From contig CATLTV010000011.1 in the NCBI GenBank assembly GCA_950059285.1, forward strand, positions 1 through 49,986: a stretch of DNA of 49,986 nt, read 5' to 3'. Both the position numbers and the translations under genes were made by a program. Source of the stretch: an uncultured Pseudomonadota bacterium (lineage in GTDB: Bacteria > Myxococcota_A > Bradymonadia > Bradymonadales > Bradymonadaceae). Positions 1 to 49,986 of this stretch are shown here, piece by piece (the stretch's first letter is position 1; each line of letters opens with the position of its first letter). The notes under the pieces were generated by a model. The model was not told where the DNA came from and searched no databases. It was given only the letters and a program-made list of their open reading frames with translations.

Positions 1-76
1 TCGCCTGAAGATGCTTCTCTTCTCCTCTTTTCTTCGGGGCAAGCTCCGCGACGGGAGCTTAGGTCAACAGAACCTA
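1..76. mobile_element. Right end of a MITE-like element (family A, copy 1, cut by the window edge)
   Basis: This stretch matches 24296-24371 at 74 of 76 positions. It ends with GTCAACAGAACC followed by TA, the same terminal inverted repeat and TA junction seen in the complete copy. No coding capacity is seen. The left half lies outside the window. The stop codon of the neighbouring oxidoreductase gene (complement 74-76, TAG) takes T and A from the target TA and G from the last base of the element. Confidence 0.85.
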
Positions 77-3000
77 ATCCCGCACCTTGACAGGCACACG
101 ATCAAGCGCACGCTCAAGCCAGATCGCAGGGTGATCTGCACGCTGCCCCACACCATCCTTGATCTGATGCCTGCATGACGTCCCTGGCGCAACTACACCA
201 TGAACCTGTCCCTCACGCTTTCTTAACTCGGGGAAGAGCACCAGTTCGCCAACCTGCATGGACAGATCATAATGCTTGGCTTCATACCCAAACGAACCCG
301 CCATACCGCAACATCCCGTCTTCAGAGATTCAACGTCGTAACCAGCAAGCTGCAACGCCTTCACAGTAGGCGTTAAACCAACCATCGACTTCTGGTGACA
401 GTGACCATGCAAGACAAGCTTCTCCCCCTTCACATCCCTACGCCACTGTGCGTTAAACTCACCAAGCTCGGACATCTGTACGACAAACTCATCAAGCAAC
501 ACACAACGGCTAGCAAACTGCTCCGCAACTGGACGTAACGCATCATCCACAAGATCGGGAACCTCATCCCTGAATGTCAACAAGGCACTTGGCTCAAGAC
601 CAACCACAAGCGCTCCAGGATAACGATCCATGAACCTCTGCGCCTTACCCATATTGGCATTCATCAAAGGCTTCACCTCGCGAATCAACCCCTTTGAAAG
701 GTATGTTCGACCATCATCCTCGATATCAATGAGCTGCACATTGTATCCCCCCTCATCCAGCACGCGAGTCGCAGCCACAGCGATCCATGGCTCGGTGTAC
801 TCCGTGAAAGGATCCACATACAAACCGACAACAGGACGATCATCAGGGGCTCGCAAAGCACGCTTCTCTTCCCACTCACGATAGATCTCGCGGAATGGCC
901 TCTTTGCATAAGCAGGAAACTCTCGTTGTGTAGAGATCCCCATCACCCTGGACATCAACGCCTTTGATAATGGAAACTTGAATGAGAAATTCGCCATCGC
1001 TGGCGCAAGCATCGCAAGCTTGCTTAATTTGCCATAGTTGGCAAACAACCGCGCAGACAAAGGCGTTCCATGAGCATCATAATAATGCTGCAAAAACTCC
1101 GCCTTCATCTTGCCCATATCCACGCTCGCAGGACACTCAGACTTACACCCCTTGCACGACAGACACAGATCCATCACATCATACAGCTCCTCGCTCGCCA
1201 TGGCCTCTCGTGGGTCCATGTTCTCTCGCACAAGGTGACGAAACACATTCGCCCTCCCCCTTGTCGAGTCCTTCTCATTGAGCGTGGCCATGTAACTTGG
1301 ACACATCGTGCCCCCTGCCTCGGCGCGCTTTCGACACGCCCCAGCACCATTGCACTTTTCAATCGCACGCACCAACCCCTGATCGGCATCCCAGTTAAAG
1401 AACGTCTCCACCTCGGGAGTCTCCTCACCTGGTATAAATCGCCACGACTCCTCCATTGGAGCAGCATCCACGATCTTTCCTGGATTCAATAACTTATGGG
1501 GATCAAAAGCTGCCTTCAACTCACGATGCAACTGCGCAAGCTCCTCTCCATAGAACTGCTCAAGCATGGGTGATCGCAATCTGCCATCACCATGCTCACC
1601 ACTGATGGAGCCACCATATTTCTTCACCAGATCGGTGACCTCACGCGCAATACTTAGAAACTTATCCACATCCTCAGGATCTTTAATGTTCAGCTCAGGC
1701 CTAAGATGCAACTCACCCACAGAGGCGTGTGCGTAATACACACACTGTGTCTCATGGCGATCCATGATCTCTGAAAACTCACGAATATAATCAGGCAATA
1801 CATCCACAGCCACAGCAGTGTCTTCCACCACAGTCACAGGCTTCACATCACCAGGAACCCCCATCAAAATCCCGAGACCCGCCTTACGCAAGGACCACAC
1901 AGCAGAATCATCAGGCGGATTCACACGAGGAAACGCGTACCCCATATCACTCGACTTGAACTCATCGATCAGCGCAGCACACTTCTCATCAAGCTCCTGC
2001 TGACTTTGCGTGTAAAACTCCACCGCAAGGATCGCCTCGGGAGATCCCTCCACGAAAAAGCTATTGCGTCGCTGCTCAATATTGCCCTGTGCAAGGTCCA
2101 TGATGCGACGATCCATCAACTCCACCGCAGCAGGATCATGTTTCACAGCGATCACAGTCGCACGCAAGGACTCCTCCAGTGAGTTAAAGTGCGCGCATAC
2201 CACCGCACGATGTGTTGGCTTGTCCACAAGGTTCAACTTGATCTCGGAGGTCAGACACAGCGTCCCCTCTGAACCACACAACAAACGGTTGAGCGAAAAT
2301 GGAGCTCCACCCTCCGTATATGGCGACATCTGGAGCAGCTCATCAAGCGCATATCCTGTGTTGCGACGCACCACATCCTTTCTGGGATAGTGCGTATCAA
2401 TCAAGTCCTTGTGCTCCTTCAAAATCGCATCGATCTTTGCAAGACCTCGACCAAGAGCATCGCCCACCTGAAGGCGCTTATTCAGCGTGCTATCATCCCA
2501 GGGTGAGATCCTCTCCACGACGCCATCCATGAAGACAACCTCCAACTCAAGCACATGATCGCGTGTGGTGCCATAAAGAATGGAGTGGCTACCACAGGAG
2601 TTATTACCCACCATACCGCCAATCATGCAGCGACTGGCCGTAGATGTATCAGGACCAAAGAAGAGGCCATGTGGCGCAAGGAAACGGTTCAAGTCATCAA
2701 GAATAACTCCTGGCTGCACACGAACCCATCGCTCTTCCACGTTCAGTTCAAGGATCTGGTTCATGTAACGCCCCGTGTCCACCACAAGACCATCCCCCAC
2801 ACACTGACCTGCGAGGCTAGTTCCAGCAGCGCGAGGAATCAGAGAGAGATTAAGCTGCGTTGCCATCTGAACCACGCGCTGAAGATCCTCAAGTGTTCGG
2901 GGGAACACCACACCCGTGGGCTCCTCTTGATACACGGACGCATCCTGAGCATAGAGCATCTTGTGTGTGCGATCGGTGTGTACCGAACCATCAAGAAGCT

Positions 3001-3088
3001 GATCCATGGCCAGCAGACTTGAGGCATGATCAGCCACAGGTTGAGAGGAGAACGAGACAGGTTGAAGGTCAGATTTATTTGAAGACAT
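74..3088 (-). CDS. FAD-binding and Fe-S oxidoreductase (YdiJ-like D-2-hydroxyacid dehydrogenase)
   Basis: About 1004 aa. The N-terminal half is a PCMH-type FAD domain (around residues 60-240, with PRAAGTSLAGQ). An FAD-oxidase C-terminal domain follows (CGSEGTLCLTSE, then SGEHGDGR around 500 and DPHKLLNPGKIVD). The C-terminal third has two cysteine clusters for 4Fe-4S centres (CNGAGAC...MCPSY and CLSCKGCKSECP) and two CCG-type motifs (HGHCHQK, GCCGMAGSFGYE). Proteins of this layout oxidise D-lactate, glycolate or D-2-hydroxyglutarate and pass electrons on through the Fe-S part. The length is close to E. coli YdiJ (about 1018 aa), so it is nearly full length even though a mobile element abuts the stop codon. 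An in-frame GTG lies 6 bases upstream of the chosen ATG. The exact substrate cannot be read from sequence. Confidence 0.9.
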   Translation of the reverse strand: MSSNKSDLQPVSFSSQPVADHASSLLAMDQLLDGSVHTDRTHKMLYAQDASVYQEEPTGVVFPRTLEDLQRVVQMATQLNLSLIPRAAGTSLAGQCVGDGLVVDTGRYMNQILELNVEERWVRVQPGVILDDLNRFLAPHGLFFGPDTSTASRCMIGGMVGNNSCGSHSILYGTTRDHVLELEVVFMDGVVERISPWDDSTLNKRLQVGDALGRGLAKIDAILKEHKDLIDTHYPRKDVVRRNTGYALDELLQMSPYTEGGAPFSLNRLLCGSEGTLCLTSEIKLNLVDKPTHRAVVCAHFNSLEESLRATVIAVKHDPAAVELMDRRIMDLAQGNIEQRRNSFFVEGSPEAILAVEFYTQSQQELDEKCAALIDEFKSSDMGYAFPRVNPPDDSAVWSLRKAGLGILMGVPGDVKPVTVVEDTAVAVDVLPDYIREFSEIMDRHETQCVYYAHASVGELHLRPELNIKDPEDVDKFLSIAREVTDLVKKYGGSISGEHGDGRLRSPMLEQFYGEELAQLHRELKAAFDPHKLLNPGKIVDAAPMEESWRFIPGEETPEVETFFNWDADQGLVRAIEKCNGAGACRKRAEAGGTMCPSYMATLNEKDSTRGRANVFRHLVRENMDPREAMASEELYDVMDLCLSCKGCKSECPASVDMGKMKAEFLQHYYDAHGTPLSARLFANYGKLSKLAMLAPAMANFSFKFPLSKALMSRVMGISTQREFPAYAKRPFREIYREWEEKRALRAPDDRPVVGLYVDPFTEYTEPWIAVAATRVLDEGGYNVQLIDIEDDGRTYLSKGLIREVKPLMNANMGKAQRFMDRYPGALVVGLEPSALLTFRDEVPDLVDDALRPVAEQFASRCVLLDEFVVQMSELGEFNAQWRRDVKGEKLVLHGHCHQKSMVGLTPTVKALQLAGYDVESLKTGCCGMAGSFGYEAKHYDLSMQVGELVLFPELRKREGQVHGVVAPGTSCRHQIKDGVGQRADHPAIWLERALDRVPVKVRD

Positions 3089-3187
3089 GAACACTTACCA
3101 TAGGTCATATGTACAGAAGAGAGACGTTCAAAAACACCTACTCACGCCGCAGGACGCACAGCAGGAGATAAGAACCTAGTGCCAAGC

Positions 3188-3236
3188 AAAGAGAGAGGCC
3201 ATGGTTTTTTTGTAAAAAACCATGGCCTCTCTCTTT
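3188..3236 (-). terminator. Long hairpin terminator after rplI
   Basis: Perfect 23-bp arms around a 3-base loop, with A6/T6 at the inner end and CTCTCTTT at the outer end. It lies 33 bases past the rplI stop and well upstream of the oxidoreductase start, so it probably separates the two transcripts. Confidence 0.8.
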
Positions 3237-3268
3237 AACTTTGCATCCGAACTTTTGGACACCATGAA

Positions 3269-3712
3269 TTACATGGCAACGATCCAAACGTTCACGTGTG
3301 CGAAGATACCGCTCGCAAGCTTCACTGGCACCTTGTAGATACCAAGCTCGTGAATAGGACCGTCAAGCTCGATCTGACGACGATCAACTTCAACACCCTG
3401 CTGAGCCAAAGACTGAGCGATGTCACGGTTGGTCACAGAACCATAGAGCTTGTCCTGATCGCCAGCGCGCATTGGAATGGTCACGCTCACACCATCGATG
3501 GTGCCGAGGATCTCACGCGCAGCAGCTCTCTCACGCTCACGACGAGCTTCGATTTGCTTGATCTGATGCTCAAGTGCTTTTTTGTTTCCAGCAGTGGCGA
3601 GCAACGCCAACTTCTGAGGGATCAAGTAGTTGCGGCCGTAACCTGCTGCAACATCAACGATTTCACCCATTGTACCGACGTTCTTAACGTCTTCTGTCAG
3701 GATAACCTGCAT
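3269..3712 (-). CDS. rplI: 50S ribosomal protein L9
   Basis: 147 aa, the usual size for L9, starting MQVILTEDVKNVG. It contains the N-terminal signature GYGRNYLIPQKLA and the C-terminal domain (KLYGSVTNRDIA, GIYKVPVKL). L9 sits at the base of the L1 stalk and links two globular domains by a long helix; the charged stretch around QIEARRERERAAA is that helix. The ATG at 3712 is chosen because GGAGAAGGA precedes it at good spacing, although the frame stays open upstream. It follows rpsF on the same strand with a 152-base gap, too small for rpsR, which commonly sits there. Confidence 0.97.
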   Translation of the reverse strand: MQVILTEDVKNVGTMGEIVDVAAGYGRNYLIPQKLALLATAGNKKALEHQIKQIEARRERERAAAREILGTIDGVSVTIPMRAGDQDKLYGSVTNRDIAQSLAQQGVEVDRRQIELDGPIHELGIYKVPVKLASGIFAHVNVWIVAM

Positions 3713-3864
3713 TATTCCTTCTCCATCTGCCTCTTGCTTAAGGGCATCGCCACGTAGACACATCCTGGCGGTGGTCTGCATCGACACCCTTCATATGGGC
3801 AGTGCAATCGTGTAAGTGACTAAATCTGTCTTTCTCTGGTGCTCATCAAGAGCAAAAAGACAGC

Positions 3865-4233
3865 TTACTCTTCTTCTTCCTCTGGGCGATTCAAGCGCTC
3901 CTCAGGAAGGAGATCCTCTTCAATCTTGACTGTCATGAACTTCAGGACAGGGTCAAGAATGCGGAGGTTACGCTCGATCTCAGCAACGGTGTCGCTTGGA
4001 GCAAGGTAACGGAAGTACTGGTACACGCCCTGCTCGTGATGCTTGGACTCAACAGAGTCACGCATACGGTAAGCAAGCTTACGCACGCCCCAGTCATCAA
4101 ACTTGAGTGTGTGGCCGTCTGCTGCAGCAACAATGCCCTCAACGCGCTCGCGAGCGGTAAGTTTGACGTCGTCAGCAGCGCCTGGGCGCAGGATATAAAT
4201 GGTTTCGTATTCGGTTTGTCTTGCGACTGCCAT
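3865..4233 (-). CDS. rpsF: 30S ribosomal protein S6
   Basis: 122 aa from the chosen ATG; an ATG 15 bases upstream (4248) is also possible, and both have a GGGG stretch upstream. The core has the S6 fold signatures YETIYILRPG at the N-terminus, WGVRKLAYRM in the middle and YQYFRY later. It ends in an acidic tail of five Glu, as in many bacterial S6 proteins (in E. coli S6 receives extra Glu from RimK). S6 binds 16S rRNA in the platform together with S18. It is the gene before rplI in a minus-strand ribosomal block. Confidence 0.95.
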   Translation of the reverse strand: MAVARQTEYETIYILRPGAADDVKLTARERVEGIVAAADGHTLKFDDWGVRKLAYRMRDSVESKHHEQGVYQYFRYLAPSDTVAEIERNLRILDPVLKFMTVKIEEDLLPEERLNRPEEEEE

Positions 4234-4489
4234 GAATGAAAACCCCATGGATGTGGCCCCTACTTATCTCTTGGTAGGAGCGAGGTTATTAAATACAGAG
4301 CTCATGATTCTTTCCATAAACTCCACTTCTTAAAATCAATGTCTTCCCTCTTTTCTCAATCCCAAACAATCACCTTGTTCAGGCCCACAAGAAGGGGAGG
4401 GACTGCGCTTCTACAAGATCTAACAGGTCGACGTCAAGTCAAAGGAACTTAAAAACATAAATCAGCGCAAAAGCCAGCAAAAACCTAAC

Positions 4490-5065
4490 TCAGCTCATCG
4501 CATGATATTTGTTTTGCGCAGCCAACAAACCATCAAGCAAAAGCCCCTCGGTCGCATCACACGCAAGCTCCAACATGTCCTCAAGCTTGTCCTGCTCGGA
4601 CTTGCCAAAATCACCAAGCACCCAGCCTGTCACATTACCACGACTCCCAGGTGGACGACCAATCCCCAGACGAAGCCTCAAAAAGTCCTTGCCCCCTGTC
4701 TTTTGAATAATGTCCCTCAAGCCATTGTGCCCGCCATGTCCACCTCCAGACTTGAGCCGAACCACGCCAAGCTCAAGATCAAGCTCATCATGCAACACAA
4801 TGATATCTTCACGCTCCACACCATAAAAGGCCGCCGCCTTCTGCACAGAATCCCCCGAAAGGTTCATGAACGTCTGCGGCTTCAACATCACCACATCCAC
4901 ACCACGAACACTCCCCGTGCTGATATGCCCCTTGAACTTGGAGGTTGTCACCTGCATCCCATACCTCGATGCAAGGCGATCAAGCGCCATAAACCCCACG
5001 TTATGTCGTGTCTTCTCGTATTTGGTGCCTGGATTACCCAATCCTACACAGAGCTTGCGAGCCAT
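4490..5065 (-). CDS. pth: Peptidyl-tRNA hydrolase
   Basis: 191 aa, normal for bacterial Pth. It shows VGLGNPG (with the conserved Asn), TRHNVGF with the catalytic His, KPQTFMNLSG, HDELDL with the Asp that activates the His, and the Gly/His-rich GGGHGGHNGLR loop. The enzyme cleaves the ester bond of peptidyl-tRNAs released prematurely from ribosomes. The start is supported by GAGGTGG upstream. It lies after rplY on the same strand, but a strong palindromic terminator sits in the 128-base gap, so pth may depend on read-through or its own promoter. Confidence 0.97.
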   Translation of the reverse strand: MARKLCVGLGNPGTKYEKTRHNVGFMALDRLASRYGMQVTTSKFKGHISTGSVRGVDVVMLKPQTFMNLSGDSVQKAAAFYGVEREDIIVLHDELDLELGVVRLKSGGGHGGHNGLRDIIQKTGGKDFLRLRLGIGRPPGSRGNVTGWVLGDFGKSEQDKLEDMLELACDATEGLLLDGLLAAQNKYHAMS

Positions 5066-5094
5066 CTTTCCACCTCGATCTTTTCGTCAAAAAC

Positions 5095-5148
5095 AAGAAG
5101 ACCGAGGTGTGGCCTTTTATATATAAAAGGCCACACCTCGGTCTTCTT
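5095..5148 (-). terminator. Loopless 54-bp palindrome between rplY and pth
   Basis: Arms of 27 bp pair perfectly with no spacer; the centre reads TTTTATATATAAAA. On the minus strand it is followed by TTGTTTTTG, so it fits a factor-independent terminator of rplY. It ends only about 30 bases before the pth start codon. Confidence 0.8.
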
Positions 5149-5193
5149 TCACTTCGATACTTCACCTGAATTGCGCCAAACACGCGATTCAAA

Positions 5194-5796
5194 TTACTTT
5201 TCGGCCTCAGCGTTTGCTGCAGCGCGCTTACGAGGCATCACCACGCGGAACAAGCCGTAGTTGGACTTGTAACCAGGCTCAACACCCTCGGGAAGCTCTA
5301 CGTCGTTGGCAAGAATGGTCTCACCAGCACGAAGGCTTGTCACGTCAACAGACACAGAGACAGGGATATCAAGAGGACGTGCCTTGATGTCGATCTCAGG
5401 ACGAATCACGTTAAGGATACCACCCATGCGGACACCCTGTGCACGACCTGTGCTCTGGATTGGCACGCGAGCGTGGATAGGCTGCTTGAGATCCACCACG
5501 TAGAAATCCACGTGCAAGAGATCACGACGCACTGGGGAGAGCTGGTAGCTCTTGACCATCACGTCTTCAATGACAGTGTCTTCGTCAATGCGAAGGTCAA
5601 ACAACACATTGTAACGCTTGGGGTTATCAAACAAGCTCACAATGGATTCGACTGGAACCTGAAGCTTACGAGCCTCAGTGTTCAAACCATAACATACTGC
5701 TGGGACGAGCCCTTCAACACGCAGTTTGCGTGCTACACCTTTGCCGGAGCTATCGCGCGAGCTTACATCAAGCACGACTTTCTCTTGGGTTGACAT
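5194..5796 (-). CDS. rplY: 50S ribosomal protein L25, long (Ctc/TL5) form
   Basis: 200 aa. The N-terminal L25 domain (SSGKGVARKLRVEGLVPAV, then LLHVDFYVVD) binds 5S rRNA. The C-terminal beta domain of the long Ctc/TL5 form follows (GVRMGGILNVIRPEIDI, VELPEGVEPGYKSN). E. coli has only the first domain, so this is the two-domain type found in many other bacteria. A clear Shine-Dalgarno (TAAGGAGAAGAAG) fixes the start. It is first in the rplY-pth-rpsF-rplI run. Confidence 0.96.
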   Translation of the reverse strand: MSTQEKVVLDVSSRDSSGKGVARKLRVEGLVPAVCYGLNTEARKLQVPVESIVSLFDNPKRYNVLFDLRIDEDTVIEDVMVKSYQLSPVRRDLLHVDFYVVDLKQPIHARVPIQSTGRAQGVRMGGILNVIRPEIDIKARPLDIPVSVSVDVTSLRAGETILANDVELPEGVEPGYKSNYGLFRVVMPRKRAAANAEAEK

Positions 5797-6136
5797 CTTC
5801 TTCTCCTTACTTATCTGTGCACCTCTTCACCTCCACAAAGCTCCCAACTCATTGAGTCAAGACTCCCTGGTGATAACTCTTGTCATAAAATCATCACCGC
5901 CCTGTAGAGAGGGCATCACTGGTTCTTCATTTGGCTTATAGCTGGCCTGGTACGCAAAAACACCCGAAATTCATCATCTTGAACTTTCAAGCTTCGCGCT
6001 TGCGGCGCATCGAGATAACACGGACTGTCATCGTTGTCCATGCATATTTATAGGATCTCTTAATATTCACAAAGCATTTTGCCATGGCACAAACCGTGGC
6101 CTTTGCCTCACTCCATATCAACAGAGCCATCGATGA
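5797..6136. other. Intergenic region upstream of rplY
   Basis: About 340 bases between the rplY start and the tRNA-Gln terminator. It must hold the rplY promoter. I see no convincing ORF, repeat or clear promoter consensus. Confidence 0.5.
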
Positions 6137-6175
6137 AATAAAAAGAAGCGGCGCTTGAAACGCCGCTTCTTTTTA
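6137..6175 (-). terminator. Terminator directly behind tRNA-Gln
   Basis: A 17-bp stem (AAAAAGAAGCGGCG against its complement) with a 7-base loop. It begins at the tRNA 3' end and finishes in a T-rich run on the minus strand. Confidence 0.85.
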
Positions 6176-6246
<71 letters not shown>

Positions 6247-6342
6247 ACAAGGGGAACTTGTCTTATGCCAGCTCCCCGTGACATGCTCTTCATTTAGTCT
6301 TGCTTCATTTGGATGTCAAGACATTCTTGCAGGATTTTTTAA

Positions 6343-7809
6343 TTATTCGCAGTACCCACCAACGCAGGACCACGAGGAACTACCACAATCTGCGGCCACT
6401 GTACCTGCTGTACATCGTTGACGACAAAGACCATTTACACAATCTGCTGTCGTACTACAGTCTGTACTGGTCGTGCATGCCGCCACATTACAAATTCCCA
6501 GTGAGCGCTCTCCAGGCAACACATAGTTGTCACATGTCACCGTAGAGTGGATCCCTGCACAATCTGCACTGCCAGGTCGACAGTACTTCACACAGAAGTT
6601 ATCCGTGCTTCCTGTGATACAAACCGTGGCATCTGCACAATAATTCCCCGGGGTGGTACATAAATCATAGGCATCCTGACCTGTCGCATCCTGATCACTT
6701 GTGCACACACCCATCCTGTTTGTGTACAACGCACAATACTCAGACGCACCACATCCTGTGCCGCCCCATGGCTCACAGACAGCCTCACAAACACCCGTAC
6801 CTGTCGATCCTGTCACACAGGTGTTCCCCTGCTGACACCACTGATCCGATGCTGGCTCACATGTGCCGCCTGTAGGCACCACACCGCCTGGCTCACAATA
6901 ACCAAAGCTATTCTCAAACTTGATACAGGTCCCGCCCGAGCAATCCGCATTGCTTGAACACTCCGAATCAATACAGATCAACAGATCAGGGCTGTTGGAT
7001 ACCGCCGCAAAACATCTCTGCCCTGTCGCACACCCACCACTTGCACCATCCTCATCACACTTGCTGAAACAATGCGCCTCGCTGGTTGCCTGATTATCGA
7101 TCAGACACAGGAAATCACCCTGATCCGTGCCCGAAAGCGGCTCACATGCATCGCCCTCCGCTGCACAGAGCGGAAAACTACAGGATCCCTGATCACATAC
7201 ACCAGGAGCCTCACAAGCAGGATCACACTCACGATCCACACACGCACCATTCTCGCACTTGCGATTCCCCATCGCCGCACAGTCCGTGCGCGTCTCGGCA
7301 TATGTACACGCACCATCGTCACACACGCCGCCGCCGTAACTCACAAGAAAGTCACCGCTACACTCATTATCTTTTGGCGCGCACGTCACAGATAAACAGG
7401 GATCAACCATCATGTCCACGCCCGATCCCATATCCTCTGGCACGTTCATATCCACGCCAGAACCCATGTCCTCGGGCATACCCTGATCGACCATACCACC
7501 AAGGTCCTGCCCAAGATCAGGCTCCTCTTGCCCAAAGTCAGGACGCATCAACGTGGGCAAATCAGGCGCATCTCTTCGCATATCCTCGGGCTCTGCTACG
7601 GCCATGTCCTCCATCCCCACAGACATATCAGGCACATCTCGACACACGCCAGCAACCACATCACAGCGCTGATCAACAAGACACTCGCTATCTTCGCTAC
7701 AGGTTGCCGCAGGCGGTCCTCCCACCTCCCCTTCAGCACACCCCAACACCATGAGGCTGCCTCCAAAAATCACACCCGCAACACAACTCTTTAATAACTT
7801 ACTAATCAA
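6343..7809 (-). CDS. Cys-rich secreted lipoprotein with Asp-Met-rich linker
   Basis: 488 aa from a TTG start at 7809, chosen because GAGGAAG lies 6 bases upstream; an earlier in-frame TTG at 7848 has its Shine-Dalgarno too close. The signal peptide ends in the lipobox LMVLGC. An Asp/Met/Pro-rich low-complexity stretch of about 100 residues follows, with a repeated PEDMGSGVDM. The rest is rich in regularly spaced cysteines of the C-x-x-D-x-x-C type (CSSNADCSGGTC, CTTSTDCSTTADC), resembling Dickkopf N-terminal or EGF-like disulphide modules. It is probably an outer-membrane-anchored surface protein of unknown role. It is the first of three neighbouring Cys-rich lipoprotein genes on the same strand. 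Confidence 0.8.
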   Translation of the reverse strand: MISKLLKSCVAGVIFGGSLMVLGCAEGEVGGPPAATCSEDSECLVDQRCDVVAGVCRDVPDMSVGMEDMAVAEPEDMRRDAPDLPTLMRPDFGQEEPDLGQDLGGMVDQGMPEDMGSGVDMNVPEDMGSGVDMMVDPCLSVTCAPKDNECSGDFLVSYGGGVCDDGACTYAETRTDCAAMGNRKCENGACVDRECDPACEAPGVCDQGSCSFPLCAAEGDACEPLSGTDQGDFLCLIDNQATSEAHCFSKCDEDGASGGCATGQRCFAAVSNSPDLLICIDSECSSNADCSGGTCIKFENSFGYCEPGGVVPTGGTCEPASDQWCQQGNTCVTGSTGTGVCEAVCEPWGGTGCGASEYCALYTNRMGVCTSDQDATGQDAYDLCTTPGNYCADATVCITGSTDNFCVKYCRPGSADCAGIHSTVTCDNYVLPGERSLGICNVAACTTSTDCSTTADCVNGLCRQRCTAGTVAADCGSSSWSCVGGYCE

Positions 7810-7914
7810 AACGATCTTCCTCACTATTGGCTGACAAACAAGGTCCAATCTCCTGACCCTGCTCCCACCTTACTCAAAAAACCTGGAATACTCAAAATCA
7901 TTGCTCATATCATT

Positions 7915-10740
7915 TCACTGACAGTACCCCACATCATTAATCAGAGGCGCGCACTCAAATCCCCCGGGACAGGTGCTCTGCTCAAACACCGAGGAAGAAC
8001 TCCCTCCTGCATACTCACACAACCTCAGACAAAATGGAGCGCCTCCGTCGATCACGCACACTGAGTCCTCTCCACACGATTCCCCCGGCCTACTACACGA
8101 CTGGAATGGCTGCACATCCTCCACCACAGCCGCACAATGACCCACATCTGCACTCCAGGGAAAATTCACCAGACAAGTCTCGCCCATGCCACACCGACGC
8201 GATGTCCTCACCTCATCAAAGGGATCACAATACGCACGACACACAGGTGCGTTACCATCTCCGAAATATGAGGAGAGCAATGTCGACACCAGATCTGTCT
8301 GCGCATTCCTTGCGTACAAACACTCCAGCCCCGCCTCACAATCCACACCTGGACACTGCTCTCCCTCCTGAATCAACCCCGAGGCACTACACACCGAGGG
8401 CAATGACTCCACCACAGGAGCAGCATCACCCGATGCTGCTGTGTCCTCCACCAGGATCGCGGCGGGCTTACAGGTCTGCAATCCAGCCGGGCAACTTACA
8501 TCCTCATAAGCATCACCTGGCTCACAAAGTTGCCCACACTGACCAATATCAATGCTCTCTGCATCGATCGCCTGACACACCTCCCCCTCATTACACACCA
8601 GTGAACTCCCCTCCTCAATCCCACACAATCGCGAACACACACCTCGTGGTAACCCTGATGCTACACCAGGATCTCCCCCACCATACTCCAGACAATACAA
8701 TCCAGAACCACACTCATTCACACTCCCAAGTGGTGAACAACGATCCCCCTCACGACCAGGTCCCTCAGGCTGACATACACTCCTGAAACCAAGCAAACCA
8801 GGCAACCTCACAGGATAACACCCCATGCCATCACCCTGACATACATCCTCCTTGTCAGAGCCATAATCATCAGCATCCCTGCATGACTCCTGACAATAAC
8901 CAAACGCGCCATTACCCAGATCATTACACAACATCCTCGGAGGTGGTGGGAGTTCTTCAGGGCGAGCCTCCAACACTCGCCTCAACACCTGAACATCCCA
9001 CGCATCATCCGCATCCTGCGTTCCCGTCAAATACCAAGACCACTCCCCTGCATCACCAGGGTTCAGATCAACATCCAGGACTTCCTCGCCATAACGCACC
9101 ACCAGTTTTGCGAACACAGCAGGCCGCTCCACCATCAATACATCGCCCAAAAACACCTGCCCCAGATCACTTAGAACATCCCCCTGCTCATTCTCAATGC
9201 TCACCTGCACAACGCTCACATCGCTCACCAGATGCCACAGGTAAATCCCACGATTATTCTCCTCACGAGATACGTCGCGTCGACTCAACCTCACAACATC
9301 CGCACTCCCCACAGCAGCTGCACCGATCACAACCTCCTGAACCTGATCTCTCGATACGCTCACCGTGATGTCGGCCAGAGGAGCCTCATATGAGGGCGCC
9401 CCTTCCGCATAAAACTCCAACAGATGCGTTCCTGGCGACAACACAAAATAGGAATCCGTGGAAGTCGCCACCTGACCTGCACCCAAAGACGCAATCCATG
9501 GCTCCTCACCACGATCAAGATACACATCATACGCACCCACTCCATCACCAAGCTGCGCATGCACCACACGCACATAACCTTGCGCACGATCCTCTGGCTG
9601 AGGACATGTCTCATCCCTCAACAACTGATCCCTCTCACCTACCTGCGCAGAAGGACCATCAGGAGCAACCGTGACATTACACAGGGGGAAACACCTCCCG
9701 CCTCCGCCAGCAACCTCTACACAGGAGCTCCCCTCAACACACTGCCACTCCCCTGGATTACACGCCTCAAAAGGCTCCACATCACCCGCAGGTACGCAAT
9801 ACCCTCGCTCACCATCAAGAGGCAAACATTTGCTCTGCTCACCACACTCCCCTTGAGAAAATGGCGTACACACTTGCCCGCAAAAACCCACACCACCTGC
9901 GACAAAGTCGTCCTCCGCAAACAAACACTCTTCCCCCTCTGCATCACACGCAAACGCATCGCTCTGATCACAGGCACGCTTACATTCGCCCTGCACACAC
10001 GCAAGACCCACCCCACACGTACCGCTCAGGTCCTCGGCCAACAGCCCATCAATAAAGGGGTCACAACGATCCCCTTCACCTCGCTCACCAGCAGAAAAAC
10101 AGAACCGTGTCCCATCAGGTAACTCCTGACATGTCGCCCCTCGAGGATAGTCTGCCGTTCCACCATACTTGCTCTCGCACGTATCCAGACCACTCAAGAA
10201 ACCCTCACACTCCGAAGGCTGACAGGCGGCGGCCTGACACACGCCATCACGACACAATTGCCCATCTCCACAGTCACTTGTGGTCGTGCAGAGAGAACCA
10301 CCAAGGCCACTCAAGATAAAACATGCCTCCCCATCAGGACAGCTCCCATCCGCAGCACATGGGTTGGAACACACCGCAGGATCTCCCGTGGTAAACCCAT
10401 CCCAATCAAGACAGTAAAAATCACCCGACACAGGCGTCATTACATCACATGTCTGCCCAGCCTGCTCACACGTATCCACGCCTGAAATACACTCCCCAAG
10501 CTGGCAAATTTCACCATCTCCACACCCTGGAATACACACCACATCCGTAAGACCAAGACACACACCCTCCACACAACGCTCTGTGCTCCTACAAGGCACG
10601 TCTGGACACATCCCCACAACTTCGGAGTTTTCCCCGCCGCCACAACCTCCGCACCCCATGCTCCACAGCGTCATGAAACACAACACACACAGCCCGACTA
10701 TACGCGCCAACCCCATTCCTGTCTCTTTACTGTGTTGCAT
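7915..10740 (-). CDS. Large Cys-rich lipoprotein with a DUF4397-like domain
   Basis: 941 aa from the ATG at 10740, where AGGGAG lies 4 bases upstream; in-frame ATGs at 10776, 10767 and 10755 are alternatives. The lipobox is LWSMGC, followed by GGCGGGE. Most of the chain consists of Cys modules such as CQPSECEGF and CVEGSSCVEV. Around residues 365-460 (YVRVVHAQLGDGVGAYDVYL, then SPGTHLLEFYAEG) the Cys spacing stops and the sequence resembles DUF4397, a beta-sandwich domain of secreted bacterial proteins. A second Cys-poor stretch with LYLWHLVSD-type strands may be another copy. The role is unknown; it is likely exported and lipid-anchored. Confidence 0.78.
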   Translation of the reverse strand: MQHSKETGMGLARIVGLCVLCFMTLWSMGCGGCGGGENSEVVGMCPDVPCRSTERCVEGVCLGLTDVVCIPGCGDGEICQLGECISGVDTCEQAGQTCDVMTPVSGDFYCLDWDGFTTGDPAVCSNPCAADGSCPDGEACFILSGLGGSLCTTTSDCGDGQLCRDGVCQAAACQPSECEGFLSGLDTCESKYGGTADYPRGATCQELPDGTRFCFSAGERGEGDRCDPFIDGLLAEDLSGTCGVGLACVQGECKRACDQSDAFACDAEGEECLFAEDDFVAGGVGFCGQVCTPFSQGECGEQSKCLPLDGERGYCVPAGDVEPFEACNPGEWQCVEGSSCVEVAGGGGRCFPLCNVTVAPDGPSAQVGERDQLLRDETCPQPEDRAQGYVRVVHAQLGDGVGAYDVYLDRGEEPWIASLGAGQVATSTDSYFVLSPGTHLLEFYAEGAPSYEAPLADITVSVSRDQVQEVVIGAAAVGSADVVRLSRRDVSREENNRGIYLWHLVSDVSVVQVSIENEQGDVLSDLGQVFLGDVLMVERPAVFAKLVVRYGEEVLDVDLNPGDAGEWSWYLTGTQDADDAWDVQVLRRVLEARPEELPPPPRMLCNDLGNGAFGYCQESCRDADDYGSDKEDVCQGDGMGCYPVRLPGLLGFRSVCQPEGPGREGDRCSPLGSVNECGSGLYCLEYGGGDPGVASGLPRGVCSRLCGIEEGSSLVCNEGEVCQAIDAESIDIGQCGQLCEPGDAYEDVSCPAGLQTCKPAAILVEDTAASGDAAPVVESLPSVCSASGLIQEGEQCPGVDCEAGLECLYARNAQTDLVSTLLSSYFGDGNAPVCRAYCDPFDEVRTSRRCGMGETCLVNFPWSADVGHCAAVVEDVQPFQSCSRPGESCGEDSVCVIDGGAPFCLRLCEYAGGSSSSVFEQSTCPGGFECAPLINDVGYCQ

Positions 10741-10827
10741 CAAGCTCCCTGTCATTGCGTTCCTCATCGTCAACATATCATGTCATGGTCCACCGCAGAG
10801 CATAGTCACTCCACAGGCGTGATGCAA

Positions 10828-10893
10828 TGAATGGAAAGAAAAAAGGGGCGCCAGATGACTAGTCATCTGGCGCCCCTTTTTTCTTTCCATTCA
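10828..10893. terminator. Loopless 66-bp perfect palindrome
   Basis: Two 33-bp arms meet at the centre ACTAGT with no mismatch. The ends are A-rich then T-rich (GGAAAGAAAAAAGGGGCGCC and its complement). It lies past the stop of the 841-aa lipoprotein gene, so it should terminate that transcript on the minus strand. A smaller hairpin (AGCAATTAG-aaca-CTAATTGCT, 10895-10916) lies between it and the stop codon. Confidence 0.8.
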
Positions 10894-10922
10894 AGCAATT
10901 AGAACACTAATTGCTCCCTCTA

Positions 10923-13448
10923 CTAGTCACGGTCACGGCAGATGCCGAACTCACCGATGAAGTAGCTAGGAATATCTGTGGAACCAAGCTGGTCACAGCT
11001 CTTGCCTTCGGAACAACCAAGGCTTGTGGCCGGGTTACAAAGCTCGAAGCACTCTGCAATAGGTGCACATGTCAAGCCATCGTTGTTAGGCACAGTGTCA
11101 TTCAAGGAGCAGAAGGAACTGTCATCACACATGCGGCCAACTTCGCTACATGCTTCAGGGTTGTTACCAATACCCTTCTCTGTCTTCTTGGTACAAATAC
11201 CTGCGAAGGTGTTTGGCTCCTGGACAGGAAGCACTGGAGTACATGCATAGCCTTCGCCACAGTCAGTCTGACCAGCGCCAAGGAATGGACGACAAAGCCT
11301 CTTACAGCTTGATGTCTCATCACCCTGCTTGCTCACGAAGGAGTCAATGGTGACTTCAAAGGTGCTCTCAGGCACTGCAATGTCACGAGCACACAATGTA
11401 CCAGCGGCACAAGCAAAGTCGTCTGTTGGTGAGGTCAGACCCTGTGCACACTCTTCATTCTCAGGGATGCTACCTGAAGCGCTACAGTAGTAGTTGTAGT
11501 CTTCATGTGGGTAACATGTCTGCATGTTTGTAGGACAGCTGCTGTCGAAGAACTCACCAGGTGCGTTTGGAGTACAGGGCAAGTGACACTCGCCAAGACC
11601 TGCGATGTCTTCTGAGCGGAAGCATACTTCCTCTCCCTGACAACCAGCAAGGTTGGTGTTCTCCTCAAAGCCTTCCATGGTGCAGTAAGAACGACATACG
11701 CCGCTGCCATCGCTGGCTTCATCACAGAAGAGACCTTTGCCACAACCATCATCATCTGCACAGGTGTCACCCAGAGAGCCCGCTCCCACAGGGAAACACA
11801 CAGCGGTGTCCTCCGTGAAAATGGAGCAATCGTCGCCGCTTTCTGTACAGGCGTCTCCACCAAAGTCAGCGTAGCCATCACAACGCTGGAAGCAGACACC
11901 AGTACCTGGGCGAGTAGCACCTGTGGTGCCCTGCTCAAGATCGTAGCAGTAGCCGTTACCCATACAGGTTTCGTTCGCTGCTTCCTGGTTGCTTGCTGTA
12001 GGATCACACTGAGGAGTACAACGCGCACCAAGACCGAAGTTCAAGCACACTGTGCCGTTAGGACAGCTCTGGTCGCTCTGACATTCGCCGTACACCTCTG
12101 ATGTACCAGGAGCACCCAGAAGATCTGTACAGTAACCATCTTCAGAGGTCACTGCGAAGCACTTCTTGCCTGTAGGACAAGCATCGTCCTCGGAGACAAA
12201 TGGCTCACAACGGTGACCACAGACGCCCACGGAGTTGAACTCACGTGTGGAATCAAGGCCAATACAGCTCTCGCCATTATCTGTGTCACACTGAGCATCG
12301 TTGGTACATGGCTGCTCACAGACACCCTCAACACCGTCCTGACGGAGGTCGAAGAGCCCGATGTCTGTCATGCAGGTCAAACCAGGAGCACAACGTGGTG
12401 CAACCTGACCAAGTCCTCCAGCCTGCTGCAAACAGCCTGCATCACCACGCTGCAATGTACCCGCAGCCTGACAGAAGAAGCCGTTATCCTCACTGAGGAT
12501 GGTACCAAACACAGCGCCACGAGACACACTTACGATGTCTTCAACCACGCGTGGGTTACAGTTTGCTCCATTGGGGAAGCGGCTAGGGTTTGCTTCTGCA
12601 ATCGCATCACAGGTCTCCTGACCAATGACGGGGTTCTCACACTCACTACGACGACATGCCTCTCGGCCCTCGTCGTCAGTGTCACAGATAGATCCCTGAG
12701 GACAGCTTATGGATTCAAAGTACGCCAAACCTGCAACATCTGTGAACCCACCAGCCCCATCAGGCTCTGCACTAAGCGCACACACGTCCTCTGAGCGACA
12801 GGACTCATAACAGAATGTACCCTCATCACCAAAGAACTGCGCACAGACATAACCATCTGCAATAGGAAGATCAGGATCACACTCGAGCCCAACTTCACCA
12901 CACTGCACAGTTTGAGGTGCACAACGACCAATACGACAGATCTCACCAGAGTCACAGTCGCTGTTGCTCAGACACCCTGTACACACACCACCATCACAGG
13001 TGAGGCCAGCATCACAATCGTCCGAAGTGCTACACTCAGGCACACACTTCAATGGACCATCACCAGCTTCTCCGCTTGCTTCACAAAGGAAGTTGTCAGG
13101 GCAGTCTGATGTGCGTGCGCACTCATCAGGTACAGCTGCACATGTGTTGGTATCCGTGTCACAAAACTCGACGCCGACATTACAGTCTGCGTTTTTGCGA
13201 CATCCCTCTTCACACTTACCAGCGCTACAGATCTCTCCCGCAGCTGTACACTCCGAGTCATCCTCACAGAGGTCATCTGTAATAATAATAATTGGAGCGG
13301 TTTCACACTGGTTACTGTCACCACATACAAGACCTGACTCGCAGTCCGAGTCCACTGTACATTCATCATCTCCACAAGCGCTTAATCCCATTCCGAACAT
13401 AAGCGCGAGCCCAATTGAGCATGCCGCTCTGAGCGATAACCTTGACAT
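10923..13448 (-). CDS. Large Cys-rich lipoprotein, Dickkopf/EGF-like modules
   Basis: 841 aa starting MSRLSLRAAC. GGAGAACGAAAG before the ATG at 13448 decides this start over an upstream in-frame codon at 13502. The lipobox is GLSACG. The first 200 residues carry close repeats with the pattern C-x5-D-C-x5-C-x5-C (DSDCESGLVCGDSNQC, CLSNSDCDSGEICRIGRC). The remainder has longer Cys modules with CVPAGD/CFPVG-like ends, similar in style to the 941-aa neighbour, which suggests paralogy. No catalytic motif is seen. It is probably a surface-anchored adhesive or structural protein (inference only). Confidence 0.8.
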   Translation of the reverse strand: MSRLSLRAACSIGLALMFGMGLSACGDDECTVDSDCESGLVCGDSNQCETAPIIIITDDLCEDDSECTAAGEICSAGKCEEGCRKNADCNVGVEFCDTDTNTCAAVPDECARTSDCPDNFLCEASGEAGDGPLKCVPECSTSDDCDAGLTCDGGVCTGCLSNSDCDSGEICRIGRCAPQTVQCGEVGLECDPDLPIADGYVCAQFFGDEGTFCYESCRSEDVCALSAEPDGAGGFTDVAGLAYFESISCPQGSICDTDDEGREACRRSECENPVIGQETCDAIAEANPSRFPNGANCNPRVVEDIVSVSRGAVFGTILSEDNGFFCQAAGTLQRGDAGCLQQAGGLGQVAPRCAPGLTCMTDIGLFDLRQDGVEGVCEQPCTNDAQCDTDNGESCIGLDSTREFNSVGVCGHRCEPFVSEDDACPTGKKCFAVTSEDGYCTDLLGAPGTSEVYGECQSDQSCPNGTVCLNFGLGARCTPQCDPTASNQEAANETCMGNGYCYDLEQGTTGATRPGTGVCFQRCDGYADFGGDACTESGDDCSIFTEDTAVCFPVGAGSLGDTCADDDGCGKGLFCDEASDGSGVCRSYCTMEGFEENTNLAGCQGEEVCFRSEDIAGLGECHLPCTPNAPGEFFDSSCPTNMQTCYPHEDYNYYCSASGSIPENEECAQGLTSPTDDFACAAGTLCARDIAVPESTFEVTIDSFVSKQGDETSSCKRLCRPFLGAGQTDCGEGYACTPVLPVQEPNTFAGICTKKTEKGIGNNPEACSEVGRMCDDSSFCSLNDTVPNNDGLTCAPIAECFELCNPATSLGCSEGKSCDQLGSTDIPSYFIGEFGICRDRD

Positions 13449-14002
13449 CTTTCGTTCTCCTTCCTTCTTTACATCTATCAACACACCAACACTGTTATCC
13501 AAAGCATCAGCATATTCTAAACTGGTTTAACAACTACACTTCTAGCCCTTTCATCAAAGCTATCGTTCAATAAGGTGTGCGTTGTCTAACACGCCAACAT
13601 GCCTGCATGCACGGATAATACCAGCACATGGTGTGCAGAACATTTTTATTCTCAGCAGAACCTCACACATCATCATCTGGCTCACCTGTCATGTTCACTG
13701 GTAAACACTCAAAAACACGACCCACCCACAACGCAAAAAACCCAGTACAATAAAACACTTGGGCGTACACTCTTGCGCTTAAGCAGCATCACGTTCAAAT
13801 GGTGATTGATGGTAACTTCTACTGTTCAACTCAAAAGTTCAACACTAGCCAAAGTCTACCATGCATCCTTTGACTGACAGCGCAACCTAGTGAAAAGCCA
13901 TTGATGTGTCAATCAGAATGCCGTACACGTGACTACATCGATGATTGCTTGTCCATGTGGCAAAAGAACTTACCCCACAACCTCCCTCCCCCAAGGCCCC
14001 TC
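13449..14002. other. Divergent intergenic region
   Basis: About 550 bases between the divergent Cys-rich lipoprotein gene and the ferredoxin gene. It should hold both promoters. Short frames here lack a ribosome site or coding character, and I see no clear repeat. Confidence 0.45.
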
Positions 14003-14299
14003 ATGAAAAACATCCTACAGATTCAAGACAAGTCCTACACATTCACACCTCCAACCTCCTTGATTGACCTCCTTGAAGACACCTCCCCTGCACACACACC
14101 TATCCCCTTTGGCTGCTACGCTGGCCACTGCGCGGCATGCATGGTCACCGTCACCGAAGGCGTCGAACTCCTCTCCGAAATCACACCATTTGAACGCTAT
14201 ACGCTCTCACAACAGGAGCTTGATCAGCACATTCGCCTTGCGTGTCAGCTCTCTCTGGTATCTACTGGAACCGTCTCGATGCACCCCACATACTCCTGA
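14003..14299 (+). CDS. 2Fe-2S ferredoxin
   Basis: 98 aa from the ATG at 14003 (AAGG 7 bases upstream), a typical plant-type ferredoxin length. The cluster ligands are visible as GCYAGHCAACMV (Cys38, Cys43, Cys46) and a fourth Cys at about residue 81 in RLACQLS. This is the C-x4-C-x2-C...C pattern. It is a soluble single-electron carrier; the partner is not obvious. An in-frame upstream ATG at 13901 would add 34 residues with no similarity to ferredoxins. The stop lies 9 bases before the next gene, an HD phosphohydrolase, so the two are probably co-transcribed. Confidence 0.88.
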   Translation: MKNILQIQDKSYTFTPPTSLIDLLEDTSPAHTPIPFGCYAGHCAACMVTVTEGVELLSEITPFERYTLSQQELDQHIRLACQLSLVSTGTVSMHPTYS

Positions 14300-14308
14300 T
14301 CAACCCGT

Positions 14309-15715
14309 GTGAAGCCGATGCCAACCTTACCCCCAGAGTTTGATCACCCGACGCATACACTGCGCATCCCCGAGTTGCGTAACGTCTCATTGACGTCCAG
14401 AGTGCTCCAGATCGTCGACCACCCCGCATTCCAACGCCTGCGTACAATTCGACAACTTGGCCCCACTCACCTCGTCTACCCAGGTGCTGTACATACTCGC
14501 TTTGAACACAGCCTTGGCGTCTACCAGAGCACGCACCAACTCCTGAGTCATATCCTCCACCTCCCACAACTTGACTCACTCAAGGAACAGGACATCCTCT
14601 CCATCCTCGCGGCCGCACTCCTCCACGACATCGGCCACTACCCCTTTGCCCACAGCCTCGAAGCACTCCACCTCAAGGGCAAAGACACCCCTCGTCATGA
14701 AGATGTCGGCGCTCAAATCATTCGCGGCCAACTCTCCTCCCTTCATGGCAAAAAGTCCATCGCCTCGATCCTCAAAAAAGAATGGAAGGTCGACCCAGAG
14801 CGCGTCATCACACTCTGCACAGGAAAGCTCCCCAAAAACGCAGGAAAAACTGACAAGATCTTGCGCTCCATTATCTCCGGCGCCATTGACGCTGATAAAA
14901 TGGATTACCTTGAACGTGATTCACACCACATGGGCGTGCCCTACGGTCGCAACTACGACAGACAACGCCTCCTTCAAAGCTTTACACTCAACAAAAACGA
15001 GGACGCTCTGGCCATCCTCGCTCGTGGCAAGGTCAGCGCAGAGATGTTCGTTTTTGCACGCTACACCATGTTCAGTGAAGCCTACTGGCACCACACCGTC
15101 CGCGCGGCAAGCGCCATGGTCGAATCCGCACTCGCTGCATTCTACAGTCGCTCCTCGCTGGAGCCCCACGAACTCCTCCCCATCCTCCTCTCCAAACATG
15201 ATGATGAGTTCCTCTCCTGGCTCCTTGAACAAAGCCCGGAAAACTCCGCCACCACTTTCCTCATCTCTGGCATGACACGCTGGAACCGCAACCTCTACAA
15301 GCGCGTCCTCACCCTGAGCCGTGTCTACCTCGAGGAAGAAAAACAACGCGCCTATGATATCGTCTACTCCATGGACTCCTCCGAGATCTTCGCGCTCACC
15401 GATCGCCTGCGTGTCGCGCTTGGCATGGCCCTGCGCGTCCCACTCCACCCCGCAGCCCTGATCCTTGACACACCTCCTCGTGATAAAGATAAACTTGATC
15501 ACATCGAGCTGGTCTACCCCGATGCGAGCGGACAACAACACTACCCCCTCCATCAACTCTCAAGAATCGTTGCGGGTGTTCAAAATGACTTTGTCCATGT
15601 CGTAAAAAAAATCCGCCTCTTTGCCGAGCCCAAACTCGCGCTCATGCTCAAGGCCCTGCCCAACTCCGAAGAGATCATCCTTCGTGAGATCCTACAGTCC
15701 AATACTCACTCCTGA
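14309..15715 (+). CDS. HD-domain phosphohydrolase, YdhJ/SAMHD1-like
   Basis: 468 aa with a GTG start at 14309; an ATG three codons later is an alternative. Metal ligands of the HD fold are visible: HTRFEHSLGV, LLHDIGHYPFAHS (the HD pair), and the family-specific stretch ISGAIDADKMDYLERDS. Proteins with this arrangement hydrolyse dNTPs or related nucleotides, but many members have no proven substrate. It follows the ferredoxin gene closely, and the next gene begins 13 bases after its stop, suggesting a three-gene operon. Confidence 0.88.
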   Translation: MKPMPTLPPEFDHPTHTLRIPELRNVSLTSRVLQIVDHPAFQRLRTIRQLGPTHLVYPGAVHTRFEHSLGVYQSTHQLLSHILHLPQLDSLKEQDILSILAAALLHDIGHYPFAHSLEALHLKGKDTPRHEDVGAQIIRGQLSSLHGKKSIASILKKEWKVDPERVITLCTGKLPKNAGKTDKILRSIISGAIDADKMDYLERDSHHMGVPYGRNYDRQRLLQSFTLNKNEDALAILARGKVSAEMFVFARYTMFSEAYWHHTVRAASAMVESALAAFYSRSSLEPHELLPILLSKHDDEFLSWLLEQSPENSATTFLISGMTRWNRNLYKRVLTLSRVYLEEEKQRAYDIVYSMDSSEIFALTDRLRVALGMALRVPLHPAALILDTPPRDKDKLDHIELVYPDASGQQHYPLHQLSRIVAGVQNDFVHVVKKIRLFAEPKLALMLKALPNSEEIILREILQSNTHS

Positions 15716-15728
15716 ACCCGTTATCATC

Positions 15729-16937
15729 ATGATGCCGAATATGCGCCACGTGCTCCCTCTATCCATCCTGCTCTTGCTTACAAGCTGCACAACCCCCAAC
15801 ACAAAGACAACCTCTCCCACAGAGTGCCCCGACCCAAACACACAACTCGAGGTAACCTCCGATCAAGACACCACAGAAGCAGCACAAAAAAACACCCTCA
15901 AAAACTACACCAACACCATTGATAAACCCCTCTCATTCACTTCAAAAGGGCTCACGTTCAATGCCACGCTCACACTCCCTGCGACATCATCCAAATCACC
16001 TTCAAAATTTCCAGGCGTCCTCATTCTTCAAGACTGGGGAAAACCATCTCAACTTGGCACAACACGCGGCTCCCTTGGTTATCAACTCCCCGTAGAAGTC
16101 CAGGTCTATCAATCCCTTGCACAGGAGCTCGCTCAGCTTGGCTTCGCTGTACTTCGCTACGATAAGCGCAACTGCATTCAAGACACACAGAACACATGCA
16201 CCTACCCTCGTGAAGCGCTTGAACCACACCTGAACACACTCGCGAACACACTCACAGAAGACGCCAACAACGCGCTTGAAACACTTCGCCAACAACCCGA
16301 GGTCTCAACAGCACGCATCGCGATCATTGGCCACGGACAGGGCGCAGAAATCGCCGCCGCGCTGACAACCTCATCATCTCATCCTCCCGCAGCTCTCGTC
16401 CTGCTCGCCCCCAGCATGTTCCCCATCCACAAGATCGCGAGCTATCAAACCGATTATTCGCTTGATACATCCGAACAACAGCTCGCACGACAATCCGCAG
16501 GCTCCACCGCCGATCTCATCCAACAACAGATCAACATGCTCAAGAATGAACAGGTGGAACACAAATCCCTCGCCCTTGCACTCTCCGAAGAAAAGCCCGT
16601 CCTGAAGTCCGCATTTGGACTCCCCCTGAATACCTGGAAAGGTTTTGCGGTCCTCCACGCCAACGCCATGACCGCTCTCTCGCGCAAAGACCTGCCTCAA
16701 ACACTCGCTCTGCTCGGTGCCCTTGATGCCGATCTCCCCGACTCCAACGAGCGCATCCTCACTGACGTTGTGCACAAAAACCCCCGCGCACGTATGGAGA
16801 TCCTCTCGGACACCACACATGACATGATCATCATTCAGGACGATCCCGAGGACGACTCCCCCACGCCCCCTTCTCTTCACCCCGATCTCGCAGGGCTCAT
16901 CAGCACATTCCTTTACTCTGCACTCACTGCCCCGTAA
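15729..16937 (+). CDS. Alpha/beta-hydrolase-fold lipoprotein lacking the nucleophile Ser
   Basis: 402 aa. Of three nearby ATGs (15729, 15732, 15741) the first is taken. The signal peptide ends in the lipobox LLTSC (Cys20). The fold is recognisable: FPGVLILQDWG (strand before the oxyanion hole), GFAVLRYDKRNC, the elbow IIGHGQGAE, an Asp in LLGALDADLP and a His in DTTHDMII. In dienelactone-hydrolase or S9-type relatives the elbow reads GHSxG. Here residue 203 is Gly (codon GGA), so a normal Ser-His-Asp reaction is not possible. It may be a binding pseudoenzyme. Its 3' end overlaps the convergent gene by 14 bases. Confidence 0.8.
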   Translation: MMPNMRHVLPLSILLLLTSCTTPNTKTTSPTECPDPNTQLEVTSDQDTTEAAQKNTLKNYTNTIDKPLSFTSKGLTFNATLTLPATSSKSPSKFPGVLILQDWGKPSQLGTTRGSLGYQLPVEVQVYQSLAQELAQLGFAVLRYDKRNCIQDTQNTCTYPREALEPHLNTLANTLTEDANNALETLRQQPEVSTARIAIIGHGQGAEIAAALTTSSSHPPAALVLLAPSMFPIHKIASYQTDYSLDTSEQQLARQSAGSTADLIQQQINMLKNEQVEHKSLALALSEEKPVLKSAFGLPLNTWKGFAVLHANAMTALSRKDLPQTLALLGALDADLPDSNERILTDVVHKNPRARMEILSDTTHDMIIIQDDPEDDSPTPPSLHPDLAGLISTFLYSALTAP

Positions 16938-17517
16938 TCAGGACCGTCAACGCCTCTTGCATCAACTCCTCATCACCAAGAGCTAACCCCTGTGACAATA
17001 AACGCACAGCCTCGGCGCGTACATCACCTGGCAAATCTCTTCGCCTGATCGCGTCAAGCATCACATCAGCGATCACACCACCACCACGAGAAGACACAGG
17101 TGATGCCTTGCTCGACGCAGATGAAGTTTTTGGGGATTGCCTTGCCTGCTTTGGTGCAGCAACAGCTTTGACTGGCACAGGAGCAGGTGTGACGGGTGCA
17201 GGCTTGACCTCCAACTTCGCCACCAGATCAAACTCGGACGCATCAACATCATAAGGGGTGCCATACGGATATTTGGCAGCTTCAACATCTGCAACCAACC
17301 CCGTCAATGGCGGTTCAAAACGTGCAGCCCTTTTACCGCTCGCAAGCTTCTCTTCCAATAATTCCATCGGGTCCTGCGCATCACGCGCACTTGCTGTGCC
17401 CCATAACCCTTGCTGGCGTTCAACCTCCGAAAGTTGATCCTGCGTAGCCACACGGCTCGCCATCCTGATCGCTTCTTTCATCGCCTTCAGAGGCTCCACA
17501 TCTACACCAACACTCAT
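16924..17517 (-). CDS. Hypothetical protein with Pro/Ala-rich middle
   Basis: 197 aa from the ATG at 17517 (weak AGG 7 bases upstream). The longer open frame up to 17706 runs into an inverted repeat and looks non-coding. The N-terminal part is polar and helical (KAMKEAIRMASRVATQDQL). The middle is a Pro/Ala/Val/Lys linker (residues about 105-145). The C-terminus is a short helical bundle (IADVMLDAIRRRDLPGD, EAVRLLSQGLALGDEELM). No signal peptide and no family recognised. It overlaps the 3' end of the hydrolase-like gene on the other strand. Confidence 0.65.
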   Translation of the reverse strand: MSVGVDVEPLKAMKEAIRMASRVATQDQLSEVERQQGLWGTASARDAQDPMELLEEKLASGKRAARFEPPLTGLVADVEAAKYPYGTPYDVDASEFDLVAKLEVKPAPVTPAPVPVKAVAAPKQARQSPKTSSASSKASPVSSRGGGVIADVMLDAIRRRDLPGDVRAEAVRLLSQGLALGDEELMQEALTVLITGQ

Positions 17518-17670
17518 ATATAACCTGCTACAAGATAAAGAATAACACTCAAAAACATCGCTGCAATCACAGCACCCGAAGACACCACACAGTGAGATTG
17601 CTCCATGTGCACAAGAAGCCCCTGTCGGCACCACCTCGTGGACACCGACCATAAACACAACTCCCCCTGA

Positions 17671-17715
17671 CTCAAAAGAATGAATTTTCTCGGAATGAAA
17701 ATTCATTCTTTTGAG
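17671..17715. repeat. 19-bp inverted repeat upstream of tRNA-Leu
   Basis: CTCAAAAGAATGAATTTTC and its exact complement flank a 7-base spacer (TCGGAAT). It lies directly before the putative tRNA-Leu -35 box, so it could be an operator or an upstream terminator isolating the tRNA promoter. Confidence 0.65.
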
Positions 17716-17744
17716 TTGACATCACACGGGGCATGCTCTAATTA
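17716..17744 (+). promoter_or_regulatory. Candidate sigma-70 promoter of tRNA-Leu
   Basis: TTGACA at 17716-17721 with an AT-rich -10 about 17 bases on (TAATTA; overlapping TCTAAT is the alternative). The tRNA begins about 40 bases downstream. Confidence 0.55.
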
Positions 17745-17782
17745 CTTTCACTCCACAACGGAGCAGTTCTTAACTGCCTTGT

Positions 17783-17864
17783 GCGGAAGTGGTGGAATGG
17801 TAGACACGCCGTCTTCAGGTGGCGGTGGCCACTGGCCGTAGGGGTTCAAGTCCCCTCTTCCGCA
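17783..17864 (+). tRNA. tRNA-Leu (anticodon CAG)
   Basis: Class II tRNA of 82 bases. Acceptor GCGGAAG pairs with CTTCCGC. The anticodon loop TTCAGGT gives CAG. A long variable arm (TGGCCACTGGCCGT) marks a leucine tRNA, and the T arm is AGGGG-TTCAAGT-CCCCT. Discriminator A. CCA is not encoded. A terminator follows at once. Confidence 0.95.
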
Positions 17865-17868
17865 CTCC

Positions 17869-17910
17869 AAAAAGCGACCAAATCTCTTGTAGATTTGGTC
17901 GCTTTTTTTT
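17869..17910 (+). terminator. Terminator of tRNA-Leu
   Basis: A 17-bp stem (AAAAAGCGACCAAATCT) with a 5-base loop, followed by eight T. Confidence 0.9.
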
Positions 17911-18031
17911 GCCTTGTCGATTCTTACTGAAGATTTCTATACTCTGTACGTCCATTACAGTGAACACAAGGTCGGTTCAAACACGTGAACCTCATCCTCA
18001 TTTTATAGCCGCCTCATAAAGGTCTTATCTT

Positions 18032-18589
18032 ATGCTCCGAAAAATGCTCTCCTTCACAATCTCCTGCGCGATCCTGACCACCGCCACGCTCGCTGTCGCA
18101 CAGACGCCCTGGAGCCCTCTCAAGCCCAACATGTCCAAATACATCACGGACGGTATCTTCGATAAGAGCCCCATCAAACTCCCGTTCACACAGATCAGCG
18201 TCGAAACCATCACCCCCGATTCGGCGCAAACAAGCCAGGACTTTGTCCACGTCTTTGACGCACCTTATGAAGAGGTCATCACATACCTCAACTCCGAAGA
18301 CGCCCGTAAATATGGCATCGAAATCTTCGATACCTCGGTCTTCCCTGAAGCCAAAGGCATCAAAGTACGCGCCATTGGCTCAAAACAAGAAGATGGGGGC
18401 CTCGAACTTCGCTTCGCTCACCGAAAGCTCTCTCGCGATGTCTTGCTCCTTATCGTCCCTCAAAATGGCCAGACACACATCACCTTCAAAAACCTTGTCC
18501 TCACCAATATCTCCAGCGGCGTCATGCCCGCCCGTGCAGGTTTCAAAGGCGACTCCCTCCCAAACGAAATCCCCTTCAACTGGAACTAA
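18032..18589 (+). CDS. Secreted protein of unknown function
   Basis: 185 aa with a clean Sec signal peptide (MLRKMLSFTISCAILTTATL, cleavage likely after AVA). AAGG lies 9 bases before the ATG. The mature part is mixed alpha/beta with no cysteine after the signal (the signal itself has one), containing FVHVFDAPYEEVITYLNSED and FPEAKGIKVRAIGS. I do not recognise a family. It is a single gene between tRNA-Leu and a bidirectional terminator, and is probably periplasmic. Confidence 0.75.
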   Translation: MLRKMLSFTISCAILTTATLAVAQTPWSPLKPNMSKYITDGIFDKSPIKLPFTQISVETITPDSAQTSQDFVHVFDAPYEEVITYLNSEDARKYGIEIFDTSVFPEAKGIKVRAIGSKQEDGGLELRFAHRKLSRDVLLLIVPQNGQTHITFKNLVLTNISSGVMPARAGFKGDSLPNEIPFNWN

Positions 18590-18602
18590 CACACGCTCCT
18601 CC

Positions 18603-18643
18603 TGATCAAAAAAGGCAGCCTTTCGGCTGCTTTTTTTTGATCA
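18603..18643. terminator. Bidirectional terminator
   Basis: Stem TGATCAAAAAAGGCAGCC against its complement with loop TTTC. There is an A run on one side and T8 on the other. It serves the secreted-protein gene on the plus strand and the convergent enoyl-CoA hydratase gene on the minus strand. Confidence 0.88.
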
Positions 18644-18661
18644 TCACACAACGAATAAAAC

Positions 18662-19450
18662 TTATGCGCCCTTCCATTCAGGAGCACGCTTCTCCAAAAA
18701 TGCCATCACACCCTCTGCCGCATCCTCAGACATGGTGTTCAGGGTCAATTGCCCCTGTAAATATAATAACGCCTGCTCAATCCCCATGTCCTGCGTCGCA
18801 TAAAAGGCATCACGACCAAGCCTTAAAATAGCAGGCGAAAAGCCCGCAATCCTGGTCGCCATGGAGAGCACCGCCTCATCAAGCTCCTCTGGCGCAACGA
18901 CACGATTTAACATTCCCTTCGCCAGTGCATCCGCTGCGCTGATGCGCTCTCCTGTCAGCATCATCTCCATCGCAACCTTTCGACCCACGTTCCTCACCAC
19001 CACCGCCATGATCATCATCGGAAACAAACCCACCTTGATCTCTGGCATCCCAAAGGTGGCGCGCTCCGATGCGATCACCACATCACAATTGAGCGCAAGA
19101 CCAAAACCTCCTCCCAGAGCATGACCGTTAACGCGACCCACAATTGGCTTGCCACAACGCTGCATCGTCAACAACAAGCTGGCAAATCCACCGCGATCAT
19201 GATGCATCTGCAACGCCCCTGAACTCATCAGCCCGCCATCACCCAGATCCCCCCCCGCACAAAAAACCTTCTCTCCCGCGCCTGTCAGCACGATCACGCC
19301 CACATCCTTGCGATCAGAAAGCTCCTCAAACACATCGATCAACATCTTGACCACGTTGGCCGAGAGCGCATTACGTCGCTCAGGACGATTGATCGTCACC
19401 GTCGCCACGCGCTCCTCTACACTCACCACCACATCCTGCTGCTTTTCCAT
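18662..19450 (-). CDS. Enoyl-CoA hydratase/isomerase (crotonase family)
   Basis: 262 aa. AGGAG lies 7 bases before the ATG at 19450, preferred to an in-frame GTG at 19468. Crotonase landmarks: NRPERRNALS near the N-terminus, the first oxyanion loop FCAGGDLG, the second in NGHALGGGFGLALNCD, and a Glu in GMPEIKVGLFP that corresponds to a catalytic acid of hydratases. Members hydrate or isomerise acyl-CoA thioesters; the acyl specificity cannot be told from sequence. It is monocistronic here, divergent from prmA. A role in fatty-acid or branched-chain degradation is the default guess. Confidence 0.9.
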   Translation of the reverse strand: MEKQQDVVVSVEERVATVTINRPERRNALSANVVKMLIDVFEELSDRKDVGVIVLTGAGEKVFCAGGDLGDGGLMSSGALQMHHDRGGFASLLLTMQRCGKPIVGRVNGHALGGGFGLALNCDVVIASERATFGMPEIKVGLFPMMIMAVVVRNVGRKVAMEMMLTGERISAADALAKGMLNRVVAPEELDEAVLSMATRIAGFSPAILRLGRDAFYATQDMGIEQALLYLQGQLTLNTMSEDAAEGVMAFLEKRAPEWKGA

Positions 19451-19648
19451 CCATACACTCCTGTTCACACACGATTAATTACTCATCGCTATCAAAAACA
19501 ACGATTCTCACTTGATTCAATCCTCGCTACTATGCCATCACAACCGCGCTGGAGCAATCCAAGCTCAACACAACGCGGGCAACCCCCCTTCCAATGCCTG
19601 CCTCCCCAAGAAAAACCAAAACACAAGCCCCATCAAGGAGTTACAACC

Positions 19649-20575
19649 ATGAGCGAAGACACAACCTCCGAACACACCGAGCCTGTATGGTGGCGAGCAG
19701 AGCTGATGGCCTCAAACGCAGAGAATGGAAGCAACTCACTGTGGGACCTTGGCGCTGGTGGCGTGGAAGTGCGCGATCAAGAAACCTTCTTTGATGACTC
19801 CCCCGAATTCACACCTGTACCTGAAGGCCTCGTGCGTTTGATTGCCTACTTTGAATGCGAGTCAGAACTCGCTGCGCACAAACTTGAACAACAACTTGGA
19901 CTCATCCCACAGACCACCATCGTCGACTTCGCACGCTTTGATGATCGCTCATGGGAAACCAAATGGCACGAATTCTTCAAACCTCGTAACCTCGCCCCCC
20001 TTACTATCGTGGGACCACCATGGGAAGAGTTCGACGCGCCAGAAGGTGGTCGCAAAATCATCATTCAGCCAGGCATGGCGTTTGGCACAGGAACCCACGA
20101 AACCACACAGCTCGTCTCCACCAAGCTTGAAGAGCTCCTTGGTGAGAGAACATTCCCTGCCATGCTCGATGTCGGCTGCGGTTCAGGCATCCTCTCCATC
20201 CTCGCTGCACAACTTGGCGTAAACTCCATTCTTGGACTTGAGATCTCCGAAGATCCTCTGGAGAACGCACGCGAAAATCAGGAACTTAACGCTCTGGTCG
20301 ATCACGATATCGTCTTCTCCACAACACCTCTTGCCGAGGTCGAAGGCACCTACCCCCTGGTTGTCGCCAATATCATCGCCCCTATCCTGATTGCGCTCTC
20401 TCACGATCTCATCGCCCACACCAATCCAGGCGGCACACTCGTCTTGAGTGGCATACTTGCCGAGCAAATGGATCAAATCCGCGACGCGTTCTCACCTTAC
20501 ATGACCGAGGTCAACACACACGCGCTTGACCCATGGCATGCCATCGAGTACACCAAACCAGAACAAGACGCATAA
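19649..20575 (+). CDS. prmA: Ribosomal protein L11 methyltransferase
   Basis: 308 aa; AAGGAG 9 bases before the ATG at 19649 fixes the start although the frame is open from 19532. PrmA landmarks: SWETKWHEFFKPRNL, QPGMAFGTGTHETT, SAM motif I LDVGCGSGILSILAAQLG, and the catalytic-site motif VANIIAPIL. The N-terminal part is the substrate-binding ferredoxin-like domain. The enzyme trimethylates L11 in the cytoplasm. The next gene encodes the rRNA methyltransferase RsmE, a pairing common in bacteria. Confidence 0.95.
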   Translation: MSEDTTSEHTEPVWWRAELMASNAENGSNSLWDLGAGGVEVRDQETFFDDSPEFTPVPEGLVRLIAYFECESELAAHKLEQQLGLIPQTTIVDFARFDDRSWETKWHEFFKPRNLAPLTIVGPPWEEFDAPEGGRKIIIQPGMAFGTGTHETTQLVSTKLEELLGERTFPAMLDVGCGSGILSILAAQLGVNSILGLEISEDPLENARENQELNALVDHDIVFSTTPLAEVEGTYPLVVANIIAPILIALSHDLIAHTNPGGTLVLSGILAEQMDQIRDAFSPYMTEVNTHALDPWHAIEYTKPEQDA

Positions 20576-20616
20576 CACACTGTAAACATTAAACATTCAA
20601 ACAAGACCAATCACTC

Positions 20617-21381
20617 ATGAGACGTGCGCCAGTCACAGACCTTCAACACCGCCTTGATCAGGCGGCCCACACCCAGTCCCCTGTTACACTGCCTCAGGAG
20701 ACCACACATTATCTCATTGATGTGCTTCGACTCACTGTAGGTGAACAGGTCGAACTCTTTGATGGTCTGGGACTGAGCGCAATCATCGAAATCATCTCCA
20801 CCTCACCAAAACTTGAGGTGGAGATTCGCACCACACATCGTCAGGAAAAAGCCAACCAAACCCCTCGTGTAATCCTTTGCCAGAGCATCCCCAAAGGAGA
20901 CCGCTGGGAATGGCTCATTGAAAAATGCACCGAGCTTGGTGTGGATGAGATCTATCCCGTGGTCAGCGCACGCACCGTGGTCAAAATTGCCGACAAAAAG
21001 CTCGACAAAAAAATCACGCGCTGGGAAAGCATCATGCAAGGTGCCGCTCGACAGTCGGGCCGTACGCTGTTCACCAAAATCCATCACCCCACCACGCTCA
21101 AGTCCCTTGTACACACCACTGATGGCGAACATACACATATTGTCGCATCACTCCATCACACCACACAACCCATCGATCAGATCATCAACGCACGTACACA
21201 GACAGGCGATATCTTCCTGTGGGTTGGCCCTGAAGGTGGTTGGACTCCTGACGAATTACAGCTCCTTGAACACGACCTTGGCGCAGCATTTACAACGCTT
21301 GGCGAACATGTCTTGCGTGCAGAAACAGCAGCGGTGAGCGTGGTGACACTGGCAAAATTCTTTACGCAATCCTCGCCATGA
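20617..21381 (+). CDS. rsmE: 16S rRNA m3U1498 methyltransferase
   Basis: 254 aa, the usual size. The N-terminal PUA-like part contains THYLIDVLRLTVGEQVELFDG. The SPOUT methyltransferase domain has QSIPKGDRWEWLIEKCTELG, the knot segment WVGPEGGWTPDE and the C-terminal LGEHVLRAETAA. It methylates N3 of U1498 in the decoding region. Its stop overlaps the start of the RDD gene by 4 bases (ATGA), indicating coupled translation in a prmA-rsmE-RDD operon. Confidence 0.95.
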   Translation: MRRAPVTDLQHRLDQAAHTQSPVTLPQETTHYLIDVLRLTVGEQVELFDGLGLSAIIEIISTSPKLEVEIRTTHRQEKANQTPRVILCQSIPKGDRWEWLIEKCTELGVDEIYPVVSARTVVKIADKKLDKKITRWESIMQGAARQSGRTLFTKIHHPTTLKSLVHTTDGEHTHIVASLHHTTQPIDQIINARTQTGDIFLWVGPEGGWTPDELQLLEHDLGAAFTTLGEHVLRAETAAVSVVTLAKFFTQSSP

Positions 21382-21959
21382 CCGCCACACACTCCAATAT
21401 CACACTGATCCGACCAGCTCGTCTGCCACGACGACTACTTGGTCTGAGCGTTGATGTGTTGTGCTGCGCACTCCCCGTCTGGCTCCTTCTTGTTACAGAC
21501 ACCCTGAGCAGAAAGGCGTTCAACCCCGAACCAGGGTGGTTTTACAGTGAATGGCTCCTCAAGCTATGGCTTGATCATCCTCCTTACATTCTTGCCCCCA
21601 TTCTGTGGTGGATCATCTTCGCTCTCATCTGGCAGCTTCTATGGGAAGCCACACTTGGCAAAACACCAGGTGCGATGCTGGTAAGAATACAACCTGTGAG
21701 CGCCACGACAGGAAAAAAAATCACCTTGTTACAGGCAGTCTTACGCTCCATCGGCGCGCTCCTCAACATCCTCTCACTTGGGCTTGGTTACGCGCTCTGC
21801 TTTATCTTCATGGATGGCATCGCGCTCCATGAAGTCATCTCGCGTTCTGTGACCGCTGTAAAACCTCGCCAAAAACACACTTCAGCTCACCTGAAGCGTG
21901 ACAAGAAAGAACGCAATCAAATAAAAACAAAGGGAAAAGAGGACAGCGCCCAGGTGTGA
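21378..21959 (+). CDS. RDD-family membrane protein
   Basis: 193 aa with three to four hydrophobic segments (LSVDVLCCALPVWLLLV; YILAPILWWIIFALIWQLLW; LLNILSLGLGYALCFIFM). The RDD pattern is visible as the Arg-rich start PRRLLGLSVD, a TLGKTPGAMLVRI motif after the second membrane segment, and a conserved Asp in the last (FMDGIALH). The C-terminus is a basic soluble tail. Function of the family is poorly known; some members are linked to ion or sodium tolerance. It is translationally coupled to rsmE. Confidence 0.85.
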   Translation: MTATHSNITLIRPARLPRRLLGLSVDVLCCALPVWLLLVTDTLSRKAFNPEPGWFYSEWLLKLWLDHPPYILAPILWWIIFALIWQLLWEATLGKTPGAMLVRIQPVSATTGKKITLLQAVLRSIGALLNILSLGLGYALCFIFMDGIALHEVISRSVTAVKPRQKHTSAHLKRDKKERNQIKTKGKEDSAQV

Positions 21960-22135
21960 ACACCAGAACGTGTTGTGGTGTTACAACCTACGTTTACGAC
22001 ATTAAAAGCCGTTCTTGCCGCGCGTTTTTTTCGCACAAAGCTTTCTTTATTACGCACCAAATTTATGCTTGGTAAAGATGACGCGATGCGTTATAAGGAC
22101 GTCCCGTAGATATGACGTTGTGCGACCCTGTGTGA

Positions 22136-22531
<396 letters not shown>

Positions 22532-22574
22532 TCACCACTCCTTCCCATCACAATTCCACATTATACGACAACTC

Positions 22575-22624
22575 AAGGCATCATGACCTTGTGCTAAATC
22601 CTTTTTTAGTGTTCATGATGCCTT
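22575..22624 (+). terminator. Hairpin between glnB and glnA
   Basis: Arms AAGGCATCATGA and TCATGATGCCTT flank an inner CTAAA/TTTAG pairing. There is only a weak T-run afterwards, so it may be a partial terminator, a processing site or an attenuator lowering read-through from glnB to glnA. Confidence 0.55.
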
Positions 22625-22719
22625 ACAATTCACCTTTTAATTTCAAACGTTAAACACGCTTGCAGCATCCTATTTTTAAAGTCTGTGCTTGTAAGCCATT
22701 TACTTCAGGAGATATCTGA

Positions 22720-24150
22720 ATGTCACGTTCCAAAATCACCTCAGCCAAAGAAGCTATCAAGTTCGTCAAGGACAACCAGTGCGAACTTGTAGACATGAAA
22801 TTTACCGACGTGTTCGGCAAGTGGCACCACGTCACCATCCCCGCTCACCGCGTCGACGAAGACCTCTTTGAAGAGGGCCTCGGCTTTGATGGTAGCTCCA
22901 TCCGCGCATGGCAGCCCATCAACGCTTCCGATATGCAAATGCGTCCCGACTTCACCACTGCTCGCATGGACCCATTCTGCACACACCCCACCGCCAGCTT
23001 CATCTGTAACATCTTTGACCCCATCACTGGTCAGCCCTACTCTCGCGACCCTCGCTACATCGCTCAGAAAGCCATGAAGTATGTCGAAGGTACAGGCATC
23101 GCTGATACCGTGTACGCTGGTCCTGAAGCTGAATTCTTCCTCTTTGATGAAGTCCGTTACGACCTCAAACCTCACACCTCTTTCTTTGCCATCGACTCCG
23201 AAGAAGGCGCATGGAACAAGGGCCGTGATGAGCGTCCTAACCTCGGCTACAAAACTGGTTACAAAGGCGGATACTTCCCCGTTCAGCCCTACGATACCCT
23301 CCACAACATCCGCTCCGAGATGATTACAACTCTTGAGGGCATGGGCATCCAGACAGACATCCACCACCACGAGGTCGCTACCGCTGGCCAGTGTGAAATC
23401 GGACTCGCTGTCGATAGCATGCTCCCCATGGCTGACAAACTCCAGTGGTACCGCTACGTCGTGCGCAACGTCGCTCGTCGCCACAACAAGGTCGCCACAT
23501 TCATGCCCAAGCCTGTCTACGGTGACAACGGTAGCGGCATGCACATCCACATGAGCCTCTGGAAAGACGGCGAGCCCCTCTTTGCAGGTGACCAGTACGC
23601 TGGCCTTAGCCAGACCGCACTTCACTTCATCGCAGGTATCCTCGCGCACGGTAAAGCCCTCATCGCTCTTACCAACCCCACAACAAACTCCTACAAGCGC
23701 CTTGTGCCTGGCTACGAAGCTCCCGTCTCTCTGGCTTACTCCAGCAGAAACCGCTCCGCTGCTGTGCGTATCCCCATGTACGCTTCTTCCCCCAAATCAA
23801 AGCGCATCGAGTTCCGTACCCCCGACTCCACAAGCTGCGGCTACCTCGCCTTTGCTGCCATGGTCATGGCTGGTATCGATGGTATCGAAAAACAACTCAA
23901 TCCTGGCGACCCCATGGACAAGGATATCTACAACCTTCCTCCAGAAGAACTCGCCCAGATCCCTGCCGCTCCTGCGAGCCTCGAAGAAGCCCTCGAAGCA
24001 CTCGATGCTGACCATGACTTCCTCCTCAAAGGCGACGTCTTCACTCCTGACCTCCTTGAGTCCATCATCGAGTACAAGTACGAAGAAGAAATCGTCCCCA
24101 CTCGCTTGAGACCTACTCCTCTTGAGTATGACCTCTACTTCGACATCTAA
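22720..24150 (+). CDS. glnA: Glutamine synthetase type I
   Basis: 476 aa, normal for GSI-beta. AGGAG lies upstream of the ATG. Active-site motifs: [22 protein letters not shown], the ATP-binding [12 protein letters not shown], the glutamate-flap [17 protein letters not shown], and RIEFRTPDS. The Tyr that is adenylylated in E. coli is present in [12 protein letters not shown], so control by GlnE is possible. It makes glutamine from glutamate, ammonia and ATP. With glnB upstream this is the nitrogen-assimilation module. The 3' end meets a convergent gene whose disrupted reading frame runs antisense into it. Confidence 0.97.
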
Positions 24151-26001
24151 TAAGATGTTGTAAAGCAAAAGAAAAGGCGACTGCGTTAACGCAGTCGCCT
24201 TTTCTTTTGCTTTAGGTTCTGTTGACGTAGGCGGACCGAGCAGAGCGACGGCACGGAGGAATGAGGGGGAGAGAGGCAATGAAGGGCGATCGGGATCGCC
24301 TGAAGATGCTTCTCTTCTCCTCTTTTCTTCGGGGCAAGCTCCGCGATGGGAGCTTATGTCAACAGAACCTACAACATCGTCAAAAGACATCACCACAACC
24401 TGCACCAACCTCGGCGCCTTCGACGCATCTAACCAACTCAGCACTGACGTCAAATCTCCCTCCTTCATCGATGTACACCCAAGCGTTGCTCCTTCACCCA
24501 CTGACCATGTGTGCAAAAATATCGCACTACCCCGTCCTTTTTGCACATCCTCCGTATTGTGCTCCACCACCACACCCAACCTGTACATCTTCAACTCCTC
24601 TGCACTCGTCCAGTCCACCCCCTCTTCTGCCCGCTGTCGCGTGTTGTAGGATGCTGAATTCACATCATCCACCCAGACATCCCCCTGACTCACCTGCTCC
24701 CACTTCCAACTCCCCTTGTAAGGCGGCACGCCCCCCTTTCCAAACGCATAACCAAGCCTGAACACACCCGCAGGAGACTTCTTATCTCCTTCAACCTTCT
24801 TGTATTTTCGATTCACACCATAAGACAAGTCCATCTCTCCAGAACCCACACCAAGACCCTTCTCACCAAGCTTGACCTTGATCTCACCACCAACCTGACG
24901 CCATCGCAAAGCATCATCCTGCTCATAACGCCTCAACACACCATCACTCCCACTCCACGAGTCGCTCACAACCAGAACAACCTGTTTGACCTCCTTTCCC
25001 AACGTCAGCCGTTGTCGCTTTAAAACGCCAGCCAACCCTTGATCTCCTTTTGCAACCTTGATCTCTGGACGTTTAAAGCGGAAGCGATGCGTCACAGGTA
25101 CAAACGGTAAGAGATCCATCGCCGAGGTCGAATACCCATCCGTCCAGTTATTCACCACGAGCGGTAAACCCGACTCACCAACGCGATCCACAACCACACC
25201 CACATGATCTGGCCTCCTGTCCCCCATCGTCTGCATGAATAAAATATCACCAGGTAAATAATCCCCTACATCATTACTCGACCTCACCTCCCAGTGTCGC
25301 TTAAAATAAGGCAACAACGTCTTCACCCTGCGGTGATCAATGTTCGTGTCCGCCTTCTTCACCATCCTGTAAGAACGCTTGCTACGCTTGATGTCCGCGT
25401 TCAACTCCTCCTGCAAATCAACACCTGCATTGCGCACCGCACGAATCACCATGTCCGTACACACACCCTTGTCACGCGACACATCCCCCATCGGAAAGTC
25501 CAGGCGCTCATAACCTCCCTCATAACGTGCGTGATTCACTTCCGTCTTGAGCGCCCCCCTTAAAATATCAAGCTGGTCAGGGATTCCATCCCTGTCCTGA
25601 TCCATCTCCCCCCAGTCTTCCACATCAACCACACGATGCATCAACGCATCCTCTGGTGCCTTGACCTCTGCAATCACAACCCCCTTGCTTGAAGCAAAAT
25701 ATGCATCCTTGTAACGCAAGACAATCACATCCTCCGCATCCACCCAGGGCACAAACTGATAACTCACAGCGTCATCAAGATCCTCAAACACCCCCTTATC
25801 CTTGAACGAATTCCCAACCACTTCGTATGAGGCAAATACTGCCGAAGGCAATTCCTCGGTCTTCACCAACCCACCACTATCCACCTGATTTAAAATCACA
25901 TTCTCTAGTTTTACCTGCTGCGCCAAACCACGCTCAACCAGAGGTTCGCACCCCAACAGCACCAGACCTAAACACACCCCTACCTTCACATTTACTTTCA
26001 T
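23797..26001 (-). CDS. DUF1287 + L,D-transpeptidase (YkuD-like) lipoprotein, 3' end disrupted
   Basis: Start ATG at 26001, with AGAGGA upstream; lipobox LVLLGC (Cys18). Residues 134-145 form a Ca-binding-like loop ([12 protein letters not shown]). About 165-310 matches DUF1287 ([26 protein letters not shown]). About 335-540 matches a YkuD-type L,D-transpeptidase ([11 protein letters not shown]; His497 and Cys509 in [18 protein letters not shown]). It probably acts on peptidoglycan in the periplasm. Native sequence ends at residue 544. A 157-base insertion (not a multiple of 3) then shifts the frame, replacing the predicted last 8 residues and stop (552 aa) with a 190-residue tail encoded by the element, the terminator and the antisense of glnA. 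The tail is unlikely to be functional. Confidence 0.8.
24154..24378. terminator. Palindromic terminator of glnA, split by a mobile element
   Basis: The intact part is a loopless palindrome centred on GTTAAC (24187/24188), with A-rich then T-rich arms ending in CTTTTGCTTTA at 24214. If 24215-24371 is removed the right arm continues CAACATC and pairs with GATGTTG at 24154-24160. That restores perfect 34-bp arms. It originally served both glnA and the convergent L,D-transpeptidase gene. Confidence 0.85.
24213..24371. mobile_element. MITE-like element (family A, copy 2) with TA target duplication
   Basis: A 155-base non-coding element (24215-24369) begins GGTTCTGTTGAC and ends GTCAACAGAACC, a perfect 12-bp terminal inverted repeat. 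TA stands on each side. It contains internal small hairpins (GCGATC/GATCGC; AGCTCC/GGGAGC). The right half recurs at positions 1-76. TA duplication fits movement by an IS630/Tc1-mariner-like transposase supplied elsewhere; that assignment is inference. Confidence 0.88.
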
Positions 26002-26085
26002 TATACTATCCTCTAAAAGACGTCTTACACCCACTAACGGTGTACACATCAAGAAGGATCTAACTTTGTAAAAAGGACCCATCGC

Positions 26086-26820
26086 ATGGCCATCAAAACC
26101 TACCTCACCACGGACGGCTCGACGACGCTCTACGATACAGAACTTGAGGTTCACTATCGCTCCACCCATGGTGCCCACACCGAGGTCAACCATGTGTTCA
26201 TCGAGGGCTCCAGAATCCTTGAACATCAGGACCATGAACTTCATGTATTGGAGTTTGGATTTGGTGGCGCGACCTCCTTCATGGAGCTCGCGTCGGCACT
26301 CCTTGAACAACCCCAAGGCCGCACGCTCCATTACCACACCGTCGAGAAGTACCCCGTGGACCCCGAGTTGCTCACACACCTGTCTGGACCAGTCGGACAG
26401 CTCGTCAAGGATGTCCTTACTCAAAGTCGTGAAGCTCAGGCTCCCGATGTGATTACACTGTCTCATGGCCCCATCACGCTCTCCCTCTACCTTGGTCAGT
26501 GGGAAGAAGCTCTGCTCCCCAAAGACCTCAAAGCACACGCCATCTTTCATGACCCCTTTGGCCCCGCCAAAAACCCTGAAGGATGGAGCACCAAGGTCTT
26601 TACAAAAGAACGCGAACACCTCCACCCCAAGGGGAGGATCGCCACCTATGGAGCCGCATCAAAAACCAGAAAAGCAATGTGTGAAGCCAACTTACAAATC
26701 GCCTCACTCCCTGGCCCAGGTCGCAAACGCGAGATCACAGTCGCTGCACACACACAAGACGTCCTCCTTGAGGACGACCGCGCTACCCTCATTCCACACA
26801 CACGTTACTTTCCCTCCTGA
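26086..26820 (+). CDS. mnmD: tRNA (5-methylaminomethyl-2-thiouridine) methyltransferase domain, stand-alone
   Basis: 244 aa with AAGGA 8 bases before the ATG. It matches the MnmD (MnmC N-terminal) family: N-terminal TTDGSTTLYDTELEVHYRST, SAM-binding FGFGGATSFMEL, the active-site motif FHDPFGPAKNPEGWS, and C-terminal LPGPGRKREITVA. In E. coli this domain is fused to an FAD oxidase as MnmC and performs the last methylation of mnm5s2U34 in tRNAs. Here the oxidase-like partner is a separate gene starting 8 bases after the stop. Confidence 0.88.
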   Translation: MAIKTYLTTDGSTTLYDTELEVHYRSTHGAHTEVNHVFIEGSRILEHQDHELHVLEFGFGGATSFMELASALLEQPQGRTLHYHTVEKYPVDPELLTHLSGPVGQLVKDVLTQSREAQAPDVITLSHGPITLSLYLGQWEEALLPKDLKAHAIFHDPFGPAKNPEGWSTKVFTKEREHLHPKGRIATYGAASKTRKAMCEANLQIASLPGPGRKREITVAAHTQDVLLEDDRATLIPHTRYFPS

Positions 26821-26828
26821 AACAAGAT

Positions 26829-28016
26829 ATGCCCATGGACACCACACCACATACCCCCTTTATCATCGCTGGCCGTGGACTTGCCGCAGTCCTCATCGCC
26901 AACGAACTCATCGCACAGGGCACGGCCCCCTCAGATATCCTCCTGTGTGCACCTCCACATGACCCCATCGCAAGCCACGTCCCTGGCGCACTCATGCACC
27001 CCCTCCCTGGTTCTTCTCTCAAGCCAAAGCCAGATGTCATGCTCGCCTACGACACCTCCCTGAAGACACTCCAGGCCTGGAAACAAACTCACCCCGAACA
27101 TGTGCTGCAAACATCCATGCTTCGCCTCGATCGTGGCATGAAGCGCGGCAAACGCTACATCAAGAGCTACACCAACACACACCAGGAGTACTCTCCTGAG
27201 CTGACACACACGCTCACACCTCATGATGCACTCCATCAGGAACAGCCCGCGCTTGCCAAAGATTGCACACAGGCTGTCCAGTATGGCCCCACATTTTGTG
27301 TTGCGCTTGGCTCGCTGCTCCCCATCCTTCTTGAGGATCTCATTCAAAAAGGAGTTCAACAGGAGCCATCAAAAATCGAATCAATTCAAAGAGATGAGAC
27401 CCAAAACACGTGGACCATCCACACCGAGCAAACGCACACACTGTCAACAACTCATCTTATCCTTGCGGTTGGCCCAACGCTACACCAGTGGTTCCCTGAC
27501 CTCCCCCTCGGCGTCAATGGTGGAGAGCTGCTCCTGATCAAAAACACTCCCGACACAACCCTCAACCGTATGCTTAGCGCGGGTGGACATATCTCACAGA
27601 TGCCCTCGTGCGCCCCACACACCCAAGTGCTTGGCTCCTCTTATCTACGTCCACATGACGGCCAGGAACCACACACCGAGGAGGCGTTCTATCGACCCGA
27701 CTCGGAAGCAGTTGAGCAAGTCACACAGATGATTGGCAGGTTCTTCCCTCCTGCGCTCACCTCTCCTGTGCAGAAAATTTGGCGAGGACGACGTGCGGTG
27801 TATTTACCTGACAAACATCCCCTTGTCGGAGATGTCCCTGGTGCTCAGAATCTGTATGTCCTTGGCACACTTGGCTCAAAAGGACTCCTCTGGGGACCTT
27901 TTGCTGCCAAACAACTTGTCACAAAAATCATGAACCCTCATACTCATACTATCCCCATGTCATGCTCCACAAAGCGCGTGGAGCATGATGCATGGACATG
28001 CACAATTACCCAATAA
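26829..28016 (+). CDS. FAD-dependent oxidoreductase, MnmC C-terminal-like
   Basis: 395 aa in the DAO family. The N-terminal segment FIIAGRGLAAVLIANELI is a Rossmann FAD-binding strand-loop-helix with GxGLAA instead of GxGxxG. A C-terminal FAD segment includes GDVPGAQNLYVLGTLGSKGL. Proximity to mnmD suggests it removes the carboxymethyl group of cmnm5s2U in tRNA, as the MnmC C-terminal domain does. Identity to MnmC-C is inferred mainly from context, so a different amino-acid oxidase role remains possible. A second ATG lies at 26835. A perfect 11-bp hairpin (27960-27988) sits within the last codons. Confidence 0.72.
   Translation: MPMDTTPHTPFIIAGRGLAAVLIANELIAQGTAPSDILLCAPPHDPIASHVPGALMHPLPGSSLKPKPDVMLAYDTSLKTLQAWKQTHPEHVLQTSMLRLDRGMKRGKRYIKSYTNTHQEYSPELTHTLTPHDALHQEQPALAKDCTQAVQYGPTFCVALGSLLPILLEDLIQKGVQQEPSKIESIQRDETQNTWTIHTEQTHTLSTTHLILAVGPTLHQWFPDLPLGVNGGELLLIKNTPDTTLNRMLSAGGHISQMPSCAPHTQVLGSSYLRPHDGQEPHTEEAFYRPDSEAVEQVTQMIGRFFPPALTSPVQKIWRGRRAVYLPDKHPLVGDVPGAQNLYVLGTLGSKGLLWGPFAAKQLVTKIMNPHTHTIPMSCSTKRVEHDAWTCTITQ
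27960..27988 (+). terminator. Hairpin inside the 3' end of the oxidoreductase gene
   Basis: TCATGCTCCAC and its complement flank a 7-base loop, 29 bases before the stop codon. There is no T-run, so it is more likely an RNA-stability or pausing element than a true terminator. Confidence 0.4.
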
Positions 28017-28033
28017 AATTGAACACTTGAACC

Positions 28034-28873
28034 ATGAAAAGAAAATCAATCATTCGTCAAGACGGTGCCAAAATCTCCTATCAAACCATTGGAGAAGGCT
28101 TTCCCACCACTCTCGTTCAGGGCCTTGGCATGCCTGGTGATGCCTGGAAAGACACCGCCGTCAGACTCGCAGATCGTGGCTTCAAATGTATCGTTGTGGA
28201 TAACCGAGGCACAGGTTACTCCACACACACCAAGGGCATCATGACCATGAAGATGCTCGCGGATGATGTCGCCGCAGTCATGGAAGAAGAGCTTGGCAGA
28301 AACACACGCTCACATGTCGTTGGCATCTCGCTCGGTGGTATGATCTCTCAACACGTGGCGCTGCGTCACCCTCGTAAAGTATCGGGGCTGATGCTCGTCT
28401 CCACCACCTGTGGCCTCCCCTACAACCTCATCAATGGCGCGTTCTTCCGCCCCACAGCGCTCGCCTTGCTCGCCAAAATTTGCTTCTCGGGTTCACGCCC
28501 CACACTTGAGCAAATGCAACGCCTCCTCGCTCACCCCGAAAGTACCCCCAGACTCACAGAGATCTTTCTTAACTGGGAAGCCATGATCGAGGAGCAACCC
28601 ACACCAAACAAAACCTACGCATCACAGCTTCTTGCAGCCACACTCCACAACACAGGGCCATTCCTGCACATGATCCCCCACAGGACATACGTGGTTACAG
28701 GTGATGAAGACTTCCTCATGCCCCCTCAAAACGCACTCCTCCTCTCACAGCTCATCCCAGATGCTCGCCATGAGATCATCCCCAAGGCAGGACACATCCT
28801 CCCTCAAGAACACCCCGATGCGATTCCCAACCTGTTTGAAGAACTCCATCAAGACACTCAAAAATCAGTCTAA
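28034..28873 (+). CDS. Alpha/beta hydrolase
   Basis: 279 aa. Fold motifs: LVQGLGMPGDAW (oxyanion strand), VVDNRGTGYS, the nucleophile elbow GISLGG with Ser in place, the acid in VTGDEDFLMPP, and the catalytic His in AGHILPQEHP. All three catalytic residues are present, unlike the lipoprotein at 15.7 kb. No signal peptide, so cytoplasmic. The substrate is unknown; epoxide hydrolase, esterase and haloperoxidase-like activities all occur in this family. It begins an apparent operon with an ATP-grasp protein (22-base gap) and an HD protein. Confidence 0.88.
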   Translation: MKRKSIIRQDGAKISYQTIGEGFPTTLVQGLGMPGDAWKDTAVRLADRGFKCIVVDNRGTGYSTHTKGIMTMKMLADDVAAVMEEELGRNTRSHVVGISLGGMISQHVALRHPRKVSGLMLVSTTCGLPYNLINGAFFRPTALALLAKICFSGSRPTLEQMQRLLAHPESTPRLTEIFLNWEAMIEEQPTPNKTYASQLLAATLHNTGPFLHMIPHRTYVVTGDEDFLMPPQNALLLSQLIPDARHEIIPKAGHILPQEHPDAIPNLFEELHQDTQKSV

Positions 28874-28894
28874 AAAACAACACATTACATTATC

Positions 28895-29710
28895 ATGACG
28901 AAGATCACTTGGGCCGTACAAACAAACCTCCTCAACGTCAAGGATATCGCAGAGCTACAAGAAGCATGTGAGCAACAGGGACACAACTTTCACCCCCTGA
29001 AGATCATTCCCTTCTCCACAGACCTCCCCGATGTCCCCACTCACCAACCCACGATCTTCTACGGTTCTGCTCGTCAAACCATCACCATCGCCAGGAGCCA
29101 AACATGGACTCCTGGCGTCTTCTTTGATGAGGTCAACTTCCTCTCTACCAGCTACATCACCCACCTTGGCGCATTGATGCTCAATTATGACGCGCTGCAA
29201 ATCACACCGCGAGAGCTGGTACAACACCCCGACAAACTCACTGCACCGCAATACTTTGTTCGCCCCAATAACGACAGCAAGTCCTTCGCAGGACAGATCC
29301 TCTCCACACCAGACCTCATGGCATGGGCAACTCGATTGATTGATATCCCCACCGATATCGATGCCGATCATCCCCTGATCCTCGCCCCTCCAAAACACAT
29401 CACCTCTGAATGGCGCATCTTTATGCGCGACACTGAAGTGATTACGGCCTCACGTTATCAGCACCTTGGCCAACTGGCTCCATCCTCACAAACTCCCCAG
29501 GAGGTGCTCGCCTTTGCAACGCAGTGCGCCACACGTTGGCACCCCGCAAGAGCTTATGTCATGGACATCGCACAGCTCTCCTCTGGAGAGCTGAAAGTCA
29601 TTGAGTTTAATGGCATCAATAGTTCGGGATTCTACCACGCAGACAAGCACAGGTTTGTTGCAGAGCTCTCAGCCATCTCCCTCGAAGAGTGGCAAAAATT
29701 GCACAAATGA
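28895..29710 (+). CDS. ATP-grasp domain protein (R2K/DUF4343-like)
   Basis: 271 aa. The C-terminal half has the ATP-grasp layout: YFVRPNNDSKSFAGQ (phosphate-binding lysine loop), ITSEWRIFMRDTEVITASRY (RxF...R core), and metal-binding acidic residues in YVMDIAQLSSGELKVIEFNG (Glu then Asn). R2K-type ATP-grasp proteins are predicted peptide or amide ligases. The N-terminal part is a pre-ATP-grasp domain. No signal peptide. It is sandwiched between a hydrolase gene and an HD gene 6 bases downstream, which suggests a common pathway. Confidence 0.78.
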   Translation: MTKITWAVQTNLLNVKDIAELQEACEQQGHNFHPLKIIPFSTDLPDVPTHQPTIFYGSARQTITIARSQTWTPGVFFDEVNFLSTSYITHLGALMLNYDALQITPRELVQHPDKLTAPQYFVRPNNDSKSFAGQILSTPDLMAWATRLIDIPTDIDADHPLILAPPKHITSEWRIFMRDTEVITASRYQHLGQLAPSSQTPQEVLAFATQCATRWHPARAYVMDIAQLSSGELKVIEFNGINSSGFYHADKHRFVAELSAISLEEWQKLHK

Positions 29711-29716
29711 GAAAAA

Positions 29717-30247
29717 ATGACGCAAAACCACACCACGGCTTCAACATTTCTTGCACAAATGAACGCTCCTGCACACCTCGTTCAACACCTCACTATTGTG
29801 CAAGAGACCGCTCAGATGCTCACTCAAAAACTCCAAGATAAGCTCAACATCACGCCAGATATGCAGCTCATTCGTGATGGTGCACTGCTCCATGACATCG
29901 GCAAAATACTCCATCCCGAGGAGCTCAATAAGCCTGGACATCTACACGAAGCGGCAGGGCAAAAGCTCCTACTTGAACATGGATTCCCTCAAGTGCTTGC
30001 ACGTGTGTGCATCAGTCACGCACAATGGAAAGCCTTACAGTGCTCCACAGAAGAACTGATCATTGCCCTTGCCGACAAACTATGGAAAGGCAAACGAGTT
30101 CAAGAACTTGAAGAGATATTCACAACACATATCCTCTCCATGACGAATCTAAACCACTGGGACGCCTGGACCTTACTGGACGATATTTTTATGGACATGG
30201 CCAATACAAACCGCCTCCTGGAGACAGTACGCTCTAAAATCCACTGA
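29717..30247 (+). CDS. HD-domain hydrolase
   Basis: 176 aa. Metal ligands: His24 region (LVQHLTIVQE), HD pair at 59-60 in ALLHDIGK, then PGHLHEAAG, CISHAQWKA, and Asp in ALADKLWKGKR. This is a small single-domain HD phosphohydrolase. No regulatory domain is attached, so the substrate (nucleotide, cyclic dinucleotide or other phosphoester) is open. It follows the ATP-grasp gene with a 6-base gap. The stop overlaps a convergent lipoprotein gene by 14 bases. Confidence 0.85.
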   Translation: MTQNHTTASTFLAQMNAPAHLVQHLTIVQETAQMLTQKLQDKLNITPDMQLIRDGALLHDIGKILHPEELNKPGHLHEAAGQKLLLEHGFPQVLARVCISHAQWKALQCSTEELIIALADKLWKGKRVQELEEIFTTHILSMTNLNHWDAWTLLDDIFMDMANTNRLLETVRSKIH

Positions 30248-32321
30248 ATGTAAGAATGTAATAAACGCCTGCAGAGTCATGGGTTACATTCTCCTTTCGA
30301 ACCTTGTCTTCCTGGTTTAGACCATAAAAAATGGCAGGCAATGTGTCCCTCTGAGCCCTGAATGAGATGCCTGATATCATGCCGCTCTCATTCTCAGTTG
30401 TAGGAATCCAGAGCGCGCCTCCCATTGATGTGTTGTCGACATTTGCCGCGACATTACCCCACCATCCCTCAAAGGTTACAGCAGACTTGTCACGACGCCT
30501 GAACTCAAGTCGCCCCACCAAAGAAGTGCGACGGCCCTGTGTGCGGTAAAAACCAATCGCACGATGTGTAAAGTCAGGCTTTACGCCTGCAAAGACACCA
30601 AGGCGACGACCACGACGGCCCAACATGGCAACCGCTCCCACATTAAATCCAAAGGAACCAGCCTCCTCATCGGGCTCATAAATCACCACGCTGTTGGGGG
30701 TTGTGATGTCTTCGTAATCATCTCCCAGACGAAGCCCGCCCATACCTCCAAGCTCAAATCCAAGGATCGCCCCCATGCCACGGAACTTTCGCTTGTTGGA
30801 CAACCATGGCCACCTGAAGTTGGAGCGAACATCAATGGTCAACGCTTTGCGCTCGGGCTGACCCGCAAGATCCTGTGGAGGAAGACCAAAGTTCCCTCCG
30901 ATCTCGGTCAAAAACCAGGGCACATCCGAGGTGAGTTCCTTGTTGATCTGCTCTTTTGAAATCTCTCTGAACTGCAAACGCTCATAATTATATGAGCTAA
31001 ACCACTGAGGTACGGGTATGAGCTGGTCAGGATAAACACGCGCATCAAAACCAAATTCACGTTGAATTTCAGCGACATGATCATCTGTCAAAAGCGCGTT
31101 ATTGTGAAACATCAGAGCAATTAACCTCTCCTGACGCTGCTCCTGTGAGCCACTGTCCTCGATCGCGGCGAGGAAACCCTGACTGATGTGCTGCGAGCTC
31201 ATCATGGAGGGCAGCATACCAAGGAGCTGATCAATCAACGCAGAGTCGATCGCGGAGGTCCTTGTCGCCACTCGTTGTGCAGAAAGGTAGGTCAAAAACT
31301 GCGCGTCAGTCATGACTGAAGGAATCGAATAATCGTGCTCACTGACAAACGAAAAACTCTTGTGTTGCTCATCGTTTGCACCCACAAGTTTTGCATCAAA
31401 AGAGGCATCCCCCTCAAGCTTGAGGTGTGCGGTCACCTGACCTGACGCATCCGTTTTATAACTCACTGTAGTTTTACAGTTTTTCAGCCCGACATGTCCC
31501 GTTGCCTTGAGCATGTGGTTTCCCTTGAGAGGACGCGGTGTCATGGTGTGGTAAGGCAACAACACCTCCTTGCACGATGCGCTATCAGGCGTCACTGTCA
31601 GTTGTGACAACACAATTTTAACAGGCTTTTTGAGCACATCCGACACCTTTTGTGTGTACGCTTTCTTTTGCGCAGGTGTCATTTTGGGGCGGTTTTTATC
31701 AAGCTTCAGATCGTCAACCAACATGCCATATAGCAAATACATGGCCGCAGACTGTTCCAGCGAGAGCGTGCCCTTACGTGTCTTGAGGTCTTCAACCATC
31801 AGATCTCGAACTTGCTCAAACCAGAGCGCGTAGCGATGATCTTTGGGAAGCATCGGCGCATACTCATGTGCGCGAATTGCCATGGGCAAGAACTTTTGTT
31901 GCTCATACAGGGGCTGGATTTCACGCTCTACATCCTGTTCAGTGCGCTTGATCATTGCGTCATAGATTGCAGACGACAATCCTCCCGCCTCGGCAGCACA
32001 CACACGTGATGCCTTCCACAGATCAAGCAATGTGAACCTTGCCCTGGGGTCATTTGAGTTGGCCTGAACCTTCTGAAACTCCTCCTTAATCAGAGGAACT
32101 CGGACCTTACAATACCGAGCTTTTCCCTCTTGCCACTCTTCCTGCTCCATCGGGGTGCTGGAGAGAAACGTCCTGTAACGCTCGGCAGCCTCCTCGGGAT
32201 TACGCCTTGCGAGCTCATCGATTTGGGAGAATTCATCCGAGTGTGAGGAGGTGGCACAACCTGCCAAAACAACCATAAAAACAGAAACAAAAACAATACG
32301 ATACACACGAAACCTGTACAT
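30234..32321 (-). CDS. Lipoprotein of unknown function, 695 aa
   Basis: The signal peptide ends in the lipobox VVLAGC. The first 200 residues are helical and polar (ELARRNPEEAAERYRTFL, typical of repeat-type helices). A middle section has a beta-rich stretch (HMLKATGHVGLKNCKTTVSY). The last 250 residues alternate polar and aromatic or Gly residues (GAILGFELGGMGGLRLGDD, SFGFNVGAVAMLGRRGRRL) and end in YYILTFSGF. A terminal Phe on a beta strand is seen in outer-membrane barrels, so a C-terminal barrel is possible but unproven. The ATG directly follows the TAA of the upstream VHL-like lipoprotein gene, so the two form an operon. Confidence 0.78.
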   Translation of the reverse strand: MYRFRVYRIVFVSVFMVVLAGCATSSHSDEFSQIDELARRNPEEAAERYRTFLSSTPMEQEEWQEGKARYCKVRVPLIKEEFQKVQANSNDPRARFTLLDLWKASRVCAAEAGGLSSAIYDAMIKRTEQDVEREIQPLYEQQKFLPMAIRAHEYAPMLPKDHRYALWFEQVRDLMVEDLKTRKGTLSLEQSAAMYLLYGMLVDDLKLDKNRPKMTPAQKKAYTQKVSDVLKKPVKIVLSQLTVTPDSASCKEVLLPYHTMTPRPLKGNHMLKATGHVGLKNCKTTVSYKTDASGQVTAHLKLEGDASFDAKLVGANDEQHKSFSFVSEHDYSIPSVMTDAQFLTYLSAQRVATRTSAIDSALIDQLLGMLPSMMSSQHISQGFLAAIEDSGSQEQRQERLIALMFHNNALLTDDHVAEIQREFGFDARVYPDQLIPVPQWFSSYNYERLQFREISKEQINKELTSDVPWFLTEIGGNFGLPPQDLAGQPERKALTIDVRSNFRWPWLSNKRKFRGMGAILGFELGGMGGLRLGDDYEDITTPNSVVIYEPDEEAGSFGFNVGAVAMLGRRGRRLGVFAGVKPDFTHRAIGFYRTQGRRTSLVGRLEFRRRDKSAVTFEGWWGNVAANVDNTSMGGALWIPTTENESGMISGISFRAQRDTLPAIFYGLNQEDKVRKENVTHDSAGVYYILTFSGF

Positions 32322-32849
32322 TTACTCACCCTCCATGAATGTAATCTCGGAGGTATCATCAAAGACAACAGCCCTGAACTGCTCCACGTTCACAGGGATC
32401 GCAAACTCGGGCGCATACACCCAGACATGACCCACAAAGGTCTGTTGCTCATGTAATCCATCCACATCGATAGTCGTATACTTGATAGGTACACACTGTG
32501 GCGTATACCAGTACAGATCAATGCGCTTATTTGTAGCGTTAATAAACGTCACGGTCGTCGATGGCCCACCCTGCACAGAGCACTCGGGAGGATTTTCAGG
32601 ATCGAGCATAAACGACATGTCCTCGGGCATATCTTCCATGATGGTGAGATCCGCAGGCATGTCGAGCGCTGGAGCTGCATCAGGAGACATATCTTGTGTT
32701 GTCACCTGATCCATATCGAGGAGCGCGTGGTAGTCTTGCAAAAACTCATCATAGGGACGGGTCTTTTCATCCTCGAAACAAGCCGAGAAAGAGAGGCTCA
32801 TACACGTGTAGAGGATAAAATTTCGGGGTCGATTGAGGGGCTGAAACAT
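32322..32849 (-). CDS. Lipoprotein with a VHL beta-domain-like module
   Basis: 175 aa from the ATG at 32849 (AAGG 5 bases upstream; an in-frame codon at 32921 would place the signal too far inside). Lipobox LSFSAC (Cys24), then an Asp/Met/Pro-rich linker (residues about 45-85). Residues about 97-146 resemble the von Hippel-Lindau beta domain: TTVTFINATNKRIDLYWY, then YTTIDVDGLHEQQTFVGHVW. The VHL hallmarks are the vdlYW strand and the Q-TfvGH-W motif. Eukaryotic pVHL recognises hydroxyproline; no such role can be assumed here. It is probably a lipid-anchored envelope protein, co-transcribed with the 695-aa lipoprotein. Confidence 0.82.
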   Translation of the reverse strand: MFQPLNRPRNFILYTCMSLSFSACFEDEKTRPYDEFLQDYHALLDMDQVTTQDMSPDAAPALDMPADLTIMEDMPEDMSFMLDPENPPECSVQGGPSTTVTFINATNKRIDLYWYTPQCVPIKYTTIDVDGLHEQQTFVGHVWVYAPEFAIPVNVEQFRAVVFDDTSEITFMEGE

Positions 32850-33136
32850 GAGTACCTTGAGGTTCGTAAACGGGCTATCACACATACATTTGTCGATCTT
32901 CTTGCCTATCCAAATAGACATGTTAGTCTGTGTTTTGTCACGGTCTTATCTGATTTAAAATACCTTGTCAGGCAGTATAGATCAGGAGACACAAAGTTGC
33001 ATTGCACTTCGTGAAAAAGTGCCCTCGTGCACGTTCAAGGATGAACACAACGCTGTATCATACAGCCTCAAAGATAGATTGCAGTCGCCAAGGATGATGC
33101 TCCCACAAAGAGCACGCAGGCACACACGAGAAGACC

Positions 33137-33658
33137 ATGAAACACATGCTCCTCACATTTGCAGCGCTGGCCATTATCACCAGCATCGCGTACTTCACGC
33201 TCACACACCCAAACCACAAGGAAGTGGACAGGTTGCAGCATGAATACAGCCGTCTGGAGCAACGTAACCAGACGATGAAGCAGGAGAACCTCGACCTCGA
33301 ACAACAGGTCATCGCACTTCGTGATGACCCCCGATTGGCCGAGAAAAAAGCACGTCAAGCTGGCGGGTTGGCAAAGCCTCATGAACTCATCTATAAGTTT
33401 GAAAATCCTAACAAAAAAGACCTCTCCATGGAGGTCAAGCTCAAGGTCTCTCCAAGCAAGGTCGAGCTTGCTGGCAAGCAAGTCAGCTTGAAAGACCTCC
33501 CCACCGCGCTGGACCAGCTCGCACAACAAATCCCTGACGCACACCTCAAGGTTGTCTTTGATGACGCGCTTGGCCCCATTGCCAGACAGCGCATTCAGGA
33601 CATCCTGCAACAGAGCCCTATTCAATCGATCGACTCTCAGGAGACTCCCTCCAAGTAG
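33137..33658 (+). CDS. FtsB/DivIC-like protein with TolR/ExbD-like C-terminal part
   Basis: 173 aa. One N-terminal membrane helix (MLLTFAALAIITSIAYFTL) is followed by a coiled coil (residues about 28-60, LQHEYSRLEQRNQTMKQEN). The FtsB-like junction LRDDPRLAEKKARQAGGLAK then PHELIYKFE matches septum-formation initiator proteins. Beyond this, residues about 95-165 (KLKVSPSKVELAGKQVSLKD...AHLKVVFDDALGP) have the strand-helix order of TolR/ExbD periplasmic domains. FtsB proteins are usually about 100 aa, so the extension is unusual. The protein probably spans the inner membrane once and works in the divisome. The GGDEF gene follows. Confidence 0.75.
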   Translation: MKHMLLTFAALAIITSIAYFTLTHPNHKEVDRLQHEYSRLEQRNQTMKQENLDLEQQVIALRDDPRLAEKKARQAGGLAKPHELIYKFENPNKKDLSMEVKLKVSPSKVELAGKQVSLKDLPTALDQLAQQIPDAHLKVVFDDALGPIARQRIQDILQQSPIQSIDSQETPSK

Positions 33659-33726
33659 TCCTCACGTCTTTGTCAGGCACCCTGCTCACGCCAATACCGC
33701 GAGCACTCGCCAAGGAGAACAAGCGT

Positions 33727-35940
33727 ATGTCACCCGTGAACGCCACACGAAGCCTCCAAAGTTTTAACCGCAAGACCATTGAACCTGGTCTGATCCTCGT
33801 CAGCATCGCTGCATCAGCGCTGTGGCTGCTGGGTTGGATCGGAGGTTCAAGTCAGTGGCTCCCCTTTGCTGTGGCATCAACCGTCCTCCTTACAGGTATC
33901 GCCACAGCGCAAGCTGTCAGATTCTGGCAGCATCGCGATCAGCTCACGGGGACCTCCGTGGCGCTGTGGACAGGTGTACTGTGCCTGCTCTCTAGCCTCG
34001 CTGCCGCCCGCACGCTTGGCGCATGGTTTGATCTGGACTTCTATGCCCTGACCTACCTCACGCTGGCGTTTATTGTGGCGCAAACACAACGCAAAAACAG
34101 CATCATTCTCATCATGTTAGGCATTGCACTTGAGGGCAGCTCACACATCCTTGGCACCGCAGTTGGCCTGCCTGGAGAACTTGCTATTTACAGCGCTTCA
34201 TCGATTAATTTCCCGATGATTATCATCCGCGCGCTGGGCTTGACAGCCTTTGGTGCCATGGCCAGCGTCCTTCATGGCGCGGAGCTTCTTGAGCGACGCC
34301 AGCGTCACCAACGCGAGGTTGAAGAAGAGCGCGCAAACATGGTCAAGGAAGCTCGCGAGTTCCGACTGATTAACTCGGGACGAGTATGGGAAGCCGCAGC
34401 AGCAAGCCGCGAGCGTGCTGAAGAAATGGTGATGACAGATGCCGTGGAAGCGGTCCATCACACCACGTATGTAAGCCTCCAGCTCCTTAAACGCTCGCTT
34501 GAGTGCAACACCTGTGTGTTGCTGTGGCTGGACGATCGCAACGAGTTACTTCATATCAAGGAGCTTGTCAGCGACAGCAATGGCATCATCGAGTCAGGCA
34601 TTGAGCCTGCGCGCGGCGTCATTGGCGGCATTACTCGTCGACGTGAGCCCATGAACCTGAGCGATCTCAAGCAAGGTTATCGTGGTATTCCGTATTACCG
34701 TGAGGCCAACAAGGTCAAACACTTCCTCGGGCTGCCCGTGCTTGAGCATGGTCATCTGCGCGGCGTTTTGTGCGTGGATCGCATTCAGGACAAGGCATTT
34801 GACGCTGAAGATGTCGAGATGCTTGAAGAAACCGCGACTTACATCTTGCGCGCGATTCAAAACGAGCGTTTGTTCACAAGCATTGAGCAGAGCAAGTTTG
34901 AGCTGGGCCGCTTTTTTGAAGCATCCAAGCGACTCAATGGAGTGCTCACACCCGAGGATGTCTGGAGAGAAGCTATCGTAAGCCTCGCTGAAATCTCAGC
35001 TTTTGACTTCGCCGCATTCACCATCTATGACGAGTCACACGACAAGCACACGATCACAAAGATCGCCGCATCACCCAAGTGGGAGGACGCCGTCAAGGGC
35101 TGGGAAGGCAAGACATTCCTCTCCAACTCGGGCTGGGTATCCATGGCGATCAAAAACCGACACTACCTCCCGTATGGCGGTCATGTACGCGATACAGCGC
35201 CTGTCATCTTTGACAAGTCCATGAAGATCCATGGTCTGCAAAGCCTGGTGGTGTTGCCTCTCATTGCCCAGGATTGTGTCCTGGGAAGCATTATTCTTGG
35301 GCATCATGAGCGCAACCGTTACACCGCCGAGCGTCGTGAAATGTTTGAGGTCGTATGCACGCAGATTGGCATCAGCCTCCAGAACGCCAACCTCTATGCT
35401 CAAATGGAGCAGATGGCCACGCGTGACGCACTTACAGGTCTGCCCAACCGTCGCACCTTTGGTAGTCGCATCGAGGAAGCCATGGCGCGCCACAAGCGCT
35501 CCAACAAGCCTTTTGCAATCATCCTCTCGGACATCGATCACTTCAAGAGCGTCAATGACACCTACGGACACCCTGTGGGCGATGAGGTGCTCAGACAGGT
35601 CGCCAAGGTCTTCAGAGACAACCTCCGCGAGACAGACCTCCCTGCACGTTATGGCGGCGAGGAGTTCATCGTGTTGCTTGAAGAGACCGACCTTGAAGGC
35701 GCGAAGGTCATTGCAAACCGCGTCAGGGAAGCTGTGCAATCGCTTGTATTCCAGTCAGAGCAAGGCCCCTTCCAGTGCACCATCTCGATGGGAATTGGCA
35801 TGTGGCCCGAGGACAACCACGACATTGATGAGCTGATTGACCTCGCCGATCAGGGCCTTTACCACTCCAAAGAAAACGGCAGAAACCAGGTCAACGCCTA
35901 TCAGGAAATCTCCCGTTCAAAACATAAATTGGCGAGCTAA
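33727..35940 (+). CDS. Membrane diguanylate cyclase, GAF-GAF-GGDEF
   Basis: 737 aa from the ATG at 33727 (AAGGAG 9 bases upstream). N-terminal membrane helices span about residues 15-165. A helical linker follows, then two GAF-type sensor domains (around 235-400 and 415-570; FLGLPVLEHGHLRGVLCVDR and LVVLPLIAQDCVLGSIILGH). The GGDEF domain begins DALTGLPNRRTF, has the metal Asp in LSDIDHFKSVNDTYGH, and keeps the active signature GGEEF. An RETD inhibitory site lies five residues before it, so product inhibition by c-di-GMP is expected. It converts two GTP to c-di-GMP at the inner membrane. Confidence 0.92.
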   Translation: MSPVNATRSLQSFNRKTIEPGLILVSIAASALWLLGWIGGSSQWLPFAVASTVLLTGIATAQAVRFWQHRDQLTGTSVALWTGVLCLLSSLAAARTLGAWFDLDFYALTYLTLAFIVAQTQRKNSIILIMLGIALEGSSHILGTAVGLPGELAIYSASSINFPMIIIRALGLTAFGAMASVLHGAELLERRQRHQREVEEERANMVKEAREFRLINSGRVWEAAAASRERAEEMVMTDAVEAVHHTTYVSLQLLKRSLECNTCVLLWLDDRNELLHIKELVSDSNGIIESGIEPARGVIGGITRRREPMNLSDLKQGYRGIPYYREANKVKHFLGLPVLEHGHLRGVLCVDRIQDKAFDAEDVEMLEETATYILRAIQNERLFTSIEQSKFELGRFFEASKRLNGVLTPEDVWREAIVSLAEISAFDFAAFTIYDESHDKHTITKIAASPKWEDAVKGWEGKTFLSNSGWVSMAIKNRHYLPYGGHVRDTAPVIFDKSMKIHGLQSLVVLPLIAQDCVLGSIILGHHERNRYTAERREMFEVVCTQIGISLQNANLYAQMEQMATRDALTGLPNRRTFGSRIEEAMARHKRSNKPFAIILSDIDHFKSVNDTYGHPVGDEVLRQVAKVFRDNLRETDLPARYGGEEFIVLLEETDLEGAKVIANRVREAVQSLVFQSEQGPFQCTISMGIGMWPEDNHDIDELIDLADQGLYHSKENGRNQVNAYQEISRSKHKLAS

Positions 35941-35967
35941 TGTGGCCCGCAAAAAGCAGGCTGTACG

Positions 35968-36041
35968 GTCCAAAGCGAGAGGGCGTCGGGGCGGCCTGCT
36001 GCTGGTGCAGCAGGCCGCCCCGACGCCCTCTCGCTTTGGAC
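35968..36041. terminator. 74-base GC-rich hairpin after the GGDEF gene
   Basis: Perfect 35-bp arms (outer end GTCCAAAGCGAGAGGGCGTC) with a 4-base TGGT loop. It starts 28 bases past the stop codon. Only a short T4 follows, but the stem is exceptionally stable, so termination in the plus direction is likely. Confidence 0.75.
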
Positions 36042-36073
36042 AACCACCTTTTATAAAACACTGAAACAAAAAA

Positions 36074-36123
36074 CCTTAACACCGTTAACAAAACACAGCA
36101 AAAACAGTTAACACCGTTAACAA
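36074..36123. repeat. Two direct copies of TTAACACCGTTAACAAA
   Basis: The 17-base unit occurs twice, about 33 bases apart, and each copy is itself an imperfect dyad (TTAAC-acc-GTTAA), the form of a regulator site. It lies between convergent genes, which is an odd place for a promoter operator. Confidence 0.6.
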
Positions 36124-36136
36124 AGCATCCTTTTAT

Positions 36137-36178
36137 GGGCACAAAAAAGGCACCCTGTGAGGTGCCTTTTTTGTGTCC
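36137..36178. terminator. Terminator of the ExbB/ExbD operon
   Basis: Stem GGGCACAAAAAAGGCACC with its near-perfect complement and a 6-base loop. The A6/T6 flanks allow termination in both directions. It ends a few bases from the exbD stop codon. Confidence 0.85.
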
Positions 36179-36182
36179 ATAC

Positions 36183-36638
36183 TCAGGGAGTTTCGGGGTC
36201 TGATTTTGGCTTCGCAATCACCAGATCGACGCGTTTAAATCCGAGCTGTTTCACCGAGTCAAGCAATTGAATCACGTCACCATGAGAGGCGCCCTGATCG
36301 CCGCGCAAAAGAATGGGCGCCTCGGGTTTCTTTTTATACAGGTCTTGAAGTTGAGCCTCGATTGAGTCTCCCTGAAGATCCTCTCCACCTTCCATCACAA
36401 CCTTGCCCTCTCCATCCACGGTCAGGACAACGGGATTGGATTGTGTGGATTGCGTACCGCTCTGTGCTTCGGGCAGTTCAATGGCGATGGTTGATTCGCG
36501 GGAGTTGCTCTCTTGCTGAGCCTGTTGAATCGACGAGGTGAGCAAGAAAAAGATCAGGAGAAGGAAGACGACATCGATCAGCGGGGTAAGCTCAATGGTG
36601 GCTTCTTCTCTACGACGACTGCTGGATCGAAGATTCAT
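36183..36638 (-). CDS. ExbD/TolR-family biopolymer transport protein
   Basis: 151 aa. One N-terminal membrane helix (TPLIDVVFLLLIFFLL) holds the conserved Asp of the proton channel in LIDVVF. The periplasmic part follows, with VVLTVDGEGKVVMEGG and APILLRGDQGASHGDVIQLL. Together with the ExbB-like protein encoded just upstream (4-base overlap, ATGA) it forms a proton-driven motor that energises outer-membrane transport or envelope integrity. No TonB or TolB gene is next to it, so Ton versus Tol function is undecided. Confidence 0.92.
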   Translation of the reverse strand: MNLRSSSRRREEATIELTPLIDVVFLLLIFFLLTSSIQQAQQESNSRESTIAIELPEAQSGTQSTQSNPVVLTVDGEGKVVMEGGEDLQGDSIEAQLQDLYKKKPEAPILLRGDQGASHGDVIQLLDSVKQLGFKRVDLVIAKPKSDPETP

Positions 36639-37345
36639 GAGGACGCCTCATCGTCAGAAGGTTCCACGTCATCTGATGCACCCTCGCGTTTTAACGAGAA
36701 CTCGTGCGCAGGCCCCTGGTCTTTGACCACGAGCATCTCCACGGTCTTCAAGGCGAGGTCTTCGATCTCGACAGCATAGCGATCGATGAGACTCATGATG
36801 TAGCGGTGTCCAAGGAAGATGGGAATCGCCACCAGAAGGCCCGCTGCGGTGGTCAGGAGCGCCTGCCAGATGCCTGTCGCAAGCAGGCCCACATCCACGC
36901 TGGCCTGATTTTGTTCAGCCGCAAAGACGACACGCTGGAACATGCTGATCATCCCGATCACAGTACCCAGAAGACCGAGTAAGGGAGAGATCGTGGCAAT
37001 GGCACCAATGGCGTTGGTGAAGCGCTCCAGAAAGAAGACCTCACGGCGCCCCACCTCTTCCATGACCTCCTTGATAAGCTCGCGGTCACGACCAGCGTAA
37101 CGAATGCCAGCCCCAAGCACGGCGGCGATAGTAGATGGGTTGTTGTTGCACAGCGCCTCGGCCTCGGAGAAGCGCTCATCTTGCAGATAGCGCGAGACGA
37201 TCTCGATAAACCTCGCCGGGATTACCTTGGTGCGTTGTAGATTAAACAGGCGCTCAAGAAACAGGGTCAGGCCGATCACCGAACACAGGATGATGGGGGC
37301 CATCATCCACCCACCTTTGGCGATTAAATCTATCACATCATTCAT
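36635..37345 (-). CDS. MotA/TolQ/ExbB proton-channel protein
   Basis: 236 aa with three membrane helices: GWMMAPIILCSVIGLTLFLE near the N-terminus, then ATISPLLGLLGTVIGMISMF, and ALLTTAAGLLVAIPIFLGHR. The last two are typical of the MotA/TolQ/ExbB channel, including the ISPLLGLLGTVIGM signature. It is the inner-membrane partner of the ExbD-like protein, whose gene overlaps by 4 bases. The 5' side faces a 150-base inverted-repeat element, so its promoter must lie in the short remaining gap or inside that element. Confidence 0.92.
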   Translation of the reverse strand: MNDVIDLIAKGGWMMAPIILCSVIGLTLFLERLFNLQRTKVIPARFIEIVSRYLQDERFSEAEALCNNNPSTIAAVLGAGIRYAGRDRELIKEVMEEVGRREVFFLERFTNAIGAIATISPLLGLLGTVIGMISMFQRVVFAAEQNQASVDVGLLATGIWQALLTTAAGLLVAIPIFLGHRYIMSLIDRYAVEIEDLALKTVEMLVVKDQGPAHEFSLKREGASDDVEPSDDEASS

Positions 37346-37388
37346 AAGAACATCACGAGGTAAAAAATTAAGACAGTATCAGGGTTCA

Positions 37389-37542
37389 TACAGCGGTTGA
37401 AGTGATTGTGTACGAAGAGCTGACGAAGTGAGAGCAAGGAGGGAAAACAAAGCAAGTGCCTTGTACTGCTGCTGGTTTTCCGACACAGCGCTCGCTCCTT
37501 CAGACCAGTCAGCGCCCGTACACAATCACTTCAACCGCTGTA
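37389..37542. mobile_element. MITE-like element (family B) with 24-26-bp terminal inverted repeats
   Basis: CAGCGGTTGAAGTGATTGTG continuing TACG (37391-37414) is matched exactly by its complement at 37517-37540. TA flanks both ends. The interior (about 100 bases) is partly self-complementary and has no ORF. TA flanks and a TIR beginning CAG suggest an IS630/Tc1-mariner-type MITE (inference). It lies in the gap between the divergent exbB-like gene and the lipoprotein gene at 37593. Confidence 0.72.
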
Positions 37543-37548
37543 ATAACG

Positions 37549-37571
37549 CGTGGCACCAGGCTTGCCACGCT
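37549..37571 (+). promoter_or_regulatory. Candidate sigma-54 promoter (-24/-12)
   Basis: TGGCAC (37551-37556), five bases, then TTGC (37562-37565) matches the sigma-54 core exactly, with the start codon of the next gene 27 bases downstream. The same bases form an 8-bp inverted repeat (GCGTGGCA/TGCCACGC), which is an alternative explanation. Confidence 0.45.
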
Positions 37572-37592
37572 CTTTAGGTTATACTAGCTTTT

Positions 37593-38354
37593 ATGGGCGA
37601 AAAAACACATTCCAAATCAACACTTTATGTACTTATCGTGATCATCGCTTTAACTTTAAGCGCCTGTTCTGATGGGTGTGGCATGAACATCTCCGAGAGG
37701 TTGAGATTACGTGACCTCAAAGATTCACCCAGGGTGCGCACCTGTCGTGATACGTTTTATTACGGTCCACTCTGGGAGCAGGTTGACCGTGTGAAGGCGT
37801 ATCATGAGTCTGAATGGATTGTGCAGGTATGGACAGGTAAAAGATCACACCTCGTTGAAGAAAATTACAACGCTGAATCTGGCGACTATGCATTTGATTA
37901 TTCACACGAAATCTTGAAATTGGAGTCTATACTAGAAACGCATAATGTAGAGATTTTAAGCAATCAAAAAGACTGGGCGCTTGTACTCAAAGGTACACCA
38001 GAGCATATTTTGAATGTACTTGAAGAGTCATGCCAACTGCAAGCTTTTGATTTGACAGGCTTTCATTGTGATTGTGCTCCTCAAATGTGCGTTCAAGCGC
38101 GTTCCTGCGACTTGGTTCACCATTATTACACCAAATCTTTTGGGATTAGTAAGGCATGGATTCTTTGGGAAACTCAAGAGGTTGTCCCCCAATATCAGTC
38201 CACAGCAGTGATGACCTGCACAGATGACTACGATGATCAGTACATGGCACCAACAATGTCAGTTCGCACGGATTTAAGAGGATTTGAATGGCCTTATGAT
38301 ACATCGTCGCGCGTGAACTCGTGGAAGACGAGCCCGTGTGAGGCTCAACAATGA
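37593..38354 (+). CDS. Hypothetical lipoprotein
   Basis: 253 aa. The signal peptide ends in the lipobox LTLSAC. The mature part contains eight further cysteines, including a pair in CDCAPQMC, and motifs RVRTCRDTFYYGPLWEQVDR and SQEVVPQYQ-like polar stretches. No family is recognised. There is no clear Shine-Dalgarno; a sigma-54-like site lies just upstream. It is probably envelope-anchored. The single gene is followed by a 98-base gap to the receiver-like gene. Confidence 0.7.
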   Translation: MGEKTHSKSTLYVLIVIIALTLSACSDGCGMNISERLRLRDLKDSPRVRTCRDTFYYGPLWEQVDRVKAYHESEWIVQVWTGKRSHLVEENYNAESGDYAFDYSHEILKLESILETHNVEILSNQKDWALVLKGTPEHILNVLEESCQLQAFDLTGFHCDCAPQMCVQARSCDLVHHYYTKSFGISKAWILWETQEVVPQYQSTAVMTCTDDYDDQYMAPTMSVRTDLRGFEWPYDTSSRVNSWKTSPCEAQQ

Positions 38355-38452
38355 TGGAATATACATGGCGTGCTCTTGCATTGTCTCTGACTTGAACAAG
38401 CTTCTCGTTGCGGAACTGAAACCACCACCTAACCTCTGCAGGACACATAATC

Positions 38453-38752
38453 ATGAACATTTATCTGGATGATATTCGAACCCCCAAACAAGGCACATGG
38501 GAAATTGTGCGCACTCCTGATGAATTCAGGCAGTTAATCCAAAATACAGAGGTCATTCATAGCATTTCTTTTGATCACGATCTTGGCGAATGTGAAAGCG
38601 GCTATGACCTGATGAAATGGCTTGTCGATCAACATCTTGATGGTCACAAAGATCTCTCTGAGGTTGACGTTTACGTGCACTCAGCCAACCCCATCGGAGC
38701 CAAAAATATGCGCATGTTATGGCACAACTTCAAGAAGATGATAGGCGATTGA
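38453..38752 (+). CDS. Cyclic-phosphate processing receiver (cpRec) domain protein
   Basis: 99 aa, a single receiver-like domain. It begins NIYLDDIRTP with the acidic pair of the receiver pocket. ISFDHDLGECESGYDLMKWL gives the central Asp-His-Asp-Leu motif, and VYVHSANPIGAKNM is the conserved end strand. These features mark the cyclic-phosphate processing receiver family, predicted to act on cyclic phosphate ends of RNA or nucleotides instead of relaying phosphate. AGGA lies 9 bases before the ATG. No RNA-repair partner is visible nearby. Confidence 0.8.
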   Translation: MNIYLDDIRTPKQGTWEIVRTPDEFRQLIQNTEVIHSISFDHDLGECESGYDLMKWLVDQHLDGHKDLSEVDVYVHSANPIGAKNMRMLWHNFKKMIGD

Positions 38753-38912
38753 CATGTATCGAATTGAAACGATTCAAACTACTCCAATTAGTGCTATAAC
38801 ATATTATAATTAAAAGATTTATTCTGTTATCTTTGTCGAAAAAAACCTGAAATTCAATGCTGGACAGAACAGTTTTGCGCTGTGTATATCACTCTGTAAC
38901 AAATCAACGGGC

Positions 38913-38940
38913 GGGCCCTGTCATCACACAGGGCCCGCTC
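38913..38940. promoter_or_regulatory. GC-rich hairpin in the leader of the beta-helix lipoprotein gene
   Basis: GCGGGCCCTGT and its complement flank 6 bases. There is no T-run after it. It is about 35-60 bases before the next start codon, so it may be a leftover terminator of the receiver gene or a leader structure. Confidence 0.45.
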
Positions 38941-38974
38941 GTCATTTATTATGAGCACGAACACAGGGTACGTT

Positions 38975-41008
38975 ATGACAGAGCAAAAGAGAGCGATTTC
39001 ATTGACATGGGCCACAGGAGCAGCACTCTGCTTACTCCTTTCCAGCAGCTGTACGCTACTGGATTCTCCTGTAGTCACTGAAAACACTGAAACAACAGAA
39101 GATCAGGGCATTGATGCTTCACAGGATATGCCCACAACCTCGGCAGATGAGGATCTTGGCAACCCTGGCTCTGACATGACACCCGATATGCCTGCTCTTG
39201 ACGCTGATATGGACGATGCAGGTACTCTGCCCGTGGATATGACAGATGATGCAGATATGTTTGTCCCCACATGTGATGTTCCCGCAGAACTCATAGCACA
39301 TGACGATGAACGTGTTCAGGCAGGCTCAACCTACAGCGTGACACCACGCCTTTCACAGGGTTCCATCGTGCAGTGGAGCAAGGCGTATGGTCCCGATGAA
39401 CTGAGCGTGGACACGGAGACAGGCGAAATCACCTGGCAAATCCCATCAGGAATGCCTGTGGAGAGCTTCCATGTTGGCGTTGAAGGCGTGGACTCTTGCG
39501 GCAACGTGGTGCAAGACATCTGGGTTGTCACCGTGGGAAATAACACCATTCTGCGCGTGGGATTTGATCAGAATTACACCACCATCAGGAGCGCCTTTGC
39601 CGCCGCCAATCCTGGCGATACCATTATCCTGAACGCCGGGCGTTATCAGGGCGATGACAACGACTTGAACGCCAATGGAACTCCTGTTGCTCAGCCTCCT
39701 TCAGGAACTTCCAACGCGTTTACCACTGTCATCGCAGCAGACCCCACAGATGTATCTCTTGCAAGTGCATTGTACTGGGTTGGTAAGTGGGGAGATGTAC
39801 ACCATATCGCCGTCAAGGGTCTCTTTGTCGATGATGGCATCGGGCTTAACACCGCCACAGATCAGGCCGCTCGCCCACACCATATCAAGTTTGTCGATGT
39901 GGGCTCAAGCGGTGGTATCTCAATCTCCAACGCGGATGATGTGCTGGTTGAGGGCTGCTATTCCTTCGGTAATAGTCGCTATAAATTAAGCACATACAAG
40001 GCAAATCGTGTAATATTTAGACGTTGTGTCACAAGGCTTGATCATGCACCACTGACTGGACAGGAGACGCCTTTTGGCTCTGCCGTGGCTTACTCCTCGG
40101 ATGATGTGGTGTTCCAGAACATCATCGACATCGACTCCGACCAGTTTGATGCATACCCCATCGGCGAACTCACTGGAGCATTTGCCGTCCCCACCACCGC
40201 AGGAGCAAGTGAGCGCATCTTGTACAATCGCGCCATTGCACTAAACAACGCAACCAAACTGGGTAGCTACGATGCTACCAATGGTGCAGCAGAGGTCGAA
40301 TACAGAGATATCATCGCATGGGACTTTGATCTTGTTGCGGGCCTTCCCGATCTGACACACGGTTTTGGAGAAGGTACAATGACACATATGACCGTGGGGA
40401 ACATCCGCACCGAGGGCGATGTGGCTGGCATTGTCAATGGCATCTTCAACGGCTGGGGTGGTGAGCGCGACGAGGTGACTAACAGCTTCCTGAGCGATAT
40501 CTCCTTGCCACTGTTTTATCAGATTGAAGCCATCTCACACAATGGACTGCACAATGTCAGCGAGTACACCTACGATGGTGCAGAACATCGCCCAGATACG
40601 TTTGTACAGGTTGATGCAAGAGAAGACGTGCTCTCTCACTTGCCACGCATCAACGCAGGCTCCGTACTTGATGGCGCTGCCAGTGATGGCGGTGTGATTG
40701 GCGCAACAGTCATGACCTTTGCTGGACGCTCTGGCACCTTCCATGGCGAGACAGGCTGGGATGTTGAGACAGGTGTGTCCATGTGGCCTTTCCCTCACGA
40801 GAAAACCATCGCCAAGTATATGGGTGCGTACCACTATGTGGGCGAGATTCAGGATGGACGCCAGGTCGACGTGAATGGCGCTCGCGGTTTTGCCGCATCG
40901 GGAGAGGTCGCTCTTGATGGAGAACCACAGACACTGACCACATACATCTGGGAATACCTCGGCACGCCCTGCCCTGCTGATATTTGCCGTGCTTCACGTT
41001 CCAATTAA
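38975..41008 (+). CDS. Lipoprotein with a right-handed beta-helix domain
   Basis: 677 aa from the ATG at 38975 (AGGG 7 bases upstream; an earlier in-frame ATG at 38951 has none). Lipobox LLSSSC. An Asp/Met-rich linker (about residues 40-100) precedes an Ig-like fold (AGSTYSVTPRLSQGSIVQWS). From about 195 the chain looks like a parallel beta-helix: FDQNYTTIRSAFAAANPGDT, then repeated ISISNADDVLVEGCYSFGNS and VVFQNIIDIDS. Such helices occur in polysaccharide lyases and hydrolases, but no lyase active site can be assigned. Probably surface-exposed. Confidence 0.8.
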   Translation: MTEQKRAISLTWATGAALCLLLSSSCTLLDSPVVTENTETTEDQGIDASQDMPTTSADEDLGNPGSDMTPDMPALDADMDDAGTLPVDMTDDADMFVPTCDVPAELIAHDDERVQAGSTYSVTPRLSQGSIVQWSKAYGPDELSVDTETGEITWQIPSGMPVESFHVGVEGVDSCGNVVQDIWVVTVGNNTILRVGFDQNYTTIRSAFAAANPGDTIILNAGRYQGDDNDLNANGTPVAQPPSGTSNAFTTVIAADPTDVSLASALYWVGKWGDVHHIAVKGLFVDDGIGLNTATDQAARPHHIKFVDVGSSGGISISNADDVLVEGCYSFGNSRYKLSTYKANRVIFRRCVTRLDHAPLTGQETPFGSAVAYSSDDVVFQNIIDIDSDQFDAYPIGELTGAFAVPTTAGASERILYNRAIALNNATKLGSYDATNGAAEVEYRDIIAWDFDLVAGLPDLTHGFGEGTMTHMTVGNIRTEGDVAGIVNGIFNGWGGERDEVTNSFLSDISLPLFYQIEAISHNGLHNVSEYTYDGAEHRPDTFVQVDAREDVLSHLPRINAGSVLDGAASDGGVIGATVMTFAGRSGTFHGETGWDVETGVSMWPFPHEKTIAKYMGAYHYVGEIQDGRQVDVNGARGFAASGEVALDGEPQTLTTYIWEYLGTPCPADICRASRSN

Positions 41009-41037
41009 AACGGAGCGTAAACTCTCAGATAGTTTTA

Positions 41038-41069
41038 AACGCGACATGCGTGTAAACGCATGTCGCGTT
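41038..41069 (+). terminator. Terminator after the beta-helix lipoprotein gene
   Basis: AACGCGACATGCGT and its exact complement with loop GTAA, 30 bases past the stop codon. The T-run is poor. Confidence 0.65.
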
Positions 41070-41108
41070 CAGAAAATAGTGACAGGTATTTAAAATCCCA
41101 ACCATCTC

Positions 41109-41453
41109 TTAGCAATGTTGTTCTCGAGCACCACAAATAAAGTTGAGGGCAAACGCGCGGAAATAGCGCTGGGTAGCGCTTTGTGGCTCATAATCCACGA
41201 TGGCATCGCGTGCGGAGGGGTCATCGTGAAGTGATAGCAATACAAGGACACGTTCATGTTGAGCAGGCCAGCTTGGTGTCTCATAGAGGTAGTGTGTAAG
41301 CTGTGTCACACTGTAATCATCACGGCGCCTTTTGAGCTGGGAGACAAACCACAAGAACCGTTCGTGTTCTGATAGGACTTTATTGGCCTCAGCGCTGACC
41401 TGTTCAACCAATCTCTTGTACTCTGTAGCGTCATTAATGTTCTTTGGGTTCAT
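41109..41453 (-). CDS. Hypothetical small cytoplasmic protein
   Basis: 114 aa, all helical in appearance (EYKRLVEQVSAEANKVLSEH, then QRYFRAFALNFICG). No signal peptide or membrane segment. AGAGAG lies 5 bases before the ATG. No family recognised. It is a single gene convergent with the beta-helix gene. Confidence 0.6.
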   Translation of the reverse strand: MNPKNINDATEYKRLVEQVSAEANKVLSEHERFLWFVSQLKRRRDDYSVTQLTHYLYETPSWPAQHERVLVLLSLHDDPSARDAIVDYEPQSATQRYFRAFALNFICGAREQHC

Positions 41454-41849
41454 GATACTCTCTACTATGTTTGGTGATGATCTTTCATCGAGTTATTCTG
41501 TTGAATGCTCAGCACTTATGCCGCCAGGGGCAGCATGTTTGAACATTTTAATTTTCGGCAAAATATGGGGAGGTGTTGCGTCAATATCCTACATTTTCGC
41601 ACATACCACTACACTTTCGATATAAAACTCATATATAACAACATGTTAAGGTGGGTTTTCTTTCTCAATAAATCGTATTTTAAGCGTCGAACAATCCCCT
41701 AAAATAGTGAATTTTTATCTAGGATGGTGGTTCTACACGGATCGTGATACAACTTTTCGGCTGGTGAACACTTATTTATAATTATGCCCCCAGTATACTT
41801 AGAACCTCACAAACGTGAGTCTTATTCATACATCCAAGGAGTTGGACTG
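41454..41849. other. AT-rich divergent intergenic region
   Basis: About 400 bases upstream of the fusion gene and the small hypothetical gene. No convincing ORF, repeat or RNA gene is seen. It presumably holds two divergent promoters. Confidence 0.4.
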
Positions 41850-43607
41850 ATGAGCGCACATAAACCTGACTTTACATTGCGTATTGGAGGCGTCCCCGAA
41901 CACTTCAACGCCCCATGGTATATCGCTCTTGAGGAGCAGGATTTTCAGGATCGACCCTACGATGTCTCCTGGACGGATTTTCCAGGTGGCACAGGAGCCA
42001 TGTGCGCGGCGTTGACCAACAAGGAAATCGATATCGCGATCCTGCTTGCTGATGGCATTACCAAGGCCATCTTGTCAGGTCATACAGCGCGCATCATTGG
42101 CACGTATGTCGACTCACCGCTGCACTGGGGCATTCACGTACACGCAGACTCAAAATTTGAACGTCCCGAGGAGCTTGCTGGGCAACACTTTGCGATTAGT
42201 CGCCATGGTTCAGGCTCGCATCTCATGGCATTTGTGGAGGCCGAGGCCAGAGGTTGGCTCTCCAAACAACAACCTCAGTTCACGCTCGTGGGTAATATTG
42301 ATGGCGCACAGGAGGCACTGGCCAACAACACGGCACAGGGATTCTTGTGGGAACGTCTGATGACACGTCATCTCATTGACTCAGGCGAGTGGCGTCAGAT
42401 TGGCGTACGCCCCTCACCGTGGCCCGCATTTTTGATTGCTGCACGTCCCGAAATTATTCAGAAGCATTCAGATATTTTGCACGATATGATGCTCGTCGTG
42501 CAGCGCCGTTGCCACGAGATGAAGGCCGCTCGTGAGCGTACACGCGCCTACATCTGTCAGCGTTTTGAATTGAGTGAAGAAGATGTGGACGGCTGGCTCG
42601 ATGAGACACGCTGGCGCTGTGCTCCAGAGGTCTCTGCCATGGCACTTGAAGACACCATCGAGACGCTTTATCGCGTCGGTGTCATCGAGAAACGTGCACG
42701 CGTCGAGGATCTTATCGCCACCAGTGTATGTGAACCAAGCCAGGTCCTCCCCGAGGCCATTTATGATCTCCGCGTTGCAGGCGTGCGTGATGCACTGTCA
42801 CGCGCAGGTCGCGCCTTTGGCACCATGCGCTACGAGGAGCTCTCCACGCTGGGTGAGTTTGATCGTTACTATGATTATGGCACGGCCTCGTGTGAAGAGG
42901 CTGCTCGACAGCTCGGGTTGCGCGATGGTCGACAGGTGCTCGAGATTGGTAGTCGCGTCGGTGCGATTGCACGTTACATCTCACACCATCATGGTTGTCA
43001 GGTCACAGGTGTTGAAATTCAACCTGCGCTTAATGCAATGGCACGTGAGCTGACCGCGCGCTGTGGCATGAGTCGTCAGGTGCGGTTTATCACGGGAGAT
43101 ATTACCTCCATCCAACTTGATCGACACGCCTACGATCACTTCATCTCACTGATGGTTGTGCTCCACCTCAAGGATCGTGTCAGTGCCTGGAAAAACGTGT
43201 TTCCTGCGCTCAAATATGGCGCCACCGTGTTGATTGAAGACCTCGTCTTACTCGACTCCAACGCGCTGAGCGATGCTCACCAGGAGCTTGCCCGCGAAGT
43301 GCTGGCTGCACCAAATCTTGTGACCACAGAGCACTACATCAGCGAGCTTGAGGAAGGCGGCCTTGTGGATGTCCATGTTCAAGACCTGACAGAAGAATGG
43401 AAGGCATGGTCTGCCGAGCGTTACGAACAGTTTGTCGCAGAGAAAGAACTACACCTGAGCATTCACGGTGTGGAGGTCTTTGAATCACGATGCCTCTTTT
43501 TACAGATTATGCGCGACTTCTTTGCCGAGGGGCTTCTTGGCAGCGCACGCTTCACCGCCCGCAAACGCGGAGAACTTGAAACACATCTTGTAGAGACACG
43601 CTCCTGA
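41850..43607 (+). CDS. Fusion of a substrate-binding-protein-like domain (Ca3427-like) with a SAM methyltransferase
   Basis: 585 aa from the ATG at 41850 (AAGGAG 8 bases upstream). There is no signal peptide, so it is cytoplasmic. Residues about 8-290 resemble type-2 periplasmic binding folds of the NMT1/SsuA or Ca3427-like kind (RIGGVPEHFNAPWYIALEEQ, FPGGTGAMCAALTNKEIDIA, AISRHGSGSHLMA). Residues about 340-560 are a class I methyltransferase with VLEIGSRVGAIARYI, a GDITSIQ motif, and LKDRVSAWKNVFPALKYGAT, close to sarcosine/dimethylglycine or MenG-type enzymes. The first domain may bind a small metabolite that the second methylates or that regulates it. The architecture is unusual; the substrate is unknown. 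Confidence 0.82.
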   Translation: MSAHKPDFTLRIGGVPEHFNAPWYIALEEQDFQDRPYDVSWTDFPGGTGAMCAALTNKEIDIAILLADGITKAILSGHTARIIGTYVDSPLHWGIHVHADSKFERPEELAGQHFAISRHGSGSHLMAFVEAEARGWLSKQQPQFTLVGNIDGAQEALANNTAQGFLWERLMTRHLIDSGEWRQIGVRPSPWPAFLIAARPEIIQKHSDILHDMMLVVQRRCHEMKAARERTRAYICQRFELSEEDVDGWLDETRWRCAPEVSAMALEDTIETLYRVGVIEKRARVEDLIATSVCEPSQVLPEAIYDLRVAGVRDALSRAGRAFGTMRYEELSTLGEFDRYYDYGTASCEEAARQLGLRDGRQVLEIGSRVGAIARYISHHHGCQVTGVEIQPALNAMARELTARCGMSRQVRFITGDITSIQLDRHAYDHFISLMVVLHLKDRVSAWKNVFPALKYGATVLIEDLVLLDSNALSDAHQELAREVLAAPNLVTTEHYISELEEGGLVDVHVQDLTEEWKAWSAERYEQFVAEKELHLSIHGVEVFESRCLFLQIMRDFFAEGLLGSARFTARKRGELETHLVETRS

Positions 43608-43706
43608 TTTGCTGTTAACTTTATTATATTGAAAACATCAGAACTTTAAGTTTAAATAAAAGTTTAAAATCTCAAACTTAAACACATGTGTAAGTCACTG
43701 TTTTAT

Positions 43707-43758
43707 AAAGAAAAAATGCGACATTTGATTAATAATCAAATGTCGCATTTTTCTTTAT
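43707..43758. terminator. Bidirectional terminator between convergent genes
   Basis: Stem AAAAATGCGACATTTGATT with its complement and loop AAT, flanked by A-rich and T-rich runs. It serves the fusion gene (plus) and the MopE-like gene (minus). Confidence 0.85.
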
Positions 43759-43766
43759 ATTATAGT

Positions 43767-45302
43767 TCAATCGCAGTACACAATTTCTTCGCCGTTGATG
43801 TTCACAAAGACATCTTGAATGCGTCGTTGAGAGCAGCAATCATCGACGTGTGTAAGTACGATGCGGTTCTTACCCAGAGCCAGGTGTTCCACAAGGTTCG
43901 TGGTCGAACCTTGTGGGTAGTAGGCATAGGAGTTTGCATCCACAATACCTTCGGGATGCTCATCGTTGAAGATGGTGATGCGTACGCCATCATCCACGGC
44001 AAGGATTGAAATTTCAAATGTTGTAATTTCAAAGCCAGGTCTGAGCGTAAACGTTGTCTGGAAGTAGGTGTAATCGCCACCTTTTTTACAGGCACACAGA
44101 TTTGGGTCACCATCTGTAGCACCACACAATGTGGAGCGTGCATCAAAGCTGATACGGTTGTCGGTTTCGGGCATCCAACCTGCATCATTTTCAGGAGGAA
44201 TGGAGGCCATCTCATAGGCGAGAGGATCGCCGTTTCTATCATACGTGAAATCCCAACATACGGGAGGACCACCCTCGTGCATTTGCCAGGGTGTGCTACC
44301 TCCATCGAGACAAGGTGTACAACCCTCGTCGATCTCACCATCGCAGTCGTTATCAAGCCCATCGCACAGCTCGTCCATCAGGCAGTTATTACACCCCTCA
44401 TCGACCTCGCCGTCACAATCGTTGTCAATTTCATCCCCACAAACCTCACCAATTGGTACGACCGAGCCTTCACACGATCCCCACTCCTCGCCTGCACATT
44501 CACGCGAGCCATCCTTACATGCACCCACGCCACGTGTCTCGGGAGGCCCGCCGTAACAATCACCAAATGCTGAATCACAGAGGCAATATTCATCGATATC
44601 GCCATCACAGTCATTGTCCACGCCATCGCCACACATTTCGGCGGCGTCCGCAGGCACACCACATCCACCACAAGGTGCCGAGACTTGCTCATCAATGGCC
44701 CCATCGCAGTTATCATCCTCGCCATTACATACTTCAGGTGCAGGCAACACAAAGTCCTGGCATTCGCTCCATGTCCCGTTTTGACAAATCTGACTACCTG
44801 CCTTACACGACCCCTTGCCCGCTATACCCGCAGGCCCTGGATAACAGGGGCGAACCTCCTGTTCGATAACACACACGCAGCCATTATCCGCGCCACCACT
44901 GCAATCATTATCCAGGTTATCATCACAAATTTCAGTCGCGCCAGGATGTATATCAGCCATACCATCGTGACAGTCCGTGCCACCCTGACAGTTGGCATAG
45001 TAGCCATCGCCATCAAGATCTTCACAGGTTGGGTCTTGCTCAGGCGGAATGATAGGAATACTCACCGGCTGCTCAAAACCAGCATCGGCGCTGGCATCTG
45101 TGCTAGAATCTCCTCCTGCATCAGCGGTATCACCTTCCATATCAGACAACACAGGCGACATGTCCAACCTGTCTTGTGACAACATGTCGGAATTTTTTGC
45201 ATTGGAGGTCTGGTTATTTGTGGTCGTGGTATCATCGCATCCCACATTAAACAGGAGGGAGGCAATAAGTATCGGAAGCGCATGGCGTAGTGTTCGATTC
45301 AT
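43767..45302 (-). CDS. MopE-type metal-binding-repeat lipoprotein
   Basis: 511 aa. The signal peptide ends in the lipobox FNVGC (Cys22). An Asp-rich linker precedes repeats with the MopE signature: EICDDNLDNDCSGGADNGC, EVCNGEDDNCDGAIDE, EMCGDGVDNDCDGDIDEYC, EVCGDEIDNDCDGEVDEGC and LCDGLDNDCDGEIDEGC. In other bacteria these Asp/Cys modules are thought to bind metal (copper or calcium). The C-terminal 180 residues form a separate beta-rich domain (HEGGPPVCWDFTYD, FTLRPGFEITTFEISILAVD, LGKNRIVLTHVDDCC). AAGGTG precedes the ATG. It is probably surface-exposed. Confidence 0.87.
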   Translation of the reverse strand: MNRTLRHALPILIASLLFNVGCDDTTTTNNQTSNAKNSDMLSQDRLDMSPVLSDMEGDTADAGGDSSTDASADAGFEQPVSIPIIPPEQDPTCEDLDGDGYYANCQGGTDCHDGMADIHPGATEICDDNLDNDCSGGADNGCVCVIEQEVRPCYPGPAGIAGKGSCKAGSQICQNGTWSECQDFVLPAPEVCNGEDDNCDGAIDEQVSAPCGGCGVPADAAEMCGDGVDNDCDGDIDEYCLCDSAFGDCYGGPPETRGVGACKDGSRECAGEEWGSCEGSVVPIGEVCGDEIDNDCDGEVDEGCNNCLMDELCDGLDNDCDGEIDEGCTPCLDGGSTPWQMHEGGPPVCWDFTYDRNGDPLAYEMASIPPENDAGWMPETDNRISFDARSTLCGATDGDPNLCACKKGGDYTYFQTTFTLRPGFEITTFEISILAVDDGVRITIFNDEHPEGIVDANSYAYYPQGSTTNLVEHLALGKNRIVLTHVDDCCSQRRIQDVFVNINGEEIVYCD

Positions 45303-45489
45303 AAAGACACCTTATTGTGGAGAAAGGACCAACACATTCCTAGTTAAACGTGCTTCTCTTCAGTTTTATCATGCACGTTTGGAAAATAAAAGTGAAAGAA
45401 ATACAAGGATTTAAAAACACACGTATATCTCTAACAAATCTATCCGACGCATTTTGACCCCGAGCAGCATTCTAAGACATGGAGATCGT

Positions 45490-45843
45490 ATGAGCACAGA
45501 AGAATACGATGACGAGTGGACACCCATCACCAAAGAAGAATGTACAACACTATTTGAACGTGAGGTAGCACTACTTTGCCCCGATGCTCTTGAGCTACTT
45601 GAAAAGCATGGCACAACACTTACATCATATGTCGTGGAACGATTTCCAGACGTATACGAGTCTGTTTATGTCGTCGCAAGGTTTGAGCACACAGTCCTCT
45701 ATTTTGACGATGTGGAAGATGAGTGGGGTACGGGCGCTGTAGATGATGATGGAATCATTCGCAGACGAGGATTTTATGACTCATTTTGGATCGCCTTGAA
45801 TGTACTTGAGCGAGATGCCAATACCTACTATGCAAAGCGGTAA
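45490..45843 (+). CDS. Small acidic hypothetical protein
   Basis: 117 aa from the ATG at 45490 (GGAG 5 bases upstream). It is strongly acidic (EEYDDEWTPITKEECTTLF, FDDVEDEWGTGAVDDDG) with a helical middle. No signal peptide, no family recognised. The acidic, solvent-exposed character is common in immunity proteins of polymorphic-toxin loci, but no toxin is next to it, so this is only a guess. Confidence 0.6.
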   Translation: MSTEEYDDEWTPITKEECTTLFEREVALLCPDALELLEKHGTTLTSYVVERFPDVYESVYVVARFEHTVLYFDDVEDEWGTGAVDDDGIIRRRGFYDSFWIALNVLERDANTYYAKR

Positions 45844-46455
45844 AACCTGTCTGGTTGTAACATTTTCAAGAGCGTTGAGAGGTAAATTATTTATTATACA
45901 TAATTCTTTAAATACTCTTCTTTCTTAAAAATCTTAGAGGGTGTTAACAGTGTTCAAAAAATCAGGTCATGCACATCACAACCTTCCAATAAGGCGAGCG
46001 ACGACAAATTTTTGTATAGCCTTTCAATACGACGAAATTGCTTGACCCATGAATAACTTAAGTCAGGTCAGAGGTTATGCATAAGAGGCGAAACGAGGAA
46101 TTTGACGGAGCATTTGCAACAAAAACCTACAGAGATGAACGAAGCAACAGCGAGAGGAAGTAGGGCTATCACAAGTGAGCTTGCGAACTTGGGACGGCCT
46201 ACTGATCTCGAGTGAAGTGTATCAAGCGTAGTGAATGAAACTCCAGAGGTTTTTGGTGAGCCTTGTGAGAGTAAGCAGGGCTATCACAAGTGAGCTTGCG
46301 AACTTGGGACGGCCTGCTGATCTCGAGCAAAATGCAACAAACAAAACAACGCATAAAAGAGCCTCTTGCACGCCTGAAACTTTACTCTACGCTCTTTTGT
46401 GTACCTGAAACGTCTCATGCTTTTGAAATGAAACGACAAAACTGTCAACATCCTC
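45844..46455. repeat. Non-coding region with a duplicated structured element
   Basis: No credible gene in about 610 bases. A 53-base unit occurs at 46160-46212 and 46275-46327. The two copies differ at only two positions, and these are paired in a GTAGG/CCTAC (first copy) or GCAGG/CCTGC (second copy) stem. Inside, CAAGT pairs with ACTTG. The surroundings carry AAAAACCT and AGGTTTTT in inverted order. Confidence 0.75.
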
Positions 46456-47187
46456 TTAATAGCCTTCTGGGCTGATCAATCTGGCATCGATCTCAAAAGG
46501 AGATCCTTTTCGAGGCTCTGCGTAGTGATTAAATCGCAACCCTTTTTGATGATTTTTGAAATACATGTATATCTCGTATGATTTCAAATCATCTTCAATA
46601 CCTTTAGCGGTCTCCTTTGTAGAGCTCCAAATGGTATTTGCTATTTGGATACTTAAATCTTTTTGTAGAGGGTAGTAAGTAATGACAGACATGTCTCTGG
46701 GTGAAAGACTGCAATCAATGTAAAAACTTGGCGTAAAGTAATTGTATAATAAAGGTTTGTAGGAATAGGCTCCACACTCGTATAGATCCAGCACATTGGA
46801 ATCAGGTGTCAAACCTCCAATTCCCACATAAATAGTTTCATTATCATCAAAGAAGTATTGTTGGACATCTTTCACAGACGAGTGCATGGCATTTCGTCTA
46901 CGGATAAACTCATTATCTAGCCAAATTCGACCGTGAATATCTTTCTTACGGATCACTTCCTCATGATACGTGTCCAGCTCATCTCTTTGTGTATACGAAT
47001 GTAAAACAACCCACTTATATTTGGAATCAACCCAATCAAGCGTTGAAGCATCAAGTTCTTCTGTGTTGAAGCTATCTGTTAACTCAAAGGACTCAGGTTC
47101 CCTATCTTTGCTATTCTGCTCTGCTGATACACATGCCATATTGACGAAAATAATCAACAGCATACTTACCCAACCTGCCTTCATCAT
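46456..47187 (-). CDS. Hypothetical lipoprotein
   Basis: 243 aa from the ATG at 47187 (GGGAG 5 bases upstream; 47199 and 47184 are alternatives). The lipobox is FVNMAC. The mature part is Asp/Glu-rich at first, then mixed with several aromatic-rich strands (YKWVVLHSYTQRDELDTYH, SYKPLLYNYFTPSFYIDC). No family recognised. Base composition is more AT-rich than the genes to the left, which suggests the accessory region starts here. Confidence 0.68.
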   Translation of the reverse strand: MMKAGWVSMLLIIFVNMACVSAEQNSKDREPESFELTDSFNTEELDASTLDWVDSKYKWVVLHSYTQRDELDTYHEEVIRKKDIHGRIWLDNEFIRRRNAMHSSVKDVQQYFFDDNETIYVGIGGLTPDSNVLDLYECGAYSYKPLLYNYFTPSFYIDCSLSPRDMSVITYYPLQKDLSIQIANTIWSSTKETAKGIEDDLKSYEIYMYFKNHQKGLRFNHYAEPRKGSPFEIDARLISPEGY

Positions 47188-47223
47188 GATGTCTCCCATC
47201 TAAGCTTCATATTCTCTACAACC

Positions 47224-47392
47224 TAAGAGGTAGTTTCAAACCTCTCCCGTCGGGTGATTGTGAGGGGTAATCTCGGCGTTTTTTGTAATCAGAGCCGCTC
47301 GCGATGACGCTGTCACAGTTTCAGGCCCTTCTCCTGGAGCTTACAGGCTCCTCACTGCTCCTCCTCGGTCTTGGTTTTGAAACCACCTCTAA
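47224..47392. mobile_element. MITE-like element (family C) with TAA flanks
   Basis: GAGGTAGTTTCAAA (47227-47240) faces TTTGAAACCACCTC (47376-47389), matching at 13 of 14 positions as an inverted repeat. TAA stands on both outer sides, consistent with a 3-base target duplication. The interior of about 135 bases is non-coding. A 3-base TNA duplication is known for some IS5-family groups, so an IS5-type parent is possible. Confidence 0.65.
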
Positions 47393-47408
47393 ATCATAAC
47401 CTCTTATA

Positions 47409-47645
47409 TTAATAATTGATACGATGCAGGCTTTTAATAACTTTACCCAAGACCAAGTCAAGCCATCTATGGTTTAGACAACCATCTACTCTTTTCGTTC
47501 CCTCTGAACTATTCAACATGGATTTGAGTTGGTCCACATTATGTGCTTTGTCGACTTCTAAAATTGTGATGAGTGGCACATAAACACCCTCTTTGTAGCA
47601 GGAAAGTAGTTGCTCCACACCATAGCTATCAATGTACGGACTCAT
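47409..47645 (-). CDS. Small hypothetical protein, possibly truncated
   Basis: 78 aa, starting MSPYIDSYGVEQLL (ATG at 47645; TTG two codons earlier). It reads like a genuine protein (VPLITILEVDKAHNVDQLKS, then NHRWLDLVLGKVIKSLHRIN), but the Shine-Dalgarno is weak and it is short. It lies right beside the family C element, so a longer ancestral gene may have been cut. Confidence 0.45.
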   Translation of the reverse strand: MSPYIDSYGVEQLLSCYKEGVYVPLITILEVDKAHNVDQLKSMLNSSEGTKRVDGCLNHRWLDLVLGKVIKSLHRINY

Positions 47646-47651
47646 CGCCAA

Positions 47652-48202
47652 TACACTGCGTCTGACCTATCTTGTTATTTGATCAACTCGGACGCCAGCT
47701 TGTCGCCCAAAATGAACCTTGTCGCATTGAATCTTCATATATGCATCGTGTTTCTAAGAAGATAAACTTCAGGAAAAAGCTCCAAAAACGAAAGCACTAT
47801 CTGCATTCAGGGACTTTATAATTGGAAAAACCCTCCTGAAGCCTTGAATACGAGTGCCATCCATACAAAGCACCGACTTGAGGGGACGATAGTCATGACC
47901 ATGAATAAGAAGTAAGTTAATCATGGTCATAGCTATCGTCCCCCTTTTTTGCTCAAAAATCGACCTCTCAAATCGCCCCAGAATCGACTCTTTGACCATA
48001 CCCCACACACAAGTATATCTTTGGGAATAACAGCCCTTATGTCGCAAGCACGTTGCTTGTGCATAAACAGGCAGTTTGAGAATCTGGTAGAACTGATGAG
48101 ACAAGAGCCACTTACATCGCTCGAACTGCCTCAATCTCAGCATTCATGCGCCTCGGAGCTTTTATATTAACCTTACCCCTTTTTGGGAATGCATCCGGAC
48201 AC
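47652..48202. other. Region without a convincing gene, with a 23-bp imperfect hairpin
   Basis: The hairpin spans 47882-47944: GGGGACGATAG...CATGACCATGA against TCATGGTCAT..CTATCGTCCCC, two mismatches, followed by T6. It resembles a plus-strand terminator with no evident gene before it. A minus-strand open frame of 124 codons runs across the hairpin and is probably not real. Confidence 0.5.
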
Positions 48203-49480
48203 TTATATATAGTGAAAATAACCCATAAAAACCTGTCTTGGATTTAATAAAGGCTTACAATCAAAATAAGAAATATTTAAGTGCGTATTATTTCTTGTGC
48301 TTATGAATTTTAATGACTTTAAATTATTACAATTAAATATTCTATCGATGGATTTTTCTGTTAATAAATTATCATCTAATGTTAAATGTGTTACAGAATT
48401 GAGGTCTAAATTTCCTAGGATGCGTTCAACATCGCTATCTGATAATGACATGTCATCTAGCTGTAAAACTTCTAAATTTCGAAAAATATCACCTTCAGTT
48501 GAGATAATACAAGATTTATCATTACCTTGTAAAGTGATAGACTTTAAATATGAATAATTTTCAATGTAAGAACTTAATTCGTCTTTTATGTTTAAATAAG
48601 ATAATCCTACGTGCTCGATATCAGCTAGTGATTTTAATATCAGTGACAAACTAATATCATCGATTTTACAGCAAGAGATATCGAGCAATTTTACATTATT
48701 TAAATCAACATTACTACTTACTCTTATAGTTTGGTTCACAACAGATAAATTAGTTAATTTATGAACAATAAAGTCAAAATTGACATCAATATTTTTTGTA
48801 CTTTTAGTACTTAAGTTTTGAATTTCATTTCCATCTAATAAGTCTGATAATTTAGTTAGTTCATTAAATCTACAAAAATCAATATTTAATGAATTTATCT
48901 TACTATTATGAAGATAATTATTTATTTTATATTTATCTATGTTATATCCTAATGCAGATATAGTTTTTAATTCAATCAATGTATTTAAGATGTTTATAAG
49001 ATCTCTACTGACAAATTTAGAATATTCAAAGCGTATGGATTTAATAATGTTTTGATTTTGTTTTAGTATAATACTCTCAATATCATTATCGACATGCACA
49101 CCTGAAATATTGATTTTTTCTAAAGCTGAAAATGGATTGTCTGTACTTAATGGAAGTGAACTATTATTGCCATTACCACTAATATAAAGGACATTTATAT
49201 TTGACGCATTGAAGTTAAAAAATGGATTTAAACTAGGTGTTATTTTTAATCCTATATTATTAAATTGAGACAAGAATTCAAAATTTTGTTGATTATGCGG
49301 ATAATAAACAGGAACAAAAGCTTTGTTTGCTTGATGAAAGGCTCTAAACATATCTTCTGTAGAAATAAATATTTCTGCATCTTTAGTTAAAAGAGCATTG
49401 TTTCTATCATGTTCAACAATATGTTGTACAAGTGCAGGCTCAAACATATTAATGATAGATGAGGTATTATTTACTAACAT
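48203..49480 (-). CDS. Leucine-rich-repeat protein, AT-rich
   Basis: 425 aa. Repeated short units with Leu/Ile at regular spacing begin at about residue 110 (LEKINISGVHVDNDIESII, LKTISALGYNIDKYKI, LNNVKLLDISCCKIDDISL, LEVLQLDDMSLSDSDVERIL, VTHLTLDDNLLTEKSIDRIF). This is the pattern of LRR solenoids of the ribonuclease-inhibitor kind. The first 100 residues are a different, helical segment. No signal peptide. AGGA lies 9 bases before the ATG. The gene is far more AT-rich than the rest, with much Asn/Ile/Lys, indicating recent transfer. LRR proteins bind other proteins; the partner is unknown. Confidence 0.75.
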   Translation of the reverse strand: MLVNNTSSIINMFEPALVQHIVEHDRNNALLTKDAEIFISTEDMFRAFHQANKAFVPVYYPHNQQNFEFLSQFNNIGLKITPSLNPFFNFNASNINVLYISGNGNNSSLPLSTDNPFSALEKINISGVHVDNDIESIILKQNQNIIKSIRFEYSKFVSRDLINILNTLIELKTISALGYNIDKYKINNYLHNSKINSLNIDFCRFNELTKLSDLLDGNEIQNLSTKSTKNIDVNFDFIVHKLTNLSVVNQTIRVSSNVDLNNVKLLDISCCKIDDISLSLILKSLADIEHVGLSYLNIKDELSSYIENYSYLKSITLQGNDKSCIISTEGDIFRNLEVLQLDDMSLSDSDVERILGNLDLNSVTHLTLDDNLLTEKSIDRIFNCNNLKSLKFISTRNNTHLNISYFDCKPLLNPRQVFMGYFHYI

Positions 49481-49511
49481 CTGTAAATCCTGATCTCATA
49501 TGGTTAAGAAG

Positions 49512-49730
49512 TTATTCAGTTTTCAATTTTGTCATTCTATTACTAAATTTGATGTTTGGAGGTGTGTATGACAGATAAATTCCATTTAGATGATTATCTA
49601 TAATATTTTTTATACTATTATCTTTTACTGTCATATCAATATAAGGTTTAAATAAGTATATGTCGTGATTTTGACATGCGGCTCTATAGAACTTACCTAA
49701 AAATGTCAACCAGCTACTTGTTTTTTTCAT
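49512..49730 (-). CDS. Small AT-rich hypothetical protein, possibly the tail of a frameshifted gene
   Basis: 72 aa from the ATG at 49730, with GTGGAGTGG just upstream. It starts MKKTSSWLTFLGKFYRAACQ and continues in an Asn/Ile/Tyr-rich sequence. Its start overlaps the end of the preceding frame by 17 bases, at a run of seven A. If one base of that run were lost or gained, the two frames would join, so this may be the C-terminal part of one broken gene. Confidence 0.45.
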   Translation of the reverse strand: MKKTSSWLTFLGKFYRAACQNHDIYLFKPYIDMTVKDNSIKNIIDNHLNGIYLSYTPPNIKFSNRMTKLKTE

Positions 49731-49944
49731 TCCACTCCACAGGTCTTTGCGCGTTAAAGTGATTATTTCGTGCTGTTTTATATGCATCTTCTATTCGAAC
49801 TGGAGTTGTCACACCAGCATTAGGAACCAAAACCAATTGTATACGGCGTATTAAGTCAAATGAGTTCTCTTCATAGCTACCGTCAGGAGCACCTAATCTA
49901 TTTATTTTCTGTAAGCGTTCAGCAGGTTGACGAAAGAATGCGCC
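49714..49944 (-). pseudogene. Open frame of 76 codons without start, probable gene fragment
   Basis: Reads GAFFRQPAERLQKINRLGAP, then DGSYEENSFDLIRRIQLVLV, then PNAGVTTPVRIEDAYKTARN, and stops at 49714 after VEWNEKNK. The composition looks like real protein, but there is no start codon of any strength, and a TGA lies directly upstream. It overlaps the neighbouring frames on both sides. No family recognised. Confidence 0.45.
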
Positions 49945-49986
49945 TCAAACCAGTTGCGGAGGATGCTGCCCAAGTCGAAATGAGGC
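49902..49986 (-). CDS. C-terminal end of a gene cut by the window edge
   Basis: 27 residues visible: PHFDLGSILRNWFEAHSFVN then LLNAYRK and TAA. Codon use and composition resemble coding DNA. Its stop lies in an AAAATAAATAG stretch. Beyond it a different frame continues with similar character, which could mean a frameshift. Too short to name. Confidence 0.4.
   Translation of the reverse strand, partial: PHFDLGSILRNWFEAHSFVNLLNAYRK

Follow-up and report, generated by a model that had tools for sequence, protein, structure and literature searches.

A CA3427-like binding fold fused to a class I methyltransferase in a putatively cytosolic protein from a Myxococcota class

A gene in the DNA stretch of 49,986 nucleotides analysed here (the window) raises the question of what a type-2 periplasmic-binding-protein fold might do in a protein that carries no export signal and continues directly into a methyltransferase. 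The gene is a single open frame on the forward strand, from 41850 to 43604 with the stop codon extending to 43607, whose translation gives 585 codons. As the initial annotation had proposed, this one frame joins a binding fold to a class I methyltransferase, and both halves match Pfam families. The sequence CAAGGAGTTGGACTGATG lies right before position 41850 and places a ribosome-binding site in front of the ATG found there. Since AAGGAG is well placed upstream of this ATG, the start was taken at 41850 and not at 41784, the position to which the mechanically derived open reading frame reaches back (Table 1). The gene is apparently monocistronic, its neighbours at 41109-41453 and 43767-45302 being on the opposite strand, and no biosynthetic cluster could be recognised around it in the window. 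The neighbour located directly downstream (43767-45302, reverse strand) codes for a putative lipoprotein, in which five metal-binding motifs of the MopE type (PF11617) are present.

Table 1. Location of the fused gene and of its parts in the window.
Feature	Position	Strand	Basis
Shine-Dalgarno-like AAGGAG	41838..41843	+	read from sequence; position approximate to 1-2 bases
Fused gene, 585 aa + stop	41850..43607	+	ORF list, translation
CA3427-like type-2 periplasmic-binding-protein fold, residues ~9-295	41874..42734	+	PF22384, PDB 2x7p, AlphaFold + Foldseek
Short linker, residues ~296-308, pLDDT <50 at 301-308	42735..42773	+	alignment, AlphaFold
Class I SAM-dependent methyltransferase, residues ~305-583	42762..43598	+	Pfam, alignment to stand-alone homologues L046, L047, L032, Foldseek
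Methyltransferase motif I region, residues 361-374, VLEIGSRVGA (G-x-x-x-G, not GxGxG)	42930..42971	+	alignment

Relatives were searched for in 57 genomes of the same class as the window genome and in 379 genomes sampled across the phylum. A fused copy is present in the window genome (G000), in G005 (locus L001), a member of the same family, and in G247 (locus L039), the latter belonging to another family of the same order. The other two fused proteins are 63% and 45% identical to the window protein from end to end, so that the fusion is distributed over three genera and two families; orthologs are thus not always encoded as two separate genes, a possibility that had been raised together with the initial annotation. 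The identity between fused proteins is 44-70% in the binding-protein half and 46-57% in the methyltransferase half. A scan of genome contigs gave L001 as the only match. Most genomes with relatives are draft assemblies, including those of all the fused copies, and the G247 copy is cut by a contig end, facts that would fit the spurious joining of two genes by misassembly or a frameshift. However, the window gene is a clean single frame with a good ribosome-binding site and with two halves that agree in G+C and GC3 (0.54/0.55 and 0.55/0.56), and the two further fused copies, which are of independent sequence, have the same junction. The chance of an open frame of 585 codons is about 4e-11, considering the base composition of the gene alone. 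An artefact is therefore hardly credible and was discarded: with copies of 63% and 45% identity in two further genera, the fusion is not an assembly accident.

The N-terminal half matches PF22384 (PBP2_Ca3427_like) with E=3e-12 and 47.1 bits, the curated cut-off being 27. This family is also matched by 17 of the 18 rows of the binding-protein alignment; the remaining row is a fragment of 118 residues. Among solved structures, its best sequence match is PDB 2x7p, the Candida albicans protein CA3427 (E=3.5e-25, residues 8-254), which is also ranked first by Foldseek for the AlphaFold prediction of the fused protein (TM 0.85 by target length), in agreement with the type-2 fold on which the initial annotation had made its proposal depend. 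The structure of this fungal protein was published in 2011, when the family had been reported only from Bacteroidetes and opisthokonts. Its groove contains a conserved polar cluster (E11, H12, E164, and T167), is otherwise hydrophobic, and has the length to take acyl chains exceeding 18 carbons; neither a ligand nor a function was found, and the function was called undetermined (PMC3073944).

The alignment indicates that residues E11, H12, W88, R112, G114, G116, W163, E164, P186, W187, and W245 of the CA3427 pocket are kept in the window protein. With respect to the polar cluster, both glutamates and the histidine are maintained and T167 is replaced by methionine, as in several stand-alone members of the family. 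Other replacements are F166 by leucine, T61 by alanine and E62 by aspartate, the last two being shared by the window protein and L001 alone. Since most of the CA3427 pocket residues are kept, the ligand pocket of the N-terminal half is likely functional.

The absence of a signal peptide stated in the initial annotation was confirmed: there is no hydrophobic stretch at the N-terminus (the maximum Kyte-Doolittle mean over 15 residues is 0.21 within the first 45 residues), and the first strand starts at residue 9 without any preceding hydrophobic segment. The accompanying view that binding folds without export are rare has to be corrected: in this class, none of the stand-alone family members possesses a signal peptide, and the namesake CA3427 is fungal (PMC3073944). 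No signal peptide was detected in any of the copies of the binding-protein half examined, stand-alone ones included, so that lack of export is ordinary for the CA3427 family. Further type-2 binding folds that are not exported are MqnA/MqnD, HisG, Thi5, and the effector domains of LysR regulators.

A different function for this half could be that of the substrate-binding subunit of an SsuA/TauA/NMT1-type ABC importer that happens to carry a methyltransferase. Both share the type-2 binding-protein fold, profile matches and sequence similarity to SsuA are detectable though weak, and Foldseek also retrieves 2x26 and 3ksx. In addition, distant rhizobial homologues (about 25% identity) adjoin an ABC ATPase gene. 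However, SsuA/TauA/NMT1 proteins are exported and paired with an ABC ATPase and a permease, and the window protein shows neither feature: a signal peptide is missing, the neighbouring genes in the window include neither an ABC ATPase nor a permease, and no NMT1-type binding protein was matched elsewhere in the window genome. Moreover, the methyltransferase needs cytosolic SAM. The importer function is thus very improbable, and it was rejected because the export signal, the ABC partners and conserved neighbours are all missing. With respect to the latter, conserved gene neighbours in other genomes, which the initial annotation had proposed to look for, do not extend beyond congeners among the relatives in the class. 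No fused form was found on plasmids, which only carry the methyltransferase half or solute-binding proteins (SBPs) about 25% identical to the N-terminal half. One of these SBPs, at L102:3158-4921 of a rhizobial plasmid, immediately follows an ABC ATPase gene, and therefore the distant relatives of the N-terminal half appear to be transporter-linked.

The C-terminal half matches the Pfam families Methyltransf_11, Methyltransf_25, and Methyltransf_12 above their curated cut-offs. Its closest solved relatives by sequence, profile search included, are phosphoethanolamine N-methyltransferases (PMT), and the proteins retrieved by Foldseek after 2x7p are AtmM, PMT, sarcosine/dimethylglycine methyltransferase, TleD, RebM, and MitM. 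The nearest solved relatives of this half act on small molecules. PMT (PDB 5WP4/5WP5, 3UJ6) shows the same class I fold but only about 20-23% identity. The PMT substrate pair, D128 (the substrate-binding aspartate) and H132 (the catalytic histidine) in PfPMT numbering, is incomplete in the window protein: histidine is present at the position of H132, and methionine at that of D128 (SRDTILHI in 5wp4 versus SLMVVLHL). Assignment of this half as a PMT was consequently rejected. RebM, AtmM, TleD, MitM, and sarcosine/dimethylglycine N-methyltransferase (2O57), with Foldseek E values from 1e-15 to 1e-19, belong to the same superfamily of small-molecule methyltransferases but lack an N-terminal binding-protein domain.

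Motif I reads GSRVG in the window protein, GSRAG in L001, and GSGIG in both G247 and G003, the latter carrying a stand-alone methyltransferase. E389, the acidic residue that follows strand 2, is conserved, and so are D417 and further core positions. Since G-x-x-x-G motifs are found in active O-methyltransferases of the catechol type, SAM-dependent activity of this half is plausible by analogy. Catalysis is not certain, however, since the central glycine of motif I is missing from the window protein and from L001, to which it is most closely related.

The initial annotation had described the fusion as direct, which is borne out, and had placed a linker at about residues 290-340, which is not. 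Stand-alone binding proteins end near residue 295 of the fusion, and alignment with the stand-alone methyltransferase L046 (from G003) and with L047, the methyltransferase of the two-gene form in G006, assigns the residues from about 303 on (AIYDLRVAGVRDAL...; MYGWRVRGIRRAL; MYEWRMTCRRKAQ) to the methyltransferase. Residues 305-345, approximately, form helices that belong to the N-terminus of the methyltransferase and are present in stand-alone homologues too, so that the actual length of the linker is about 8-10 residues. The AlphaFold model of the fused protein, obtained with a 24-row alignment, has a mean pLDDT of 89.6; both halves are well folded and the sole low stretch is 301-308. The model of the 63%-identical relative (pLDDT 88.8) is low at 310-315 and in the N-terminal tail. 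Since pTM is 0.62 in both models, the domain arrangement is not confidently fixed. Taken together, sequence and models predict a cytosolic two-domain protein, in which a CA3427-type Venus-flytrap domain is covalently joined by a linker of 8-10 residues to a PMT/RebM-like class I methyltransferase.

A relative of either half is present in 18 of the 57 genomes of the class. Three of them contain the fused gene, one (G006) contains two genes, G003 possesses the methyltransferase alone, and the other 13 possess the binding protein alone. Across the 379 genomes of the phylum, PF22384 is found only in this class, in 17 genomes and always as a single copy. In G006, the halves are encoded by two genes overlapping by 8 nt, the TGA stop codon of the binding-protein gene and the ATG of the methyltransferase gene sharing ATGTATGA. 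The tail of this binding protein and the start of the methyltransferase correspond to the fusion junction. In G006 the binding-protein gene lies on two contigs, and a frameshift introduced by sequencing may conceivably account for the two-gene form. The coexistence of fused forms and an overlapping, operon-like split form represents a Rosetta-stone pattern. In the 13 genomes with stand-alone binding-protein genes, no methyltransferase, either hidden or decayed, was found within 3 kb downstream. The apparent read-through of some of these genes into a methyltransferase was due to spurious match extensions.

As to the history of the fusion, the methyltransferase halves of the fused proteins group into a single clade (95/80), next to which G003 is placed, G006 being outside; together, the fused clade, G003, and G006 are set apart from other Myxococcota methyltransferases (99/96). 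Resolution is poor in the binding-protein tree, which does not recover a single clade of fused copies. For instance, the binding-protein half of the fused G247 protein is nearest to the stand-alone protein of G279, a member of its own family (56% identity). Constraining the three fused copies to group in this tree has a cost of 17 log units (AU p=0.057; p=0.037 if G006 is added). Since the methyltransferase tree favours a single origin and the binding-protein tree is unresolved, one fusion with later losses and two fusions are both possible.

Two adjacent genes might also have merged neutrally into one frame, their products being uncoupled and having unrelated jobs. The partner is indeed missing in most relatives and a fixed interdomain arrangement is not predicted. 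However, the fusion has persisted between genera at 45-63% identity with both halves conserved, the split form of G006 is still an overlapping pair, and the fused methyltransferases constitute one supported clade. A neutral merger is thus rather improbable.

The explanation tentatively preferred, whose probability falls somewhat short of even, is that the flytrap domain binds a cytosolic small molecule linked to the methyltransferase and that the fusion couples its capture with SAM-dependent methylation. The ligand could be extended and hydrophobic or amphipathic, as proposed for CA3427, and might be the substrate of the methyltransferase, a precursor, or a feedback ligand. By holding ligand capture and methylation together, the fusion would provide either substrate supply or ligand gating. 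The "substrate capture or allosteric control" suggested in the initial annotation is a reasonable possibility in view of the fusion. The occurrence of the fusion in three genera, the overlapping pair of G006, and the conservation of both halves and of the pocket are points in favour of coupling. Against it, 13 of the 17 genomes with the binding-protein half lack a methyltransferase beside it, G003 has the methyltransferase alone, motif I lacks its central glycine, the two models (pTM 0.62) do not fix the domain arrangement with confidence, and the fused binding-protein halves do not come out as one clade in their tree. The 13 genomes that keep the N-terminal half with no partner beside it indicate that this half works on its own, which weakens the claim that gating a methyltransferase is its main role.

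The strongest rival to coupled capture and methylation is that the CA3427-like half has an enzymatic function of its own, the fusion being a bifunctional protein that would catalyse two neighbouring steps of a pathway, the second one a methylation. Some unexported type-2 binding folds, such as Thi5 and MqnA/MqnD, are enzymes. The polar pocket residues E17, H18, E168, and R118 (window numbering) are near-invariant across the family, the protein is not exported and has no recognised transporter partner, and most relatives retain a stand-alone copy, which would fit an enzyme. However, H18 is replaced by Q or N in three family members, the fused G247 copy among them, and CCCFC, the iron-binding motif of the Thi5/NMT1 HMP-P synthase, is absent from the 585-residue fused protein, which consequently does not belong with that synthase. 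In addition, the authors of the CA3427 structure observed neither the geometry of a hydrolase triad nor any activity (PMC3073944). An enzymatic N-terminal half is thus unlikely, although a serious contender.

Each half belongs to a known kind. Literature searches for the combination of a binding protein and a methyltransferase returned no described system, as the initial annotation had anticipated, and this architecture of known domains is provisionally regarded as new. The N-terminal half shares with CA3427 (PDB 2X7P/2X7Q; PF22384) the family, the fold, and most binding-site residues, and CA3427 is likewise without an assigned function or ligand; unlike the window protein, neither CA3427 nor the stand-alone relatives found here carry a methyltransferase. 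For a family whose structure was solved by 2011 but which still lacks a ligand and a function, the fusion is a first clue to its role: the methyltransferase, fused or encoded by the overlapping gene, is the first partner seen here, and it turns the function of the family into a testable question. The range of the CA3427 family is also extended to a Myxococcota class. A more specific version of capture coupled to methylation, possible but doubtful, is that these proteins represent a lineage of ligand-gated cytosolic methyltransferases in which the flytrap domain senses a metabolite or delivers it to the attached enzyme. If so, identifying the substrate of the attached enzyme would at the same time disclose what the CA3427 proteins of fungi and bacteria bind.

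Two other genes of the window deserve mention. The region 38453-38752 (forward strand) codes for a 99-residue stand-alone receiver domain of the cREC_REC type (PF20274, cyclic-phosphate processing). The region 48203-49480 (reverse strand) codes for a Leu/Asn-rich, LRR-like protein of 425 residues without any Pfam match. Its G+C content is 25% (GC3 17%), versus about 40-55% elsewhere in the window, and it therefore looks like recently acquired DNA.
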